Shown: piece by piece, positions 1 to 64,000 of the stretch
Layout: every line of letters begins with the position of its first letter
Position numbering within the stretch: the first letter of the stretch is position 1
NCBI GenBank assembly: GCA_002238415.1
Contig: MPMI01000019.1
Coordinates: forward strand, 1 to 64,000
Source of the DNA: Desulfurellaceae bacterium bin18
GTDB taxonomy: Bacteria > Desulfobacterota > Binatia > Bin18
Length of the DNA: 64,000 bases
Direction: 5' to 3'
Program-made: the position numbers and the translations under genes
The notes under the pieces: generated by a model
Database searches by the model: none
What the model saw: only the letters and a program-made list of their open reading frames with translations
What the model was told of the DNA's origin: nothing

Positions 1-1097
1 AGTCGGCCCTGGAGGAGTTGGCGCGCGAACCACAGCAAGCCTTGGCGGAAGACACTGAGGGGGCGCCTGCCGGGCGGCGGCGGGTTCCGCGGCGTCCGGA
101 AGCGGGCGGGCGGCACGCCCTGCGTCTGGGCGTCCTCACTGCGGGTGCCATAGGCGACGCCCCACAAGGTCGCGACCGCCAACACCAGCCAATGGCGTGC
201 GACCCGGGCGGGGTCGGTCCGGCGGGGGTGCTGCCACTGCCAGCCCCCGCCTTTCAGAGCGCGGAAGCCGCATTCAATCCACATCCGTAGCCCATACCAA
301 CACAGCCCGACCTGGGCCGGGGGGAGATCGGTCACCACCACCCACGGCTCCTGTTGCCCGGTGCCCCAGACCACCACGAGCGTGACCGCCCGCTGGCGCC
401 GCCGCTCCTGAAAGACTACCCCGCGCCCCACCCAGCCCTCGCCCGGGGCCCGGACCAACGCCATCGCCGGCTGGCGCGCGGCCCCGAAAGGTTGGAAGGC
501 GGTCGCCTGGCGCACCCGCATCACCGGATGCCAGCCCCCGGCCCGAATCGTCCGCCACAGCCGGGGGCTCCATAACCCCCGGTCAGCGAACACGACCACC
601 TGCATCTCCTTGGGAATGGCCGGGCGCAACTGGCGCAGCAAGCGCCCCAAGGGGCGCAGCCACGCCCCCTTGCGATTGGCCGGTAAGATATGCCACGCCA
701 CTGGCACCGCACTCCCGCGATACAAGACGCTGACCACTAACGCCGCGACCCGCTGCCCATGCAAGGTCGCATCCACGGCCAAGGCTAACTCGCGCCCCTG
801 CCACCACCCCAATAGCCAGCGGAGCAACGGCACGACACACTGCGCCACCTCGACCTGGACCCGACACGGCGCCGCCTTATCCCCCCCATCATATAACCAT
901 TCCCGCAGATATTGCCGGACCGTGTGAAAGCCACCGACCGCCAATAACGCACTGACCACCGCGTTCTGACACGCACTCTGGGCTACCACGGCCCCATACA
1001 CCCACAGCGCTAACCCCCGCCGCTGGGCCGGCCGTAAGACCGGCAAATACTGGGCAAGCGCCTCTTCCATCTGGTAACCTTCTCGGGGCAAGCGCAT
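1..1097 (-). CDS. IS4-family DDE transposase, partial (runs off left edge)
   Basis: Reading from ATG at 1097, one frame stays open for about 365 codons to the window edge, so the C-terminus is missing. The three acidic catalytic positions are visible: Asp in LALAVDATL, Asp in VFADRGL, and Glu in a perfect IS4 signature Y-(2)-R-(3)-E-(6)-K (YGLRMWIECGFRALK, about 296-252). This identifies a DDE transposase that would cut and join the ends of its own insertion sequence. The element's inverted repeats could not be defined because the left end lies outside the window. All other reading frames here are shadows of this gene. Confidence 0.85.
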   Translation of the reverse strand, partial: MRLPREGYQMEEALAQYLPVLRPAQRRGLALWVYGAVVAQSACQNAVVSALLAVGGFHTVRQYLREWLYDGGDKAAPCRVQVEVAQCVVPLLRWLLGWWQGRELALAVDATLHGQRVAALVVSVLYRGSAVPVAWHILPANRKGAWLRPLGRLLRQLRPAIPKEMQVVVFADRGLWSPRLWRTIRAGGWHPVMRVRQATAFQPFGAARQPAMALVRAPGEGWVGRGVVFQERRRQRAVTLVVVWGTGQQEPWVVVTDLPPAQVGLCWYGLRMWIECGFRALKGGGWQWQHPRRTDPARVARHWLVLAVATLWGVAYGTRSEDAQTQGVPPARFRTPRNPPPPGRRPLSVFRQGLLWFARQLLQGR

Positions 1098-1183
1098 GGG
1101 CTCCCTCCCGCACCATTCGAGTTTCCGCACTCCAAATGATGCCGGAGGCCCTGGCGCTTGCCTACCGCTACGGCTTCTTACCT

Positions 1184-1237
1184 ACCCCTCTGAGCTCCCG
1201 AGAGGGGATAGAAAAACTCCCCCCCACGGAGGGGTGG
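1184..1237. repeat. dispersed CCCCTC/GAGGGG palindromic repeat, copy 1
   Basis: CCCCTCT and AGAGGGG arms form a hairpin (about 1186-1208), followed by a second CCCCCC...GGAGGGGTGG unit. Related units occur near 7.6, 35.1 and 57.2 kb. The repeat lies between the transposase and the acetyltransferase, so it could belong to the insertion sequence flank or be independent. Confidence 0.5.
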
Positions 1238-1329
1238 CCCTATATACAGGCTCTCTCTGAAGGTACATTAAGCTGCCAGACGAGCCAGATGAGAGAACGT
1301 TAGACCCTGCACGAATGAGGGAGGAAGCC

Positions 1330-1947
1330 ATGCCCAAAGACACAGATACTATTACCTTCCGACCGATGACCTCAGAAGACGTTGGGGCGGTGCCGATTGG
1401 CCATCAGGGTGACGAGCAGGAGGTCCGCGCCCGCATCCAGGACCTTGGCTCAAGCGCGATCCTGGCGTTTGACGCGGCTCAGCATGTCGGCCAACTCCAG
1501 TTTCGGCGCTACGCCGCAGACACCCGCTCGCCCAAGGGGCTATGGGACCCGTTGTATTGGGGCGAGTTCGGCAGCGCAGCACCCGCGCTGCCGGACCGCA
1601 GCCTGTCCGTTTACTGTTACCATGTCGGCCAACTCGACGACACGGACGACCGAGACCCGCGCTATCAGGGCCGAGGCATTGGCCTGCGGCTCTTGGACTC
1701 TTTTTTGGCCTGGGCCAAGCAGGCCGGATTCGAGGCGGTGACGGCCAAGGCCACCCCTACCCCACGGGCCGTCATGGCTTTTATGGGCGGGCAGCCACCC
1801 AAAGCCTATCTTGCACGCGGGTTCGAGGTCTTTTCGAGCGTGGTTGATACCGAGCTGCGCGACCTCGTAAAAGACAGACAGCTTGTGCCGGCTGACGCGG
1901 ACTTGGATAGCGCCGCGCGTATCAGCTATTGCGTGAAGTTTCTCTAA
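1330..1947 (+). CDS. GNAT-family N-acetyltransferase
   Basis: A 205-residue protein predicted to move an acetyl group from acetyl-CoA to an unknown amine. The acetyl-CoA loop of motif A is visible as RYQGRGIGLRLLDSFLAWA, preceding a strand with EAVTAKA as in the GNAT fold. ATG 1330 is chosen over the in-frame ATG at 1315 because GAGGAAG lies a few bases before it. It stands alone on the plus strand between the insertion sequence and a HicB-like gene, so its substrate cannot be inferred from context. Confidence 0.75.
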   Translation: MPKDTDTITFRPMTSEDVGAVPIGHQGDEQEVRARIQDLGSSAILAFDAAQHVGQLQFRRYAADTRSPKGLWDPLYWGEFGSAAPALPDRSLSVYCYHVGQLDDTDDRDPRYQGRGIGLRLLDSFLAWAKQAGFEAVTAKATPTPRAVMAFMGGQPPKAYLARGFEVFSSVVDTELRDLVKDRQLVPADADLDSAARISYCVKFL

Positions 1948-2039
1948 CGCTCCGCGCCTGATCCCCTCATACTCTCTAGCTCGTCGCATGCTGTTACGGC
2001 TGATCTTGCGTGGACATATATAGAGGCAGATATCAAACC

Positions 2040-2369
2040 ATGATGGAGTACAAAGGCTATATTGGACATGTTGAGTTTGACGACGAGGCGGATATTCTCC
2101 ACGGCGAAGTTATCAACATTCGGGATGTCGTCACATTTCAAGCAACCTCCGTCAAAGAGGTCCATAAAGCATTTCAAGAGTCTGTCGATGACTATCTCGA
2201 ATTTTGCCAATCTCGGAACGAGTCACCTGATAAACCGTTTTCGGGCAAGTTTTCCCTTCGTATCCCACCGGAGTTGCATCGGAAGGTACATATCCATGCA
2301 AAACGCGACAGAAAAAGTCTGAATGCATGGGTGTCGGAGACATTGGAAGCAGCAGTTGCCGAACAATAA
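2040..2369 (+). CDS. orphan HicB-type antitoxin-like protein
   Basis: A 109-residue protein with the HicB layout. An N-terminal degenerate RNase-H-like half (MEYKGYIGHVEFDDEADI, then a segment ending DDYLEFC) is followed by a C-terminal ribbon-helix-helix half (FSLRIPPELHRKVHIHAK, SLNAWVSETLE). HicB proteins normally neutralise a HicA mRNA interferase and repress their own promoter. No HicA-like reading frame exists in the 90 bases before or 120 bases after it, so it is an orphan. A GTG at 2010 is an alternative start. The double ATG at 2040/2043 fits the family better. Confidence 0.8.
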   Translation: MMEYKGYIGHVEFDDEADILHGEVINIRDVVTFQATSVKEVHKAFQESVDDYLEFCQSRNESPDKPFSGKFSLRIPPELHRKVHIHAKRDRKSLNAWVSETLEAAVAEQ

Positions 2370-2489
2370 AAATGAATGATAGCAACCCTCTCCCAGGCCG
2401 TCGCGTGAACCAACGGGCGGGGTCGCCTAGCCAAACTCCGCCACACTTGGTATTTTGGCCGGATACAGTACACACAAAGGAGGCCAGGT

Positions 2490-3737
2490 ATGAAAGTTTC
2501 CATGTTTCACCTGATGCCCTACCGGGACCTGCCGGACGATTTTGAGCAAAAATACCACTCGGTCTGGGTCGATCCGCCCTGGACGGAACTGGGCGACGCC
2601 GAGAAAGTCGGTCAGTATTACAACTGGTCACTGGACGAGCTGATCCATGCCGCCAAATCCGGTATGGACGGTATCTGCGTCAATGAGCATCACCAGAATG
2701 CCTATGGCTTTATGCCCAACCCCAACCTGATGGGTTCGGTCCTGGCCCGTGCCACCAATGGTATGGACGTGGCGGTGGTGCAAATGGGCTCTACGCTCCC
2801 GACGACCAACCCGCCCACGCGCGTGGCCGAAGAATACGGCATGCTGGATACCATAAGTGGCGGCCGTTTAGTCGCCGGTATGCCGCTGGGAACGGCTATG
2901 GATGCCACCTTGTGCGCGGGCATTACGCCGATTGAGCAGCGCGAGCGCTATTACGAGGCCCACGATCTGATCCTCAAGGCCTGGACCGCGGATGATATCT
3001 TCGCCTGGAACGGCAAATATTATCAGCTCCCCAAGGTCAACGTCTGGCCGCGGCCGATCCAGCAACCCCATCCGCCGGTCTGGATCCCCGGACTCGGCAG
3101 CCTCAGCACCTGGGAATTTGCCGCCCAACACAACCATTGCTACTGCTTTTTAAGCTACTACGGCCCCAAGGCGGGCAAGAGCGTGATGGACGGGTTCTGG
3201 CAGTTCATCGGTGATCGCGGCATCGAGCCCAACCCCTACCGCGCCGGTTTTCTGCAACTCGTGGCCGTGGCCGAAACCGACGCCAAGGCCGAAGCCCTGT
3301 ATGAAAAGCATATCCAATACTTCTATAACAAATCCTTGCATATTCCGCCCGAATACTTCTTCCCGCCGGGCCACCAGGATTATCGCAGCCTGGAAAACAA
3401 TATCCGCAAGGGCATCTTCAAGAGCTATTTCGATAAACTCGACTCCATCCCCAACTGGAAGTTCAAAGACTTTGTGGATGAAGGCTTCGTGATTGCCGGC
3501 AGCCCGGCAACCGTGCGCGACATGCTCGCCGACGCGGCCAAAGACCTGCGAATCGGCAATCTGATGGTCTTGTTGCATATCGGCTCCATGCCGCATGACT
3601 TAACCCTCAAAAACATCGATATGTTCAGCAGCGAAGTCATGCCCCATATCCACGATATGTGGGACAACCAGTGGGAGAACCACTGGTGGCCGGAAAAGCT
3701 GCGGACCAAGCGCCAGGCCTCAATTGCGGCCTTGTAA
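2490..3737 (+). CDS. LLM-class flavin-dependent monooxygenase
   Basis: A 415-residue luciferase-like alpha/beta-barrel protein, first gene of a three-gene operon. Family features seen are an N-terminal strand MKVSMFHLMPYRDLP, the motif VNEHHQNAYG, the flavin-site segment GGRLVAGMPLGTAMD and the family-typical PRPIQQPHPPVWIPGLGS. These enzymes use reduced FMN or F420 and O2 to oxidise organic substrates. The substrate is unknown. A strong AAAGGAGG ribosome site precedes ATG 2490. The hydrolase and VOC genes follow within 24-27 bases each, suggesting a catabolic route that opens an oxidised product. Confidence 0.88.
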   Translation: MKVSMFHLMPYRDLPDDFEQKYHSVWVDPPWTELGDAEKVGQYYNWSLDELIHAAKSGMDGICVNEHHQNAYGFMPNPNLMGSVLARATNGMDVAVVQMGSTLPTTNPPTRVAEEYGMLDTISGGRLVAGMPLGTAMDATLCAGITPIEQRERYYEAHDLILKAWTADDIFAWNGKYYQLPKVNVWPRPIQQPHPPVWIPGLGSLSTWEFAAQHNHCYCFLSYYGPKAGKSVMDGFWQFIGDRGIEPNPYRAGFLQLVAVAETDAKAEALYEKHIQYFYNKSLHIPPEYFFPPGHQDYRSLENNIRKGIFKSYFDKLDSIPNWKFKDFVDEGFVIAGSPATVRDMLADAAKDLRIGNLMVLLHIGSMPHDLTLKNIDMFSSEVMPHIHDMWDNQWENHWWPEKLRTKRQASIAAL

Positions 3738-3761
3738 GGATAGACCTAAAGGGAAAAACAG

Positions 3762-4559
3762 ATGGTTGCAGTCCAAGAACAAACCGTCAGTGTGTGGAAA
3801 AATCAGATCAACCCCAAAGTCCACGTCGCCGGCAGTGGGCCGGCACTGGTATTCTTGCACGGTGCCTACGGCCTGACCTGGGACCCCTTTCTGGACACGC
3901 TGGCCGAGCAATATACCGTGTACGCACCCGAGCATCCGGGTACGACCCTGGGTGATCCGGACGGCATAAAGGCCCTGGATGATTTATGGGACCTGGTGCT
4001 GTATTACGACGAGCTGTTTGCCCAGCTCGGCTTAGACAATCCAACGGTCATCGGTCATTCGTTTGGCGGCATGGTCGCCGCGGAAATCGCCGCCTGCTAT
4101 CCGCAGCGGGTTGGCAAACTCGTGCTGCTGAGTCCCATCGGCCTCTGGCGGGACGACGTCCCGGTCAAAAACTGGATGATCCTGCCTGCGGAAGAAGTGG
4201 TCAAAGCCGCCTTCTATGACCCCAGTGGTCCACTCGCCCAGCAGATGCTGAGCGTGCCGGAGGACGAGAAGGAAGCCCAAGACCTGCAAATTCGAGTGAC
4301 CTGGTCACTCGCCTGTACCGGCAAATTTATCTGGCCCATTCCGGATAAAGGACTCAAGAAACGCATCCATCGGATTACGGCCCCGACCCTGATTGTCTGG
4401 GGCACTGAGGACAAGCTCGTCCCACCGACGTATGCCGATGAGTTTGGCAGTCGGATTGCCGGCTCCCGGATTGCTATGGTCGAACAGGCGGCTCATGTGC
4501 CCCAGTTAGAGCAACTCGGACGTGTCTCCGACTTGATCCGAGATTTTATCCAACCTTAA
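3762..4559 (+). CDS. alpha/beta-fold hydrolase
   Basis: A 265-residue cytoplasmic hydrolase. The oxyanion region VFLHGAYG and the nucleophile elbow GHSFGGM (Ser) are present. The late acid and histidine fit VWGTEDKLVPP and EQAAHVPQLEQ. It belongs to the C-C bond/ester hydrolase branch that often acts on ring-cleavage or Baeyer-Villiger products. It sits 24 bases after the LLM oxygenase and 27 before a VOC protein, so it probably hydrolyses the product of the oxygenase (inference from context). Confidence 0.88.
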   Translation: MVAVQEQTVSVWKNQINPKVHVAGSGPALVFLHGAYGLTWDPFLDTLAEQYTVYAPEHPGTTLGDPDGIKALDDLWDLVLYYDELFAQLGLDNPTVIGHSFGGMVAAEIAACYPQRVGKLVLLSPIGLWRDDVPVKNWMILPAEEVVKAAFYDPSGPLAQQMLSVPEDEKEAQDLQIRVTWSLACTGKFIWPIPDKGLKKRIHRITAPTLIVWGTEDKLVPPTYADEFGSRIAGSRIAMVEQAAHVPQLEQLGRVSDLIRDFIQP

Positions 4560-4586
4560 CCCTGTCACAGAAGAAGGAGGTAGAGC

Positions 4587-4958
4587 ATGATTAGTTATGT
4601 CACAATCGGAACGAACGATCTGGACCGCGCGGCCAAGTATTATGATGAACTTCTGGCCGAACTTGGGGCCAAGCGCACGATGGATACTGAGCGCATTATC
4701 TTATGGGGTACGGGTCCAGGGGCTCCGATGTTGGCGGTGTGCAAGCCGTTCGACGGCAGTGCCGCCTCGGTCGGCAATGGTGTGATGGTCGCGCTCGCCG
4801 CGAGCAGCGCGGAACAGGTCGCTGCAATCCATGCCAAGGCGCTGGAATTGGGCGGTACGGACGAAGGTGCGCCTGGGCCACGTGGTGACGGCGGCATGAC
4901 CATCGGGTATTTTCGCGATCCGGACGGCAACAAGCTCAACGCCATCCATATGGGATAA
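4587..4958 (+). CDS. VOC-family protein (glyoxalase/dioxygenase fold)
   Basis: A 123-residue single vicinal-oxygen-chelate module with MISYVTIGTNDLDRAAKYYD at the start and GYFRDPDGNKLNAIHMG at the end, the usual beta-alpha-beta-beta-beta signature. AAGAAGGAGG precedes the ATG. As last gene of the LLM-hydrolase-VOC operon it may isomerise or cleave an intermediate. Metal ligands cannot be assigned with confidence, and many such small VOC proteins have no known reaction. Confidence 0.82.
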   Translation: MISYVTIGTNDLDRAAKYYDELLAELGAKRTMDTERIILWGTGPGAPMLAVCKPFDGSAASVGNGVMVALAASSAEQVAAIHAKALELGGTDEGAPGPRGDGGMTIGYFRDPDGNKLNAIHMG

Positions 4959-4983
4959 ATTCGCAGATTGGGCATTTGCAAAC

Positions 4984-5014
4984 AAAAGGTGGGGTCATTC
5001 GACCCCACCTTTTT
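4984..5014 (+). terminator. rho-independent terminator of the LLM-hydrolase-VOC operon
   Basis: A perfect 13-bp stem (AAAAGGTGGGGTC pairing with GACCCCACCTTTT), a four-base loop ATTC and a T run. It lies 25 bases after the VOC stop codon. A further partial copy GACCCCACCT follows at about 5026. Confidence 0.92.
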
Positions 5015-5068
5015 CGTTCCCAACAGCGACCCCACCTCCCCGTCTCTCTAGCCATCCCGACAATACCC

Positions 5069-5632
5069 ATGCGTACCAAGGTCTGGATTTTTGGCTATGG
5101 ATCATTGGTCTGGAACCCTGGCTTTTCTTTTGAACAGAGTCAGGTCGGCTACATCCGAGGCTGGGCGCGCCGTTTTTACCAGGGCTCACCCGACCATAGA
5201 GGGATTCCGGGTTCCCCAGGGCGCGTCGTCACCCTGGTCTCCGATACCCAATCGGTGTGCTGGGGCGTGGCTTATCAGGTTGCCGGGGAGTCCCTGACAT
5301 CGATTTTTTCTTATCTTGATGAGCGCGAGCAAGGCGGGTTTCGCCGGTACCAGGTGGACTTTTACCCCAAGACCACTGCAATCGACGCCTCTGCGTCCGC
5401 CGTGACCACCGCCGCTGTCTACATCGCTCGGGACGATAATCCGTACTATCTCGGTCCGGCCTCCGTGTCGGAGATGGCCCGCCATATTTTTCATGCAAAG
5501 GGTCCGAGCGGCTCGAATCGGGACTATCTTATCCGACTGGCCGAGAGCTTACGTGGCCTGGGAGTGACGGATACGCATGTCACCGAACTCGAACATCATA
5601 TCCGTCAGCTTGAAGCCCAAGGTCAAGAATAG
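5069..5632 (+). CDS. gamma-glutamylcyclotransferase, ChaC-like
   Basis: A 187-residue protein beginning MRTKVWIFGYGSLVWNPGF, the substrate-binding FGYGSL loop of the ChaC/GGCT family. The catalytic glutamate region is YLDEREQGGFRRY. ChaC enzymes degrade glutathione to 5-oxoproline and Cys-Gly. The reading frame extends upstream through the terminator, so the start is placed at ATG 5069, right before the conserved core. It is not part of the preceding operon. Confidence 0.85.
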   Translation: MRTKVWIFGYGSLVWNPGFSFEQSQVGYIRGWARRFYQGSPDHRGIPGSPGRVVTLVSDTQSVCWGVAYQVAGESLTSIFSYLDEREQGGFRRYQVDFYPKTTAIDASASAVTTAAVYIARDDNPYYLGPASVSEMARHIFHAKGPSGSNRDYLIRLAESLRGLGVTDTHVTELEHHIRQLEAQGQE

Positions 5633-5641
5633 ACCAAGCGG

Positions 5642-5664
5642 CTGAGGCGAAGAATACGCCTCAG
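5642..5664. terminator. possible bidirectional hairpin between convergent genes
   Basis: CTGAGGCG and CGCCTCAG form an 8-bp stem with a 7-base loop in the 45-base gap between the ChaC-like gene and the convergent PQQ dehydrogenase. No strong T run, so activity is uncertain. Confidence 0.4.
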
Positions 5665-5677
5665 GGACGGCATCGGA

Positions 5678-7513
5678 TCAATCGGGCAGGCCAAAGGCAA
5701 TAACCGCATTGCCCAGAGGAAAATCGAACAATTTGTGTCCACCGGCGGCAACCGCCACAAATTGCTTCCCGTCCACCGCATACGCTACCGGCGGAGCATT
5801 GACCCCGGCCCCGGCGTTGAAGTGCCACAGCGTCGTGCCGTCCTGGGCATTCCGGGCAACAAACTTGCCGTTCGATTCACCGTGAAAGATCAGTCCGCCC
5901 GCCGTCGCGAGCGAACCGCTCACCAGCGGCAGATCCGTTTTGACCTGCCATTTGATCTTCCCGTCCTGGGGCGCTATGGCGCTCAGAGTTCCCCAGCGTT
6001 CGACGGTTTTATCGAACGAAATGACAATCCGCTCAGGCTGTCCGGCCTCCCCCGGCTTGAGCTGATAGCGCGTCGGGTTATGGGTCCCCGAGACGTATAA
6101 CCAGCCGGTCCGGGGACTGTACGACGTGGGTGGCCAGTTTGCTCCGCCCGCCGCACCGGGCGCAATCAACATCCCTTCAGGGGTCGGTCTGTGAAAGAGC
6201 AAATCATTCTGCGGCACAAAGGCTTCTGAGCGGCGTAATGGCTCGCCGGTCTCCCGGTCGAATATATACAGCCAGCCGGATTTCGAGGCTTCCGCTACTG
6301 CTCGGACCGTTGTGCCATTGGCGGAAAAGTCAAACAGAACCGGGGGTGAGGCCACATCATAGCCCCAGATGTCGTGCGGGACAATTTGATGATACCAGCG
6401 CAACACACCGGTCTGTATGTCGAGCGCAACCAGGGAGGCGGTGTACAGATTGTCGCCGGGGCGTTTGTAATCATCATAACCGGGCGACGCATTTCCAGTC
6501 CCGAAATAGATCAGGCCCAACTCCGGGTCGATTGACGGTGAGGAATAAATCGAGCCACCGCCAGTCTTCCAGGCCTCGCGGTATGTGTCCGCATTGGCGC
6601 GTTCGGCGGCCAGGTCCCGCTCCAGTACGTCGCCAAACGCGGTCTGGCCGACGAAATCACCTTCCCAGCCTTCCGAGGCGGTTGAATACCAGCGCCACAC
6701 CAACTGCCCGGTCGTTGCATCATAAGCGGACAGGAAGGCACGCAGGCCGCGCCGCGGACCGGGCCGGCCGAGGAGAGACGGATCGTCCGCTTCGGCTTCA
6801 CCCAGTACGCCGCTATAGCCGGTCCCGCTCACGCCGACGAATACCTTATCGTCGTAGACGACCGGCGCCATATTGCCGGCAAAGCGTGTCAGTGCCGTGA
6901 GTGTGGCCACGTTTTCGGGCTGTGCCGCGTCTGTGGCTTTGATTGCTTTTAGCGCCGTCAGGTCAGACGGATTTCCGGTCGTCGGATCGACAACCGGCAT
7001 ATCCCACACGCGGTCTCCCGTATCAGCATCGAGCGCTACCAGACGCGCGTCCGCGGTGATCATATACAGTCGCCCGTAGCCGAGAGCGAGCCCCCGGTTG
7101 TGGGTGCCGCAACAGAGCGTATCAACCGACATCTCATGCGTGTAGCGCCAGCGCTCTATCCCGGTTGCCGCATCAAGGGCAACCACGTGGTTATACGGCG
7201 TGGTGAGATACAGCGCTCCGTCGGCAACAAGAGGATTAGTTGGAAACGTCCCGAGCACACCGGTCTGATAGATCCATTTCGGCACCAATTGATGCACGTT
7301 ATCGGTCGTGATCTGCTCAAGCCCGCTGTAGCGCTGATTGGCATAGCCGTGTCCATAGGTCAGCCAGTTGTCATGGTCGGCGTGGGCTTGGAGTAAACGC
7401 GTCCCCTCGACCGCTCTGGTCGTTCCACCGCCAAGACAGACGACAACAGCGACAAAGACCGCGATCCGCATGCCCTGTCTGAACGTCGTGCTTCGTCCTC
7501 TTCGTTCGTGCAT
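5678..7513 (-). CDS. PQQ-dependent alcohol dehydrogenase (quinoprotein), exported
   Basis: A 611-residue eight-bladed propeller enzyme that oxidises alcohols in the periplasm using pyrroloquinoline quinone. Seen: a hydrophobic signal segment (residues 15-35, MRIAVFVAVVVCLGGG), the family start DNWLTYGHGYANQRYSGL, the vicinal Cys134-Cys135 pair in DTLCCGTHNRG that caps PQQ, and repeated tryptophan-docking W motifs. There is no C-terminal haem CxxCH domain, so electrons must go to a separate cytochrome not encoded nearby. The start could be ATG 7513 or the internal ATG at 7471; neither has a strong ribosome site. Confidence 0.9.
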   Translation of the reverse strand: MHERRGRSTTFRQGMRIAVFVAVVVCLGGGTTRAVEGTRLLQAHADHDNWLTYGHGYANQRYSGLEQITTDNVHQLVPKWIYQTGVLGTFPTNPLVADGALYLTTPYNHVVALDAATGIERWRYTHEMSVDTLCCGTHNRGLALGYGRLYMITADARLVALDADTGDRVWDMPVVDPTTGNPSDLTALKAIKATDAAQPENVATLTALTRFAGNMAPVVYDDKVFVGVSGTGYSGVLGEAEADDPSLLGRPGPRRGLRAFLSAYDATTGQLVWRWYSTASEGWEGDFVGQTAFGDVLERDLAAERANADTYREAWKTGGGSIYSSPSIDPELGLIYFGTGNASPGYDDYKRPGDNLYTASLVALDIQTGVLRWYHQIVPHDIWGYDVASPPVLFDFSANGTTVRAVAEASKSGWLYIFDRETGEPLRRSEAFVPQNDLLFHRPTPEGMLIAPGAAGGANWPPTSYSPRTGWLYVSGTHNPTRYQLKPGEAGQPERIVISFDKTVERWGTLSAIAPQDGKIKWQVKTDLPLVSGSLATAGGLIFHGESNGKFVARNAQDGTTLWHFNAGAGVNAPPVAYAVDGKQFVAVAAGGHKLFDFPLGNAVIAFGLPD

Positions 7514-7551
7514 ATGGCTCTACGTACAGGAAAATCGATGCAGTGCATAAT

Positions 7552-7673
7552 CCTCTCTTGGGAGGGGTGATGCGAAAGGGAACCCACCCCGGCCCTTCGG
7601 GCCACCCCTCCGAGGAGGGGACTAGACCATATCCCCTCTTGGGAGGGGTGCCGCGCCAGCGGCGGGGTGGGTT
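7552..7673. repeat. dispersed CCCCTC/GAGGGG palindromic repeat, copy 2 (two to three units)
   Basis: Repeated units of CCCCTC-TTGG-GAGGGGTG and ACCCACCCCGG...CCGGGGTGGGTT type, with the central palindrome GGCCCTTCGGGCC. The element fills most of the gap between the divergent PQQ dehydrogenase and the TIGR03084 gene. Homologous units are at about 1.2, 35.1 and 57.2 kb. Confidence 0.75.
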
Positions 7674-7761
7674 ATCCCCGGCCCTCGGCGAGTGGCCTTT
7701 TCACCCTGGGTGTGATTTGTTTGCCCGGCCAAATGAGCGATACAGTGGATAGGAGTAGCCT

Positions 7762-8559
7762 ATGTTGCAGCAAGCCCTGGATTTCCGGGAAGAGAGCGAC
7801 GCGGTCTTCGTCCTGCTCGACGGGTTGGACGACCAGGACTGGGGAAGGAAAACGCAGTTCAAAGAGTGGACGCTCAACGATATCGTGGCCCATCTGCATA
7901 TGGGCGACTATGCGGCCGATCTTTCATTACAGGATACGAGTGCCTTCCTGGACCTGGTGAAAGAATTTGCCACCGGCCGCAAGCAGTACGGCCTTCTGGC
8001 CTTCACCCATGTCTGGCTTGACGGGCTACGGGATCGCGCACTGTTACAGCGCTGGCATACTTTCTCTCTTGAGATGGCGGAGCGCTTTGCGGTGGCGGAC
8101 CCGAAAAAACGGGTGCAATGGTTTGGGCCGGACATGAGTGTGCGTTCCAGTATCACGGCGCGTCTGATGGAAACCTGGGCGCACAGTCAGGCCATATACG
8201 ACCTGCTGGGTCAAACGCGAACCAACACCGACCGGATCAAGAATATCGTCGTCATGGGGATGAATACCTTCGGCTGGACCTTCACGAACCGCAAACTTGC
8301 CGTCCCAACGGACGGCCCCTACCTGCGGCTCAACGCCCCATCGGGAGAGATATGGGAGTGGAATCGGCCGGATCAGGCGGACCGGATCGAGGGCAGCGCG
8401 GTCGAGTTCTGTCAGGTGGTCACGCAGGTGCGCAATATCGCGGACACCTCACTTGAAGTGAGTGGCGCTACGGCCACCAGATGGATGGCCCTTGCCCAGT
8501 GCTTTGCCGGCCCACCGGAAGAGCCGCCCGCACCGGGTAGCCGATTCACCCTCGTCTGA
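7762..8559 (+). CDS. TIGR03084-like metal-binding protein (DinB/MDMPI-N type)
   Basis: A 265-residue protein with an N-terminal four-helix mycothiol-dependent-isomerase-like domain. Candidate metal ligands are the His in NDIVAHLHMGDYA and the ETWAHSQAIYD motif. The C-terminal part contains QVRNIADTSLEVSG and RWMALAQCFAGPP, typical of the TIGR03084 group. The reaction is unknown; relatives carry out thiol-dependent isomerisations or transfers. AGGAG precedes the ATG. It is followed 40 bases later by a Rieske oxygenase, which may share a transcript. Confidence 0.78.
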   Translation: MLQQALDFREESDAVFVLLDGLDDQDWGRKTQFKEWTLNDIVAHLHMGDYAADLSLQDTSAFLDLVKEFATGRKQYGLLAFTHVWLDGLRDRALLQRWHTFSLEMAERFAVADPKKRVQWFGPDMSVRSSITARLMETWAHSQAIYDLLGQTRTNTDRIKNIVVMGMNTFGWTFTNRKLAVPTDGPYLRLNAPSGEIWEWNRPDQADRIEGSAVEFCQVVTQVRNIADTSLEVSGATATRWMALAQCFAGPPEEPPAPGSRFTLV

Positions 8560-8599
8560 GGGCCTTTGCCTCACCGCATTCCATTCAGGAGGGAAGTGC

Positions 8600-9877
8600 A
8601 TGACTACGATCAAAACAGCCCGGTCCCAATCAAACGGACACAAATGGCACGCCCGGTATCCCGAGCTCGGAACGGAGCCACTACCGCTTGAGGTCTTTAC
8701 CTCGAAAGAACAGTTTTCACTCGAACGAGAACATATTTTCCAGAAAGTCTGGTTGAACGTCTGCCGGGTCGAACAACTTCCCAATCCGGGCGATTATTGG
8801 GTAAAAGACATCGGCGTGTGCAACACTTCGGTCATCGTGGTACGCGGCAGAGATGGACAGCTCAGAGCCTTTCACAATATGTGTTCTCACCGCGGCAATA
8901 AGCTTATCTGGGCTCAGCAGGGCAATAGTTCAGCCTTTCCCTGCAAGTTCCACGGCTGGATGTACGGCTTGGACGGCACCCTCAAATTTGTTCCGGATGA
9001 GGAAAAATTTTTTGATCTCAAGAAAGACTGCCTAGGTCTGAGCCCTGTTCATGTTGATGTGTGGGAAGGATTTGTCTTTATCAATATTGATCCCGACCCG
9101 CAGGAAACACTCCAGGACTACTTGGGCGAGATGGCAGCCCAACTCACCGGCTATCCCTTTGCCGAGTGTTCGGCCACCGCGTTTTCCTGGCGAAGCGAAG
9201 TCAAGGCAAACTGGAAAATCGTGAAGGATTCGTTTCAGGAGGTGTATCACGTGGGCTGTCTCCACAAGCGCTCACTCCCTGACGCGTTTGTGAGTAAAGA
9301 CAATCCTTATACCCATGTGCTCGATATGAAGCTCTTCCCGCGCCACGGTCGGGCCTCTCTCTTCGGCAATGTGGCGCATCAACCGAGTCCGGTCCAGACA
9401 TTATCCTATAAGCATGGCTCAATCCTGGTTCGTAACGGTTTTTCCGAGCAAACGCTGCCCGTGGGTATCAACCCAACCCGTAGTACAAACTGGTCCTTTG
9501 AACTGCACGTCATCTTTCCGGCCTTCTTCGTCGTTGTCTCGGAGGGCACCTATTTCACGCATCAGTTCTGGCCGCTGGACGTGGACCGCACGATCTGGGA
9601 ATCAACGACCTATTTTCCGAAAGCCAGGAATCTTGCTCAGCGTTTCAGTCAGGAATATAGCCGGATTATCTTTCGCGATATTTTTATGGAGGACGCAAGA
9701 ACGGTTGAAGAGACGCAGTCGGTTCTCTCCTCCGGGGCCAAGCAAGATTTTATCCTCCAGGATTATGAACTCCTGGTACGGCACAGCCATAATGTGGTCT
9801 TAAACATGATCACCGGCAAAAACGACGGAAGAACGTTTGTCAGAGCGTCCAAAAGAGCGGGGGAAGCACATGTCTGA
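8600..9877 (+). CDS. Rieske non-haem iron ring-hydroxylating oxygenase, large subunit
   Basis: A 425-residue oxygenase. The [2Fe-2S] Rieske motif is C95-x-H97 (MCSHRGNK) and C115-x2-H118 (CKFHGW). The mononuclear iron site is seen as D210 in VKDSF and H217/H222 in YHVGCLH. Such enzymes hydroxylate aromatic or alkyl-ammonium substrates using electrons from a reductase, which is not encoded nearby. GGAGGGAAG before ATG 8600 fixes the start; an open frame extends upstream but overlaps the preceding gene. It overlaps the next gene by 8 bases, indicating coupling. Confidence 0.92.
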   Translation: MTTIKTARSQSNGHKWHARYPELGTEPLPLEVFTSKEQFSLEREHIFQKVWLNVCRVEQLPNPGDYWVKDIGVCNTSVIVVRGRDGQLRAFHNMCSHRGNKLIWAQQGNSSAFPCKFHGWMYGLDGTLKFVPDEEKFFDLKKDCLGLSPVHVDVWEGFVFINIDPDPQETLQDYLGEMAAQLTGYPFAECSATAFSWRSEVKANWKIVKDSFQEVYHVGCLHKRSLPDAFVSKDNPYTHVLDMKLFPRHGRASLFGNVAHQPSPVQTLSYKHGSILVRNGFSEQTLPVGINPTRSTNWSFELHVIFPAFFVVVSEGTYFTHQFWPLDVDRTIWESTTYFPKARNLAQRFSQEYSRIIFRDIFMEDARTVEETQSVLSSGAKQDFILQDYELLVRHSHNVVLNMITGKNDGRTFVRASKRAGEAHV

Positions 9878-10196
9878 GCAACACTTGCCCGCAGCTTTCC
9901 AGGACCTCGAACCGTGGCTCGCGTGGTCGTTGGCAACCGAGCGGGAACGGAGCACCAAACGCCACGCGAGCACGATAGCGGAGATCAAGGCGTTTTATGA
10001 GGCGATGCTGGCTCGCATGGACGAAATCTTACCCTACTTAGAGCAGTTCTCTCCTGATGATGTTCCCCCGGAAACAAAGCGATTATTTTATCTCACCTTG
10101 TCCTTGGCTGAGGTTGCGCCAGCGGCGGAACTTTACGGTCAGCCAAGCGTGGTCGATGGGTTCGATGTCTTCCGGTTTACGCCGGGTGGTGAGTAA
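9870..10196 (+). CDS. small helical protein coupled to the Rieske oxygenase
   Basis: A 108-residue protein starting inside the last codons of the Rieske gene (8-base overlap). It looks mostly helical (AFYEAMLARMDEILPYLEQF) with a LTLSLAEVAPAAELYGQP stretch. No catalytic motif is recognised. The tight coupling suggests an accessory or small subunit of the oxygenase. It does not resemble the classical beta subunit (NTF2 fold), so its role is open. Confidence 0.7.
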   Translation: MSEQHLPAAFQDLEPWLAWSLATERERSTKRHASTIAEIKAFYEAMLARMDEILPYLEQFSPDDVPPETKRLFYLTLSLAEVAPAAELYGQPSVVDGFDVFRFTPGGE

Positions 10197-10242
10197 GCCG
10201 TCAATAAGAAGAATTTCCCGACATTGAGAAGGGTCGTCACTG

Positions 10243-10608
10243 ATGATCACCGACACGATGTTTGTCATAGCAGTCCCAAACCTGGAGAGATCGGGAGCGT
10301 TCTATCGAGACGTACTCGGGTTTGAAATTCAGGAAATCGGAGATCCGGGCTGGCGTCTTTTTGTACGGGAGTCATGCCGGATCATGGCCGGGGAGTGTCC
10401 GGATGCGATTCCGGCCGCAGAGCTTGGGGATCACTCGTACTTCGCCTATTTGGTCGTTGACACTGTAGATGAATTCCACCAGAGGGCACGGGCTCATGGA
10501 GTGGCGCTCATCAAAGAAATCCGGGATGAGCCGTGGGGCATGCGGGAGTTTGGCCTGCGAACGGTCGATGGTCATCGCATCATGTTGGGGAGTCGGCTCC
10601 GAGGCTAA
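10243..10608 (+). CDS. VOC-family protein (glyoxalase-like)
   Basis: A 121-residue VOC module: FVIAVPNLERSGAFYRDVLGFEI at the start and MREFGLRTVDGHRIMLGSRL at the end. It lies 46 bases after the Rieske-associated small gene and probably shares that transcript. It could act on a hydroxylated product or be a resistance or binding protein. The substrate cannot be told from sequence. Confidence 0.8.
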   Translation: MITDTMFVIAVPNLERSGAFYRDVLGFEIQEIGDPGWRLFVRESCRIMAGECPDAIPAAELGDHSYFAYLVVDTVDEFHQRARAHGVALIKEIRDEPWGMREFGLRTVDGHRIMLGSRLRG

Positions 10609-10649
10609 GCGCAGCGGTTCCCAGCGACCTATTCGCAGACCCCCTTCCC

Positions 10650-11357
10650 TCAGAATTTTTCCTTGAACGGCCGCACATCGATTTCGATCGTCCAGGAACT
10701 GCGGTCCTGATGCGCCATATGCCAGTACGTCTCGGCAATGGCCTCGGGCTTGAGCATGTCGTCCGCGGTCATATTGGGATAGTTACGGCCAGGGATGTCG
10801 ATTACGCCATCGACATTGACCCAACCCACATGGATGCCCTTGGGCCCAAGGTCGCGCGCCAGCGACTGCACCAAACCGCGCAGGGCGAACTTGGCCGGAC
10901 CGAAGGCGGCTGAGCGGGGGCCGGCCTTGACGCCGGCGGTCGCGCCGGTAAACAGCATACTGCCGCGTCCGCGTTCAAGCATGTCCGGGACTACTTCCCT
11001 CGCGCTCAGAAACGCGCCATAGGCGTTGACCCGCCAGGAGTTCTCGTACTGTTCCGGGGTTATATCGGCGATTGTGCCGAAGGTCCCACCGCCGGCGTTA
11101 TACAGCAGGATTTCGGGCGGGCCGAGCTGTTCACGGATCGTCTTGAACAGGGCCTCGATCTGGGCTCGGTCGCTCAGGTCAGCCGGAGCCTCGTAGACCT
11201 GCCCCCCTTCAGCACGAATTTCTTCCGCCAGCGATGCGAGGTATTCCGTGCGGCGGGCGTTGATTGCCACCGCATATTCTTTAGCGAACCGGCGGGCCAG
11301 AGCGGCCCCTAAGCCAGGACCAACTCCGAGCACTGCGGCAACTGGTTTTTCTGCCAT
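10650..11357 (-). CDS. atypical short-chain dehydrogenase/reductase
   Basis: A 235-residue Rossmann protein with the dinucleotide loop GVGPGLGAALARRFA and the YNAGGG segment of classical SDRs. In the usual Y-x3-K active site the tyrosine is phenylalanine (AAFGPAKFALRGL), so ordinary ketone/alcohol chemistry is doubtful. An AF-x2-AK variant is known in a subset of SDRs. Start ATG 11357 is chosen because AAAGGA lies upstream; the frame extends 12 codons further without a ribosome site. It ends convergently with the VOC gene. Confidence 0.82.
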   Translation of the reverse strand: MAEKPVAAVLGVGPGLGAALARRFAKEYAVAINARRTEYLASLAEEIRAEGGQVYEAPADLSDRAQIEALFKTIREQLGPPEILLYNAGGGTFGTIADITPEQYENSWRVNAYGAFLSAREVVPDMLERGRGSMLFTGATAGVKAGPRSAAFGPAKFALRGLVQSLARDLGPKGIHVGWVNVDGVIDIPGRNYPNMTADDMLKPEAIAETYWHMAHQDRSSWTIEIDVRPFKEKF

Positions 11358-11515
11358 ACTAGTATCCTTTCGTTCGGAAGAATTGTAACGCACATCCTAC
11401 CGATAGCAGGGAAAAGGAACAAGCGTTTGCAGCGGACACCCATCTGATATACCTATCGGCCTTTGTCAGCGACAGAATCGGTCAGCGACAGCAGCGAGAG
11501 GCAGAGGAGAGACGC

Positions 11516-12499
11516 ATGCAGGATGTCAAGTTTGGCTTGTTCCTACCCACCGGTGACTTTGCCGCGGCGAAGCAGGTCGCGCTGCGTGCCGAGAACGACG
11601 GCTTTTATTCGGTGTCGCTCAACGATCACTTTTTTTCTCCGTTGGGCTCACCCCAGGTGCCGCAGTTGGAGTGCTTCACCACGCTGACCGCGGTTGCCGC
11701 TGTGACCAGCCGCATCCGTCTGACGCCCACGGTCACCGCTGCCTCGTTTCGTCCGCCCCCGCTGCTGGCCAAGATTACCTCCACCCTGGACCAGGTCAGT
11801 AATGGGCGGCTGACCCTAGGCTTGGGAGCCGGCTGGCAGCAATCGGAATACGATGCCCACGGCTATGCCTATCCCTCCAACGCGGAACGTCTGGCCCAAA
11901 TGGCCGAGGCCATCCAGGTGCTCAAAGCCATGTGGACCCAGGCAGAGCCGACGTTTCACGGCCAGTATTACACAATCGATAAGGCGTATAATAATCCGAG
12001 ACCGGTACAACAGCCCCGTCCGCCGCTCATGCTGGGCGGCTCGGGGAGCGGCCTGCTCAAAATCGCCGCAGCCGAAGCCGACATCCTCAATATCATCCCC
12101 CCCATTTTTAACGGCAAGGACTTCGTGAACGACCCGGTCGCCACCGTCGCCTTCGACATGGCTCAACTCGAACGGCGGATTGGCATGTTCCGTAAGTATG
12201 TCGGCGAGGCCGGCCGTGACCCGCAACACATTGAGCTGGGCGGCATGCTCATGCTGTGTGTGTCCGATACGGCCGACGATCCCGCGTTTGGCAAAATTGC
12301 GTCCCGCCTGGGCTTTCCCGATGTCGAAACGGCCCGTCGCTCGCCGCTGCTCTGTATGGGGACCCCGGATGAGGTCAGACGTGATCTCACCACGCGTATT
12401 GAAGACTTGGGCCTCACCTATTTCATTTTTATACCGACATCCATGGATACGCAGACGCTTTTCGTCAAGAACGTCATGCCCGAGTTTGTATCCCGCTAG
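11516..12499 (+). CDS. LLM-class, probably F420-dependent, oxidoreductase
   Basis: A 327-residue luciferase-like protein. Markers are MQDVKFGLFLPTGDF at the start, VSLNDHFF, SNGRLTLGLGAGWQQSEYDAHG and PVQQPRPPLMLGGSGSGLL. The GAGW-x3-E(Y/H) motif is typical of the F420-using branch. A GAGGAGAG ribosome site precedes ATG 11516. It is divergent from the SDR gene, and a CvfB-like RNA-binding gene begins 18 bases after its stop. Confidence 0.88.
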   Translation: MQDVKFGLFLPTGDFAAAKQVALRAENDGFYSVSLNDHFFSPLGSPQVPQLECFTTLTAVAAVTSRIRLTPTVTAASFRPPPLLAKITSTLDQVSNGRLTLGLGAGWQQSEYDAHGYAYPSNAERLAQMAEAIQVLKAMWTQAEPTFHGQYYTIDKAYNNPRPVQQPRPPLMLGGSGSGLLKIAAAEADILNIIPPIFNGKDFVNDPVATVAFDMAQLERRIGMFRKYVGEAGRDPQHIELGGMLMLCVSDTADDPAFGKIASRLGFPDVETARRSPLLCMGTPDEVRRDLTTRIEDLGLTYFIFIPTSMDTQTLFVKNVMPEFVSR

Positions 12500-12517
12500 A
12501 GTGAGGGCTCTCCACAC

Positions 12518-13384
12518 ATGCCACACATCGGTACGTTGAATGAACTCCGGGTCGTTAGAGAAACCTATAGCGGAGTCTATCTCGACGCTGGGGAACTTGG
12601 CGAAATACTGCTCCCCCAGCAATATGTTCCCACTCATTGTCGGACGGGCGACCGCCTGACCGTTTTTCTCTATACGGATTCCGAGGACCGTCCGATTGCC
12701 ACCACGCAATCGCCCTTGGCCATGGCCGGCGACTTTGCGCGGCTCAAGGTCGTCGCCGAGACACCGGTCGGCGCTTTTCTCGATTGGGGCTTGCCCAAGG
12801 ATCTGCTGGTTCCTTTTCGAGAACAAAACACGCCGATGAAAAAGGGACGCGCCTATATTGTCAGAGTCTATCTGGATGAGCGGAGTCAGCGTGTCGTCGC
12901 CTCGGCAAAACTCGATCGCTTTCTGTCCGATACCACAACCGATCTTCACGCCGGTCAGGAAGTTGAACTTTTCGTCTGCACCCAGACGACGCTGGGCCGC
13001 AAGGTCATTATCAATCGGACACACTGGGGCCTGTTGCACTCCAGTGACATCTTTCAGCCGCTTCATAGCGGACACCGGCTGACCGGCTTCGTCAAAACCG
13101 TGCGAGCGGACGGGAAGATTGACGTCTGTCTGCACAAGCCGGGATATGCAAAAGTCTCGGATATCAGCGCAATAATTCTGGACGCTCTGGAACAACACGG
13201 CGGACAGATTCCCGTTACCGACCGGAGTACCCCCGAGTCTATCCGGCAGTGGTTCGGGGTGAGCAAAAAGACCTATAAAAAAGCCCTGGGGGCGCTGTAT
13301 AAGAAGAAATTAGTGACCCTGACGGATGCCCAGGTCAGCCTGAACCGGAACAGCCGGAAACAGACTGCGGTCACCGGGCCGTGA
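12518..13384 (+). CDS. CvfB/YitL-like S1-domain RNA-binding protein
   Basis: A 288-residue protein built of consecutive S1-like beta-barrels (LRVVRETYSGVYLDAGELGE; LKVVAETPVGAFLDWGLPKD; LTGFVKTVRADGKIDVCL). It ends in a winged helix (PESIRQWFGVSKKTYKKAL), the CvfB arrangement. CvfB homologues bind RNA and affect virulence or general gene expression in Firmicutes. The phrase LPKDLLVPFREQNTPMKKG is very family-typical. It may be co-transcribed with the LLM gene 18 bases upstream. Confidence 0.85.
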   Translation: MPHIGTLNELRVVRETYSGVYLDAGELGEILLPQQYVPTHCRTGDRLTVFLYTDSEDRPIATTQSPLAMAGDFARLKVVAETPVGAFLDWGLPKDLLVPFREQNTPMKKGRAYIVRVYLDERSQRVVASAKLDRFLSDTTTDLHAGQEVELFVCTQTTLGRKVIINRTHWGLLHSSDIFQPLHSGHRLTGFVKTVRADGKIDVCLHKPGYAKVSDISAIILDALEQHGGQIPVTDRSTPESIRQWFGVSKKTYKKALGALYKKKLVTLTDAQVSLNRNSRKQTAVTGP

Positions 13385-13401
13385 GGGCCGCTTTCTCCGG
13401 C

Positions 13402-14220
13402 CTAAGCGTTCTGCCGCTCAATCCGCTTGCGTAGCTTCTCCAGATAGGGTTGGACATCCGGCGCAAAGGCCCGATGCTCGGACAGCTTGGTAAAGTGCGC
13501 CAGCGCACGTGGATATTCGGTTTCCGCGCCAGCATGGAATATCAGGTCGAGGCCGTTGTCGGCTAATAATTTCTGCTGGGCCCTTTCGTTGGAGAACAAC
13601 GCGATTTCCGCCACAAAGCAGATATCCGCCAGGGTGACAGTATCGCCAACCAGATAGTCCCGGTCTGGGGCAAGCCCCCGTTCAATACCGGAGAGATAAA
13701 TCCCAAAGGCGTCTTTCGCCCTGGCGTGAATATCCGCCGTCATCTTGCCGCCCATCAAGGCCAGGAGATAAATCTGCGAGTCCCGCGCGAAGACCAGACT
13801 GGCGTCCAGAAAGCTATCGATGCGTGTAGCGGAATATGCGTCCGTGCCGTACACCGGATAGGCCTCCTGCCCCAGGCGCCCGACTGCGCGCATGATACTG
13901 TTGGATTCAAAAATACCGGTCTTGCCGTCAGGGCTGAAGGCGGCTGGAACCGTCCCGAACGGGTGCGCTTCGAGAAAGGCGTCGGTCTTGAACAAACGCC
14001 CGCTAAAACCGGCGCGGGCCTGCCGCTCCGTCTCCTGGGGAGCCGTTTTTTCTTCTTCGGTCAGCGGGCGGGCCTCAAAATCCCACAGCCAGTGCTGCAA
14101 GTCGGGCGGGGCACTGCCCCGGATATCAATACGGATATCGCACAAACGAGCCGCAATGGTGGCCTTCCAAATACGCGGGTTGGGCAGATAGGAAAAAATG
14201 CGGAGGTCAAAGTCTGGCAT
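13402..14220 (-). CDS. glutathione S-transferase-like protein
   Basis: A 272-residue protein with a thioredoxin-like N-terminal half (LRIFSYLPNPRIWKATIAAR; GTVPAAFSPDGKTGIFESNSIMRAVGRL) and an all-helical C-terminal half (DRDYLVGDTVTLADICFVAEIAL). The ESNSI segment is the glutathione gamma-glutamyl site of GSTs. The layout resembles the eEF1B-gamma/fungal GST group rather than Sigma or Beta. It is convergent with the CvfB-like gene, and divergent from the truncated haemoglobin. Confidence 0.8.
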   Translation of the reverse strand: MPDFDLRIFSYLPNPRIWKATIAARLCDIRIDIRGSAPPDLQHWLWDFEARPLTEEEKTAPQETERQARAGFSGRLFKTDAFLEAHPFGTVPAAFSPDGKTGIFESNSIMRAVGRLGQEAYPVYGTDAYSATRIDSFLDASLVFARDSQIYLLALMGGKMTADIHARAKDAFGIYLSGIERGLAPDRDYLVGDTVTLADICFVAEIALFSNERAQQKLLADNGLDLIFHAGAETEYPRALAHFTKLSEHRAFAPDVQPYLEKLRKRIERQNA

Positions 14221-14289
14221 GGTGACTATCCTTTCCGAACGGAATATATCTCAGGCGAGAGAGCATAACAGAAGAACTGGACTGAGAAC

Positions 14290-14709
14290 ATGACAACACA
14301 TATCCACAACGAACAGCCGAGGTATGGCGACGGCGATGCTTCCTTTCAGGCTGCCGGCGGTGAGACGGGGATTCGGCGCTTAGTCGATGATTTTTACGAG
14401 TTGATGGGACAGTTGCCCGAGACCCAGGAAATTCGAGCCCTGCACCCGGCTGATCTCACCCAGTCCCGAGACAAACTGGCCCGGTTTTTATGTGGCTGGT
14501 TGGGCGGACCGCAGCGGTATCGTGAAAAATACGGCCCGATCAGGATTCCGAGCGCGCATGCCCATCTGCACATCGGGACGAAACAGCGCGACGCCTGGCT
14601 GGCGTGTATGCACCAGGCGCTGGAGCAACAGCCGTACGCAGAAAGCTTCAAGGCGTATCTGATCGAACAGTTGGCTATTCCCGCGGAACGGTGTCGGACG
14701 CGGGATTAG
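14290..14709 (+). CDS. group II truncated haemoglobin
   Basis: A 139-residue 2-on-2 globin. The proximal-helix region is SAHAHLHIGTKQRDAWL, including the His-Ala-His and the Trp of group II (TrHbO). The N-terminal globin entry is GGETGIRRLVDDFYELM. Group II proteins bind O2/NO tightly and serve redox detoxification. Its stop overlaps by four bases the stop of the convergent gene 14706-15020. Confidence 0.85.
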   Translation: MTTHIHNEQPRYGDGDASFQAAGGETGIRRLVDDFYELMGQLPETQEIRALHPADLTQSRDKLARFLCGWLGGPQRYREKYGPIRIPSAHAHLHIGTKQRDAWLACMHQALEQQPYAESFKAYLIEQLAIPAERCRTRD

Positions 14710-15020
14710 GCCGTGGAGCCCTCGGCCCAGGGTTGGCCAAGCCGCTCGGCGACCGCGCGGGGGGAATACGGAGATGAGTAGAAACCGACCTTGTAGCTCG
14801 ATCCGGCAGCGACATCGCTCGGCTGGAGTTCGACCAGCACCATATCGGCGGACGACACTTCTTGTGCAGGAAGGCCGGGATCAGGCGCGTGGTCGGTATA
14901 AAATCGATGGACGCCAATATCCAAAGGCCACTGGATACTCTCGAAAGGCCGCTCATAGGCCGGCTTGCCGCCGACGGCAATCAGCCGATTTTCCTGTCGG
15001 ATAAACCACACTTTTGCCAT
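14706..15020 (-). CDS. hypothetical 104-residue protein
   Basis: A small protein starting MAKVWFIRQENRLIAVGGKP with a mixed alpha/beta pattern and no transmembrane segment. No family is recognised. It lies 14 bases downstream of the M24 peptidase gene on the same strand and is likely co-transcribed with it. The real, non-shadow status rests on that spacing and on the neat convergent overlap with the haemoglobin stop. Confidence 0.65.
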   Translation of the reverse strand: MAKVWFIRQENRLIAVGGKPAYERPFESIQWPLDIGVHRFYTDHAPDPGLPAQEVSSADMVLVELQPSDVAAGSSYKVGFYSSPYSPRAVAERLGQPWAEGSTA

Positions 15021-15034
15021 AGACTCATCTTTCC

Positions 15035-16207
15035 TCAGGTGAGAATAGGGATGACTTCCGTTTGGACCGGATCGCCGGTCACAATCGCTTCATTCTCGGT
15101 GATATAGACGTCAACCTCACTGCGCACCCCGAAGTCGCCCGCCAGATAAATTCCGGGCTCGACCGAGAAGCAGGTATGAGGCAGCACCCGGCGCGTATCA
15201 CGGGTCTCGACGCCATCCATATTTGCGCCGTTGCCGTGGACTTCCGTGCCGATAGAGTGGCCGGTTCGATGAAAGAACTGGTCGCCATAGCCGGCAGCGG
15301 TAATAACACTTCGGGAAGCAGTATCAACTTCGTGACCGAAAAACGTCTGGCCGTCTGCCACCCGCGCTTCTACAAAGGATATTGCGGCATCCCGCGCCTC
15401 ACGAACGAGTTGAAATATCGCCTGATAGCGCTCGGGGACGACCTTGCCCATAAAGCCGGTCCAGGTGATATCGGCATACACCCCGTCCGGCTCTTTGGCC
15501 CAGAGATCAATCAGCACAAAGTCACCGGGCCGAATCAGCGCCGTCTGCTCGGCCGTTGGCGTGTAGTGCGGGTCCGCGCTATGGGCGTTGGCCGCCACAA
15601 CAGGCGGATGGTAGGTCGTCAGCCCAGCTTGGGCAAAGCGGTCCAGGATGAATTGTTGCACCTGATATTCAGACAGCGGCGTATTGTCTCGCAAATAACC
15701 AAAGGCGGCGTCAACCGTCTGGCGAACCACGGTGGCCGCACGGCGATGGCTGTGCCATTGCTCTCGGGTCCAGACCGCCTCAAACCGCTGCACCAGGTCC
15801 GCAGACGAGACCACCTCAACCCCGAGCTGACGGATGGTTTCAATTGTGCCGGCGTCAACACGCGAGATGTACGGGATGGCGTTCCCCGGAGAATACTGCA
15901 TGGCAACGCGCCGCCGATTGCGCAGCAGCTCGGTGAGGCGTTCTGCGTGCTGCTGCCAGGTGAAAAACGGCAGTTTTGGTCCGGGCAGGCTATCCAGACG
16001 ATGCGGCTCAATGCTGGAAACGAGTCCGACCGGCGCGCCCTCAGCCGGAATGAAATAATACCAACATCGCGTCGACAGCTCTGTTTCATCGAGCCCGAGA
16101 ATCCGGTAGGCGAGCGGGTCACTGCCCCGAAAATCGTAAAACAGCCACCCGTCGAGCGTCTCTTCTTGCAGTGCGTGCTGAATCTCACGCAGGCGGTCTG
16201 CGTCCAT
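15035..16207 (-). CDS. M24-family metallopeptidase (Xaa-Pro aminopeptidase/creatinase fold)
   Basis: A 390-residue pita-bread-fold enzyme. The dinuclear metal ligands are recognisable: Asp in FVLIDLWAKEPDGVYADITW (two Asp), His in GHSIGTEVHGNG, Glu in CFSVEPGIYL and Glu in VRSEVDVYI. It would remove N-terminal residues before proline or cleave related amides. Start ATG 16207 has GAGGAGG just upstream, which decides against ATG 16234. It is divergent from the L31 gene. Confidence 0.9.
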   Translation of the reverse strand: MDADRLREIQHALQEETLDGWLFYDFRGSDPLAYRILGLDETELSTRCWYYFIPAEGAPVGLVSSIEPHRLDSLPGPKLPFFTWQQHAERLTELLRNRRRVAMQYSPGNAIPYISRVDAGTIETIRQLGVEVVSSADLVQRFEAVWTREQWHSHRRAATVVRQTVDAAFGYLRDNTPLSEYQVQQFILDRFAQAGLTTYHPPVVAANAHSADPHYTPTAEQTALIRPGDFVLIDLWAKEPDGVYADITWTGFMGKVVPERYQAIFQLVREARDAAISFVEARVADGQTFFGHEVDTASRSVITAAGYGDQFFHRTGHSIGTEVHGNGANMDGVETRDTRRVLPHTCFSVEPGIYLAGDFGVRSEVDVYITENEAIVTGDPVQTEVIPILT

Positions 16208-16271
16208 ACCCTCCTCGCTTGAGTTGCGGCCCATCTGACGAGATGGTAATACTAGCCGCTGGAGGTTGAGA

Positions 16272-16544
16272 ATGAAAGCAGGAATTCATCCAGAAGCATA
16301 TCGAGCTGTCGTCTTTCAGGACACCGCTGCGAACTTTGCCTTCCTCACTCGGGCGTGCATCGAGACGGACGAAACAATCGAGTGGGAAGACGGCAAGACC
16401 TATCCGTTGTATAAGCTCGATATTTCGAGCGCGTCCCATCCGTTCTATACCGGGAAACAGCGCATTGTTGATACAGCAGGACGCGTTGAGCGCTTCCGCC
16501 GGAGATACGGGTTGCAAGACTCGGAGAAAAAAGAAGACGCATAG
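16272..16544 (+). CDS. rpmE2: 50S ribosomal protein L31, type B
   Basis: A 90-residue protein with the type-B L31 pattern: [39 protein letters not shown] and [20 protein letters not shown]. It lacks the CxxC zinc site of type-A L31. In many bacteria this zinc-free paralogue replaces L31 under zinc shortage; here no type-A copy is in view. GGAGG precedes ATG 16272. It sits just upstream of prfA, as is common for L31 genes. Confidence 0.95.
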
Positions 16545-16578
16545 CCTGCGTCGGACGGACGCAGAGCAAGAGCGAGCG

Positions 16579-16603
16579 GAGGGGCGGTTTTCTACCGCCC
16601 CTC
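16579..16603 (+). terminator. hairpin after L31
   Basis: GAGGGGCGGT pairs with ACCGCCCCTC (10 bp, loop TTTCT) between rpmE2 and prfA. There is no T run after it, so it may be a weak terminator or an mRNA processing/stability stem. Confidence 0.5.
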
Positions 16604-16641
16604 AGTGTATGTATCCCTTGCTATAGCTCCCGGTTACGATT

Positions 16642-17727
16642 ATGAGCGAAGCCGTTGCGTTGCACGAAAAACTCTCCGAGGTTGAGAAGCGTTACGAAGA
16701 AGTGGAAGGCACGCTAGGCCGTCCCGAGGTCGCCAGCGACGTCAAGGAGTATGCCAAGCTGGCCAAGGAGCATGCCTCTCTGGAAGAAGTCGTGACGTGC
16801 TTTCGGGAATGGCGCAAAGTCCATGAGGACCTTGAAGGCAGCAAAGCCCTGCTTGAAGATAGCGACCCGGACATGCGCGATCTGGCGCAAGAAGAGATCG
16901 AGGGTTTGAGCCAACGGGCCACCCAGCTTGAAGACCAACTCCACCTCTTGCTACTTCCCACGGATCCGCTTGACGAGAAAAACGTCATCCTTGAAATTCG
17001 GGCCGGTACCGGTGGCGAGGAAGCCAGTTTGTTTGCCGCTGACCTGTTTCGGATGTATTCGCATTATGCTGAACAGCGTAACTGGCGTATGGACGTGCTG
17101 AGTTCAAGCCCAACCGGTCTGGGTGGATTTAAAGAAATCATCAGCATGGTGACAGGCAAAAATGCGTATAGCCGTCTCAAATTCGAGGGCGGGGTGCATC
17201 GCGTCCAGCGGGTCCCCGAGACGGAAGCGTCGGGTCGGATTCATACCTCGGCCGTCACGGTGGCGATCCTGCCTGAAGCGGATGAGGTCGATATCGCCAT
17301 TGACGAAAAAGAACTCCGGGTCGATGTTTTTCGATCCTCCGGTCCGGGCGGGCAGAGTGTCAACACCACGGATTCGGCCGTCCGTATTACGCATCTGCCG
17401 ACCAACCTGGTGGTCTCCTGTCAGGATGAGAAGTCACAACACAAAAATAAAACCAAGGCGCTCAAAATCCTGCGTTCCCGACTCCTCGAACGGGCACAAG
17501 AAGAACAACATGCTGAAATCACCGCTTCCAGACGAAGCATGGTCGGCTCGGGAGATCGATCCGAGCGGATACGAACCTATAATTTCCCCCAATCGCGCAT
17601 GACGGACCATCGGATCAATATGACGCTCCACACGCTTGAGCGTATTCTCGATGGCGAGCTCGACCCCGTCGTCGATGCTCTGATCACTTCGCATCAAGCC
17701 GAAATGCTTCAAACCGAGGCCGGCTAA
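16642..17727 (+). CDS. prfA: peptide chain release factor 1
   Basis: A 361-residue class I release factor reading UAA/UAG. The universal GGQ peptidyl-hydrolysis loop appears as [17 protein letters not shown], and the codon-recognition PxT tripeptide is in the VPETEAS region. RF1-specific [11 protein letters not shown] and [13 protein letters not shown] are present. It is followed by prmC, the methyltransferase that modifies the GGQ glutamine, the usual functional pairing. Confidence 0.97.
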
Positions 17728-17760
17728 ATCAGGTCCGGCGGGATTGTTTCCGGCACGGGA

Positions 17761-18756
17761 TTGCCTCCGGTGAAGAACACCCAGAATCTCCACACCCCGC
17801 TCGCAATATCCCCACGTCTCCAGCCGGATTCCTTATCCTGTGTTGAGACGGTTGCCCAACTTGTGACCTGGGCTGAAAATATACTCAGGACGTACGAGGT
17901 TGATACGCCTCGGTTGGACGCGGAAGTCCTGCTGGCGCATACGCTCCATATCAGCAGGTCCTGCCTGTACACTCGGCTTCAAGAGATGGTTTCGGATTCT
18001 CGGAAAAATGACTTCCGGCGGTGCGTGGTCCGCCGTACTCAGCGTGAGCCGGTTGCCTATATCACCGGCCGCCAGGAATTCTGGTCGCTGGAGTTTCAGG
18101 TCACCCCCTGCGTGCTTATTCCGCGTCCCGATACGGAGATCCTCGTTGAGACGGCTCTCCGTCTGCTGGCAACGGCTCGGATAACCGCCCCGCGCATCCT
18201 CGATATGGGGACCGGCAGTGGCTGTATTGCCGTTACCCTCGCAACTGAATTGCCGCGCGCGCAGGTCTGGGCGGTCGATAGAACGCACGCGACCCTGTCC
18301 ATTGCTCAAAAGAATGCCCATACGCATCGGGTCGGTCACCGCATCACGTTTGCCTGCGGAGACCTGTTCGCCCCCGTGCCGCCTGGCCCACCATTTTTTG
18401 ACCTGCTCGTGACCAATCCTCCGTATATTGACTCGCAGGTGCTCGACACGCTTCAGCCTGAGGTCCGAGCCTGGGAGCCGCGGGCCGCCCTGGACGGCGG
18501 AGCGGACGGTCTCGATTTTTACGGCCGCCTGTTGTACGACAGTCCAGACTACCTGCGGCCCGGCGGCTGGCTCGTCGCGGAAATCGGAGAGGCACAAAAA
18601 GACGCCGTGGTGCGGCTCGGACAAAAGGTACAGCTTGGACAAAAGGTGCGGCTCGGACAAACGCAGCGCCACCTGCGTTTCCGGACGTGCAGGCAAGACT
18701 ATGCCGGTCGGGACCGTGTGGTCGTTTTCCGGAAGACCGCTGACGTTGAGCAGTAA
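17761..18756 (+). CDS. prmC: release factor glutamine methyltransferase
   Basis: SAM-dependent enzyme that N5-methylates the glutamine in the GGQ loop of RF1/RF2. The SAM loop DMGTGSGCIAVTLA and the catalytic NPPY (LLVTNPPYIDS) are clear, and the N-terminal helical domain DTPRLDAEVLLAH is typical. No ATG exists in frame upstream of the core; TTG 17761 gives 331 residues, and later GTG/TTG starts are possible. Near the C-terminus lies an in-frame triple repeat (see 18610-18663) not expected in this family. Confidence 0.92.
   Translation: MPPVKNTQNLHTPLAISPRLQPDSLSCVETVAQLVTWAENILRTYEVDTPRLDAEVLLAHTLHISRSCLYTRLQEMVSDSRKNDFRRCVVRRTQREPVAYITGRQEFWSLEFQVTPCVLIPRPDTEILVETALRLLATARITAPRILDMGTGSGCIAVTLATELPRAQVWAVDRTHATLSIAQKNAHTHRVGHRITFACGDLFAPVPPGPPFFDLLVTNPPYIDSQVLDTLQPEVRAWEPRAALDGGADGLDFYGRLLYDSPDYLRPGGWLVAEIGEAQKDAVVRLGQKVQLGQKVRLGQTQRHLRFRTCRQDYAGRDRVVVFRKTADVEQ
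18610..18663 (+). repeat. 18-bp tandem repeat x3 inside prmC
   Basis: Three consecutive 18-base units encoding VRLGQK, VQLGQK and VRLGQT. Being in frame, copy-number change would lengthen or shorten the protein by six residues without breaking it. Confidence 0.9.
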
Positions 18757-18821
18757 CGAGGGGTGAGGGAGCGGGACGGACGCTCATGTATTTTTCACGG
18801 ACCTTCTTCGGAACTCTCTAA

Positions 18822-20090
18822 ATGGACACGATTCTCATCCAGGGTGGTATTCCCCTGCGTGGGGAGGTGACGGTCAGCGGAGCGAAAAATGCCGCCTTAC
18901 CGCTGCTCTTTGCCTCTCTTCTGACACAGGATGAATGCATCCTGCACGGCGTACCGCGTCTGGTTGATATTCGGACCGCCCTGGGATTGCTGACCGAACT
19001 CGGGGTGCAGGCCGATTGGCTGAGTACGGATGAGGTGGTACTCAACGCCAAGCGGGTCGATCAATTTGAGGCGCCGTATGACTTGGTCAAGACCATGCGC
19101 GCCTCGTTTTTGGTGCTTGGACCGCTGTTGGCGCGCTTTGGTAGAGCCCGTGTCTCAACCCCGGGCGGCTGTGCCATTGGCACCCGTCCGGTCAATATTC
19201 ATTTAGCGGGCTTACAGCAACTCGGCGCAGCCATACGTATTCGGCAGGGCTATGTCGAAGCGTGGGCCAGCCGGCTGACGGGCGCGCGGATCACGCTCGA
19301 TTTTCCCTCTGTCGGGGCGACAGAGAACCTTATGATGGCCGCTACCCTGGCCACAGGCATAACCGTCCTGGACAATGCCGCTCGTGAGCCCGAAATTGAA
19401 GACCTGGCAGCCATGCTTATTGCGATGGGTGCCCGTATTCATGGAGCGGGGAGCCGGACGATCGAGATTGAGGGCGTTGATGCCCTGCACGGCGTCAGCC
19501 ACCGCGTTATTCCTGATCGTGTCGAGGCCGGGACCTTTCTTATCGCCGGCGCGATCACATCGGGCAACGTTCTGGTCCGAGGGGCTCGCGCCGATCATCT
19601 CGCCAGTTTTATGGATACCCTGCAGCGCGTAGGCGTCACTCTTACCCATGAACCGGAAGGGATTCGGGTCCGGGGCAATGGGCGGCCGACCGGCGTTCAG
19701 CTCGACACCCGGCCCTACCCCGGTTTTCCAACCGATCTGCAAGCGCAAATGATGGCCCTGCTGACCCTCGGCGAGCAGCAGAGCAGCATCACCGAAACCA
19801 TTTTCGAGAATCGCTTCATGCACGCGCAAGAACTCGTCCGTTTGGGTGCAGACGTGTATGTCCAGGGCCATACCGCGACCATTCGGGGCGTTGCGTTTTT
19901 AAGCGGCGCATCCGTCATGGCGACCGACTTGCGGGCCAGCGTGTCGCTGATCCTGGCCGGACTCGCTGCCCGAGGCGAGACGGAGGTCTCTCGTATTTAC
20001 CATCTTGATCGCGGCTATGAACACGTCGAAGCCAAGCTGTCCCAGCTCGGGGCGAAAATTCAGCGTCAGGCAGGCCGGCCCGTCCAATGA
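18822..20090 (+). CDS. murA: UDP-N-acetylglucosamine 1-carboxyvinyltransferase
   Basis: First committed step of peptidoglycan synthesis: transfer of enolpyruvate from PEP to UDP-GlcNAc. Lys22-Asn23 ([10 protein letters not shown]) and the catalytic Cys117 ([10 protein letters not shown]) are present, so the enzyme is of the fosfomycin-sensitive Cys type. 422 residues is the usual length. Its stop overlaps the hisD start by four bases (ATGA). Confidence 0.97.
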
Positions 20091-21427
20091 CACGCTCTGC
20101 AACGAAAGCTCCGGTTCCGCTGCTCTCCACAACAGACGCGGCCTGCCAGCGTCACCTCGACAAGCTGCTGTCGCGTGGTGAGAGCGCCAGTGCCCAGGTT
20201 GAAACCGCGGTTCGCTCCATTCTGGACGATATTCGCAAGCGTGGCGACCGCGCACTGATGGCCCTCACCAAAAAATTCGATCAGGTGTCGCTCTCGTCTC
20301 ACGAACTGGGTGCCACCCAGGACGAAATGGAGCACGCGCTCAAGAGCCTGTCAGCACCCATCAGAAAGGCGCTACGGGCCGCGGCTCAACGCATCCGTCG
20401 CTTTCACCGCAAACAGCGTCAGTCATCATGGACCTACCGCGACGAGCTTGGGGTCACTCTGGGTCAAAAAATAGCGCCGCTTGAACGGGTCGGAGTGTAT
20501 GTTCCCGGCGGCACCGCGGCCTATCCGTCTTCGGTGCTCATGAATGTGATTCCGGCCAAAGTTGCCGGGGTCAAAGAGGTCATCGTAGTCTCGCCCCCGT
20601 CTCCCGAAGGGGATAACCCCGCCCTGCTGGCTGCGGCCCACATTGCGGGAGCGGACGCCTTTTTTCGGGTCGGCGGAGCCCAGGCTGTAGCCGCCCTGGC
20701 ATACGGCACCCAAACGATTCCGCGCGTCGATAAAATCGTCGGACCGGGCAATATCTATGTCGCCACAGCCAAACGGCTCGTCTTTGGCCGGGTTGATATC
20801 GATATGATTGCCGGGCCGAGTGAGATTCTGGTGATCGCCGACCAGACCGCCAAGCCCGACTATATTGCGGCCGACATGCTCTCCCAGGCGGAACATGACA
20901 TACTGGCCGCCCCGTTGTGTCTGACGACATCCCGACGCCTGGGACAGGCCGTCGTCCACGAACTCGCCGAACAGCTCGCCCAGCTTCCCCGGCGCACCAT
21001 CGCCTCGGCCTCCTTACGTCGCTTCGGCGCGGTCATTATCGCCCGGCATCGGCAGGAAGTCGTGACATTGGCCAATGCGATTGCCCCCGAGCATCTGGAG
21101 CTGGCCGTTAAGGACCCACACACCTGGATCAAAGATATTCATCACACCGGAGCGATATTTCTGGGTCATCTTTCGACTGAACCGTTTGGGGATTATATAG
21201 CCGGGCCCAATCACGTACTGCCAACCGGCGGAACCGCCCGGTTTTCCTCGCCCCTGGGCGTCTACGATTTCTTGAAACGCACCAGTGTCATACGGGCGTC
21301 GTCGCGGGCACTGTCTACCTTGGGCCCCGAAGTGGTGCGGCTGGCCGAGCTTGAGGGACTTGAGGCCCACGCGCGGGCCGTGCAATATCGTTTAGACGGA
21401 GGCAGGCATGGCCGCACGCAAAGCTGA
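20087..21427 (+). CDS. hisD: histidinol dehydrogenase
   Basis: Zn-dependent enzyme making L-histidine from L-histidinol in two NAD+ steps. Family landmarks: GVYVPGGTAAYPSSVLMN, KIVGPGNIYVATAKR, DIDMIAGPSEILV, QAEHDILAAPLCL and the catalytic Glu-His in APEHLEL. 446 residues. It overlaps murA by 4 bases and hisB by 20 bases, forming one transcript. Confidence 0.97.
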   Translation: MTRSATKAPVPLLSTTDAACQRHLDKLLSRGESASAQVETAVRSILDDIRKRGDRALMALTKKFDQVSLSSHELGATQDEMEHALKSLSAPIRKALRAAAQRIRRFHRKQRQSSWTYRDELGVTLGQKIAPLERVGVYVPGGTAAYPSSVLMNVIPAKVAGVKEVIVVSPPSPEGDNPALLAAAHIAGADAFFRVGGAQAVAALAYGTQTIPRVDKIVGPGNIYVATAKRLVFGRVDIDMIAGPSEILVIADQTAKPDYIAADMLSQAEHDILAAPLCLTTSRRLGQAVVHELAEQLAQLPRRTIASASLRRFGAVIIARHRQEVVTLANAIAPEHLELAVKDPHTWIKDIHHTGAIFLGHLSTEPFGDYIAGPNHVLPTGGTARFSSPLGVYDFLKRTSVIRASSRALSTLGPEVVRLAELEGLEAHARAVQYRLDGGRHGRTQS

Positions 21428-21998
21428 TATACATCGGCAGACCACTGAAACCGATATCCACCTGAGCATCCGGGTCGAAGGCGAGGGGAAGTACGAGGTC
21501 TCGACCGGTGTCCCCTTTCTCGACCATATGCTGGAACTGTTTGCCCGGCACGGATTCTTTAATCTCAGCGTGCAGGCGAGCGGTGATATTGCCATCGACG
21601 ATCACCATACGGTTGAAGATGTCGGTCTGGCGCTCGGCCAGGCGTTACGCGAAGCCCTGGGCGACAAACACGGCATCCGCCGCTTCGGCGCAGCCAGCGT
21701 GCCGCTGGACGAGGCCCTGGTCGAGTGTGTGGTTGACCTGAGTGGGCGGCCCTTTCTGGCCTATAACCTGGATATTCGACAGGAACGGGTGGGAAATTTT
21801 TCGACGGAGCTTGTCCACGACTTCTTTTTGGCCCTGACAAATCAGGTCGGTATGAATCTGCACCTGAATATGACCCAGGGCCGCAACCCCCATCACATTA
21901 TCGAAGCGGGCTTCAAAGCCTTTGCCCGGGCGCTCAGCAGCGCGGTTGAGCATGATCCACGGGTCCAAGGTGTCTTATCCACAAAAGGCTCCCTGTAA
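21408..21998 (+). CDS. hisB: imidazoleglycerol-phosphate dehydratase
   Basis: 196-residue monofunctional dehydratase (no histidinol-phosphatase domain). Mn-binding motifs are seen: FLDHMLELFARHGFF, DDHHTVEDVG and NPHHIIEAGFKAFARAL. It starts within the end of hisD. The next his genes (hisH, hisA) are almost 8 kb away, so the operon is interrupted here. Confidence 0.97.
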   Translation: MAARKADIHRQTTETDIHLSIRVEGEGKYEVSTGVPFLDHMLELFARHGFFNLSVQASGDIAIDDHHTVEDVGLALGQALREALGDKHGIRRFGAASVPLDEALVECVVDLSGRPFLAYNLDIRQERVGNFSTELVHDFFLALTNQVGMNLHLNMTQGRNPHHIIEAGFKAFARALSSAVEHDPRVQGVLSTKGSL

Positions 21999-22039
21999 AT
22001 CCGAACAGGCTGCTAAACGAACTACAGGGGTGATTGTCA

Positions 22040-22077
22040 CCGCGACCTGCATAGCGCATAGCGATTGCAGGTCGCGG
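22040..22077. other. strong 12-bp hairpin after hisB
   Basis: CCGCGACCTGCA pairs perfectly with TGCAGGTCGCGG across a 14-base loop. No T run follows on either strand, so this is not a classic terminator. It lies 42 bases after hisB and 50 bases before the tmRNA-like fragment; it may be a recombination or structured-RNA remnant. Confidence 0.6.
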
Positions 22078-22125
22078 CGCACTGTCGCAGGCGCTGCACG
22101 TGCGGGCATGGGAGCGGGCGCTGTC

Positions 22126-22168
22126 GGGGGACTACTCTCGGACGCGGGTTCGATTCCTGCTGCCCCCA
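22126..22168 (+). pseudogene. ssrA: 3' fragment of a tmRNA/tRNA-like gene
   Basis: CTCGGACGCGGGTTCGATTC matches the conserved tmRNA 3' domain. The T-arm is GCGGG-TTCGATT-CCTGC (22144-22160), followed by an acceptor strand TGCCCCC and A at 22168, then TTC rather than CCA. The matching 5' strand (GGGGGCA) was not found within several hundred bases upstream or downstream, so only the 3' end is present. Such fragments are typical attachment-site scars of integrated elements. The assignment to tmRNA rather than a tRNA is inference from the GGACGCGGGTTC context. Confidence 0.55.
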
Positions 22169-22232
22169 TTCTTTTCCTCCCGCGCGGATTTGCTTCCTAC
22201 TGCCTTCACCATTGGTGCTCCGCTCATTGTGG

Positions 22233-23303
22233 TTAAGAGACACCGCTCCGCTTTCGTATCTCCTCCGTCAGTTGCCGAGCGTTACGACCACGTTTCAAGC
22301 GTCCGAATACAGTCCGAACGGGCAGGTTATAGCCGAAATCCCTGGACGCCGTGGAAGCTGATATTGCCTGGTCAGACCCAAGCTGGACCTGCCAATCAAC
22401 GTGGAGGTGGTATTCTCCAGGTTCCTGCCCGCCGTCCTCCTTGAGGAAGATTCCTGTTCCGGGTACTACGTGTGGATCTACTACTTCGCCTAATGCGGTT
22501 AGCCCTTGACCGTTCACATATGCAAGAACCAGATTTCCCTCAGCTGATCCTTTAAGGTGCGTACCTCCGTTGTCATATCCATAAATGGCAGCGACGTTAC
22601 AATCAAACATACGCTGATACGCGCCAGGACTGTATGTTTCGTTGGTGTTGAATATCCAGTGCCCCGCCCATTCGTCGTCTGGACCTTCCGGGCTTGGTGC
22701 CGATTTCATTTCGACCTCTTCCGATTTGATTTCGATGAGTCTCAGTTGACCCTTTTCATCCGCCCACAGACGAAAGGGGAGCAAAGCAATTGGTACTCCG
22801 TAGCTGCTGAGCCATTTCACAATACTCTTAAGGGTCTCGTCAAAATCTGGCGCAACGATAAAGATTCGTTGTGACCGTCCAAGGCGCTTCGGCTCGAATT
22901 CAAGGTTGTCGGCAAATTGCCGAAACTTATCAATAAGTGCTCCTCTATTATTCCATCCTGTGTAGCGTTGGGCCTCTTCGTTCAGAGACTCGTATGTCAC
23001 ATCTGCAAATTTTGCTGCGTACTCAAGAAGCTGAGCGACTGTGGCACGATCTGACCAGTCTCTCTTCAGTTCTACTAAAATCAATCTGCCCGAAGCGTCC
23101 AGCGCCAGAATATCGGCCATGCCTTGACCAGAAATAGATTGTCCAATGACCAGAATCTGCTCACGCGGGAAGAGGCGGGCTGGATCATCAGAGAGAAAAT
23201 TTTCTAACGATTTTTCCATAACTCCCAATTCTGAGGCGGCTCGCTCTACTAAGCGCCCCTTCATCGATAAGACCCTAGATTCGTTGCGGATTTCATACAG
23301 CAT
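22233..23303 (-). CDS. PD-(D/E)XK nuclease-like protein with possible EVE/PUA-like reader domain
   Basis: A 356-residue protein. The N-terminal half has a RecB/NucS-like nuclease core: Asp64 in GQGMADILALD, then Glu78-x-Lys80 in RLILVELKRD. The C-terminal half (about residues 230-300) reads WIFNTNETYSP...NLVLAYVNGQGLTALGEVVD, similar to EVE/PUA-like modified-base readers. That combination would suit a modification-dependent restriction nuclease, which is inference. Start ATG 23303 follows AGAGGTG. Base composition is visibly more AT-rich than the flanking his genes, consistent with transfer. Confidence 0.65.
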   Translation of the reverse strand: MLYEIRNESRVLSMKGRLVERAASELGVMEKSLENFLSDDPARLFPREQILVIGQSISGQGMADILALDASGRLILVELKRDWSDRATVAQLLEYAAKFADVTYESLNEEAQRYTGWNNRGALIDKFRQFADNLEFEPKRLGRSQRIFIVAPDFDETLKSIVKWLSSYGVPIALLPFRLWADEKGQLRLIEIKSEEVEMKSAPSPEGPDDEWAGHWIFNTNETYSPGAYQRMFDCNVAAIYGYDNGGTHLKGSAEGNLVLAYVNGQGLTALGEVVDPHVVPGTGIFLKEDGGQEPGEYHLHVDWQVQLGSDQAISASTASRDFGYNLPVRTVFGRLKRGRNARQLTEEIRKRSGVS

Positions 23304-23388
23304 CACGTACACCTCTAGTGGAACTCCTAACAAAATTCGGGTACTGTCCTAATCTAGGATAGTACTCAAAGGACCTGAGTTGCGTGCG

Positions 23389-24222
23389 TCACTCCGGCTT
23401 GTTGAGGTGCATACCGAGCAGCTCATGCGCGATATGGAACCCCAAATCCTGCACCAGCCGCTGCTTCCACTGTCGCCGCAGCACCGCGCTCGTCATACGC
23501 CGGATGGCACGCGGCTTCTGCATAATCTTTTCGGCAATCTCCCAGGCCCGTGGTTGTAGATCGTCGAGCGGCAGCACCTCGTTGACGAGGCCCAGCTCCT
23601 TGGCCATCTGCGCATCGATCGTGTCACTGGTGTACAGAAAGTACGCGGCACGCTTCAGCCCCATTAACTCTTGGAACGTCAAGCCCTGGCCGTCTCCCGG
23701 TACCAGATTAAACTTGAAGTGCGGATCGAACAGCTCGGCGTGCTCCGCGCACAGCGTAATGTCGCATAGCAGGGCGAATTCCGTGTGCAAACCTGAGCCG
23801 TTGATGCAGGCAATCGTGGGAATATCGATATTGAAGATGAATGCCTCCAGCAGCTTGGTCGCGTCCGCGTAGAGCTGATCGTAGAACGCATCTGCAGGCA
23901 ACTCATGGAAGGGCGGTTTGGACATTTCCGGGTCAAACCCGGCGATCCACTTATCCCCTGTGCCACTGAATATCAGTACCTCGTTGTCGGGGTCGTTGCC
24001 GATGTCGAGCCACAGCTGGGACCAGGCGTTATGCATCGGCAGGCCGTAAATGACGGGTCCGCCCTCGGTGTGCATATGCACCTGGAGGATGCCGTTGCGG
24101 CGCTCCATGTTAAAGTATGTGACGTATTTCTCGCGATAGTCCTCAAATCGCGGCCGGCTCACAAACCCCAGGCGTTGTTCCCGTGCGCGCGCGTTCGGCC
24201 GTTCGTCGGTATTCGTACTCAT
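23389..24222 (-). CDS. crotonase-family protein (6-oxocamphor hydrolase-like)
   Basis: A 277-residue enoyl-CoA hydratase-fold protein. The oxyanion-hole segments (FSGTGDKWIAGFDPEM; INGSGLHTEFALLCDITL) and PHFKFNLVPGDGQG resemble 6-oxocamphor hydrolase, a crotonase that cleaves beta-diketones instead of acting on CoA esters. Supporting histidines include HTEGG, SGLHTE and DPHF. Start ATG 24222 is preceded by AAAGGAGGAG. The substrate is unknown. Confidence 0.78.
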   Translation of the reverse strand: MSTNTDERPNARAREQRLGFVSRPRFEDYREKYVTYFNMERRNGILQVHMHTEGGPVIYGLPMHNAWSQLWLDIGNDPDNEVLIFSGTGDKWIAGFDPEMSKPPFHELPADAFYDQLYADATKLLEAFIFNIDIPTIACINGSGLHTEFALLCDITLCAEHAELFDPHFKFNLVPGDGQGLTFQELMGLKRAAYFLYTSDTIDAQMAKELGLVNEVLPLDDLQPRAWEIAEKIMQKPRAIRRMTSAVLRRQWKQRLVQDLGFHIAHELLGMHLNKPE

Positions 24223-24422
24223 GCGTCTCTCCTCCTTTGAACGTCAGTCCAGTCAGATAGCGATGCCATCGGCAGTCGTTACGGTAAAAAAAGTGCAGCG
24301 GTCCCCCTAGGCGTAGCATCCCCGGAAGGTACTATACCATCCCTTCCACCCTGGTTTGGTGGGCGGAGCTGCAAGAGAAATTTTTTCCCTAAAGAACGAG
24401 ACAGAGAGGGAGGGATATAAGA

Positions 24423-24575
24423 ATGCGTATTGGCATGATGATTGGTGGAGAAACTGGGGAGAGTCCGCATGTGGATGAAGTCATCCGACGAGCCCAACGG
24501 GTAGAGGTAGCCGGACTCCACTCGGCCTAGCTCGCCCATGCTTTTTCGCATGATGCGCTTGGCGTGCTGGGGCTA
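24423..24575 (+). pseudogene. truncated LLM/F420 oxidoreductase remnant with in-frame TAG
   Basis: After GAGGGAGGGATATAAGA the ATG opens MRIGMMIGGETGESPHVDEV and continues IRRAQRVEVAGLHSA, then TAG, then LAHAFSHDALGVLGLNG. Across the stop this matches the start of TIGR03564-like F420 monooxygenases (…SAWLAQ…DAL), so TAG replaces a tryptophan codon TGG. Only about 50 codons survive; after that the frame runs into the convergent lipoprotein gene. It is therefore a broken gene remnant, too short and interrupted to encode a working enzyme. Confidence 0.75.
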
Positions 24576-25196
24576 AATGGCGATTTGCTCCAGCCGGTCG
24601 ATCAGGGAGTCGAGCGGGTTCTGCTGTATCTGCTCGTTCAAGCCGTTCAGCCGTTGGGAGAAGGGCTGTCTTGCACGGCGGACCTGCTCGGCCTGCTCAC
24701 ACAGGACCTCGGCTTCGGCGATGGTTCTCCGGCCCTGCTGGACGGCCCATTCTGAGGGAGTCCAGCCGGGCAGATCGCCAGGGAGGTCGGGGTGCTGGTG
24801 GGCTTTCAGTTGGGCCTGAAGTTCGGCCACGCGCTGGGTGGAGGTGGTGAACCAGCGGGCGTTCTCTAAGATGCGGGTAGTGAAGGATTCGAACGCACCG
24901 CTGATTTCCTGGGCACGTGCGCCGGCGGTGGTGGGCTTCTGTTTGAGGAGGTTCAGGGCTTCGGCCTGGTAGGTGAGGATCTGCTGCCTGATGGCAATCG
25001 AGGTTTTGGTGCGGGCGAGGGCCTCGCGGTTCAGGTCAAGGAGTTCCTGGCAGATGTTGCGGAGTTGCCGGGTACCCTGGTTGAGTTCCTGCATGTACAG
25101 GCGGCCGCGGGCCTCGCGAAGGGCCATCTCTTGGGAGGAGACGGGGGTGCAGGCGGTCCACACAAGGAGTGAGAGCAACAGAGTAGGGCGTTTCAT
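24573..25196 (-). CDS. predicted lipoprotein with long helical body
   Basis: A 207-residue protein starting MKRPTLLLSLLVWTACTP. This is a short signal peptide with a lipobox-like WTAC, so the Cys is probably lipidated and membrane anchored. The rest is rich in Gln, Glu, Leu and Ala with heptad-like stretches (LRNICQELLDLNREALARTKT; RVAELQAQLKAHQ), suggesting coiled coil. No family is recognised. The start at 25196 is chosen because the signal sequence begins there, although the frame is open further upstream. Its 3' end meets the LLM remnant. Confidence 0.68.
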   Translation of the reverse strand: MKRPTLLLSLLVWTACTPVSSQEMALREARGRLYMQELNQGTRQLRNICQELLDLNREALARTKTSIAIRQQILTYQAEALNLLKQKPTTAGARAQEISGAFESFTTRILENARWFTTSTQRVAELQAQLKAHQHPDLPGDLPGWTPSEWAVQQGRRTIAEAEVLCEQAEQVRRARQPFSQRLNGLNEQIQQNPLDSLIDRLEQIAI

Positions 25197-25381
25197 ATTG
25201 GCAGGGTAACAAACGGCCTGGATTCGCAACAGCCCCAACCATCATTCCCCCAACTCATTTTTGGAACAGGGTCCCCGCAAGTAAGGGCAATCTCCTATGA
25301 TTCATCAATTCCGCACGACAAATCGATCAGGAATAACTCCTCATACGCAAACTGCTTCTGGTATCCCGATGATTGACGGGA

Positions 25382-26206
25382 CTACCCGTTCTTCTCAGCC
25401 TCGACCAACGCGGCGAGCAACCCGTTCGGGTCTTCATGACGCCATCGGTTCTTTAGATAAAGTTCGGCACCATTACCCCTATCATCAACGAATATACGAA
25501 CTTTGCCAACAATCTTCTCGGGTGGAATCGGTGCGTCACAGCGGAGCCCCATGGAACTAGAATAGCTAAGGGCCGGGATATCTTTGCGCGCAAATCGCAC
25601 GGCGTAGACGACACCGTACTCATGGTGCTCTTTCAGGGCCTCGCATCGTTCGCGCAGTGGACGAAGTTGTTCAATCTTCTCCTCCAGCCAATTCAAATTG
25701 ACGCGAACAACCCTGCCGGGAACCGTGCTCCCAGATACAAGCGAAATGGCATTATGTCGCTGTTTGTGGAGATGCTGGTCTCGGACTGACTTCTCAGCTA
25801 GATAACTCTCCAAATCGCGAATCGCGTACCGTAGGGCGCGAGCGGTTTCACCGCCCGCAAAATCGCGTGTAGCATAGGGTAAAGAGTGAAGGCTGTTTTC
25901 TCTAAAGTAGATCGGTTTGAAATCTTCACCCTGAAAGTCTGCGAGTGAGAACGAACCGAGAACAACATAGCCGCCTTTATGAGTCCCACCCCAGTTCATC
26001 GAACGGAATACGCGAATGACATCTAAGACGTCGGCAGCAGAGAAGACGTTGCTGGTCCATTGGAGTCCCTCTGCGTCAATTCGCTCTTCATATACAGAGG
26101 ATGTCGCGTGGTATTGCACCCAGGGGTCTTGGTCAATGTCCGACTCAAAAAGAGTTTCGCACTCCTGAAGTTCCAGATCGCGGAATGTCGGTATAGATGG
26201 GTGCAT
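25382..26206 (-). CDS. possible ADP-ribosyltransferase-fold protein
   Basis: A 274-residue protein with VQYHATSSVYEERIDAEGL near the N-terminus, the typical first-strand/helix signature (YH-x-TS...I...GL) of KptA/DarT-like ADP-ribosyltransferases. YGVVYAVRFARKDIPAL and PIPPEKIVGKVRIFVDD near the C-terminus fit the closing strands. A central Lys/Glu-rich helix sits between. The fold is inferred from these motifs; the catalytic acid is not assigned. It lies alone in the accessory block, is AT-richer than its neighbours, and has no evident antitoxin next to it. Confidence 0.5.
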   Translation of the reverse strand: MHPSIPTFRDLELQECETLFESDIDQDPWVQYHATSSVYEERIDAEGLQWTSNVFSAADVLDVIRVFRSMNWGGTHKGGYVVLGSFSLADFQGEDFKPIYFRENSLHSLPYATRDFAGGETARALRYAIRDLESYLAEKSVRDQHLHKQRHNAISLVSGSTVPGRVVRVNLNWLEEKIEQLRPLRERCEALKEHHEYGVVYAVRFARKDIPALSYSSSMGLRCDAPIPPEKIVGKVRIFVDDRGNGAELYLKNRWRHEDPNGLLAALVEAEKNG

Positions 26207-26381
26207 AACCTAAAAACATCCTTATGGTAGGACGATGCAAGCTGACATGTCGAGAACGGACATGGAAGACACCCAATCAATCCGCGCTCAGATTCAGTAA
26301 CGACACCGACCGTACAGGCCCGCCGGAGGGCTTCCCGCAATTCCCGGACCTGAGTGAACCAATCGTGGACGAGGCTCTTTC

Positions 26382-27236
26382 TTAGCTGGCCGGCGCATCG
26401 AAATCGCTGGCGCTGTGGCGTTCGATGAGCCGCTCTTCCTCCGGTCCCCAGGACTTGTTCACGCGGCGGCCGCGTTGTACGGCGGGCCGGGCTTCAATTT
26501 CCTTCGTCCATCGGATCACATTCGTGTACGATTTAACGTCAAGAAACTCGGCGGCTTCATAGATATTCTGTCCTACTAGGGCACCATACCAGGCGTAGTT
26601 CGCGATGTCCGCGATGGTGTACTCGTCACCACACAAATACTGATGGTCGCTGAGATGGCGATTCAACACATCGAGGAGGCGTTTCGTCTCCATGGCGAAG
26701 CGATTGATGGGATACTCGAACCTTTCCGGCGCGTAGGCATAAAAATGCCCAAACCCGCCGCCTATGTATGGAGCGCTGCCCATCTGAAAGAACAGCCACG
26801 ACAAACATTCTGCGCGGGCTGAAGGCTCGGTCGGCAGGAAAGCGCCAAACTTTTCCGCCAGATAGACGAGCATGGCACCTGACTCAAAGACTCGGGTCGG
26901 GGGGGTGGTACCCCGGTCAAGGAGCGCCGGGATTTTGGAATTGGGGTTGATCGCCACAAAACCACTACCGAACTGATCGCCCTCACTGATGTCGATCAGG
27001 TAGGCATCATACTCGGCCGCCTTGATGCCGAGTTCGAGCAGTTCCTCCAGCAGGACGGTCACCTTGACGCCATTGGGCGTGGCAAGCGAATAGAGCTGTA
27101 GGTCGTGTTCGCCGACCGGGAGTTCTTTGTCGTGCGTCGCGCCTGCGATAGGTCTATTGATTTTTGCAAAACGGCCACCACTTTCTTGGTCCCACTGCCA
27201 GACTTTCGGCGGTGTGTACGTATTGTTTTCTGCCAT
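26382..27236 (-). CDS. yghU: YghU-like glutathione-dependent disulfide-bond oxidoreductase
   Basis: A 284-residue nu-class GST homologue. The YghU-specific N-terminal extension (YTPPKVWQWDQESGG, INRPIAGATHDKELPVGEHDLQLYS), the active-site segment ATPNGVKVTVLLEEL and the glutathione-binding NPNSKIPALLD, RVFESGAMLVYLAEK are all present. It reduces disulfides using two bound glutathiones. Start ATG 27236 follows AAGGAG; the upstream open frame is ignored. It is the third gene after LLM and amidohydrolase on the minus strand. Confidence 0.9.
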   Translation of the reverse strand: MAENNTYTPPKVWQWDQESGGRFAKINRPIAGATHDKELPVGEHDLQLYSLATPNGVKVTVLLEELLELGIKAAEYDAYLIDISEGDQFGSGFVAINPNSKIPALLDRGTTPPTRVFESGAMLVYLAEKFGAFLPTEPSARAECLSWLFFQMGSAPYIGGGFGHFYAYAPERFEYPINRFAMETKRLLDVLNRHLSDHQYLCGDEYTIADIANYAWYGALVGQNIYEAAEFLDVKSYTNVIRWTKEIEARPAVQRGRRVNKSWGPEEERLIERHSASDFDAPAS

Positions 27237-27288
27237 ATCTTCTCCTTTTCTTTGGAATGGTTTTCCAGAGCATGCGTAATGGGGCTGA

Positions 27289-28155
27289 TCAGCGCGTAAC
27301 CGTGGGCGACCAGTTATAGATACGGGCGAGGCTACCGCCCATGAGTGCGGCTCGCTCGGGGTCTGACAACTGGTCGGTGACCCGGAACGCCTCGACACCC
27401 TGCTCGTAGGTCAGCAACTCGACGGCCCGGGTCCAGTCCGTGCCCCACAGGCAGCGCTCAAAGCCGTACGCCTCGAAGATCTGTCCCAGGGGCTCCCAAA
27501 TGTCGGCGTAGGGGAACGATTCGTGCGATAGAGTGCACGCCCCGGAAATCTTGATGGCGACATTGTCATGCTCGGCCAGAGCGATGACCTTGCCGAGATC
27601 AGCAAAGGGCTCTGGCGGAGCAGGGGGCTCGAAGGGTTGCCGCAGACCCACGTGGTCCACGACCAGCTGAGTGTTTGGGTTCCTGCGCGCCAGTTCACCC
27701 AGGAGCGGGAGTTTTCCCCAACACAGCACGTTCACCGGCAGGCCGTGCCGTGCGCCAGCCGCCAATATCCGATTCAGCCCCGGATCGTCGGCCGTTGGGT
27801 CACCCATCAGCATGATGCGCGCCCCGACCACACCCGGCGTTGCCGCCCATTCGGCAATCTCGTCGCTGACGGTTTCTACCCGAGGATCGAACGGTTTGAT
27901 CAGGCCGAACCGGCCGGGATGCCTGGCATACACTTCGAGCGCATAACTCGCATCAAAGCGGTATATGGTCCACGGCGAGACCAACAGGGCTCCGTCGACG
28001 CCAACGGCGTCCATCGCTGCAACCATGTCATCACCCGTGACCTCGGATGGGCCGGGCAATTTCCTGCTCCACGGCCGCTCCGGGTGGTCACGTTCATAGG
28101 CATGGACCTGCGAGTCGATCGTCGGGGTTGGGTCAGTTGGCGAAGCGACCGCCAT
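27289..28155 (-). CDS. Amidohydro_2-family TIM-barrel hydrolase/decarboxylase
   Basis: A 288-residue protein of the ACMSD/PDC-hydrolase family. The first metal motif reads IDSQVHAYE, that is Q-x-H where many members have H-x-H, a substitution shared by several lactonase-like members. The later His (LVVDHVGL) and Asp (LWGTDWTR) are present. Members hydrolyse lactones or decarboxylate dicarboxylates. The gene starts 11 bases after the LLM gene stop, so it probably acts on the LLM product. Confidence 0.85.
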   Translation of the reverse strand: MAVASPTDPTPTIDSQVHAYERDHPERPWSRKLPGPSEVTGDDMVAAMDAVGVDGALLVSPWTIYRFDASYALEVYARHPGRFGLIKPFDPRVETVSDEIAEWAATPGVVGARIMLMGDPTADDPGLNRILAAGARHGLPVNVLCWGKLPLLGELARRNPNTQLVVDHVGLRQPFEPPAPPEPFADLGKVIALAEHDNVAIKISGACTLSHESFPYADIWEPLGQIFEAYGFERCLWGTDWTRAVELLTYEQGVEAFRVTDQLSDPERAALMGGSLARIYNWSPTVTR

Positions 28156-28166
28156 TCTTTTTGTTC

Positions 28167-29243
28167 CTACGCGTCTGCAAAGTGGGGTAACACGTCTTCA
28201 ACCAGCATGCGCTGTGAGTTTTCCCAGGCTTCGTTGTTTTCGGACTGATCGAAGGTCAGGGCCAGCAAACAACCGAAACCGCCGGTTTGTTCGTACATAT
28301 CGCCCAGCTTTTGGGTCACGGTTTGCGGTGAGCCAACCAGCCATACGTAATCGGCCAGGTATTCCAGGGTCACGTCGGAATCCGGGACTTCGGGATGGTG
28401 CTTGAACAAGCTCATCATATCGAACGACTTGAAGAGCGGCAGCAGATACTCGCCCCACACCCGGCCCAGCATACCGTTCAGGGCTTGCTCGCGGGCCTCT
28501 TGATCGGTCTCGGCAATATAGACCTCGCGCGAGATGCGCCAGTCGCTGCGGGATGGCGTGACGCCAGACCGTTCGGCGCCTTCGACCACGGCCTGCCAGT
28601 GAGTGGTGAGATAGCTGTTGCTCAGGGCAATGCTGAGGGGCAGGAAGCCATTCTCGCCGGCGAATTTCAGCGTGTCCGAGCCGGGGGTGAGGCCGGCGAT
28701 ACCGATGGGCGGGTGGGGTTGTTGAAAGGGCCTGAGGTGAAACTTGAGGCTGTCGAGCATGGTGTCAATCCGGTTGAACGACCAGAACTCGCCCTGATAT
28801 TCAAACGGCTCTTCGCTCTGCCATAGCCGGAGCATGATGTTGAGCGCCTCCAGCGTCATGCGCCGATTTTCTCCGGCCGCACCGTCCACATTGAACAGCT
28901 TCCAGTCGCTGGGCAGGCCGCTCGTGGCGACCCCCAGCATGAAACGGCCCTGGGCCATATGATCCAGAAAAGCCACCCGGTGGGCCAGCTCAACCGGATG
29001 ATGGTACGGCAGGAGATGGGCACCGGGACAGAGTTTTATGCGCTGGGTGCGCAGGAGTGCCTGGGCGATAAGCAAATCCGGGGCGGGGTTGGGTTCCCAG
29101 GGAGCGGTGAAATGTTCGCCTATCCATGCCTCGTGAAAGCCGACGCGATCGACAAATTCCAGGTGTTGCAGGTCCCAGGCATGGCCCTCGTAGAGATCTC
29201 TTTCGGGTGGGTGTGAGGGCATCATAAAGACTCCGGCTTTCAT
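28167..29243 (-). CDS. LLM-class monooxygenase (limonene monooxygenase-like)
   Basis: A 358-residue luciferase-like enzyme, first gene of the minus-strand operon LLM-amidohydrolase-YghU. Markers: MKAGVFMMPSHPPERD, FHEAWIGEHF, HMAQGRFMLGVATSGLPSDW, PFQQPHPPIGIAGL. These are close to the limonene/alkane-type LLM branch that uses reduced flavin and O2. A GAAGGAGGAAG ribosome site precedes ATG 29243. The trio suggests oxidation to a lactone-like product, its hydrolysis and glutathione-linked redox repair (inference). Confidence 0.9.
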   Translation of the reverse strand: MKAGVFMMPSHPPERDLYEGHAWDLQHLEFVDRVGFHEAWIGEHFTAPWEPNPAPDLLIAQALLRTQRIKLCPGAHLLPYHHPVELAHRVAFLDHMAQGRFMLGVATSGLPSDWKLFNVDGAAGENRRMTLEALNIMLRLWQSEEPFEYQGEFWSFNRIDTMLDSLKFHLRPFQQPHPPIGIAGLTPGSDTLKFAGENGFLPLSIALSNSYLTTHWQAVVEGAERSGVTPSRSDWRISREVYIAETDQEAREQALNGMLGRVWGEYLLPLFKSFDMMSLFKHHPEVPDSDVTLEYLADYVWLVGSPQTVTQKLGDMYEQTGGFGCLLALTFDQSENNEAWENSQRMLVEDVLPHFADA

Positions 29244-29350
29244 AGGCTTCCTCCTTCAGCTCCCGCCACTGCGAGCTGTGAGAACACCTATCGGTTTTCG
29301 CCCGGAGCCTCAAGGCCGGAGCTTTCGAGAAGAATCACGAGACGAGCAAC

Positions 29351-29596
29351 TCAATCGAAACGGAGCGGCTCACGGGGCGGCTCGCGGGGCGGTAGGTCAA
29401 AGTCTACGCCGCCCAATGGGGCAAAGCGGACGCGTATCGCCCTCGCAAGATCGACCGGGTCTCTGGAATTCGGACTCAGCGCGGTCCGCAGAATTTGCCG
29501 CGCCTCCTCTTCCACTGATTGACCATGCTGCGCAGCCTGGATTCTGAGTTGGCGTTTCAGCCCGTCTTCGAGATTGCGGATCGTGATGCTGGCCAT
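29351..29596 (-). CDS. FitA/VapB-type ribbon-helix-helix antitoxin, orphan
   Basis: An 81-residue DNA-binding antitoxin: MASITIRNLEDGLKRQLRIQ is the classic ribbon-helix-helix start, followed by GQSVEEEARQILRTAL. Its C-terminus normally blocks a PIN-domain RNase (FitB/VapC) encoded immediately downstream. Here the downstream 100 bases carry only a short stretch (about 29334-29295) that could be a FitB remnant (GTG-ATT-CTT-CTC = VILL, then a broken frame with LRAKTDR). GGAGAGATATCT precedes the ATG. Confidence 0.8.
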   Translation of the reverse strand: MASITIRNLEDGLKRQLRIQAAQHGQSVEEEARQILRTALSPNSRDPVDLARAIRVRFAPLGGVDFDLPPREPPREPLRFD

Positions 29597-29775
29597 AGAT
29601 ATCTCTCCATCCCGTATAGCAGGGGATTATGCTATGATGGCATGGCAATCAAGGGAAAACAGAACTCGTCCAGCCGCTCTGTTCCATACGCCGCCGGCTA
29701 CGTCCCGCCGTTAGTCTCAATGACCGCGCGCTCCCTTGATTCCCGCTAGTCCGACCGCAATAATGGCGCTCCACT

Positions 29776-30447
29776 ATGATCGCGATTATTGATTACGGCA
29801 TGGGCAATCTGCGGAGCGTCCAAAAGGGCTTTGAAAAGATGGGCCATGCGGCAACCGTCACCCGAGATGCTGCCCAGATTGAGGCCGCTGGCGGCGTTGT
29901 CCTGCCGGGGGTGGGTGCGTTTGGGGCGTGCATGGATGGCCTGGCCGAATGCGGCCTGGTCGATACTGTCTATCGGGTGGTTGAGCGGGGCACGCCGTTT
30001 CTCGGTATCTGCGTGGGGATGCAGATTTTGTTTTCGGAGAGTGTCGAGTTTGGTCGGGTCCGGGGTCTGGATATTCTGAAAGGCAAGATCGTGCGGTTTG
30101 ATTCGGCTACCCTGGCCGGGCAGAAAATTCCGCATATGGGCTGGAATCAGCTCCAGATGCAACAGCGGCCCCCCCATCTCGACGGCGTGGCCGAGGGTGC
30201 AAGCGTGTATTTCGTGCATTCGTACTACCCAGTCCCGGATGACCCCGCGATTATTGCCACGACCACGGAATATGGGATGCCGTTCGCCTCCAGTGTGTGG
30301 TCGGGAAATATCTTTGCCACCCAGTTTCATCCGGAAAAAAGCCAGGCGATTGGCCTGAGAATTCTGACCAACTTCGGTAACTTCGTTCGCGAGTACCGCC
30401 CGGGCAGCCTCTCCCGCTCCTCGTCTGTCTCCGGGTCGCCATGCTGA
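29776..30447 (+). CDS. hisH: imidazole glycerol phosphate synthase, glutaminase subunit
   Basis: 223-residue class-I amidotransferase that supplies ammonia to HisF. Nucleophile Cys79 (FLGICVGMQILF) and His185/Glu187 (QFHPEKS) form the triad; the start MIAIIDYGMGNLRSV is typical. It overlaps hisA by 7 bases. It restarts the histidine set after the accessory block that follows hisB. Confidence 0.97.
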   Translation: MIAIIDYGMGNLRSVQKGFEKMGHAATVTRDAAQIEAAGGVVLPGVGAFGACMDGLAECGLVDTVYRVVERGTPFLGICVGMQILFSESVEFGRVRGLDILKGKIVRFDSATLAGQKIPHMGWNQLQMQQRPPHLDGVAEGASVYFVHSYYPVPDDPAIIATTTEYGMPFASSVWSGNIFATQFHPEKSQAIGLRILTNFGNFVREYRPGSLSRSSSVSGSPC

Positions 30448-31187
30448 TTATTCCAGCCATTGACCTGAAAGCCGGACAGTGCGTCCGCCTCTACCAGGGG
30501 GATATGGACCGGGCCACGGTCTACTCGGACGACCCGGTTGAAACCGCGCAGCGCTGGCAGCGGGAAGGAGCCCCGCGGCTGCACGTGGTGGACCTTGACG
30601 CCGCGGTCAGCGGGACTACGGTCAATACCAGCGCGATTGAGCGCATCTGTCAGGCCCTGAGCATTCCGGTTCAGGTCGGGGGCGGCATCCGCAGCCTCGC
30701 CACGCTCGAACGCCTTCTCTCGCTCGGTGTCAGTCGCGCGATTCTGGGGACGGTGGCTCATCGTCAGCCGGCTCTTGTGGCGGAAGCCTGCGCCCGTTTT
30801 CCCGGTCGCATTACGGTCGGCATTGACGCCCGGGCCGGTCGGGTTGCCGTGCAAGGCTGGACGGAAACGACCGACCTGGAGGCCACGGACTTGGCGCTCC
30901 GCTGTCAGGACCAGGGGGTGAGTGAAATCGTCTATACGGATATCAGCCGCGACGGGACCCAGCAGGGTGTGAATCATGAGGCTACAGGCGCTCTTGCCGA
31001 GGCGGTCTCCGTCCCGGTCATTGCCTCGGGCGGGGTGGCGAGTACCGCCGACATTCAACGTCTCCTGCCTTTTGAATCATCTGGGGTTATGGGGGTGATT
31101 ATCGGGCGGGCGCTCTATACCGGAGGCGTGCAGTTGGGGGAAGCGATCCGGCTTGGTGCCTCCCACAGAGAAGGCTCTTCTACATAG
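30441..31187 (+). CDS. hisA: ProFAR isomerase
   Basis: 248-residue TIM barrel converting ProFAR to PRFAR in histidine synthesis. Catalytic Asp8 (MLIIPAIDLKAGQCVRLYQGD) and the second acid in TVGIDARAGR are present, with the phosphate loops QVGGGIRS and ASGGVASTAD. It is translationally coupled to hisH and ends 13 bases from the convergent CBS gene. Confidence 0.97.
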   Translation: MLIIPAIDLKAGQCVRLYQGDMDRATVYSDDPVETAQRWQREGAPRLHVVDLDAAVSGTTVNTSAIERICQALSIPVQVGGGIRSLATLERLLSLGVSRAILGTVAHRQPALVAEACARFPGRITVGIDARAGRVAVQGWTETTDLEATDLALRCQDQGVSEIVYTDISRDGTQQGVNHEATGALAEAVSVPVIASGGVASTADIQRLLPFESSGVMGVIIGRALYTGGVQLGEAIRLGASHREGSST

Positions 31188-31199
31188 CTGCCCGTGCTC

Positions 31200-31643
31200 T
31201 CATTCCTGCGGCGCTTCCGGGACAGCTTCCTGTTCAATATGGGTTTGGATGGTTTGGAAAGCCTGGAGCAGGTCGGTCGAAGTCAGAATCCCGCAGACCC
31301 GGTCGTTCTCGACCACCGGCAGGCAGTTAATGCGACGGCCCAGCATCTGGGCTGCGGCTTCGGACAGCGAGGTGTCCGGTCGCACGGTCACCACTGCAGA
31401 CCACATGATGTCGGCGACCGTGACCCCCTCAAGGTCCGACTCCCGGCTCATGCAGCGCAGCAGGTCACGGTCAGAAATCACACCGGCCAGACGGGCATCG
31501 GCATCGATCACCAGCAAATGCCGGAACCGATGCTGGGCCAGGAGGGCTAATGCCTGGGCAAACGGTTGCTGCGGCCTGAGCGCCACCACATCTCGGGTCA
31601 TCACCTCTTTGACCTGCTGCGGATAGGTTGTCTGGGCTGCCAT
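31200..31643 (-). CDS. CBS-domain pair protein
   Basis: A 147-residue protein consisting of two CBS modules: VKEVMTRDVVALRPQQPFAQ…ISDRDLLR, then TVADIMWSAVVTVRPDTSLS…LTSTDLLQAF. Such stand-alone pairs bind AMP/ATP or SAM and regulate partners. It is inserted on the opposite strand between hisA and hisF and has no obvious partner. Confidence 0.88.
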   Translation of the reverse strand: MAAQTTYPQQVKEVMTRDVVALRPQQPFAQALALLAQHRFRHLLVIDADARLAGVISDRDLLRCMSRESDLEGVTVADIMWSAVVTVRPDTSLSEAAAQMLGRRINCLPVVENDRVCGILTSTDLLQAFQTIQTHIEQEAVPEAPQE

Positions 31644-31773
31644 GCGACCCTACTCCATCTGAGCGTTTTCACACTGTGCGATCCTAGCATATAATCGAAG
31701 CGCTGGTCATACGCATTCTTCCCTTGTCGTCTCCGGCTCGCTTCCTCTACAATGAGGACGAGGAACATAGGGG

Positions 31774-32745
31774 ATGGCCCAAGCGATATTTCACCCACTT
31801 CGACGCCTCCGCCAGGCGATTATCAAGCAGTTCGCCGCCCTGCTGACCAAACCCCTCAACAACTATGCGGTTCGTTTTCCGAACAATCTGGAGGCGCTCA
31901 AGAGCCAGATACGCAAAGGGGATGTCCTGCTGGTGGAGGGCTCTCAGCGCATTAGCGAGGTCGTTAAATATCTCACCCAGAGTTCCTGGTCGCACTCCGC
32001 CATCTACATTGGGGATGAGCTGATTCGCGGCAACCATCCGCTGGCGGAGCAGGCCCGGACCGCTTTTGGCGACGACGCCCAGTTTCTGTTGGTGGAAGCG
32101 CTGGTTGAGGAAGGGGTCGTACTGTCCTCTCTGTCGAAGTACGTCGAGTACAATATCCGTCTGTGCCGCCCGCACAACCTCCAGCCTCAGGACTGTCAGG
32201 TTATTTTGGACGATGTGATCAGCCAGCTCGGCTATACCTATGATCTCCAGAATATCTTTGATCTGGGGCGCTATTTCCTGCCGGTCAGTTTGGTCCCGCG
32301 CCGGTTCCGCCGGCGGGCGCTTCAGTTCGGGAGCGGGCTGCCAACCCAGGTCATCTGTTCCAGTATGATTGCCTCGGCCTTTGGCAAAGTCCGCTTTCCC
32401 ATTCTGCCCCACGTCGAGTCCACCCCCGACGCTCAGGAAACGCCGCTCCCCTTTTACCGCCGCCTCTTTGTCTCGAAACAGGACACGCACGGACGACCGG
32501 TCTTTCGGCGGCGCCACCCGACCTTGATTACCCCGCGCGATTTCGACCTGTCGCCCTATTTCCATGCCATTAAATTCAATATCATCGGTTCGCAGCGGCT
32601 CGATTATCGGAATATCATCTGGGCCGAGGACAGCGCCGCCGGAGAAGGACAGGCCCACACCACAGTGCCGCCCGCGTCAGCTCAGCCAGACCTCGCCGCT
32701 TCCCCGGTCTCCTCAGTACCATCTGTCCAGGGTCGGGCCAGTTGA
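31774..32745 (+). CDS. YiiX/YebB-like NlpC/P60-superfamily cysteine hydrolase
   Basis: A 323-residue protein with the circularly permuted papain-like core: the catalytic His in [14 protein letters not shown] comes first and the catalytic Cys in [14 protein letters not shown] follows. [20 protein letters not shown] is the typical lead-in. These enzymes cleave amide or thioester bonds in lipids or peptides. The C-terminus (last 40 residues) is Ala/Pro/Ser-rich and probably disordered. No signal peptide is evident, but an amphipathic basic start ([14 protein letters not shown]) may contact membranes. It abuts hisF. Confidence 0.8.
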
Positions 32746-32795
32746 GCGTCTCCGCCTCTCTTGACAGTTTTTCGGAAACGCCTGACACTGCGCGC

Positions 32796-33569
32796 ATGCT
32801 GAGCAAACGCATTATTCCGTGCCTGGATGTGAAAGAAGGTCGTGTGGTGAAGGGGGTGAATTTTGTGGATTTGCGCGATGCCGGCGATCCAGTAGAAGTC
32901 GCGCAGCGGTATGACGCAGAGGGGGCGGACGAGCTGACTTTTCTCGATATTACGGCCTCGCACGAACGGCGGCGGATTATTCTCGATGTTGTCAGGAAAA
33001 CGGCGGAAACCGTTTTTATGCCGCTGACCGTTGGCGGCGGGGTGCGGGAGAACCAGGATATTCGCGACCTGCTCAACGCCGGTGCGGATAAAGTCTCCAT
33101 CAATACCGCGGCAGTCAACCGGCCTGAGTTTGTCAAAGAGGCGGCCGAACGTTTTGGGAGCCAGTGCATCGTGGTGGCGATTGATGCCAAACGAAGACCG
33201 GTCTCCGAGACGTCCGGTTGGGAGGTCTTTATTCATGGCGGCCGCACCCCGACCGGCATCGACGCCATCGAATGGGCACAACGGATGGAAGCCTATGGCT
33301 CGGGCGAACTCCTGCTGACGAGTATGGACCGGGACGGCACCAAGGCCGGCTATGACATCGCGCTCACCTGCGCGATAGCAGAAGCGGTCACGATTCCGGT
33401 TATTGCTTCGGGCGGGGTTGGGAATTTGCAGCATATTCACGAGGGCCTCACCGCCGGCAAAGCCGACGCCGCGCTGGCCGCCTCGATCTTCCATTACCAG
33501 GAACACACTATTCAGGAGTGCAAGCGTTTCCTGGACGCACGCGGGGTCCGAGTGCGGCTCTCGGACTAG
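32796..33569 (+). CDS. hisF: imidazole glycerol phosphate synthase, cyclase subunit
   Basis: 257-residue cyclase that uses HisH ammonia to make IGP and AICAR. Asp11 ([16 protein letters not shown]) and Asp130-type acid (VVAIDAKRR) are present, plus GGGVR and ASGGVGN phosphate loops. Start ATG 32796 is fixed by homology ([11 protein letters not shown]). A TTG at 32742 is in frame but would add unusual residues. It is separated from hisA by the CBS gene and the cysteine hydrolase gene. Confidence 0.96.
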
Positions 33570-33602
33570 CAGGGGTGAATCAGATAATCCAAAGGAGGGA
33601 CT

Positions 33603-34469
33603 ATGGCCAAGATCATGATTGAGGCAGCCATCAACGGCAATTCCGATAAAGCCCGGAATCCCAATATTGCCTACAGCCCAGGAGACATCGCCAACGATGC
33701 CATTGCGACCTGTCAGGCCGGGGCAGCGGCGGTTCATTTTCATGTCAGGGAGCCCGACACGGGCGAATGGGTGCAGGACGTGGGGTATTACAGCGAGGTG
33801 TTCAGGCGGACGCGCGCGCAGTGCAATCCTATTCTCTGGCCCACGTTTCCGTTTGGCGGCGACCCGGTGGAACGGTTTGCCCACTTTCTGGAACTCGCCA
33901 AAGACCCGGCGACCAAGCCGGACCTGGGCTGGGCCGACCCCGGCTCGGTCAACCTGGTCTCGTATGACGCGCGCACCAAAACGCTCTCGGGCGGAAATTT
34001 CATCTATCAGAATTCGCATGATGCCAATCGGTATTTCCTGGAACAGTCGCGGGCGTGCGGCGTGAGACCCACCCTCCAGATTTTTGATCCCAGCTTTCTG
34101 CGGGCGGTGCTGGTCTTTCTTGACCAGGGCCTGCTGACCGAACCCTTGTTGCTCAAGTTTTATTTTGGCGGACCGGAGCTACCGTTTGGCCTGCCCCCTT
34201 CTCTCAAGAGCCTGGAAGCCTATTTGGATATGCTCCACGGCGTGCGCTGCAATTGGTTTGCGGCCACGCTCGGCGGAGATAATCTGCCGTTTATCCCGCA
34301 GATCGTCAGCCTGGGTGGCCATGTCCGGCTGGGTCTGGAAGACCACCATTATGCCCAGGAGGGACAGCCCACCAACCCACAACTCGTCGAGCGCGCCGTG
34401 GCAACCATTACCGCTATGGGGCACGAGGTGGCGACACCGGACGAGGCGCGGGCTATCATAGAAGCCTAG
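33603..34469 (+). CDS. beta-keto acid cleavage enzyme (BKACE, DUF849)
   Basis: A 288-residue Zn-dependent TIM barrel of the Kce family, which condenses a beta-keto acid with acetyl-CoA to yield acetoacetate plus a new CoA ester. The metal ligands H45-x-H47 (AVHFHVRE) and the later Glu in VRLGLEDHHY are visible; EAAINGNSDKARNPNIAYSP is the family start. CCAAAGGAGGG precedes the ATG. The CinA-like gene begins two bases after its stop, implying coupled translation. Confidence 0.9.
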   Translation: MAKIMIEAAINGNSDKARNPNIAYSPGDIANDAIATCQAGAAAVHFHVREPDTGEWVQDVGYYSEVFRRTRAQCNPILWPTFPFGGDPVERFAHFLELAKDPATKPDLGWADPGSVNLVSYDARTKTLSGGNFIYQNSHDANRYFLEQSRACGVRPTLQIFDPSFLRAVLVFLDQGLLTEPLLLKFYFGGPELPFGLPPSLKSLEAYLDMLHGVRCNWFAATLGGDNLPFIPQIVSLGGHVRLGLEDHHYAQEGQPTNPQLVERAVATITAMGHEVATPDEARAIIEA

Positions 34470-34471
34470 AC

Positions 34472-35014
34472 ATGGAATCCGTCCACACCACAAGCATCGC
34501 CCGGATACATGCCAGTTCTTGCAGGGCCATGCTTGTGGTGACCGGCGGTGGAACCCAGGCAGTCGCAGATTTGCTCGCCGTCCCAGGCGCTTCCCGGACC
34601 GTGCTTGAAGTGGTCGTCCCCTATAGTGAAGCGGCGCTCGCCGAATTTCTGGGAGCCAGCCCACACCAGGCAGTGAGCGTGGAAACCGCAGCGGCCCTGG
34701 CCAGGGCCGCCTATAAACGGGCAGTCGTCTTACACGCGGCTGAGGGGTCGCTGGTTGGCGTTGCCTGCACCGCTGCGCTGGCGACGGACCGGCTCAAAAA
34801 GGGGACGCACCGCGCTCACATCGGCATCAGTACCGCAGCGGAAACCCGCGTCTATTCGTGCACGCTGACCAAGGGCGCACGAGACCGACAGGATGAAGAA
34901 CGGGTCGTCAGCGACCTGCTGCTAACGCTCCTGGCACGGGCGTGTGGTCTGGACGTGCCGCTCGACGGACTGCTGCTGGCTGAGGAGCGGGTAGAGGAGC
35001 AAAGCATCGCATAA
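34472..35014 (+). CDS. stand-alone CinA-C-like protein
   Basis: A 180-residue protein resembling the CinA C-terminal (nicotinamide-nucleotide amidase) fold: VVTGGGTQAVADLLAVPGASRTVLEVVVPYS, then VGVACTAALATDRLKKGTHRAHI and RDRQDEERVVSDLLL. Similar domains are fused in front of nucleotidyltransferase domains in some eukaryotic proteins. The TDRLKKG strand differs from bacterial CinA (GTAGP...PVG), so amidase activity is not assured. It is tightly coupled to the BKACE gene. Confidence 0.75.
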   Translation: MESVHTTSIARIHASSCRAMLVVTGGGTQAVADLLAVPGASRTVLEVVVPYSEAALAEFLGASPHQAVSVETAAALARAAYKRAVVLHAAEGSLVGVACTAALATDRLKKGTHRAHIGISTAAETRVYSCTLTKGARDRQDEERVVSDLLLTLLARACGLDVPLDGLLLAEERVEEQSIA

Positions 35015-35106
35015 CGGGCGGCGCATTATCGTCCCTCTTGCATGAGCGTCGGGCACACCATACACATTGACTCAACGAGACTGCGAAATAGTGTCTCATA
35101 GAGGAC

Positions 35107-35197
35107 AACCCACCCCGCCGCTACGCGGCACCCCTCCAGGGAGGGGAGCGGAATACATCCCCTCTTGGGAGGGGTGGCCGAAGGCCGGGGTGGGTTC
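35107..35197. repeat. dispersed CCCCTC/GAGGGG palindromic repeat, copy 3
   Basis: ACCCACCCCGCCGC-TACGCGGC-ACCCCTCC-AGGGAGGGG followed by CCCCTC-TTGGGAGGGGTGGCC and CCGGGGTGGG. It has the same order of sub-motifs as at 7.6 kb. A related CCCCCTGAAGGGAG unit follows at about 35260. It occupies the gap between the CinA-like gene and the phosphoesterase. Confidence 0.8.
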
Positions 35198-35282
35198 CTA
35201 GTGACTCAACGAAACGGTGAAACTGCCCGATGGTATCCCATTTTGGATTTTCCCCCTCCCCCCTGAAGGGAGAGGAAGTAGG

Positions 35283-35867
35283 ATGGCCATGAAAATCGGC
35301 ATCGTCTCCGATATCCACGCCGACGCACCGGCCCTCCAGCGCGTGCTCAACGACATGCCTGCGACTGATTTATTATTATGTCCCGGAGACGCGGTGAGTG
35401 AATACCGTTTCTGCCCGGACACGGTCTCTCTTCTGCAAGAGGCGGGCGTGCACTGCATTCAGGGCAATCACGAGGTCGTTCTTTTTGGTGGCCGTAACCC
35501 CGCCTACCTGAAAAAATGTCAGGAGAAATTTCCGGCAGCATCGCTCGCCTTTCTGGCAAACGCCCCACTCAGCCAGGAGTTTGCGTGCGACGGCCTGCGA
35601 ATTCTCATGATCCACGCCAGTCCGTGGGAACCCTATGAGGAATACATTTATCCGGGCAGCAAGCGCTTGGACGAGTTCGCCGCCCTGCCCTATGATATGG
35701 TCTGCTTCGGGCACACCCATGTTCCGTTGGTCCACCAGGCGGGCGACGTGGTGGTCATTAACCCAGGCTCGTGCTCACAGCCGCGCGACCAAGACCGGCG
35801 GGGCGCCTATGCGCTATTTGATACCCAGACGAGAGAAGGAACGATTCATCGGGTGGAGCTGACCTGA
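35283..35867 (+). CDS. YfcE/MJ0936-type metallophosphoesterase
   Basis: A 194-residue calcineurin-like phosphoesterase. Metal motifs: GIVSDIHAD (D-x-H), LLCPGDAVS (GD), CIQGNHEV (GNHE), MIHASPW (H) and CFGHTHVPLV (GHTH). It probably hydrolyses phosphodiesters. Start ATG 35283 with AGAGGAAG upstream; the frame extends back into the repeat region and is not used. It is independent of the BKACE operon. Confidence 0.88.
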   Translation: MAMKIGIVSDIHADAPALQRVLNDMPATDLLLCPGDAVSEYRFCPDTVSLLQEAGVHCIQGNHEVVLFGGRNPAYLKKCQEKFPAASLAFLANAPLSQEFACDGLRILMIHASPWEPYEEYIYPGSKRLDEFAALPYDMVCFGHTHVPLVHQAGDVVVINPGSCSQPRDQDRRGAYALFDTQTREGTIHRVELT

Positions 35868-35947
35868 ATCCGGGTGTGCTTTTGTCCGGGTCCAGGCGCT
35901 CCTGTGACGCCTGTCCATGACCACACGAAAAAAGGAGACCGTCTGCC

Positions 35948-37243
35948 ATGCGTAAGCAACAGCCCCAGGCTCATCTCTCTCCCCAGCAGGATGAACAGAT
36001 CAGAACGCCGACAAGTCGGCGCACGTTTCTAAGAAATGCCGCGCTGGGCGCGGTCGGCGGTGGTGCGGCGCTGGCAGCCGGCTGTGAATATAAAACCCAA
36101 CTGTTTCTGTTGGGCCGGCCTGAAACCGAAGCAGAGGAAAAAAGCCCGGACTGGCAGCAAGCTCGCATTCGCAGCTATCGGCCATTGGGCAGGACGGGAA
36201 TGGAAATGTCAGATATCTCGTTCGGCTGCTCAGGGCTCGACAACGCGGATGTCGTGCGACGGGCCATTGACCGGGGTATCAATTATTTTGATACGTCTCC
36301 GGATTATTCACGGGCCGGGTCGGAAAAAACATTAGGCCAAGGCATTCAAGGCTATCAGCGCGACAAACTCTTTATCGTTTCCAAGTTTTGCACGACACGG
36401 GGCCATCTGAGCGATACGACCCCGGTCAAAGATGTCATGGCTGCGGTTGAAGCCAGTCTACAGAGAATCGGCACCGACTATCTTGATCTGGCTCATATTC
36501 ATGCCTGCAATTCTATCGAGCGGCTCATGAATCCAAACATCCACGAAGCCTTTGACCGCCTCAAAGAGCAGGGGAAACTCCGTTTTCTCGGCGTCTCATC
36601 CCATACCCCGCGGCTCGAAGCCGTCATGCGTCACGCGGTGGACAGCGATCGCTTCGATGTCATCATGGTCGCCTATAATTTTCGCAACTGGCCCGAGCTG
36701 ACAAATATTTTCCACGATGCCAAGCGGAAGGGGGTCGGCGTGGTGGCCATGAAGACCCTCAAGGGGGCGCGCCATAGCGCGTTGTCGAATTTTACCCCAA
36801 CCGAACGGGAATCGTTCTCCCAGGCTGCCTTTAAGTGGGTCTTGTCCAATCCTGACGTGAGCGGGCTGGTGGTCACGATCGGCTCCTTCCACCACATCGA
36901 CGAATACCTGCACGCCTCCGGGCAACCGTTTCAGCAGGCCGACCTGGCATTGCTCGAAAAATACGACCGGCTTGTTGCCAACGACTATTGTCCGCCGGGC
37001 TGTGGTGAGTGCTTGTCTTCCTGTCCGTCCGATGTGCCGATCGATGATGTCCTGCGCTACGCCATGTATTATGAAAACTACGGCCAGCAGCGGGTGGGGA
37101 TGGAAGAATATGCCCGGCTTCCACTCGCCCGGAACGCTTCCCAGTGTATCGACTGTCGTGCTCCGTGCGAAAGCGCGTGTCCACATCAGATTCCGATTCA
37201 GGCCAAACTGCTCCGGGCAGACCGGATGCTCCGATTCGTGTAG
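35948..37243 (+). CDS. Tat-exported aldo/keto reductase with C-terminal 4Fe-4S domain
   Basis: A 431-residue protein. A twin-arginine signal ([19 protein letters not shown]) ends at a lipobox-like AAGC. The aldo/keto reductase barrel follows, with Asp/Tyr ([11 protein letters not shown]), Lys (IVSKF) and His (LAHIHA). The C-terminus carries ferredoxin-like cysteines: [14 protein letters not shown] and [13 protein letters not shown]. It is likely periplasmic or membrane anchored and cofactor loaded before export. AAAAAAGGAGA precedes the ATG. moaC starts 9 bases after the stop. Confidence 0.9.
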
Positions 37244-37251
37244 GTACCAGC

Positions 37252-37749
37252 ATGAAAAAACTGAGTCATACGGACTTCCAGGGTCGCGCCCGGATGGTTG
37301 ATGTGGGAGCGAAATCCGCAACTGAGCGGGAGGCCATCGCAACCGGTACTGTCCATATGCGCCCGGATACGCTGCGACTCATTACCTCCGGTCAGATGCC
37401 CAAAGGCGATACGCTCGCGGTCGCTCGTGTCGCCGGTATCATGGCGGCCAAGAAAACGCCGGAACTCATCCCGCTGTGCCACCCGCTTTCCATTTCCTCG
37501 GTTGCTGTTGAGTGTACGCCGGACGAAGAAAAGGGCCGCATTGATATTGAAGCGCGTGTCAAAGTCAACGGACAAACCGGAGTGGAAATGGAGGCCCTGA
37601 CCGCGGTTTCCGTCGCCGCGCTGACCGTTTATGACATGTGTAAGGCCGTAGAGAAAGACATCGTCATCTCGGACATCAGTCTCAAACACAAGAGTGGTGG
37701 AAAAAGCGGTACCTACGTCAGGGCGACACGCTCACATCGACCGGAATGA
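37252..37749 (+). CDS. moaC: cyclic pyranopterin monophosphate synthase
   Basis: 165-residue MoaC, second step of molybdenum cofactor synthesis. Signatures: [63 protein letters not shown] and the C-terminal KSGG. Start ATG 37252 by homology; it follows the Tat reductase gene with 8 intervening bases. No other moa/moe gene is in the window. Confidence 0.96.
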
Positions 37750-37860
37750 CCCATCCCGATCAAGAAAACCCCTTTGATAAAGGGCTCTCAATGCAGGGAG
37801 GGGATTGAATTTCTTCGGGGAAAATGGAACTCTGGGCCGGAAGCTGAGAGGGACCCCACT

Positions 37861-38490
37861 ATGAAGAGCCGTACGTCTGAGAAGCCCGCCAAGAAGAAGA
37901 CGAAAAGTACGACGGCGGCGAAATCCGCGAAAAAACAAGTGAAAAAGTCGGTCAGAGCCTCTGCCAAGAAAGAAACAGTCGCGAAAAAAGTCAAAACGGC
38001 AGCCAAGAAAAAAACACCAACTGAAGCAGCCGCCAAGATACTCCCTCCGGAGCCGACTGAAGTGAAAACCGCGTCCCCCCCTACTCCTCCCCCACCAGAG
38101 CCAGTCCCTCCCCCGGTTACCCCTCCCCAAGCTTCCGACCAGGAAATCGAAGAGGAATCCTCGCCGGCCGCCACGCCTCCGGTTTTTGTGAAGCGAGACC
38201 TGATCGGACCGGATGGGAGTGTCCGTCCCGGCTGGGAAATGTGGATCGGTGACCATTGCTTTGGACGGGCGGATAGTAAGGACCTGCTGCTGGCCAGCTT
38301 TGAACGGCTCCAGAGTCCGCCGAGTAGTTTTCACTGGCGTGAAGTCCGCAATCGGATGCCGATACGCGGCCGCACAAAACGGCCCGTGGCCGCACCAGCT
38401 ACGGAGCCGGTGGCAAACAGCGAAGAGGAACTGATCGATGAGCTGGAAACCGTTGAGGGAACACCGGCACCGGACGTTTCGTCAGACTGA
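37861..38490 (+). CDS. Lys/Ala-rich histone-H1-like tail protein
   Basis: A 209-residue protein with three zones. Residues 1-60 are Lys/Ala/Thr-rich (KPAKKKTKSTTAAKSAKK) like histone H1 or AlgP tails. Residues 63-85 are proline-rich. A compact C-terminal segment (VKRDLIGPDGSVRPGWEMWI, then SKDLLLASFERLQ) follows, then an acidic tail. The basic part would bind DNA or RNA; the C-terminal segment is unrecognised. ATG 37861 follows GAGAGGG. A strong terminator follows the gene. Confidence 0.72.
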   Translation: MKSRTSEKPAKKKTKSTTAAKSAKKQVKKSVRASAKKETVAKKVKTAAKKKTPTEAAAKILPPEPTEVKTASPPTPPPPEPVPPPVTPPQASDQEIEEESSPAATPPVFVKRDLIGPDGSVRPGWEMWIGDHCFGRADSKDLLLASFERLQSPPSSFHWREVRNRMPIRGRTKRPVAAPATEPVANSEEELIDELETVEGTPAPDVSSD

Positions 38491-38516
38491 CGCGGCAGCG
38501 CACTCGACAAGTGAGG

Positions 38517-38550
38517 AAAAAGGATACTCTGAAGTGGGTGTCCTTTTTTT
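38517..38550 (+). terminator. rho-independent terminator after the histone-like gene
   Basis: AAAAAGGATAC pairs with GTGTCCTTTTT (11 bp, one G-U), 10-base loop, then a run of T (seven T in total from 38544). Confidence 0.9.
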
Positions 38551-38634
38551 GTATGGGCTTCACACCGGTTGTCGCTCAGTTTTTCAAGGGGCCCGGCCGT
38601 AAACAGGTCGTACAGGAGAAGAGAGGGGCGCGAT

Positions 38635-39528
38635 ATGGAACGGATTGGTTTCATCGGACTGGGGATTATGGGGAAGCCCATGGCTCGGAATCTCCTCAAG
38701 GCAGGCTACCCGCTGACCGTTTATAATCGAAGCGACGGCCCGGCTGAGGCATTAGTTGCAGAAGGAGCCGTCGCCGAGGCATCGCCCCAAGACGTGGCAG
38801 CAGATGCGGATATCATTGTGACCATAGTCACGGATACTCCTGATGTTCAGCAGGTGCTCCTCGGGGAGAGCGGCGCCATACACGCCATTACGCAAGACAA
38901 TATTGTTATTGACATGAGTACCATCTCCCCCACAGCAACCCGGGAAATGGCGAATATCATTCGAGGAAAAGGGGCGTCTATGCTCGACGCCCCGGTCAGT
39001 GGCGGAGAGGGAGGAGCCATCGCGGGAACGCTGTCCATCATGGTTGGTGGAGAGGAGGCTGTCTTCAATCGGTGTTTGCCCGTCTTCGAAACCCTGGGAA
39101 AAAACATTGTGCATGTCGGGCAGAGCGGGGCGGGTCAGCTCACCAAATTGTGCAACCAGATTGCGGTAGCGGTGACCAATCTGGCGATGAGCGAAGCCTT
39201 GATTTTTGGCGCGAAGGCCGGGCTGGACCTGAAGAAAATGCAGCACGCCATTCAGGGTGGAGCCGCAGGTTCGTGGCAACTCTCGAACCTCGCCCCCCGT
39301 GTTCTGGAGCGAGACTTTGCCCCTGGTTTTATGGTCAAGCTCCAGCAAAAAGACCTGCGGCTCGTGCTGCAAGAGGCCGACCGTTTGAAACTACCCCTGC
39401 CCGCCACAGGCCTCGTCCATCATCTCTTTCATGCCCTTGAGAGCCGGGGAGGCGGAGACGAGGGAACACAGGCATTAGTCAAGGTCTTGGAACAGCTCGG
39501 TGGAGTTGAGGTGAAACAAGAGAACTAA
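38635..39528 (+). CDS. beta-hydroxyacid dehydrogenase (GarR / 3-hydroxyisobutyrate type)
   Basis: A 297-residue NAD(P)-dependent dehydrogenase. The dinucleotide loop GFIGLGIMGKPMARNLLKAG, substrate motif DAPVSGGEGGAIAGTLSIMVGG and the catalytic Lys region GAGQLTKLCNQI are all present. It may reduce tartronate semialdehyde or oxidise 3-hydroxyisobutyrate. GAGAAGAGAGGGG precedes ATG 38635; an upstream in-frame start at 38569 lies next to the terminator and is not favoured. Confidence 0.92.
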   Translation: MERIGFIGLGIMGKPMARNLLKAGYPLTVYNRSDGPAEALVAEGAVAEASPQDVAADADIIVTIVTDTPDVQQVLLGESGAIHAITQDNIVIDMSTISPTATREMANIIRGKGASMLDAPVSGGEGGAIAGTLSIMVGGEEAVFNRCLPVFETLGKNIVHVGQSGAGQLTKLCNQIAVAVTNLAMSEALIFGAKAGLDLKKMQHAIQGGAAGSWQLSNLAPRVLERDFAPGFMVKLQQKDLRLVLQEADRLKLPLPATGLVHHLFHALESRGGGDEGTQALVKVLEQLGGVEVKQEN

Positions 39529-39551
39529 GCAAAAAGAGAGCGAAGCCAGCC

Positions 39552-39598
39552 AGGGAAGAGTAGAGCGATAGCTGAAATGGCCCGCCCTACTCTTCCCT
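39552..39598. terminator. bidirectional terminator hairpin
   Basis: AGGGAAGAGTAG pairs perfectly with CTACTCTTCCCT (12 bp, 23-base loop), located between the dehydrogenase (plus) and the convergent muconolactone-isomerase-like gene (minus). Confidence 0.6.
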
Positions 39599-39607
39599 TT
39601 GCACAGC

Positions 39608-39928
39608 TTAACCTTGGGACAAAGTCTTCAAATCTTCGGCCCAGTTTTCGTACGGACGCAGGGGCAGGATTTCTACATCTGAGACAATATGCGCGTAACC
39701 GAGATTCCAGATCGGCAGTCCATTGATCGCTTGGTCAAGCATATCGCCTGACTCAACATCCATAACCACCACCACTTCGGGTTTACCCGCAACCTTCCAA
39801 ATCCCCCGAATAACGCCGGCTTCCTTCGCTCCCAGGGCAGCTTCGGACTCCTTCCGCCAAACGGTATAAAAGTCTTTGTTCGACATATCGGCAGGTTTGT
39901 TAATCCTCGCCTTGAACATCAGCAGCAT
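39608..39928 (-). CDS. muconolactone delta-isomerase-like small protein
   Basis: A 106-residue ferredoxin-like-fold protein of the CatC family: MLLMFKARINKPADMSNKDF at the start, then VVVMDVESGDMLDQAINGLPIWNLGYAHIVSDVEILPL. CatC isomerises muconolactone in the beta-ketoadipate pathway. No catA/catB genes are nearby, so it may serve another ring-opening route. AAAGGAGA precedes ATG 39928, which decides against the longer frame. Confidence 0.8.
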   Translation of the reverse strand: MLLMFKARINKPADMSNKDFYTVWRKESEAALGAKEAGVIRGIWKVAGKPEVVVVMDVESGDMLDQAINGLPIWNLGYAHIVSDVEILPLRPYENWAEDLKTLSQG

Positions 39929-40074
39929 AACGGTCTCCTTTCTGTCGTGCACAATACGCTGACACGACCTATACCGACCTGCTCCGCGTTCGTCAAATAT
40001 ATCTCGCCCAACGCTCTCACATGAGCCCATATTTTCTGCGAACGGTGGAAAAGTGAAGGGGGATCAGGTATGGT

Positions 40075-41895
40075 GTGTATATCCTGATGGCAACAATATC
40101 TAGTGCGTTCTGGGCTCCCCCCCTACAAGGGGAGGTAGCCCACCACACGCCAAGCGAGAAAATTCTGGCACGGCTGCGCTGGCTCGCCTTGGGGGTCGGA
40201 GCAGGGTTGCTCTGGTTCAATCCGCCCGTCCTCTACCAAGCCGCCGCGCCATACTGTCTTCTTGGTAGCGCCCTGTACTGTTTCTTCGGTCAATATTTTG
40301 CCTACCGTCACTATAAAGGGACGCCGCTGCCCTTTCCCATCGGGCTGAGTGACGTGGTCTTTGCTGCTGTGCTGTGTGGAGTCAGCGGCGGGCTGTTGAG
40401 CCCGTTGTCCGTCTATTTATATGGACTCACCCTGATCGCAACGCTCCGCTTTGGCTGGCAGGCGGGCTTTGGTATGGCACTCGTTGCGAGTCTCGCCTCC
40501 GTTCTGCTGCTCTTCCTTGCTCCACCCTCATCCGCCTCAATCCCGGAACTCTACCCCAGCCTCGCCCTGCGCTGTACCCTGCTGCTTGGCATTGCCGGTC
40601 TGGCCGGTCTTTTTTCTGCACAGCACCTCTCGCAGGATAACGCTCCGAAGACGATTCCAAACTCCCTGCAGGCCAATCCAATCGAGACCCTTCAAGAGAA
40701 ACTCGCGCTCTTGGAAATTGACCCTCTCCTCCAACAGCTTGTCAATGAAGTGTTACGGCGTATTCCCTGCCGCGGTGTGTGCGTTATCCTCCTCGACCCC
40801 GACACCCGCGCTTGCGTCAAGGTCAAAACGGCGGGAACTTTTCCGACGCTTACACCTTCTATCTGGGATCATTCCTTTGCTGCAGAGGGCGCTCTGCAGG
40901 TAGCGCTTACCCTTGGGCTCAGAGTCCTCAATACCTCGCAGGATATTTATGCTCGTTTGCAAGCGCTGTCTGAAAAAGAACTGGCCCAGCGCCATCTCCT
41001 CATCCATCAACTTGGCAATGATTCGTTACTCGGCTGCTTTCTCTTGTCGGATAGAAAGCATCGTGAAGGCTTTCGTCCTCAAGACAGCAAGGTCCTGGCG
41101 GATATTGCGCAGTATGCGCTCCCTGCCGTGCAGCGGGCCTACACACTTGCTGAGGCCCACCGGTCGGTGACGGAGCTACGCGGCCTCCTCCACACCGTGC
41201 TCAATGCGCAAGAAGAAGAACGCCAGCGTATTGTCAGCGAATGGCATCACCAGATAGGAGAACGACTCTTTCGTGTCTTCCAGGATTTTCACGGCTTTCA
41301 GGAATTCGTCCTGCAACATGCTCCGGCAGGTCGTGAGCGTTTTACCAAACTGGCCTCTGAGTTGGATACAATTTCCGTGCTCGTCCGCCAGTTTACCAAC
41401 GGATTGTTGCCCCCCGTGCTCGAAGACTTCGGTCTTGTCCAGGCACTCCGTGCCTATGTAACCGACCTGCAGGAGCAGGAGCCATTTGAGGTCGTCATGC
41501 AGGCGGATGACGGGGACCGGTCCCTGCCGACCCAAACCAGTCGGACGCTTTTTCGTATTACCCAAGAAGCCCTCCACAATGTCCAGCGGCATGCCAAGGC
41601 CAACCGGGTGCAGATTGCTCTGACCTTCGAGCAGCAGGGTGTGTCGCTCATGATTAAAGACGATGGACAGGGTTTTCAGCCGGAGCAGTCCCTTCCCGGC
41701 CATTACGGTCTGCTCTACATGCGAGAGCAGGCGGTCTCCTGTGGCGGACGTTTCTCAGTGCAAAGCCAGCACGGTCGCGGCACCGAGGTGCGGGTAGAAC
41801 TCCCTATCACGGAAGACCCTGCCCCTGCACCTGACACAAACGCGGAGAGCTTTCCGCCGGCACCACCCGCCTCCTCACCCGTGTCCGAGTCGTAA
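40075..41895 (+). CDS. membrane sensor histidine kinase, NarX/DegS type
   Basis: A 606-residue kinase. About five to six membrane helices span residues 35-185. A GAF-like domain follows (LVNEVLRRIPCRGVCVILLDPDT…DIAQYALPAVQRA), then a HisKA_3-type box QEEERQRIVSEWHHQIGERL with His391 as the likely phosphorylated residue. An HATPase domain ends the protein (FRITQEALHNVQRHAKANRVQ; IKDDGQGF). No response regulator is adjacent, so it is an orphan. GTG 40075 or ATG 40087 may be the start. The first codons overlap a CCCCCCTACAAGGGGAGG repeat-like stretch. Confidence 0.85.
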   Translation: MYILMATISSAFWAPPLQGEVAHHTPSEKILARLRWLALGVGAGLLWFNPPVLYQAAAPYCLLGSALYCFFGQYFAYRHYKGTPLPFPIGLSDVVFAAVLCGVSGGLLSPLSVYLYGLTLIATLRFGWQAGFGMALVASLASVLLLFLAPPSSASIPELYPSLALRCTLLLGIAGLAGLFSAQHLSQDNAPKTIPNSLQANPIETLQEKLALLEIDPLLQQLVNEVLRRIPCRGVCVILLDPDTRACVKVKTAGTFPTLTPSIWDHSFAAEGALQVALTLGLRVLNTSQDIYARLQALSEKELAQRHLLIHQLGNDSLLGCFLLSDRKHREGFRPQDSKVLADIAQYALPAVQRAYTLAEAHRSVTELRGLLHTVLNAQEEERQRIVSEWHHQIGERLFRVFQDFHGFQEFVLQHAPAGRERFTKLASELDTISVLVRQFTNGLLPPVLEDFGLVQALRAYVTDLQEQEPFEVVMQADDGDRSLPTQTSRTLFRITQEALHNVQRHAKANRVQIALTFEQQGVSLMIKDDGQGFQPEQSLPGHYGLLYMREQAVSCGGRFSVQSQHGRGTEVRVELPITEDPAPAPDTNAESFPPAPPASSPVSES

Positions 41896-42028
41896 TCGCA
41901 CCCACGTTGTCGCGACCCTGGCTTCACCGGAACGTGCCTGCTCCGTATTGAGCTTCACATTCTTTGGCAGACCCGATAGCATAGCGGCCCAGGCACGTTG
42001 CCGTCTCGACCATACGGGAGTTTGTCAC

Positions 42029-43159
42029 ATGAAGTTTCACCTTTTCATCTATGCCACCCTAGGCCGTCGTCACGAACTCGAAGCCGGCATGGCGGGCAAG
42101 CGGCCCGAACTCTACCAACGCATGCTCGGTGAAGTGGCGGAGTATGCCCAGTTTGCGGACGAGGTGGGCTACGCCGGCTTTGGGCATCCCGAACATCATC
42201 TGCAAATCGAAGGCTTTGAAGCCAGCAACGAGCCAGGCTTGTTGTCCATGTGGATTGGTCAACATAGCAAAAAGCTCCGCGTAAACATGGTGGGCTGGGT
42301 TGCGCCAACGCATAATCCTGTCCGCACCGCAGAGTATATTGCGACCCTCGACCACATGCTCAAAGGCCGTTTGGCAGTCGGCATGGTGCGGGGCTATCAG
42401 GCGCGCTGGGTGCATAATTTTCGCATCCGTCCCGACCTAAACGCGGTCGGCGACTGGAATCGCAATTCGGAAGACGACAATATGAACCGCGAATATTTTC
42501 GTGAGTTCGTCGAAGTAGTGCTCACCGCTTTGAAAGAAGATACCTTCAGCTATCAGGGCAAATACTGGACGATTCCACCTGAGGACTTTGTCAATCCGCA
42601 CCAGCAAGGGGTGTATACGCAATATGGAACTGGTGTAGATGCGGATATGCGCATCCGCGAGATTGGTATTGCGCCCAAACCATATCAAGACCCGCACCCG
42701 CCCATCTACGGCGGTTTCACCCATAGTATGCGCACGGCGCTCTTCTGGGCACGCTACGGCGGTAAGCCTATCGTCCTGGCCTCAGACCTCGATTTCTGTC
42801 AACGGCTGTGGTCCGGCTATCACGAGGAGGCGCTGAAACACGGTCATGATATTCAGCCCGGAGACGAGGCCGCCTGGGGCGGCGCAATGATCTGCCATAA
42901 AAACACCTCGACGGCGCAGGAGTGGCTGACCGACCCCATGTGGATGTGGGACACTTGGTTTACCCCGTTTGGCCAGGGACATCCTGAGTTATTGGTTGGC
43001 GACCCGGATACGATTTCTCGTCGTATTGAAGAAGCGAGCAAGAAATTCCCCATCAAAGAGTGCTTTCTCCTCATCCAGCAAGGGATTCATGAGCGTGAAC
43101 AGGTGCTCAGTTCGCTTGACCTGTTCGCCAACAAAGTCATGCCTCGCTTTGCCGATTAG
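42029..43159 (+). CDS. LLM-class flavin-dependent monooxygenase
   Basis: A 376-residue luciferase-like enzyme: FGHPEHHLQIEGFE, LKGRLAVGMVRGYQARW and PYQDPHPPIYGGFTHS. It belongs to the same broad branch as the enzyme at 2490-3737. ATG 42029 is chosen because the conserved first strand MKFHLFIYAT starts there. A 12-bp hairpin and then the hyuA gene follow, so a shared transcript is possible but not certain. Confidence 0.87.
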   Translation: MKFHLFIYATLGRRHELEAGMAGKRPELYQRMLGEVAEYAQFADEVGYAGFGHPEHHLQIEGFEASNEPGLLSMWIGQHSKKLRVNMVGWVAPTHNPVRTAEYIATLDHMLKGRLAVGMVRGYQARWVHNFRIRPDLNAVGDWNRNSEDDNMNREYFREFVEVVLTALKEDTFSYQGKYWTIPPEDFVNPHQQGVYTQYGTGVDADMRIREIGIAPKPYQDPHPPIYGGFTHSMRTALFWARYGGKPIVLASDLDFCQRLWSGYHEEALKHGHDIQPGDEAAWGGAMICHKNTSTAQEWLTDPMWMWDTWFTPFGQGHPELLVGDPDTISRRIEEASKKFPIKECFLLIQQGIHEREQVLSSLDLFANKVMPRFAD

Positions 43160-43192
43160 AGCGCGCATGCTTTCCCAAGGTATCCTCTTTCA

Positions 43193-43222
43193 TGCAGCGC
43201 GGTCACAGGGGACCGCGCTGCA
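43193..43222. other. 12-bp hairpin between LLM and hyuA
   Basis: TGCAGCGCGGTC pairs perfectly with GACCGCGCTGCA across a 6-base loop (ACAGGG), ending 18 bases before the hyuA start. No T run; it may attenuate or occlude the hyuA ribosome site. Confidence 0.6.
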
Positions 43223-43240
43223 CGCCTGTCCCGGACGCTA

Positions 43241-45277
43241 ATGACTACGACCGTTGGCATCGATATTGGCGGGACATTTACCGATGTCCTGGTCTATAAC
43301 GGCAACGGCTCCGTCTTTCGCAAGAAAATCCCGTCCTCGTCCGACCCGGCCGAGAGTCTTCACACGGCTTTTTCTGTCCTCCGTACGCAGCATCTGAGCC
43401 CAGGCACGCTCCTCTACAGCACGACGCTTGCCACGAATGCCTTACTCCAACACCGCCTGCCGCGTATCGGTCTGCTCATCACCGCGGGCTTCCGCCATAT
43501 TTTGGAGTTGAACCAGCCCCAACAAGAGCCAGACGACGGCTCCTCTCCGTCCCTGCCTTCTCGGCCAGTGGTTCCGCTTGAAGACATCCACGAGGTGACC
43601 GAACGGCTTGATGCCCAGGGAAATGTACACATATCCATTGCCGCAGAAGAGGTACCGGCAATAGCAGCCTGGTGTCATGCCCAAAACCTGAAGACTCTTG
43701 CCATCTCGCTCTTACACAGCGCTCGCAACCCTGAGCCGGAGCGGCGGCTGAGAGCCTTGCTGCTCGCGGAAGATTCCTCTCTACATGTGTTGCTCTCGTC
43801 CGATGTTCTGCCCGAAGCACGCGAATATGAGCGCACCGCGGCCACCTGTCTGAACGCGGCCCTCCAGTCGTTGCTGGGAGCCCATCTCAGTCGGATAGGG
43901 CGCTCCATGCAGGAGGGCGGCCTGCACCAACCGCCGCTGGTCATGCAGTCGTCCGGCGGACTGCACGGCGGAGAGCGTGTCAGTCAGCGGCCTTTGACAA
44001 CCGTTTTCTCGGGGCCGAGTGCGGCAGCGGTCGCCATGGCCCGCATTGGAGCCGCCAGCGGATTCTCCAACTTGGTCACGTTTGACATGGGTGGTACCTC
44101 AACTGATATCGCCCTCGTCCGGGCCGGCCAGCCAGTGCTCACCACACACGGCCAAGTCGGCGGACATCCGCTCCGCACACCCATGGTCGATATCACCTCC
44201 ATTGGGGCGGGCGGCGGCTCCATTGCCCAGGTTGACCCGGATACACGCTGGCGCGTTGGTCCGCTCAGCGCTGGCGCCGATCCCGGTCCGGGCTGTTATG
44301 GCAGAGGCGGAACACAGGTGACTGTCACCGATGCCAACCTCCTCCTGCATCGTCTCCCCCCGTCGCTGCTTGGCGGAGCGCTTCCTCTTTCACAGGAAGC
44401 GGCTGAAGAAGCGCTCTTTGCATTTGGACAGTCGCGTTGCAAAAGCGCTACAGAAACCGCCCAAGACATCGTCCAATTGGTGAATCACACCATGTGTGGA
44501 GCCATCCGTCGCGTGTGTACGCAGCGCGGCCTCGATCCTCGGGAGGCGACTCTGATGGCCGGAGGCGGAGCCGGTCCGTTGCACGCCGCCGACCTGTCAG
44601 CCCTGCTCGGCATATCAACAGTCGTGGTTCCAGCCCAGCCGGGGTTTGCCGCCCCCTTCGGCTTATTCTATGCCGATGTCCGGGAGGATTATGCCGCGCC
44701 CGCCCCACCCGACGCCACGCTTGATCCCCAGCGGCTGACTCACCTCTTTACGCAGCTCGAACACCAGGCTGAGGCCACCTTGAGTCAGCAATCCATACCG
44801 GCCGCGCCCAGAAAGTTCAGGCGGTCAGCGGATTTTCACTATGTCGATATGTCAACCCATCTCACTCTCGACATTCCACAGGGCAGGCTCACTAGCGATA
44901 TCCTCCACCAGGCAGTCACCCAGTTTCATCACCAGCACGAGCAGCTCTGCGGCTTTTCTTTTCAGGGACGAAAAGATGTCCACCTGTCCACCCTACGGAC
45001 AACCGCTATTGCCACGCGGCCAAAGCCGGCGCTGCCCACGATCGCCGAACAGACCGGCCCCGTGCAGCCGATAGACACACGCTCAGTCTTCTTTTTTGAA
45101 ACGCGCGGTTTTCTGACCTGTCCGGTCTATACACGAACGCACCTCGGGGCCGGGGCTGCCCTCACTGGCCCGGCGGTGGTTGAACAGTACGATGCTACCA
45201 CGCTCATCCCGCCGGACTGCCGAGCCAGAGTCGATCAGTTTGGCACGCTGATTCTGAAGCGCACTATTTCCCAATAG
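43241..45277 (+). CDS. hyuA: hydantoinase/oxoprolinase subunit A, copy 1
   Basis: A 678-residue ATP-dependent amidohydrolase subunit of the HyuA/acetone-carboxylase family. The ASKHA phosphate loops GIDIGGTFTDVLVY and VTFDMGGTSTDIALV are present, as is AGGGAGPLHAADL. It normally needs a HyuB partner (here at 48808). It opens 5-membered imide/lactam rings such as hydantoin or 5-oxoproline at the cost of ATP. The protein is slightly shorter than copy 2 and clearly diverged from it. Confidence 0.92.
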   Translation: MTTTVGIDIGGTFTDVLVYNGNGSVFRKKIPSSSDPAESLHTAFSVLRTQHLSPGTLLYSTTLATNALLQHRLPRIGLLITAGFRHILELNQPQQEPDDGSSPSLPSRPVVPLEDIHEVTERLDAQGNVHISIAAEEVPAIAAWCHAQNLKTLAISLLHSARNPEPERRLRALLLAEDSSLHVLLSSDVLPEAREYERTAATCLNAALQSLLGAHLSRIGRSMQEGGLHQPPLVMQSSGGLHGGERVSQRPLTTVFSGPSAAAVAMARIGAASGFSNLVTFDMGGTSTDIALVRAGQPVLTTHGQVGGHPLRTPMVDITSIGAGGGSIAQVDPDTRWRVGPLSAGADPGPGCYGRGGTQVTVTDANLLLHRLPPSLLGGALPLSQEAAEEALFAFGQSRCKSATETAQDIVQLVNHTMCGAIRRVCTQRGLDPREATLMAGGGAGPLHAADLSALLGISTVVVPAQPGFAAPFGLFYADVREDYAAPAPPDATLDPQRLTHLFTQLEHQAEATLSQQSIPAAPRKFRRSADFHYVDMSTHLTLDIPQGRLTSDILHQAVTQFHHQHEQLCGFSFQGRKDVHLSTLRTTAIATRPKPALPTIAEQTGPVQPIDTRSVFFFETRGFLTCPVYTRTHLGAGAALTGPAVVEQYDATTLIPPDCRARVDQFGTLILKRTISQ

Positions 45278-45294
45278 GTTGGATTATTTATCTC

Positions 45295-46647
45295 ATGCCC
45301 ATCCACGCTCGACTCAACACCTTGACCAGCCGTCGCGGACAATGCGTCTGGCATATCTGCCTCAATCTCTTTCTGCTCTTGGCAGCCTGTGCCATGTGGC
45401 AGTGGGTCACCTGGCGGGCGGTATATCTGGTCGCCATGGTTCCGATTGCCATCGTGCCCTTCTCGTATGCCCGGCAACGTTTGCACGCCTACTGCCTCAA
45501 CCTGCTTGGGCCTTCGTCCCTGTCACTCGCGCTCTTCAGCCTAGTCGGGATGATGTTCGATGCCATTATGGCGTTACAGATTCTGACTGCCCGCTCCGGC
45601 GATCCGCTGCCGTTCTTGCACACGCCTGGTATCTCCTGGATCGGCGCTCTTTGGTATAGCGCCTACGGCATCCTCGTGTTTGGTTATGCCGGCCTGGGCA
45701 TTCTCCGGGGCTTGATCCAATTGATGCGGCGCGGGAGCGCGTGGTGCGTACGGCACCAGTCCCGGCACGCCCGACACGAGAGCCTCCCCTCCCCCGAGCG
45801 GCGTCAATTCATGCAGCAGCTCGGCCTGCTGGGCGCGGGAGCGCCGTTTTTCTTTTCGCTGTCGAGCGTCAAACTTACCTATGATTTCCAGGTCGAGGAA
45901 CGAGACTTGGTTCTGCCCGCCTGGCCTACAGCGCTCGACGGGCTGCGGGTCGCCCATTTGTCGGACATCCATGTTGGTGGAGAAATGGACCGTCCCAAGC
46001 TGCTCCACGTTGCCGCGCTGACAAATGAAGCCAAACCCGACATCGTGCTGCATACCGGAGACTTTCTGACGCATCGGACCGGCGATTTTGACCTGCCGCT
46101 GTACGAGGCGCTGGCCCGGATCAACGCGCCGTACGGCCAGTGGGCCTGCTTGGGCAACCATGACTTCGACGCTCCTGACCGCCTCGTCCGGTATTTGCGT
46201 CAGTCCGGCGTAACCACCTTACGCAATCGCCTGACGACGCTCTCGATTGATGGACAGCCCCTGGAGCTCGCCGGCCTGGATTTTCTCTTCCAGCGTTTTG
46301 ATCGTGCTGAGCTCTACCACCGCCTCATCGGTTCCTGGGGTCCACGGCAGCCGGTTCCGCGCATTCTGCTCAACCACGACCCGCGCGCCTTTGTTGCCCT
46401 GCCAACGCGCTGTGCCGACCTGGTATTGTCCGGCCATACCCATGGCGGACACGCCGGCATTCAATTGGGAAAAGACCGGGCAGTGAGTGTTGTCGGCCTG
46501 CTCGGTATTCCTGACCAAGGGCTGTATCGTCGTGCGGATATGCAGATGTTTGTCACGCGCTGTGTTGGATTCTACGGCTACCCTATGCGGCTGGGGATTC
46601 CGCCGGAGATCTCAATTGTGACGCTCCGTTCAGCGCAGAAGACGTAA
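45295..46647 (+). CDS. membrane-anchored metallophosphoesterase (YkuE/YaeI-like)
   Basis: A 450-residue protein: about four N-terminal membrane helices (residues 20-145), a linker SPERRQFMQQLGLLGAGAP, then a calcineurin-like domain with HLSDIHVGGEMD (D-x-H), LHTGDFL, CLGNHDF, LNHD and SGHTHGGHAG. Relatives hydrolyse UDP-diacylglucosamine or phosphoesters at the membrane surface. It is wedged 18 bases after hyuA copy 1 and 67 before hyuA copy 2, likely on the same transcript although unrelated in function. Confidence 0.88.
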   Translation: MPIHARLNTLTSRRGQCVWHICLNLFLLLAACAMWQWVTWRAVYLVAMVPIAIVPFSYARQRLHAYCLNLLGPSSLSLALFSLVGMMFDAIMALQILTARSGDPLPFLHTPGISWIGALWYSAYGILVFGYAGLGILRGLIQLMRRGSAWCVRHQSRHARHESLPSPERRQFMQQLGLLGAGAPFFFSLSSVKLTYDFQVEERDLVLPAWPTALDGLRVAHLSDIHVGGEMDRPKLLHVAALTNEAKPDIVLHTGDFLTHRTGDFDLPLYEALARINAPYGQWACLGNHDFDAPDRLVRYLRQSGVTTLRNRLTTLSIDGQPLELAGLDFLFQRFDRAELYHRLIGSWGPRQPVPRILLNHDPRAFVALPTRCADLVLSGHTHGGHAGIQLGKDRAVSVVGLLGIPDQGLYRRADMQMFVTRCVGFYGYPMRLGIPPEISIVTLRSAQKT

Positions 46648-46713
46648 CCGATAGTCGTTTTTCTGTAGACAGGTCCGGCCAGGCACCCTACATTAGTCTG
46701 AAGGAGGGACAGT

Positions 46714-48777
46714 ATGACCTGGCGGTTAGCGGTAGATATTGGTGGGACGTTTACTGATGTTGTTGCGCTCGAAGAGACCAGCGGGACCCTGCATCTGGCA
46801 AAGGTGCGCAGCACGCCGGACGACCCAGCCCAGGGCTTTGTGAACGGTCTTGAGCACATCACGCAGTACGGGGAAATCGCGGCTCACGAGGTGAACGCGG
46901 TCTTTCATGGTACGACCGTTGCCACTAACGCCATCCTGGAGCGTAAGTATTCAGAGCTTGGTCTGATCATCACCGCCGGCTACCGGGAAGCCCTGGAGTG
47001 CGCACGCCAGACCGTCCCCGGAGAATTTGGAGATATCACCTGGTGGATTAAACCGCCGCGGGTGGTGCCGCTCGAACGCATCCGTGAAATCAACGCCCGG
47101 ATGGATGTCCGGGGCATGGTCATACAGGAACTGGACCGGGACGAGGTAGCGGCCATTGCCCAAGACTTCAAAGCCCGCGGCATTCAGGCCGTGGCCGTTT
47201 CATTATTGCACTCCTACCGCAACCCGGCGCACGAGGAGGAAGTCCGGCACATTATTCACGAAGTGTATCCGGACTGTTTAATTTCCATCTCGTCAGACAT
47301 CCTCCGCGAATATCGCGAGTACGAACGGACCAATACGACCTGCCTGAACACCGCCCTGATGCCCCTCCTGTCTGCGTATCACACCCGGATTGAACAGCAC
47401 TTACGCGAACAGGACATCAAGGCGCCGTTTTACATCATGCGCTCAAGCGGCGGACTGGCCCAGGCCCAGGAGGTCGCCCGTTTGCCGATTGCCGCGGCCC
47501 TCTCCGGCCCGGCGGCGGGCGTGATTGCCGCTACCCATTTTGGCACGCTGAGCGGCAGCCAGGACATTATTACTTTTGATATGGGTGGCACCTCGGCGGA
47601 CATTTGCCTGGTCGAAGGCGGCCAGCCTCGCATGCTCACCGAAGGCAAGGTCGATATCTATGACCTCAAAACGCCCATGATCGAGTTGCATACGGTTGGG
47701 GCCGGCGGCGGGTCGATTGCCTGGCTGGCGGGCGGGCGGAGCCTGAAAGTGGGCCCGGACAGCGCGGGCGCGAATCCGGGACCGGCCTGCTACGATCGAG
47801 GCGGTACTCAGCCGACGGTAACGGACGCCAATTTGGTGCTGGGACGTATCACACCGACCATCGCCGGGGGCAGTGTCTCCCTGAATCTCGATCAGGCGAC
47901 CCAGGTTGTTGCCGCACTTGCCGCGGGCCTCAAACTCGATACCATCGCTGCGGCAGAGGGCATTTTGCGCATTGCCGTTGAAAATATTGCCGCCGGCATT
48001 CGGACCGTTTCGGTGAAGCGCGGGCGCGACCCGCGCAGCTATGCCCTGGTTGCGTTTGGCGGGGCAGGACCGCTCCACGCCTGTTATCTTGCCGACTGGC
48101 TCGGCATGCAGCACGTCATTATCCCGCCCAACCCAGGCGTGACTTCGGCCTACGGCTTATTATTGACTGATGTGCGCGTGGACCTGGTGCATACGGATGT
48201 CCAGCGTGAGGACCGCCTGGACGTAGATCGTATTACGGCCGAAATTCAGGACCTCGAACGCCGTGTGACCGCCCGTCTGGAGGATGAAGGTTTGCTTACT
48301 CACGAGACCCGTCTCGACCATTTTGTAGACATGCGGTACGCCGGCCAAGCCTACGAGATTCGGGTTCCCCTCGCGATTGATCCGGCCACACCGGACATCC
48401 ACACCCATATTCAGCGCGCCATCGTCGCTTTTCACGCCAGCCATAAGGACCGCTACGGCTATTCCTATGCGGGCAAGGAACTGGTCGAGTTGGTCAACGT
48501 GGGTGTCACTGGGTTGGGGCTGCTCACACGCCCCCACGTGCCGCAAGCACAACCGGCAGGCAAGAGTCCGGAGCACGCCCGGACGGGTCAGACCGCGGTC
48601 TATTTCTCCAAAAGCACGCTGGATACTCCGGTGTATGATCGGTCGGCCTTGCAAACGGGTAACGAACTGAGCGGCCCGGCCATCATCCAGCAGTACGACG
48701 CCACCACGGTTGTGGAGCCGGGCTGGAGCGGCCGAGTGGACCAGTGGGGGACGCTCCGGCTTGAGCGCACGCACTAA
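46714..48777 (+). CDS. hyuA: hydantoinase/oxoprolinase subunit A, copy 2
   Basis: A 687-residue second HyuA homologue: AVDIGGTFTDVVALEE, STPDDPAQGFVNGLEH, ITFDMGGTSADICLVEGG and FGGAGPLHACYLADWLG. The next gene is hyuB, 31 bases on, so this copy is the more likely direct HyuB partner. GAAGGAGGGACAG precedes ATG 46714. Sequence divergence from copy 1 (different insertion pattern near residues 90-110) suggests an old duplication or separate acquisition. Confidence 0.93.
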   Translation: MTWRLAVDIGGTFTDVVALEETSGTLHLAKVRSTPDDPAQGFVNGLEHITQYGEIAAHEVNAVFHGTTVATNAILERKYSELGLIITAGYREALECARQTVPGEFGDITWWIKPPRVVPLERIREINARMDVRGMVIQELDRDEVAAIAQDFKARGIQAVAVSLLHSYRNPAHEEEVRHIIHEVYPDCLISISSDILREYREYERTNTTCLNTALMPLLSAYHTRIEQHLREQDIKAPFYIMRSSGGLAQAQEVARLPIAAALSGPAAGVIAATHFGTLSGSQDIITFDMGGTSADICLVEGGQPRMLTEGKVDIYDLKTPMIELHTVGAGGGSIAWLAGGRSLKVGPDSAGANPGPACYDRGGTQPTVTDANLVLGRITPTIAGGSVSLNLDQATQVVAALAAGLKLDTIAAAEGILRIAVENIAAGIRTVSVKRGRDPRSYALVAFGGAGPLHACYLADWLGMQHVIIPPNPGVTSAYGLLLTDVRVDLVHTDVQREDRLDVDRITAEIQDLERRVTARLEDEGLLTHETRLDHFVDMRYAGQAYEIRVPLAIDPATPDIHTHIQRAIVAFHASHKDRYGYSYAGKELVELVNVGVTGLGLLTRPHVPQAQPAGKSPEHARTGQTAVYFSKSTLDTPVYDRSALQTGNELSGPAIIQQYDATTVVEPGWSGRVDQWGTLRLERTH

Positions 48778-48807
48778 AGAAATACAGTCTGGATACGGAG
48801 TGTCAGC

Positions 48808-50835
48808 ATGGCAGACCAGCAGCATTTTCCACACACCTATTATGACAAGGCCGATGAAGACGTCGCCTTTCAGGACTACGCCCCCTTTCGGTACGGTCAG
48901 GTTGCCCGAGACCCGGATACTGTCAGCCGAATCGACGCGCTCAGAAAAAACCTGGACCCGATCCTGGTCGATATTGTGGACGGCGGAATTGAGGCAGCCA
49001 TCATGGAAGCCGAGGCTGCGGTCGAGCGGACCGCCCGCTCGACCATTATCCGCGAACAGCACGACTACCGGGCCTCGCTCAACACGCTCGACTGTCTGTC
49101 GGTCTCGCGCGTGTCCTGGGCCGCCACCGCCGACCCGATTCGGATGAAGTTTCCGGCTGAGCGTATCTATGAAGGCGATGTGTTTATCTATAACGACGTC
49201 TACGAGTCAGCCGGAACGATCGGTCATCTGCCGGACTATTGTGTGGTCACTCCCATTTTTTGGGATGGGCGGCTGATTGGATTTGCGCAGATTTTCGGTC
49301 ACGTCAACGATGTGGGCGGCCGTATGGCGGGCTCCTGGCCGAGCACCTCGACCAGTATTTTTGAGGAGGGCACCATCTGTCCGCCGGTCAAGCTGTACGA
49401 AAAGGGTCAGCTCAACGAGGGACTATACGATGTTCTGCTGCGGAACAGTCGTTTTCCCGAGGACCTGCGAGGCGATATTGACGCCTTTGTGGGCGCGAAT
49501 GAGGTCATCCGCCGCCGGGTGACGGAATTATGCGATCGTTTTGGCGGCAACGAGGTGGAAGCCGCGTTCTATGAAATTCTCGACCGCTGCGCCGAGGTGG
49601 TGCGCGAAAAAGGGCTGCCCCTGTTCCCCGAGGGAGAATTCATCGGAGAGGATTTTATTGAGAACGACGGTCTGACCCTGGACAAGCCGGTCAAGCTCCA
49701 GATCACCATGCGCAAGTATCCGGACAAGATGGTGCTGGATTTCGCCGGCACCAGTCCCCAGGCCAAGGGGCCGATCAACTGGCCGGTCGATGGCCGTCAT
49801 TACTCCAAATGGCTCGGCGCGTTCTTTAAGGCGCAGATTCCCGGCATCATCATTAACGAAGGCGTGACCCAGGTCTTTCGCTGTCGTATTCCACAGGGGA
49901 CCATTCTGAGCCCGGAGTTTCCGGCTCCGGTGGTGAGTCGGATGACCTGTATGCTGCGCATGATCAGCGCCTATACCGTCGCCCTGGCCAAAGCCTTTGA
50001 CGGCGAGGTGGTGGCCGACATGCAGAACATTCAGATCTACGGCCTGTACGGACAGGACTTGGAGGGCCGGTTGTTTCTGATGCGCGAAATTTTCGGGGCG
50101 GGTTCGGGCGCGCGGCCGTATGCAGATGGCACCGATGCCGTGGATTTGGTGCCCTATTCCAAAAACCTGCCGGCGGAATTCATTGAACAGCGCTTCCCGG
50201 TTGAAGTCCTGCGCGTTGGTCTGGCGACCGATTCGGGCGGAGCCGGAAAATATCGCGGCGGGCTGGGTTATGAGAAAGAGATACGGACATTGGTTGACGG
50301 GTATTATCTGACGGTCACGGAGCGGACCGCCTTTGCCTGCACGGGTATCAAGGGCGGCAAGTGGGGCGCGCCGAGTTCGTCCATTAAGAATCCCGACACC
50401 CCGGAGGAAGAGGCGGTCTATTTCAGCCGGGATGCCATTCCGGTCAAAGCGGGCGACATTATTCGCCTCACCACCCCAGGCGGCGGCGGCTGGGGCGACC
50501 CTCTGGAACGCGATATCGACGCCGTTCGTATGGATGTGGTCCGCAAGCTCGTCTCGCCCGAGCGGGCCGAGCGGGATTACGGAGTCGTCCTGGACCCGGT
50601 CACACACGAGGTCGATCAATCGGCCACGGCCCAGCTCCGCAAACGGCTGGCCGAAAAACGTGGCCCGGTCAAACTGATCGATCGCGGACCGTATGCTGAG
50701 ACGTTAATCAAAAAGGGATTGCTGGACGTATCCGACCCGGAGCTGGAGTGTCTGGACTGCGCCGACGATGCGGTGTTGGATCACTATTGGAAGGATTTGT
50801 ATAAGTACACGCCGCGGACGCTGGGGGGGGCGTAG
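48808..50835 (+). CDS. hyuB: hydantoinase/oxoprolinase subunit B
   Basis: A 675-residue HyuB/AcxA-like subunit. Markers: FIYNDVYESAGTIGHLPDYCVVTPIF, AQIFGHVNDVGGRMAGS, and the family-typical GGAGKYRGGLGYEKEI and TPGGGGWGDPLERD. With HyuA it forms the ATP-dependent ring-opening enzyme. It is the last gene of the plus-strand run; a cruciform repeat follows. Confidence 0.93.
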   Translation: MADQQHFPHTYYDKADEDVAFQDYAPFRYGQVARDPDTVSRIDALRKNLDPILVDIVDGGIEAAIMEAEAAVERTARSTIIREQHDYRASLNTLDCLSVSRVSWAATADPIRMKFPAERIYEGDVFIYNDVYESAGTIGHLPDYCVVTPIFWDGRLIGFAQIFGHVNDVGGRMAGSWPSTSTSIFEEGTICPPVKLYEKGQLNEGLYDVLLRNSRFPEDLRGDIDAFVGANEVIRRRVTELCDRFGGNEVEAAFYEILDRCAEVVREKGLPLFPEGEFIGEDFIENDGLTLDKPVKLQITMRKYPDKMVLDFAGTSPQAKGPINWPVDGRHYSKWLGAFFKAQIPGIIINEGVTQVFRCRIPQGTILSPEFPAPVVSRMTCMLRMISAYTVALAKAFDGEVVADMQNIQIYGLYGQDLEGRLFLMREIFGAGSGARPYADGTDAVDLVPYSKNLPAEFIEQRFPVEVLRVGLATDSGGAGKYRGGLGYEKEIRTLVDGYYLTVTERTAFACTGIKGGKWGAPSSSIKNPDTPEEEAVYFSRDAIPVKAGDIIRLTTPGGGGWGDPLERDIDAVRMDVVRKLVSPERAERDYGVVLDPVTHEVDQSATAQLRKRLAEKRGPVKLIDRGPYAETLIKKGLLDVSDPELECLDCADDAVLDHYWKDLYKYTPRTLGGA

Positions 50836-50927
50836 GTCGGATGGGCGAAACGTCATCCGATATCCTCTCGGGCATAGAAAAGAATCTCTAGCACGGTTTA
50901 CGATAGGTTGTAGCCATGCCATTACGC

Positions 50928-51008
50928 GCTCGTCATGCCGGACTTGGTCCGGCATCCAGAGGTCGAGGGTTGGAGGCTTGGATTCCTGCCTCCGCAGGAA
51001 TGACGAGC
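50928..51008. repeat. 81-bp nested palindromic (cruciform) repeat
   Basis: Outer arms GCTCGTCAT / ATGACGAGC enclose two hairpins: ATGCCGGAC-TTG-GTCCGGCAT and ATTCCTGC-CTCC-GCAGGAAT. The CGTCAT…ATGACG frame with GATTCCTGC…GCAGGAAT is a widespread type of intergenic repeat in diverse bacteria (from memory). It sits between hyuB and the convergent repeat-protein gene. Confidence 0.8.
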
Positions 51009-51048
51009 GGCTACACAGAATCGCAATCTGCTCTAGCATGGCGGTTTA

Positions 51049-51612
51049 TTACCTGTTTCGATACGTCCCTTTGAACTTCCTGCCGTTGACCTTGCCTTTG
51101 TGTCTGACCGTGCCACCAGGGAACACTTCAACGGTCCCCTTATGGCGGTTGCCGAGGCTGTCTTTGTATTTGTAGGTGTGACGGCTGTAATCACCTACAC
51201 TGTAGCTCTTGCTCTGCGATTTGTACGTGTAATCCGGTAACAACGGACTCGGGCGCGAACTACGGTATTTACCCTTGGTGACGGTCGTCCCACTGGGGAG
51301 GACCTGGGTCTTGCTCTTGTGGCGGTTGCCGAGGCTGTCTTTGTATTTGTAGGTGTGACGGCTGTAATCACCCACACTGTAGCTCTTGCTCTGTGATTTG
51401 TACGTGTAGCTCGGCAACGATGGGATTGTATACGACGGACTGCGGTAGGAACTGGAATACGGACTCGTATACGAAGGGCTGCTGCGGGGACTGGAATACG
51501 ACCGGCTGTATGGATCAGCGAATACTGACTCGGGAACAATTGGAACGAGCGCGAACGTAGCGACAAGAAGTATCCGAGCCACGGTCTTTATGCTGTCCGG
51601 TCTACTGTTCAT
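51049..51612 (-). CDS. secreted Tyr/Ser-rich protein with two 59-residue-period repeats
   Basis: A 187-residue protein. A signal peptide (TVARILLVATFALVPIVPESVFA) is followed by a low-complexity SYSSPRSSPSYTSPYSSSYR zone. Then come two copies of YTYKSQSKSYSVGDYSRHTY plus KYKDSLGNRHK. The C-terminal GTVEVFPGGTVRHKGKVNG is basic. No family is recognised; it may be surface-adhesive or matrix-associated. Start ATG 51612 follows GGGGTGGGAAGG. The repeats are almost identical at DNA level (51144-51231 and 51321-51408). Confidence 0.75.
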   Translation of the reverse strand: MNSRPDSIKTVARILLVATFALVPIVPESVFADPYSRSYSSPRSSPSYTSPYSSSYRSPSYTIPSLPSYTYKSQSKSYSVGDYSRHTYKYKDSLGNRHKSKTQVLPSGTTVTKGKYRSSRPSPLLPDYTYKSQSKSYSVGDYSRHTYKYKDSLGNRHKGTVEVFPGGTVRHKGKVNGRKFKGTYRNR

Positions 51613-51644
51613 AGCCTTCCCACCCCCTGAATACTGTAGCCATA

Positions 51645-51767
51645 TCAAGACTGATCTTCGGTATCGTTCCAGAGATATGCTACCGGACGTGTCTCTCCTT
51701 GTAATGCTTCCTGCCATCCCTGGCGAAAGCTCTCCTCAGCGGTCTTCAATTTGGGTTCGTTATCCAT
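51645..51767 (-). CDS. small protein, 40 residues, unassigned
   Basis: MDNEPKLKTAEESFRQGWQE continues ALQGETRPVAYLWNDTEDQS. Short acidic proteins with an ESFRQGWQEAL…RPV…LW pattern are often seen next to toxin-antitoxin genes (memory, not verified). It lies between the YgiT gene and the repeat-protein gene on the same strand. Coding status is uncertain; the frame is open upstream to 51854. Confidence 0.4.
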   Translation of the reverse strand: MDNEPKLKTAEESFRQGWQEALQGETRPVAYLWNDTEDQS

Positions 51768-51801
51768 CTTCGACTTCTGAGAGAAGCAGCAGTAACTGTA
51801 G

Positions 51802-51827
51802 GTCGGATTAGCGTAGCGTAATCCGAC
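51802..51827. repeat. short palindromic intergenic repeat
   Basis: GTCGGATTA and TAATCCGAC are 9-bp arms around GCGTAGCG. This GTCGGATTA(CGC)…TAATCCGAC unit resembles REP-like elements common in many proteobacterial genomes. Confidence 0.7.
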
Positions 51828-51860
51828 ATCTTCCGAATACCCCACCTGATTCACGCCTTT

Positions 51861-52085
51861 CTACGCGGCAAAGTCAAGTATTTCGAGGGTAATGCCCCGC
51901 TCCCATTCCGCCTGAGCCTGATTCAGCAGTGCCTCATTCACCCCTGCGGAAACGTATTCTTCACCGCAATTGTCACAGATTTGGGCCGGGACTTTCTTGA
52001 ACACTACCGTTGTCTGCTCGCGTTCCAGGGCAATGGTGGTGTGCCCATCTGTGGCCGTCCCGTTCCGGCAGATGGCGCATTTCAT
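51861..52085 (-). CDS. YgiT-type (MqsA-N) zinc-finger antitoxin-like protein
   Basis: A 74-residue protein beginning MKCAICRNGTATDGHTTIAL with a second pair in ICDNCGEEYV: two CxxC knuckles that bind one zinc, as in the N-terminal half of MqsA. It lacks the HTH half of full MqsA. Such proteins usually follow a DUF4258 or MqsR-like toxin gene and are thought to neutralise it. Here the DUF4258 gene is present but separated by the SIR2-like gene. Start MKC at 52085 by homology. Confidence 0.85.
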   Translation of the reverse strand: MKCAICRNGTATDGHTTIALEREQTTVVFKKVPAQICDNCGEEYVSAGVNEALLNQAQAEWERGITLEILDFAA

Positions 52086-52118
52086 TACAGCTATCCCTGG
52101 GCGCATCCTAGCTCTTAT

Positions 52119-53129
52119 CTAGTATGCCTCAACTTTCCCTCGATAAAAAAGGTTTTCAATGCGGGAATCGAAGGCTGACTGGATCGCTTTTTCCCGCTCA
52201 CACTTTTTGTTCTGCAACTCAAAAAATTCGACACTGAGTCTGCTATTCCGCAGTCTCATACCTTCTTGCAGGAGAAACCTGCCGTATTCATCTTCTTGAG
52301 GAAAGCTGTAGCCAACAACGACCACAGAATCGGCATCGCGAATTGCTTCGACCACTGTCCGCCACTGCCTTACAATCGTATCAAAGACTGGGCGTGATCT
52401 ACGCAGTTGAACTTGCAGTTGAACTTGCACTTCACGGATTAACTCACTTTTGATCGGAACCGCACCGAGGACCAGAGGCTCTCGGCGATTATCCACATCC
52501 GTAGGCTTTAACGAGTTTAAGAGCACCCCGTCATTCTCCCCGGCAGCTATTACACATTGAGGACTACCACGTATAATCTTATCAAGGTCCAGTGTCCAAG
52601 ATGTGGAACCGTGCGGCTTTGCCAGGGTTATCCCTTTTTTTCTGTTCTGTTCCTGAGCATTGACTGACAGGAGCGTATGACCAAACCGACAAGCGAGGCG
52701 CTCAACGATTGTGTCGTAATTGAAGGAAATAATAATATCCCCTGGATTCATTTCGTTCTTGACGAGCCCACCAAGTGTGTAGCCGTCAGTCAGTGGAAGC
52801 TGGTCCGCCGCATCGTCACAGCGCTTTCCATATACTTCCAGGAGTGCCTTCTTCATCTGAGGGCTTTCATCAGACCAAGCTGACGACTGTGGAATGGCCT
52901 CTTGAAGCTTCGCATAGTAATCCATGCAGGTCCAAACCGGCTCCAAACCCCAATTAGCGAGAGGAAGGTCCAGATGTTCGACTATTTTGAAGAGTGCTGG
53001 GTAGTGAAAAGGCCATTGAGGGTCAATGTCCTGGAGCACCTTACCGAACTCTGCCGCCACAGGTACAGGGGTGCCAGTGGAATGGAATGTACCCTTAGAA
53101 GCACCCGCGCCAGTGAAAAATACCTTCAT
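52119..53129 (-). CDS. SIR2-like domain protein (putative NADase-type effector)
   Basis: A 336-residue protein with SIR2-like NAD-binding motifs: MKVFFTGAGASKG (GAGxS), DIIISFNYDTIVERL (the FNYD variant of TQNID), TLAKPHGSTSW (catalytic-type His) and SVVVVGYSFPQEDEYG. In phage-defence systems (Thoeris, DSR, Avs-like) SIR2 domains deplete NAD+ to stop infection; that role here is inference. No second recognised domain. A 12-bp duplication (GCAGTTGAACTT x2, 52403-52426) encodes QVQL repeats. It is 40 bases after the DUF4258 gene and 33 before YgiT. Confidence 0.82.
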   Translation of the reverse strand: MKVFFTGAGASKGTFHSTGTPVPVAAEFGKVLQDIDPQWPFHYPALFKIVEHLDLPLANWGLEPVWTCMDYYAKLQEAIPQSSAWSDESPQMKKALLEVYGKRCDDAADQLPLTDGYTLGGLVKNEMNPGDIIISFNYDTIVERLACRFGHTLLSVNAQEQNRKKGITLAKPHGSTSWTLDLDKIIRGSPQCVIAAGENDGVLLNSLKPTDVDNRREPLVLGAVPIKSELIREVQVQLQVQLRRSRPVFDTIVRQWRTVVEAIRDADSVVVVGYSFPQEDEYGRFLLQEGMRLRNSRLSVEFFELQNKKCEREKAIQSAFDSRIENLFYRGKVEAY

Positions 53130-53169
53130 CTTTCAGACCTCATCCATCTCCTGGCAGATTCCTTAAAAT

Positions 53170-53439
53170 TCAACTACGGCGAATCCTGCGGTATCGTTTT
53201 CCGCACGTGACTACGCGCCCATCGGCAACGATCACATAGTCGCGCCAGTGCCCTTCGAGTCGCTGAGAGATGGCCTGCCCTTTTGAACGACAAACTCGCT
53301 GACGACCCCGACGACCAAAATAAAAAATTTCGCCACCACGACCAGCTGGCGTTCGCTCCCCATAATCAAGAAGTAAATTCACGACGCTTGACGGTATAGC
53401 GCGCTGCTGCATTCGAACTTTCGCGTGAGCCGTGTACAT
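53170..53439 (-). CDS. DUF4258-type small protein (putative toxin)
   Basis: An 89-residue basic protein: MYTAHAKVRMQQRAIPSSVV at the start and WRDYVIVADGRVVTCGKRYRRIRR at the end, the DUF4258 pattern (H-x-x-x-R-M-x-Q-R and a final VVTxxxR strand). This group is related to BECR-fold RNases and is usually paired with YgiT-type antitoxins. AGAGGAGGATTC precedes the ATG. A truncated second copy of the first 28 codons plus leader lies at 55876-56025. Confidence 0.82.
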   Translation of the reverse strand: MYTAHAKVRMQQRAIPSSVVNLLLDYGERTPAGRGGEIFYFGRRGRQRVCRSKGQAISQRLEGHWRDYVIVADGRVVTCGKRYRRIRRS

Positions 53440-53494
53440 GAATCCTCCTCTCGGATAATCTCTGCATCAGTTGCTACGTTGTTAAAGCCAACTC

Positions 53495-53516
53495 ACTCTC
53501 AAGCCTGAGAGTTTTC
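53495..53516. other. 7-bp hairpin downstream of the dynamin gene
   Basis: ACTCTCA-AGCC-TGAGAGT followed by TTTTC on the plus strand, immediately after the dynamin stop. The T run is in the plus direction, so it is not an evident terminator for the minus-strand genes. Confidence 0.35.
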
Positions 53517-55759
53517 TATGTTTTCCACCGCCACGGAATAGCGGCGAAAAAACTTTTTAGCTCCTGATAGTGATTGATTCTCTGCTCAAGAGCCCGAAGA
53601 TCCTCTTGCGGACCTCCGAATGCGTCTTCTATCTCCTTGAGGTAATTCCGATGCTGTGCATCGATATTATTCGCACCTTCTTGAAAGGCCACTAGTGTAT
53701 TGTCCCAGAAACTTCTACTATTACCCTCAAGCTTCGATAGAACTCTTGCTTTTTCAAATACCTGTCTGATCTTCTTAGCTAAACGAGACTTCCAATCCCC
53801 CGCAAAAATTCGCCACACCAACACGGCCACAGCAACAGCTAGCCCTACCCCCAAGGTAATCGGCCCTCCTAATGCCGCAACCGCGCCAGTTGCACCAGCT
53901 GTACCGGCTGCGGTCGAAATGCCGAGGGCCGACAGAATACTTGCCCCCTTTGCGACTGCGATATAGCCGCCTAGATTGCCCAGGCTGGCCGCCCAAGCCC
54001 CAAGGGCACCCAAGGTGCCAGCCCCAGCCAATCCTCCAAGAAATGCCGCCTTCGCATCAATGGGCGTGGTGATTATCCCCCACTTCTCATTGCGGAACGT
54101 TGCCTTGGCGACGTCTTGTAGGAATTCCTCAGTGATGTTCTTGAGGTCGTTAACCAAATCTGCCCGAAAGTCCCGAGTTTTGGACTGTATCTTTTCCCAG
54201 ACGTAATTTGCGGCAAGTTCTTGTGCGGTTTTTTTGTCGCTGTAGCGTCGATCAATCATCCCTTCGAGACTCTCAACTGCGGTTTCAGCCCTAAAAACAT
54301 CTTGGGTGTATTTCAGGTCTCGATTCTTGAACGTGGCGATCTTCTGTTCAAAGGTTTCCACCGCTCTTTTATGCCGTCTCTGTCTATCCGGCTCCGCCTC
54401 TTTCAACTTCCGAAGGTGATCTTTTCCTTGGTTTTTTTCTCTCAGAATAGTTTCCCATTTCTCGATTATCCGTGCGTACCGTGCGGTTCCTTTCTCCTTG
54501 AATCTAGCGATCTCTGCGTCGGTATGATCTTCAATAATGGGTGGCATGTGCCTTCCCAATAGGGTGTATAGTCCATTCTCCAGTTTTTCTCGGCGACTCG
54601 GTTCTTCCTGCCAGAAGCTGAAGAAACGGTTGGTGAAGTCCTGAAGGGTAATTTCTCTTCCGGCTTGTTTCTTCAAATCTTGGAAGAGAGTGTCTTCAAA
54701 GTGCTCGTAAAACTTCTTAGCTCGGCCTTCAAGTATCTCGTCGAGTTCGTTGGTCTTCATCCCTGGGTGGGCATGTGAAGCAATAATGAACAGATTGCCG
54801 AGCGTAGGGAATCTATCGTCAGGCGTTTCAAAGTTGAGAATACTGCGTAACAAATGCCCGAGCCGCGTAAAATCTCTGCTATCCAGGAATCCTTGCGCTC
54901 TACTGAGATACAATAAAATATCCGCTTGGTTCCCAGCTTGATCTATCAGTTCGGCCCTGATTTCCTCGTCGGTTTCCTCGTCATCGTAACCGGGCAAATC
55001 CACTAGAACGCAGGAGTGCAGCAATGGGGCATCGACAAAAGCCAGCACAGTTACAGTTCCTTGCTCGTCGCCCTCTGGTGCTCCTGCATTTTTCCGGTTT
55101 ACGTACTCTTCAAGGATGTCCCAACTGCCTCCTATGTCCCAACTGCCTCCTATTAGGCGATGCTCGTTGAAATGCGCCTTATCCTGCCATTTTTGGGGGT
55201 CAAAATCCGAGTCCATCAGACACAGGCTTTCCGTGACCCACTCAGGGCGGTCGGTACTGTGATGGATATAGGTGGGGAACTTTGTCACCGGCTGGTAGCC
55301 TGTCGGCAGTTCCCCCCCCCCTAGTAAAAAATTGCAGAGATGGCTCTTACCCGCGTCGAAGTGTCCGGTGACTACCACCCAGGGCTTCTTCCCTTTGAGG
55401 GCCATCACTTGGTCACGAAATTGTGCAATGGTCGGAAAGATGGACTCCTCTTCAGGAATCCGTCTTGCTCTGAACCGGTCAATGTATTGGAGGAGTAAAT
55501 TCAGGTCTTCGGTAAGTGTCGCGTACAGGCTGTCACCAAAGTCAAAACTAGCGTTTTCAATCGATTCAGTCGGTAGAAGCTCGTTCACCGTCACCCCCAA
55601 GGCCCGTGCATAGCGTGTCAACAAATGGGTAGGAACCCTGCCTTTTTTTTCATATTCCGCTACTTGGCTCTGGGTAATCCCAAGCTGTTTAGCGAGGTCG
55701 GATTGGGATAGGCTTGCCTGCTTTCGTAATTTCGCCAATTCTGGTTTTTTTGTCTCCAT
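53516..55759 (-). CDS. Xre-HTH fused to dynamin-like GTPase
   Basis: A 747-residue fusion. Residues 7-62 form a Cro/Xre helix-turn-helix (LRKQASLSQSDLAKQLGITQ). Residues 125-460 form a dynamin-type GTPase with P-loop GHFDAGKS (132-139) and the DxxG motif in VDLPGYDD (254-257). Residues about 430-560 are charged and helical (coiled-coil stalk). Residues 571-651 are Gly/Ala-rich and hydrophobic with a likely membrane helix (GVGLAVAVAVLVWRIF). An in-frame 18-bp duplication gives GGSWDI twice (204-215). Bacterial dynamins remodel membranes and some protect against phage. AAGGAGG precedes ATG 55759. The gene is AT-rich relative to the window. Confidence 0.85.
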   Translation of the reverse strand: METKKPELAKLRKQASLSQSDLAKQLGITQSQVAEYEKKGRVPTHLLTRYARALGVTVNELLPTESIENASFDFGDSLYATLTEDLNLLLQYIDRFRARRIPEEESIFPTIAQFRDQVMALKGKKPWVVVTGHFDAGKSHLCNFLLGGGELPTGYQPVTKFPTYIHHSTDRPEWVTESLCLMDSDFDPQKWQDKAHFNEHRLIGGSWDIGGSWDILEEYVNRKNAGAPEGDEQGTVTVLAFVDAPLLHSCVLVDLPGYDDEETDEEIRAELIDQAGNQADILLYLSRAQGFLDSRDFTRLGHLLRSILNFETPDDRFPTLGNLFIIASHAHPGMKTNELDEILEGRAKKFYEHFEDTLFQDLKKQAGREITLQDFTNRFFSFWQEEPSRREKLENGLYTLLGRHMPPIIEDHTDAEIARFKEKGTARYARIIEKWETILREKNQGKDHLRKLKEAEPDRQRRHKRAVETFEQKIATFKNRDLKYTQDVFRAETAVESLEGMIDRRYSDKKTAQELAANYVWEKIQSKTRDFRADLVNDLKNITEEFLQDVAKATFRNEKWGIITTPIDAKAAFLGGLAGAGTLGALGAWAASLGNLGGYIAVAKGASILSALGISTAAGTAGATGAVAALGGPITLGVGLAVAVAVLVWRIFAGDWKSRLAKKIRQVFEKARVLSKLEGNSRSFWDNTLVAFQEGANNIDAQHRNYLKEIEDAFGGPQEDLRALEQRINHYQELKSFFAAIPWRWKT
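55116..55151 (-). repeat. perfect 18-bp tandem duplication inside the dynamin gene
   Basis: Two identical 18-base units, each beginning ATGTCCCAACTGCC on the plus strand, encoding GGSWDI-GGSWDI next to the GTPase switch region. It is in frame and perfect, so likely recent. Confidence 0.95.
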
Positions 55760-55807
55760 GAGATATTCCTCCTTGAGATGAGCCAGCTTCGAGCAAAGAC
55801 AAGAAGG

Positions 55808-55836
55808 AATATATAGCGGAATATGTTATATGTCAA
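55808..55836 (-). promoter_or_regulatory. sigma-70 promoter of the HTH-dynamin gene
   Basis: On the minus strand: TTGACA (55836-55831), a 17-base spacer, then TATATT (55813-55808), one mismatch from consensus. Transcription would start near 55800, leaving a leader of about 40 bases with AAGGAGG before the ATG. Confidence 0.75.
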
Positions 55837-55841
55837 ATATA

Positions 55842-55862
55842 TTTATCTATATATACGATAAA
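55842..55862. promoter_or_regulatory. possible Xre operator palindrome
   Basis: TTTATC-(9)-GATAAA inverted repeat immediately upstream of the -35 box. It is a plausible autoregulatory site for the HTH domain of the dynamin fusion; assignment is inference from position and symmetry. Confidence 0.45.
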
Positions 55863-55875
55863 TTTGTTCCACTTA

Positions 55876-56025
55876 CTACATATTCTTATATAACACCATC
55901 CTTTCGCTGCATTTATATCGACTCATAGCCGGAGGGTTTCGCTCACCATAATCGAGAAGGAAATTCACGATGCTTGACGGTATAGCGCGCTGTTGCATTC
56001 GGACCTTAGCGTGAGCCGTGTACAT
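55876..56025 (-). pseudogene. truncated second copy of the DUF4258 gene
   Basis: From ATG 56025 the frame reads MYTAHAKVRMQQRAIPSSIV then NFLLDYGERN, nearly the same as the first 28 residues of the gene at 53439. It then diverges (PPAMSRYKCSERMVLYKNM) and stops at 55876. The similarity covers both leader and start (55936-56030 against 53351-53445). It lacks the conserved C-terminal VVT strand, so it is a gene fragment. It flanks the dynamin gene on the side opposite the intact copy. Confidence 0.85.
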
Positions 56026-56084
56026 GAATCCTCCCATCCAGGTTACTCTTCGCCGTTGTCTTCCTTATCAGAATCAGACAACAA

Positions 56085-56228
56085 TCAACTCAATCCAGCG
56101 GCAGCGACCGCTCCTATTAAGCCGGACGCCAACAGCCCAACTCCGGCTATTGGACTAGAGAATTTAGCAATCATCCGCATGGCGGTCGGATTTTCAGCTT
56201 CGGCTTCGAGAACTGTTCTGTAGAGCAT
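56085..56228 (-). CDS. possible 47-residue hydrophobic miniprotein
   Basis: ATG 56228 opens MLYRTVLEAEAENPTAMRMI then AKFSSPIAGVGLLASGLIGA and VAAAGLS before TGA. The last 22 residues form one continuous hydrophobic, glycine-rich helix that could span a membrane. Ribosome site is weak. It lies upstream of the truncated DUF4258 copy on the same strand. Whether it is translated is unknown. Confidence 0.35.
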   Translation of the reverse strand: MLYRTVLEAEAENPTAMRMIAKFSSPIAGVGLLASGLIGAVAAAGLS

Positions 56229-56229
56229 G

Positions 56230-56694
56230 AAAAGATTTCTATAAAGTGGCTAAATAGAAAAATAGTAAGGGCAGATTCACCCGACTCCTGCCCCTAAACT
56301 GACCCCCAAATCCCCTCAAACACCGTTCCAAAACCAGAAATTAGAGGCTGATTAAGGGGTGAAAAATGCCCCCTTAAAGGCCGTTTAGGCGTGAGAGATC
56401 ATGAAATTTCGTGAGAAATGGGATTTCACGACCCTGAAATTTCATACCCCATGAAAAGTGGTGCAAATACGCGATATTAGGCCATTTTTGATGAGAAATG
56501 GGAGCAAAATCACGAAATTTGGCCATGAAATATTTCACGATTTCTCATGTTTCCAGAGTGGCACTGAATTTTGAAAAAAAGCGCGATTGTCCCGACTTGC
56601 ATGACACATCCTCCTGTTGTGTATCTTTCTATGCTCGCAGTTCCTGCGAGCCCATCTGGCCGCGTATGCTCAACTCTGTTTTTTCGGGCACTGT
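56230..56694. repeat. gene-free AT-rich stretch with iterated GAAATTTC/TCACGAAA motifs
   Basis: No credible gene in this 465-base gap. Between about 56395 and 56560 short motifs recur in both orientations: ATGAAATTTC, GTGAGAAATGGGA, ATTTCACGA, GATGAGAAATGGGA, ATCACGAAATTT, ATGAAATATTTCACGA, TTTCTCAT. The density of direct and inverted copies suggests a regulatory or recombination region, or a decayed element. Confidence 0.55.
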
Positions 56695-57141
56695 TCAGGC
56701 CGCGGGTTTCAGCTTGCCGCCGTGCGCTTCCATATACGCGACCAGACGTTGGACTTCTTCGTCAGAGACTTTGTCTTCCAAGAGACTGATCCGGTCTCCC
56801 TCAAAGACGGCCCGCTCCTCGCCTTCCATGCGGCAGTCCGGCCCGCCGTCCGGGGTGAAGATCGCCACCCAGCGCATCCAGACGGCACCGTTCTTTTCCA
56901 TTGGTCCTTCAAGGAACTCAAGGCGGCGCGAGGCAAAGCGACGGTCGAAGCCATTTACCGCAGCCTGAAAATCGCTCAGGATCGTGGCCCGGCTTTCGTG
57001 TCGTCCGCCCAGCGGCGGTCCGGCAATGAAGTCGTATACCGCGTCCTCGGTGAAATAAGGCTCAAGCAGCGACCAGTCATCGCTGTCATACGCATCTTCA
57101 AAGGCTTGTGCATATTCCAGGAACCGTTCAACAATACCCAT
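56695..57141 (-). CDS. NTF2/SnoaL-like protein
   Basis: A 148-residue cone-fold protein of the nuclear transport factor 2 superfamily: DAYDSDDWSLLEPYFTEDAVYDF is the classic start. The rest (GGRHESRATILSDFQAAVNGFDRR; AIFTPDGGPDCRMEGEERAVFEGDRI) fits polyketide-cyclase or dehydratase-like members. The substrate is unknown. AAAGGAGATC precedes the ATG. It marks the return to the GC-rich chromosomal background after the defence-like cluster. Confidence 0.82.
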   Translation of the reverse strand: MGIVERFLEYAQAFEDAYDSDDWSLLEPYFTEDAVYDFIAGPPLGGRHESRATILSDFQAAVNGFDRRFASRRLEFLEGPMEKNGAVWMRWVAIFTPDGGPDCRMEGEERAVFEGDRISLLEDKVSDEEVQRLVAYMEAHGGKLKPAA

Positions 57142-57244
57142 ACGCTGATCTCCTTTTTTTCTCAGGTCAGTTTGGCTTGCGAGTCTGATCTGGGAATGTT
57201 TTTTGTCTCGGTATCACACCGCTCAGCGAGAATACACGAGGAAG

Positions 57245-57281
57245 CCACCCCGCCGCTCCGCGGTACCCCTCCCAGGAGGGG
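57245..57281. repeat. dispersed CCCCTC/GAGGGG palindromic repeat, copy 4 (short)
   Basis: CCACCCCGCCGC-TCCGCGG-TACCCCTCCC-AGGAGGGG, the same module order as the 35.1 kb copy, between two minus-strand genes. Confidence 0.75.
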
Positions 57282-57307
57282 ATTTTGACGCCCTTTTCTT
57301 CGGTTCG

Positions 57308-57751
57308 TTATTTTGCCCCTTTTGTTGCCACCACGGTCCACGTACTGCTCACCGTGGCAACGACTTCATCTTGCGCATTGCGTATGCTCGCTTCAACAAA
57401 CGCCACCCGCTGGCCTTTCCTCAGGACTTTGCCCACCCCTTTGACCAGACCCTTTTTGACCGGCTTGAGAAAACTGATTTTCAGCTCTGCGGTCGTGGCA
57501 AATTCGCCTTCGTCCATGACCGACCCGATTGCGCTGCTCAGCAACTCGTCGGCAAAAACACTCAGATAACCGCCGGCCACATAGCCGAACGGATTCAACA
57601 CGCGCGGGAGGCTGGCATCCCATTCCCATTCGGATGTACCAGGACCGAACCGCACCGGCCGTAAACCAATCTCCCGGTGTGCCTGAGTGACGTAGTCTTC
57701 AGGCCGGTTTTCGCGCAGGGCGGCATTCAGTTTTTCGACAGGAGAAAGCAT
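57308..57751 (-). CDS. PaaI-type hotdog thioesterase
   Basis: A 147-residue single hotdog domain: NPFGYVAGGYLSVFADELLSSAIGSV is the PaaI/4HBT active-site helix (with Tyr/Gly in place of the usual H-G-G). TTAELKISFLKPVKKG and VAFVEASIRNAQDEVVATVSSTW follow. It likely hydrolyses an acyl-CoA. Start ATG 57751 with ACGAGGAACT upstream is preferred to 57766. Confidence 0.85.
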   Translation of the reverse strand: MLSPVEKLNAALRENRPEDYVTQAHREIGLRPVRFGPGTSEWEWDASLPRVLNPFGYVAGGYLSVFADELLSSAIGSVMDEGEFATTAELKISFLKPVKKGLVKGVGKVLRKGQRVAFVEASIRNAQDEVVATVSSTWTVVATKGAK

Positions 57752-57808
57752 AGTTCCTCGTACCACCTTTTGATCGTCTTCTCAAAAGGGGAGCCGCATG
57801 CAGCGATT

Positions 57809-57864
57809 TAAAGAGTAAATGTGTCCTCCAATCGAGATGAGATGCTGGACACGTTTACTCTTTA
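57809..57864. promoter_or_regulatory. 18-bp inverted repeat upstream of bioF
   Basis: TAAAGAGTAAATGTGTCC (57809-57826) and GGACACGTTTACTCTTTA (57847-57864) are complementary with one G-T position, around a 20-base loop, ending 18 bases before the bioF start. The GTAAA(T/C)…GTTTAC cores recall biotin operators, but the spacing and flanks differ from the BirA box. It could be an operator, an attenuator stem or an insertion scar. Confidence 0.6.
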
Positions 57865-57882
57865 CCGGCAGTATAGGCGCGC

Positions 57883-59055
57883 ATGCGCAAAGAGATACTC
57901 ACCGCCCGCTTGGCCGAGGTGAAAGAGAGTGGCTTGTACCGTCGCTTGCGTGCAGTTGAGGGTGCGCAGGACGCGGCTATTGTCCTTGAAGGCCAAGAGG
58001 TGTTGCTGTTTTCTTCCAATAATTACTTGGGCTTGGCCAATCACCCGGCCCTCAAGCTGGCGGCCCAAGAGGCGATTGAGCGGTACGGCTGTGGCAGTGG
58101 CGCTTCGCGTCTGATTTCCGGCTCCATGGCTGTCCATCACGAGTTGGAACATCGCCTTGCGACACTTAAAAAAACAGAAGCTGCTCTTGTTTTTCCGACG
58201 GGTTATCACGCCAATATCGGGGTGCTGTCCGCCCTGATGGGACCGGACGATACGATCTTGAGTGACAGCCTGAACCACGCCAGCATCATTGACGGCTGCC
58301 GCCTGTCACGGGCTGATACTCGGGTCTATCGTCATGCTGACACCGAGCATCTGGGTGAACTGCTGAAAGCGTGCCCAGCGACCGGCCAGTGCCTGATTGT
58401 GACGGACAGCGTGTTCAGCATGGACGGTGACCTGGCCCCACTGGCGGAGATTGTTGCTCTGGCCCGGCAGTATGACGCCTGGGTGATGGTTGATGAGGCC
58501 CACGCGACCGGCGTGTTCGGATCGCACGGTGGCGGCCTGGTTGAAGAACTCGGCCTGACCGAAGAGGTCGATATCCAGATGGGAACCCTGGGGAAGGCAC
58601 TGGGCTGCGTGGGGGCCTTTGTGGCTGGCAGTCACGAGCTGATTGATTGGCTGGTGAATCGGGCGCGGAGTTTCATCTATACCACGGCGATTCCGCCCGC
58701 AGTTGCGGCGTCGGTACTCGCCGCCCTCGACATCGTGGAGCAAGAGCCCGAGCGACGACGGCAGTTGTGGAATAACACCCGGGTGTTGGCGGACGGACTC
58801 CGCTCGCTTGGTTATACGCTGGGCACGACCCACTCGCAGATTCTGCCGGTCATCATCGGCGAGGCATGCGAGACAATGAGCGTGGCCGCTGCTATCCTCC
58901 AGCGTGGCGTCTTTGCCCACGGCATCCGTCCGCCAACCGTTCCGGAAGGCACCTCGCGCATTCGCGTGACTCCCATGGCAACCCACACCCAGGACCAGCT
59001 GTCGCGCACGCTGGACGCTTTTGCCGCGGCTGGCAAGGAGATCGGGATTCGATGA
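57883..59055 (+). CDS. bioF: 8-amino-7-oxononanoate synthase
   Basis: A 390-residue PLP enzyme joining pimeloyl thioester and L-alanine. Signatures: LFSSNNYLGLANHPALK, GSGASRLISGSMAVHHELE, SDSLNHASIIDGCRLS, MVDEAHATGVFG and the PLP-lysine in QMGTLGKALG. First gene of bioFADB; its stop overlaps the bioA start (ATGA). No bioC/bioH in view. Confidence 0.97.
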   Translation: MRKEILTARLAEVKESGLYRRLRAVEGAQDAAIVLEGQEVLLFSSNNYLGLANHPALKLAAQEAIERYGCGSGASRLISGSMAVHHELEHRLATLKKTEAALVFPTGYHANIGVLSALMGPDDTILSDSLNHASIIDGCRLSRADTRVYRHADTEHLGELLKACPATGQCLIVTDSVFSMDGDLAPLAEIVALARQYDAWVMVDEAHATGVFGSHGGGLVEELGLTEEVDIQMGTLGKALGCVGAFVAGSHELIDWLVNRARSFIYTTAIPPAVAASVLAALDIVEQEPERRRQLWNNTRVLADGLRSLGYTLGTTHSQILPVIIGEACETMSVAAAILQRGVFAHGIRPPTVPEGTSRIRVTPMATHTQDQLSRTLDAFAAAGKEIGIR

Positions 59056-60407
59056 GCGCCCCGTCGTATGCAGACCTCAAAGCCTGGGATCATGCCTATG
59101 TGTGGCATCCGTTTACCCAGATGCAGGACTGGTTGCGGGAAGACCCGATTATTATTGCCAGGGGCGAGGGCAATTATGTGATTGATGTTAACGGTAAGCG
59201 CTATCTGGACGGGGCCTCCTCGTTATGGTGCAACGTTCATGGCCATACCCATCCCCGCCTCAACAGGGCCATTACCGAGCAGGTCAACCGGATATCGCAT
59301 TCGACCATGCTCGGGCTGGCCAATATCCCGTCTATCCTGCTGGCGAAGAAACTGGTTGAGTTGGCACCGTCCGGGCTGACCCGCGTGTTCTATTCGGACG
59401 CGGGTGCCACCGCCACGGAAATCGCGCTCAAACTGGCGTTTCAGTACTGGCAGTTACGCGGAGAAGCCCGGCGCACGAAATTTGCCTCATTAGTCGAAGC
59501 CTACCACGGCGATACTCTAGGCGCGGTCAGCGTGGGCTACTCCGAACTCTTTCATCATTTCTATCGACCCCTTTTGGCGGACACCGTCCGACTGACCCCG
59601 CCGCATGTGTTTCGCTTTGTCCGCGGCATGTCGGCCGAGCGGGCGCTGGCCGCGGCCCAGGAAGAAGCCGAACATACCCTCGCCCGGCAGCACGCCGAGC
59701 TGGCAGCCGTGATTATAGAACCCCTCATGCAGGGCGCGGCCGGGATGTGGGCACATCCGGTCGAATACGTGCGCACCCTGCGCCAGCTCACGCGTCAGCA
59801 CGGCATCCTCCTGATCTGTGACGAAGTGGCCACCGGGTTTGGTCGCACCGGGAAAATGTTCGCCTGCGAACATGCCGCTATCAACCCGGACTTGTTCTGT
59901 CTGGCCAAGGGTATTACCGGCGGTTATCTGCCACTCGCGGCCACCCTAGCCACCGAGGAAATTTTTTCCGCCTTTCTCGCACCCTACGAAGAGTTCAAGA
60001 CTTTCTTTCATGGCCATACGTATACCGGTAATCCCGTAGCCTGCGCCGCGGCCCTGGCCAGCCTGGAGGTTTTTGCCGAAGAGCAGGTCCTTGAGCATCT
60101 GCAGTCCAAGATTAGCCTGTTGACCCAACGCCTCCGGACCGATATCGCCCCCCTCTCCCACGTGGCCGACATTCGACAGTGGGGCATGATGGTCGGGGTC
60201 GAATTGATGCGCGACCCGGCCAACAAGATCGCTTATGATCCCGCCGAGAAGATCAGTATTCGGGTCATCCAGGAAGCGCGCAAACATGGCGTGATGATTC
60301 GACCGTTGGGTAGCATCATCATTCTCATGCCGCCGCTCAGCATTACCGAGGACGAATTGTCACTCCTGCTCGATGTCGTCCACACCGCCATTCAGACCGT
60401 CACATGA
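59052..60407 (+). CDS. bioA: adenosylmethionine-8-amino-7-oxononanoate aminotransferase
   Basis: A 451-residue class III aminotransferase making DAPA with SAM as amino donor. Signatures: HAYVWHPFTQMQDW (BioA-specific), DGASSLWCNVHGH, VFYSDAGATATEIALK, CDEVATGFGRTG and the PLP-lysine in FCLAKGITGGYLPLAATL. Start ATG 59052 overlaps bioF; the longer upstream frame is a bioF shadow. It overlaps bioD by four bases. Confidence 0.97.
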   Translation: MSAPSYADLKAWDHAYVWHPFTQMQDWLREDPIIIARGEGNYVIDVNGKRYLDGASSLWCNVHGHTHPRLNRAITEQVNRISHSTMLGLANIPSILLAKKLVELAPSGLTRVFYSDAGATATEIALKLAFQYWQLRGEARRTKFASLVEAYHGDTLGAVSVGYSELFHHFYRPLLADTVRLTPPHVFRFVRGMSAERALAAAQEEAEHTLARQHAELAAVIIEPLMQGAAGMWAHPVEYVRTLRQLTRQHGILLICDEVATGFGRTGKMFACEHAAINPDLFCLAKGITGGYLPLAATLATEEIFSAFLAPYEEFKTFFHGHTYTGNPVACAAALASLEVFAEEQVLEHLQSKISLLTQRLRTDIAPLSHVADIRQWGMMVGVELMRDPANKIAYDPAEKISIRVIQEARKHGVMIRPLGSIIILMPPLSITEDELSLLLDVVHTAIQTVT

Positions 60408-61111
60408 CCAGCCTGTTTATCACCGGTACGGATACCGGCATCGGCAAGACCCTGGTCGGCTGTGGCATTGCCGCGGCCCTGACCGCCCAAGGCAAGCGGG
60501 TGGGCGTGCTCAAACCGGCAGAAACGGGCTGCGACAGACGAGACGGGGCCTTATACCCGGACGACGCCTTGCGTCTGGCCGACTATGCCCGGAGCAGCCT
60601 ACCGCTTGAGACCGTATGCCCCTACCGTTTTTCCCCGCCGGTCGCCCCGAGCGTCGCGGCCGAGCAGGCCGGCGTGACCATTCAGCCGGAGCGGATTATC
60701 GAGATGTTTCATACGATTGCCGACCAACACGATGTGACGCTGGTAGAGGGCGCCGGCGGCTTGCTGGTGCCGCTCGTGGGCCGCTATTCATTTGCCGACC
60801 TAGCTCGTGATCTCGGCATTCCGATTCTCGTCGTGGTCGGCTCAAAGCTCGGCGCGTTGAATCATACCCTGCTGACGCTGCACTGCATTGCGGCTCGCGC
60901 GTTACCCCTGGCCGGCTATACCCTCAACCATCCGACCCCGGCCACGGATGACGCCATCACAACCAACGCAACGACTTTAGCTAACCTGACCGATGTGCCG
61001 TGCCGGGGCATTATTCCCCATCTTTCGTTGAGCGAGGATATCGACCGGGATCGTGTGATGCTGAGCGAGATGTTCGCCACAGCAGTTGATCTTCCCGGAC
61101 TGCTCGGATAG
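60404..61111 (+). CDS. bioD: dethiobiotin synthetase
   Basis: A 235-residue ATP-dependent carboxylating enzyme forming the ureido ring of dethiobiotin. P-loop: TGTDTGIGKTLVGCGIA. Substrate Lys: LKPAETGC. VEGAGGLLVPL is the family switch motif. It overlaps bioA and precedes bioB by 44 bases. Confidence 0.96.
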   Translation: MTSLFITGTDTGIGKTLVGCGIAAALTAQGKRVGVLKPAETGCDRRDGALYPDDALRLADYARSSLPLETVCPYRFSPPVAPSVAAEQAGVTIQPERIIEMFHTIADQHDVTLVEGAGGLLVPLVGRYSFADLARDLGIPILVVVGSKLGALNHTLLTLHCIAARALPLAGYTLNHPTPATDDAITTNATTLANLTDVPCRGIIPHLSLSEDIDRDRVMLSEMFATAVDLPGLLG

Positions 61112-61155
61112 AGCAGAGTCCTGCTCAGCACGTTTTGACGGAAAGGGAAAACAGT

Positions 61156-62166
61156 ATGAATAGCTTCTCGCACTTCGCGACCCAATCACTAGCTGGCGAG
61201 TTACTGTCGCGTGAAGACGCCTTCGCTGTTTTACGCACATCCGACGAGGAGTTATCCGACCTGCTGCATGCGGCCTTCACGGTGCGAGAAAAGTTCTTCG
61301 GGCGCAAGGTCAAGATTTGTGTCTTACAAAATGCTCGCAGCGGCTTATGCCCGGAAGATTGCAATTACTGTTCGCAGTCCTCCATCTCCAAAGCTCCGAT
61401 TGACAAATACCGCCTGCTCTCAACGGACGAACTGCTTGCCGGAGCACGCAAGGCGGCCCAGGCAGGCGCCCGTCGCTATTGCATGGTTGCTAGCGGACGT
61501 GGCCCCAGCGAGCGCGATGTTGCTCATCTGACCGCGGCGACACGCCAGATCAAAGCCGAGTTTCCCGGCCTGGAGATTTGTGTCTCTCTGGGGCTCATGA
61601 GTGAACCCCAGGCCCGCGCACTCAAAGACTCCGGCGTCGGCTGGGTCAACCACAACCTCAACACCAGCCGTGAGTTCTACGCGGAGATCTGCTCAACGCA
61701 TACCTATGAGGATCGGGTTGAGACCGTCAAAAACGTCAAGCGAGCCGGGTTATCCACGTGTAGCGGCGGTATTATCGGCATGGGTGAAAAAGACGAGGAC
61801 ATCGTTGAGTTAGCCTACGCCGTCCGGGAGCTGGGCATTGACTCCGTGCCGGTTAATTTCCTGTATCCCATTGACGGCACGCCCCTCGGTTCGCGTAAGG
61901 ATTTCAATCCCGTTCGCGGTCTCAAGGCGCTCTGTCTGATGCGCTTCCTGAATCCGCGTAGCGAAATCCGTATGGCTGCGGGACGCGAACTCTATCTCGG
62001 CCAATGGTCGGGCTTAGCCTTCTATCCAGCGAACTCGATTTTTGTTGAAGGCTATCTCACCACTCCGGGCCAGCAGGCCCAGGACGCCCATCAACTCGTT
62101 GAAGCCGCCGGGTTTGAGGTAGAGCAAGAAGACGTGCCGAGCGAAGAAGCGCGCAGTGGAGTATAG
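61156..62166 (+). CDS. bioB: biotin synthase
   Basis: A 336-residue radical-SAM enzyme inserting sulfur into dethiobiotin. The C-x3-C-x2-C cluster is in SGLCPEDCNYCSQS. Downstream family motifs include NHNLNTSREFY, CSGGIIGMGE, NFLYPIDGTPL and the 2Fe-2S region near AAGRELYLG. ATG 61156 follows GAAAGGGAAAAC. Last gene of the bioFADB operon. Confidence 0.97.
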   Translation: MNSFSHFATQSLAGELLSREDAFAVLRTSDEELSDLLHAAFTVREKFFGRKVKICVLQNARSGLCPEDCNYCSQSSISKAPIDKYRLLSTDELLAGARKAAQAGARRYCMVASGRGPSERDVAHLTAATRQIKAEFPGLEICVSLGLMSEPQARALKDSGVGWVNHNLNTSREFYAEICSTHTYEDRVETVKNVKRAGLSTCSGGIIGMGEKDEDIVELAYAVRELGIDSVPVNFLYPIDGTPLGSRKDFNPVRGLKALCLMRFLNPRSEIRMAAGRELYLGQWSGLAFYPANSIFVEGYLTTPGQQAQDAHQLVEAAGFEVEQEDVPSEEARSGV

Positions 62167-62263
62167 GCTCTTCCTCTGCATCTCCTCCCCTCTTCCATCC
62201 CACGTCCAGGAACTTGAGCAGTCTCGGCATAGCTGGTAGGCGTGCCAGGGAGGGGGATATCCT

Positions 62264-63286
62264 ATGCGTACGTCTGTGTATTGGCTCGTCACTGCCTGTC
62301 TGGTGCTCTTGAGCGTTCCGACGCAAGCCGAAGAAAAGAAGCCGGCTATTCGCTTTGGCCTGCAAGTCGCGCAACAGCAAACCACGGTCGAAGAACTCAA
62401 GGACGTGTGGCAGGAAGCCGAGGCCCTGGGTTTCGATACCTTGTGGGTGAACGATCACCTGCTGCCCAGCGTAGGTCCGTCCGACGGGGCCATGCTTGAG
62501 TCCTGGACCTTGCTCGGGGCAATGGCGGCCTCCACCTCAAAAATCCAGATTGGCTGTATGGTGACGAGCAATACCTTTCGCCATCCGTCCATCCTGGCAA
62601 AAATGGCGACCACGGTGGATCATCTGAGCAACGGTCGGCTTATTTTTGGTATTGGCTCAGGCTGGTTCAAACGTGAGCACGAAGCGTACGGGGTCGAGTT
62701 CTCTACGATGAAAGGCCGCGCCCGGCGGCTGGATGAAGCGCTGCAAGTGATCACCAAGCTCTGGCAAGCCAACCCGACCGCGTCGCATACGGGCAAATAT
62801 TACTCGCTGGTGGACGCACCATTTGTCCCGAAGCCGGTGCAGCAACCAATGCCACCGATTATGATTGGTGGGGTCGGTGAAAAGTTGACCCTACCGATTG
62901 TCGCCCGCTATGCCCAGATGTGGAACGTGCCGATTCTTTCGCCCAGTCAGTTTGCCAAAAAGAACCAAGTATTGGAGCAATACTGCGCGGATATCAACCG
63001 AGACTGTAGCGAGATTGAACGCTCCTATCTGACTCCGATGTACCTCAATCCGAGCCCCGAAGCGCTGCAACGGGTGCTGCAACGGGCGATGACCATGCGC
63101 GGTCTGACTGAGTCGGAAGCACGCCGGACGATTCTCGCCGGTACGCCGGCTGAAATCCGCACGCAACTCCAGGCGTATATCGATATTGGCGTCACCCACT
63201 TCATTATTAATCTGCGGCGTCCGGGCCTGTACGATCGAGAGGCCGTGCGTGTCTTTGCCACGGAGGTCATGCCGGCCCTGCGCTAG
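62264..63286 (+). CDS. LLM/F420-type oxidoreductase with an N-terminal signal peptide
   Basis: A 340-residue luciferase-like protein. Residues 1-23 form a Sec-type signal peptide ending at TQAEE (RTSVYWLVTACLVLLSVPTQA). The barrel follows: FDTLWVNDHLLPSVG, SNGRLIFGIGSGWFKREHEAYG and PVQQPMPPIMIGGVGEKL, then QLQAYIDIGVTHFIINLRRP. The GSGWF motif is typical of F420 users. Export of a flavin/deazaflavin enzyme is unusual because such cofactors are cytoplasmic. A Cys in the signal (TACLVLL) is not in lipobox position. GGAGGGGGATATCCT precedes the ATG. Confidence 0.87.
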   Translation: MRTSVYWLVTACLVLLSVPTQAEEKKPAIRFGLQVAQQQTTVEELKDVWQEAEALGFDTLWVNDHLLPSVGPSDGAMLESWTLLGAMAASTSKIQIGCMVTSNTFRHPSILAKMATTVDHLSNGRLIFGIGSGWFKREHEAYGVEFSTMKGRARRLDEALQVITKLWQANPTASHTGKYYSLVDAPFVPKPVQQPMPPIMIGGVGEKLTLPIVARYAQMWNVPILSPSQFAKKNQVLEQYCADINRDCSEIERSYLTPMYLNPSPEALQRVLQRAMTMRGLTESEARRTILAGTPAEIRTQLQAYIDIGVTHFIINLRRPGLYDREAVRVFATEVMPALR

Positions 63287-63334
63287 TGTCGTTCCGTTCG
63301 CTTTGACACTGCCTGCAATTTTCTCCAAGCTCAC

Positions 63335-64000
63335 ATGGCCATGTCCCCCCAACGCCGCGCCCTACTGCTGATGATTCTGACGGCCCTGGTGTGGGCCGGT
63401 CTGTTTCCAACCGGGAAAGTCGCCCTGCGCAGCATCCCGCCCTTTCCGTTTGCGGCCATTCGTCTGACTATTGGCGCAGCGCTACTCTTTCTCTATCTCC
63501 ATCGCAAGAACGACGCGCAGGAAATGCCGGTCAACTGGACACCCCGCCTGGTCGGCAGTTTTCTCTTTCTCGGTTTTACCGGCTATCTGCTGTCTGTGGG
63601 CGGCAGCTATCAGGGGCTGCGTTTAACCACGGCCACGAATGCGGCCCTGCTCAACGCGGCGTCGCCGATTGCCATTGCGCTCCTGGCCGCCATATTCCTG
63701 AGAGAGAAGATGTCGGCTAAGATGCTCTTGGGCATTGTCATCTCCATTGTTGGCGTTGGGGTGATTGTTGCGCGGGGCTCGTGGCAGGTCATTACCGCCA
63801 GCGCGTACAACCCGGGCGATCTGATTATTGTGGCCACGCTGTTTGCCTGGGGTATCTATACGACCTACGGCCGCCACCTCATGCGGGTGGTTTCTCCACT
63901 GGCGGCAACGACCTATGCCTATATTGCCGGGGCAACGTATTTGCTCATTGCCTGCTGGCTGACCGAGTGGGAGGGCTGGCAGGTTGCCGAAACGCGCTGG
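63335..64000 (+). CDS. EamA/DMT-family transporter, partial (runs off right edge)
   Basis: From ATG 63335 an open frame of 222 codons continues to the window end. Several hydrophobic helices are visible: LLLMILTALVWAGLFPTGK, a helix around IRLTIGAALLFLYLH, LVGSFLFLGFTGYLLSVGG, then LLNAASPIAIALLAAIFLRE and MLLGIVISIVGVGVIVARG. These are the EamA pattern (WAGxFxxGK, TNAALLNAASPI, LxEKxS). It would export metabolites or drugs. The second EamA half is cut off. Confidence 0.88.
   Translation, partial: MAMSPQRRALLLMILTALVWAGLFPTGKVALRSIPPFPFAAIRLTIGAALLFLYLHRKNDAQEMPVNWTPRLVGSFLFLGFTGYLLSVGGSYQGLRLTTATNAALLNAASPIAIALLAAIFLREKMSAKMLLGIVISIVGVGVIVARGSWQVITASAYNPGDLIIVATLFAWGIYTTYGRHLMRVVSPLAATTYAYIAGATYLLIACWLTEWEGWQVAETRW

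What the first reader, a model, noticed from the sequence alone, without database searches (positions are those of the whole stretch)
62264..63286. Luciferase-like F420-type enzyme with a Sec signal peptide
Most LLM proteins are cytoplasmic since their reduced cofactor is. Here a clear hydrophobic signal and TQA-EE cleavage site precede an otherwise complete barrel. Either the cofactor is loaded outside, or the protein binds small molecules without redox chemistry.
Basis: partly seen in the sequence, partly recalled or inferred. Interest (0 to 1): 0.55.

Follow-up and report, generated by a model that had tools for sequence, protein, structure and literature searches.

The report
Exported luciferase-like F420-family enzyme
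An enzyme of a family that normally works inside the cell carries a conserved export signal and a matching cysteine pair in a group of uncultured bacteria, which suggests that these bacteria may use the rare redox cofactor F420 outside the cytoplasm.

Summary
ORF 62264-63286 encodes a complete luciferase-like barrel (TIGR03560/Rv1855c subfamily, above cut-off) behind a Sec-type signal peptide, MRTSVYWLVTACLVLLSVPTQA|EE, with a strong ribosome site and no start codon at the barrel. The host is a Candidatus Binatia bacterium with F420 biosynthesis genes. The signal is conserved in all 6 same-genus orthologues and across a clade spanning several families. Of 150 luciferase-family genes scored in this genome, three have convincing export signals: this one (Sec) and two Tat paralogues. 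The Sec clade is monophyletic (97/88) and sister to a Tat-exported clade. All 29 Sec-type homologues carry a cysteine pair C241-x4-R-x(1,2)-C248; 0 of 20 Tat and 4 of 126 signal-less homologues do, as expected of folding in an oxidising compartment, although this is one evolutionary event. Pocket residues are kept. The same genomes encode a Ddn-type F420H2 reductase with a signal-like N-terminus, so an extracytoplasmic F420 system is plausible. Tat-exported F420 luciferase-family enzymes are known (Rv0132c); a Sec-exported, cysteine-marked clade is a new variant as far as my searches show. Cofactor, disulfide, substrate and actual export are not demonstrated.

The parts
62247..62256 (+). Shine-Dalgarno-like run AGGGAGGGGG before the ATG
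   Evidence: sequence; same or similar runs before the start in orthologues
62264..63286 (+). ORF of the exported luciferase-like protein (340 aa plus stop)
62264..62329 (+). Sec-type signal peptide, residues 1-22, cut predicted at TQA|EE
   Evidence: sequence; heuristic score highest of 150; conserved in orthologues
62285..62317 (+). hydrophobic core LVTACLVLLSV, mean Kyte-Doolittle 2.78
62330..63283 (+). mature luciferase-like barrel, residues 23-340
   Evidence: AlphaFold model pLDDT 94.9; fold matches
62453..62458 (+). D64-H65, invariant pocket residues
   Evidence: alignments A1-A3; equivalence with Asp39-His40 of FGD1 is recalled
62984..62986 (+). C241, first cysteine of the candidate disulfide; also present in most signal-less homologues
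63005..63007 (+). C248, second cysteine, nearly confined to the Sec clade

Best explanation
This is a Sec-exported, probably periplasmic, F420-type member of the luciferase-like family (Rv1855c subfamily) in Candidatus Binatia. It crosses the membrane unfolded, is cut after TQA, folds outside into a complete barrel, probably with a C241-C248 disulfide, and takes up its cofactor there (most likely F420) to carry out hydride transfer on an extracytoplasmic substrate, more likely as a dehydrogenase than as a reductase. SHOWN by sequence: the ORF, the signal peptide and its conservation, the complete barrel, the kept pocket residues, the clade-specific cysteine pair, the Tat-exported sister clade, and F420 biosynthesis genes. 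INFERRED: that export happens, that the disulfide forms, which cofactor is bound, how it gets outside, the direction of the reaction and the substrate.
For: ORF, ribosome-site-like run and signal. Conservation: 28 distinct Sec-type homologues in the set, plus L300. Monophyly of the 23 Sec rows (bootstrap 97, SH-aLRT 88) and a Tat-signal sister clade. Pair motif 29 of 29 Sec, 0 of 20 Tat, 4 of 126 without signal. Disulfide machinery: VKOR and DSBA matches in one 479-aa ORF. TatC present. F420 genes: cofD over cut-off in 55 of 58 and cofH in 54 of 58 genomes; own cofG/H/D cluster on C67. Fold and pocket. Purifying selection. A second, unrelated F420-associated family, Ddn-type PF04075, has a signal-like N-terminus in 15 of 16 genomes of the family.
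Against: No export, cofactor or disulfide has been measured. The signal was called by my own heuristic, not SignalP. The cysteine pair and the signal change together only once or twice on the tree (2 independent pairs, p 0.5), so the association is one event, not a statistical replicate; 4 signal-less homologues also carry the motif (L104, L246, L284, L301). L040 and L044 have RR at positions 2-3 or 3-4 and were put in the Sec class by hand. The fold does not separate F420 from FMN enzymes. No route for F420 or its reduction outside was found. The gene neighbourhood gives no pathway (bioB upstream in 9 of 13 relatives, other genes elsewhere).
Confidence: 0.6

Rival explanations
1. Exported, but uses FMN or another flavin rather than F420, as a periplasmic flavin-dependent luciferase-like oxidoreductase.
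For: Solved FMN enzymes of the family fit the model nearly as well as F420 enzymes (8t0w Z 32.8, and 3rao, cofactor not read, 34.4, against 1rhc 34.2). Flavins are known in the periplasm of other bacteria (recalled).
Against: Over the cut-off of an F420 subfamily model. The clade sits in genomes with F420 biosynthesis. A second F420-associated family looks exported in the same genomes.
Confidence: 0.18
2. Exported protein that has lost redox chemistry and only binds small molecules.
For: Seven of 45 otherwise conserved columns are relaxed in the Sec clade (Y105, L126, E138, P191, A214, A332, V335). Sec export removes the simple route for cofactor preloading.
Against: 38 of 45 conserved columns kept, including the likely pocket residues; high-confidence barrel; dN/dS 0.098.
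Confidence: 0.1
3. The N-terminus is an uncleaved membrane anchor; the barrel is tethered and faces outward.
For: The core is strongly hydrophobic (mean 2.78). A Ddn-type homologue in G022 (L335) has an anchor-like N-terminus.
Against: Short core and a small-x-small cut site (AxA type in most Sec members); this changes tethering, not the side of the membrane.
Confidence: 0.08
4. Cytoplasmic enzyme; the signal is an annotation artefact and translation starts inside.
For: Many signal-less homologues have an ATG about 6-10 residues before the barrel motif.
Against: No ATG before the barrel; in-frame GTG/TTG codons fall within the signal; strong ribosome-site-like run before the ATG; a hydrophobic segment is kept across a clade down to about 43% identity.
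Confidence: 0.02

Closest known systems
Rv0132c / fHMAD of Mycobacterium tuberculosis (TIGR04465), Tat-exported F420-dependent hydroxymycolic acid dehydrogenase (PMC3478262 abstract and Discussion read; PMC3859598 abstract read)
   Same: Luciferase-like barrel with an export signal; fold match Z 32.0 (9fpp, 9fp4).
   Different: Tat plus lipobox signal and cofactor carried out in complex; here a Sec-type signal without a Tat motif and a cysteine pair. TIGR04465 score 73.3 against a cut-off of 470.
TIGR03560 F420_Rv1855c subfamily
   Same: Over the curated cut-off (272.5 vs 231.4 bits).
   Different: Signal-less homologues start at the barrel; this clade has a signal and C248.
Tat-signal luciferase-like paralogues of the same genome (L082 at C15:86965, L084 at C81:178064)
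   Same: Same family; L082 belongs to the sister clade of the Sec clade.
   Different: SRRTFLK / SRRKFLK Tat signals; no cysteine pair.
Ddn-type F420H2-dependent quinone reductases (PF04075; PMC3567243 passages read)
   Same: F420-associated, and in these genomes also with a signal-like N-terminus.
   Different: A different protein family; a possible partner, not a relative.

Membership tests
Luciferase-like monooxygenase family (PF00296) | profile match over the gathering score | tested here: met
   188 bits against 27.9
Luciferase-like monooxygenase family (PF00296) | complete TIM-type barrel | tested here: met
   mean pLDDT 94.9; 303 residues aligned to 3rao at Z 34.4, rmsd 2.4
TIGR03560 F420_Rv1855c | score over the curated cut-off | tested here: met
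   272.5 against 231.4
TIGR03560 F420_Rv1855c | binds and uses F420 | not testable with these tools
   F420 genes are present in the genome, binding not measured
TIGR04465 Rv0132c-type exported dehydrogenase | score over the curated cut-off | tested here: not met
   73.3 against 470
TIGR04465 Rv0132c-type exported dehydrogenase | twin-arginine signal | tested here: not met
   MRTSVYWLVTACL has no RR
Sec signal peptide, signal peptidase I type | positive n-region, hydrophobic core, small residues at -3 and -1 | tested here: met
   R2; core mean 2.78; T-Q-A before the cut. Heuristic, not SignalP
Sec signal peptide, signal peptidase I type | cleavage and export in the cell | not testable with these tools
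   needs fractionation or N-terminal sequencing
Lipoprotein signal | conserved lipobox cysteine at +1 | tested here: not met
   C12 lies inside the hydrophobic core and is not conserved in orthologues
Extracytoplasmic disulfide protein | cysteine pair associated with exported members | tested here: met
   29 of 29 Sec, 0 of 20 Tat, 4 of 126 others; four exceptions, and only one or two events on the tree
Extracytoplasmic disulfide protein | bonded cysteines in the protein | not tested
   no coordinates or mass data

The most novel reading that the evidence does not exclude
Candidatus Binatia run an F420 redox system outside the cytoplasm: Tat- and Sec-exported luciferase-like enzymes oxidise substrates with F420, and an exported Ddn-type F420H2:quinone reductase (G000:C51:86875-87408) passes the electrons to membrane quinone. 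This would make F420 a diffusible periplasmic electron carrier rather than a cytoplasmic or tightly bound cofactor.
Probability: 0.22. Interest if true: 0.85.

Novelty: new variant of a known kind. Interest (0 to 1): 0.6.

Why it matters
F420 is treated as a cytoplasmic cofactor; the one extracytoplasmic luciferase-family case that my searches found is Tat-exported Rv0132c, which carries its F420 out in complex. A Sec-exported clade should not be able to do that, because Sec substrates cross unfolded (stated in PMC3478262, Discussion). If the enzyme is active with F420, the cofactor must be free or delivered outside. That makes an open question, whether a bacterium keeps an extracytoplasmic F420 pool, directly testable with one protein. 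The sister pair of Tat and Sec clades is also a natural experiment on how a cofactor enzyme changes export route, with a cysteine gained on the Sec side.

Tried and rejected
Wrong start codon: rejected, no ATG before the barrel, and the signal is conserved. Lipoprotein: C12 not conserved and inside the core. Tat signal in the window protein: no RR. Operon with biotin synthesis as a clue to function: bioB (with bioF, bioA, bioD where the contig reaches) lies upstream in all 6 same-genus genomes, G007, G010 (with a DUF1326 gene between) and G012, that is 9 of the 13 family relatives whose orthologue neighbourhood I read, but not in G008, G009, G011, G015 or in the more distant Sec members, where DUF1326, CoA-transferase, 2OG oxygenase, FeS or DJ-1 genes or nothing known lie next to it, so no pathway was inferred. 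Promoter and terminator scan: nothing clearly above chance that bears on it. First quick tree (103 rows): it split the Sec rows in two. Holding them together gave a better likelihood (by 30.6, p-AU 0.85; Sec plus Tat sister by 30.8), and the careful 58-row tree has them as one clade. For the trees I dropped 11 near-copies or unreadable rows and most of the distant named loci, and in the second kept 58 of the 103 rows by choice. In the counts I dropped three duplicates (L085, L087, L095), moved L040 and L044 from Tat to Sec and L058 and L125 to no signal by eye, and later counted L259 and L291 as Tat after reading their starts; L289 has no readable N-terminus and stays among the 126. Five Tat homologues (L257, L272, L273, L276, L277) plus L259 and L289 show another Cys seven residues before the C241 position (C-x2-F-D-x2-C); unexplained. 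F420 against FMN by fold: inconclusive. Literature: searches showed no Sec-exported luciferase-family enzyme; I read listings, abstracts, passages or single sections only, so this does not exclude one.

Full report
What is there. The ORF at 62264-63286 (+) is as described: 340 residues from an ATG preceded by AGGGAGGGGG, with an N-terminus MRTSVYWLVTACLVLLSVPTQA|EEKK and then a luciferase-like barrel. Pfam Bac_luciferase covers residues 34-276 at 3.6e-55; the best curated model is TIGR03560 F420_Rv1855c, 272.5 bits against a cut-off of 231.4. The AlphaFold model of the mature part has mean pLDDT 94.9 and fits solved luciferase-family structures over nearly its whole length (3rao Z 34.4; F420 enzymes 8qpl 34.2 and 1rhc 34.2; Rv0132c 9fpp 32.0; FMN enzyme 8t0w 32.8).

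Host. The best titled match is a contig of a Candidatus Binatia bacterium, JAJDTY010000070.1 (94% identity). The genome has cofD, cofH and a cofG-like gene side by side on contig C67; cofD is over cut-off in 55 of 58 genomes and cofH in 54 of 58. TatC is present.

Is the signal real? Orthologues in 6 of 6 same-genus genomes (92-98% identity) and in the family (64-68%) carry it. There is no ATG between residue 1 and the barrel, and the GTG/TTG codons before the barrel sit inside the signal. I scored the 150 luciferase-family ORFs listed for this genome (191 candidates were seen, 150 scored): 11 were flagged, 8 I rejected by eye, and three remain: the window protein with the highest score, and two textbook Tat signals, MRDISRRKFLKEAGTVVAGVAGLQA (L084) and MAKEQISRRTFLKNTGAAVTAAALAG (L082).

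Homologues. In 173 homologous ORFs, from unnamed relatives and from 80 titled public loci (five more), I scored N-termini and the C241 region. After removing three duplicates and correcting calls by eye (listed under Tried and rejected), 29 have a Sec-type signal, 20 a Tat signal and 126 none. The motif C-x4-R-x(1,2)-C is in 29 of 29 Sec, 0 of 20 Tat and 4 of 126 others (L104, L246, L284, L301). The first cysteine is common to all groups (28 of 28 Sec, 18 of 18 Tat, 92 of 124 none), so the Sec clade most likely gained the second. A paired cysteine is what one expects of a protein that folds in an oxidising compartment, and the genome encodes a VKOR-DsbA fusion-like ORF. The caveat is that on the tree this is one event: only two independent pairs exist and the sign test cannot be significant.

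Tree. A careful 58-row tree puts the 23 Sec rows in one clade (97/88) and next to a nine-row Tat-type clade (100/100); the two together have 93/87. One row of that clade, L259, was labelled signal-less but has a GTG-start Tat signal. A second Tat clade lies elsewhere in the family. So export arose inside a mostly signal-less family, and two sister clades use different routes. In a sample of 297 genomes of the phylum, 4 matched at 1e-100, all in the class Binatia (seven candidates or fewer were scored per genome). In the class 66 of 148 genomes have a homologue at 1e-70, signal-bearing or not.

Function. Of 45 columns at least 90% conserved in the non-Sec homologues, 38 are kept in the Sec clade, including D64, H65, G97, R106, P108, G124, R125, G129, G131, G202 and G205. 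The equivalence of D64-H65 to Asp39-His40 of FGD1 is recalled. dN/dS across seven same-genus genes is 0.098 overall and 0.24 in the signal. This argues for a working enzyme. A 2021 review notes that the Tat-exported dehydrogenase fHMAD can work outside because it does not need a pool of reduced F420 (PMC8498797, passage read); by the same logic a dehydrogenase role is likelier here. Sec substrates cross unfolded (PMC3478262, Discussion), so the cofactor would have to be taken up outside.

A second F420-associated family with an export-like N-terminus. Of three PF04075 (Ddn-type F420H2 reductase) matches in this genome, one (L306, TIGR00026 53.2 bits against 46.35) has a hydrophobic N-terminus ending in SSHA|QES. 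It is kept in 15 of the 16 genomes of the family (G005 lacks a close match): a 10-residue core with mean 2.1-3.2 in all 15 and an A-Q/E/D-x site in 14 of 15 by pattern; two f8 genomes have it too. Of the eight weaker matches read (L334-L341) none has the full signal and one, L335, looks anchored. Mycobacterial Ddn has a hydrophobic amphipathic N-terminus for membrane association (PMC3567243, passages), so an anchor is possible; a positively charged start followed by a hydrophobic stretch would still put the domain outside (recalled positive-inside rule). Sec luciferase-like genes also occur in genomes without this protein (G020, G021), so the two are not strictly coupled.

Verdict. Observation confirmed. 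Best reading: a Sec-exported F420-type luciferase-like enzyme, a new variant of a known kind (Tat-exported relatives are known). The bolder reading, an extracytoplasmic F420 redox system in Binatia, is not excluded and is testable.

Noticed in passing
Expansions are described in SAR202 (PMC5395668, passages); none found for Binatia in my searches.
   Followed up: partly
L082 (G000:C15:86965-87651) and L084 (G000:C81:178064-178765): Two luciferase-like paralogues with textbook Tat signals SRRTFLK and SRRKFLK in the same genome.
   Followed up: yes
L306 (G000:C51:86875-87408, minus): Ddn-type PF04075 protein with a signal-like N-terminus conserved in 15 of 16 genomes of the family and in two f8 genomes.
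   Followed up: partly
L335 (G022): PF04075 homologue with an anchor-like N-terminus but no cut site.
   Followed up: no
L257, L259, L272, L273, L276, L277, L289: Tat-clade homologues carry another cysteine seven residues before the C241 position (C-x2-F-D-x2-C); meaning unknown.
   Followed up: no
L246 and L301 (family f13), L284, L104: Signal-less homologues with the same cysteine-pair motif, exceptions to the rule.
   Followed up: partly
L068, L070, L071: A DUF1326 gene lies directly upstream of the exported luciferase-like gene in three genomes of the family.
   Followed up: partly
window 57883-62166: bioF-bioA-bioD-bioB cluster directly upstream; bioB is next to or near this gene in 9 of 13 family relatives read.
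   Followed up: yes
L308 (G000:C45:9810-10898, minus): 479-aa ORF with both VKOR and DSBA matches, a likely VKOR-DsbA fusion.
   Followed up: no
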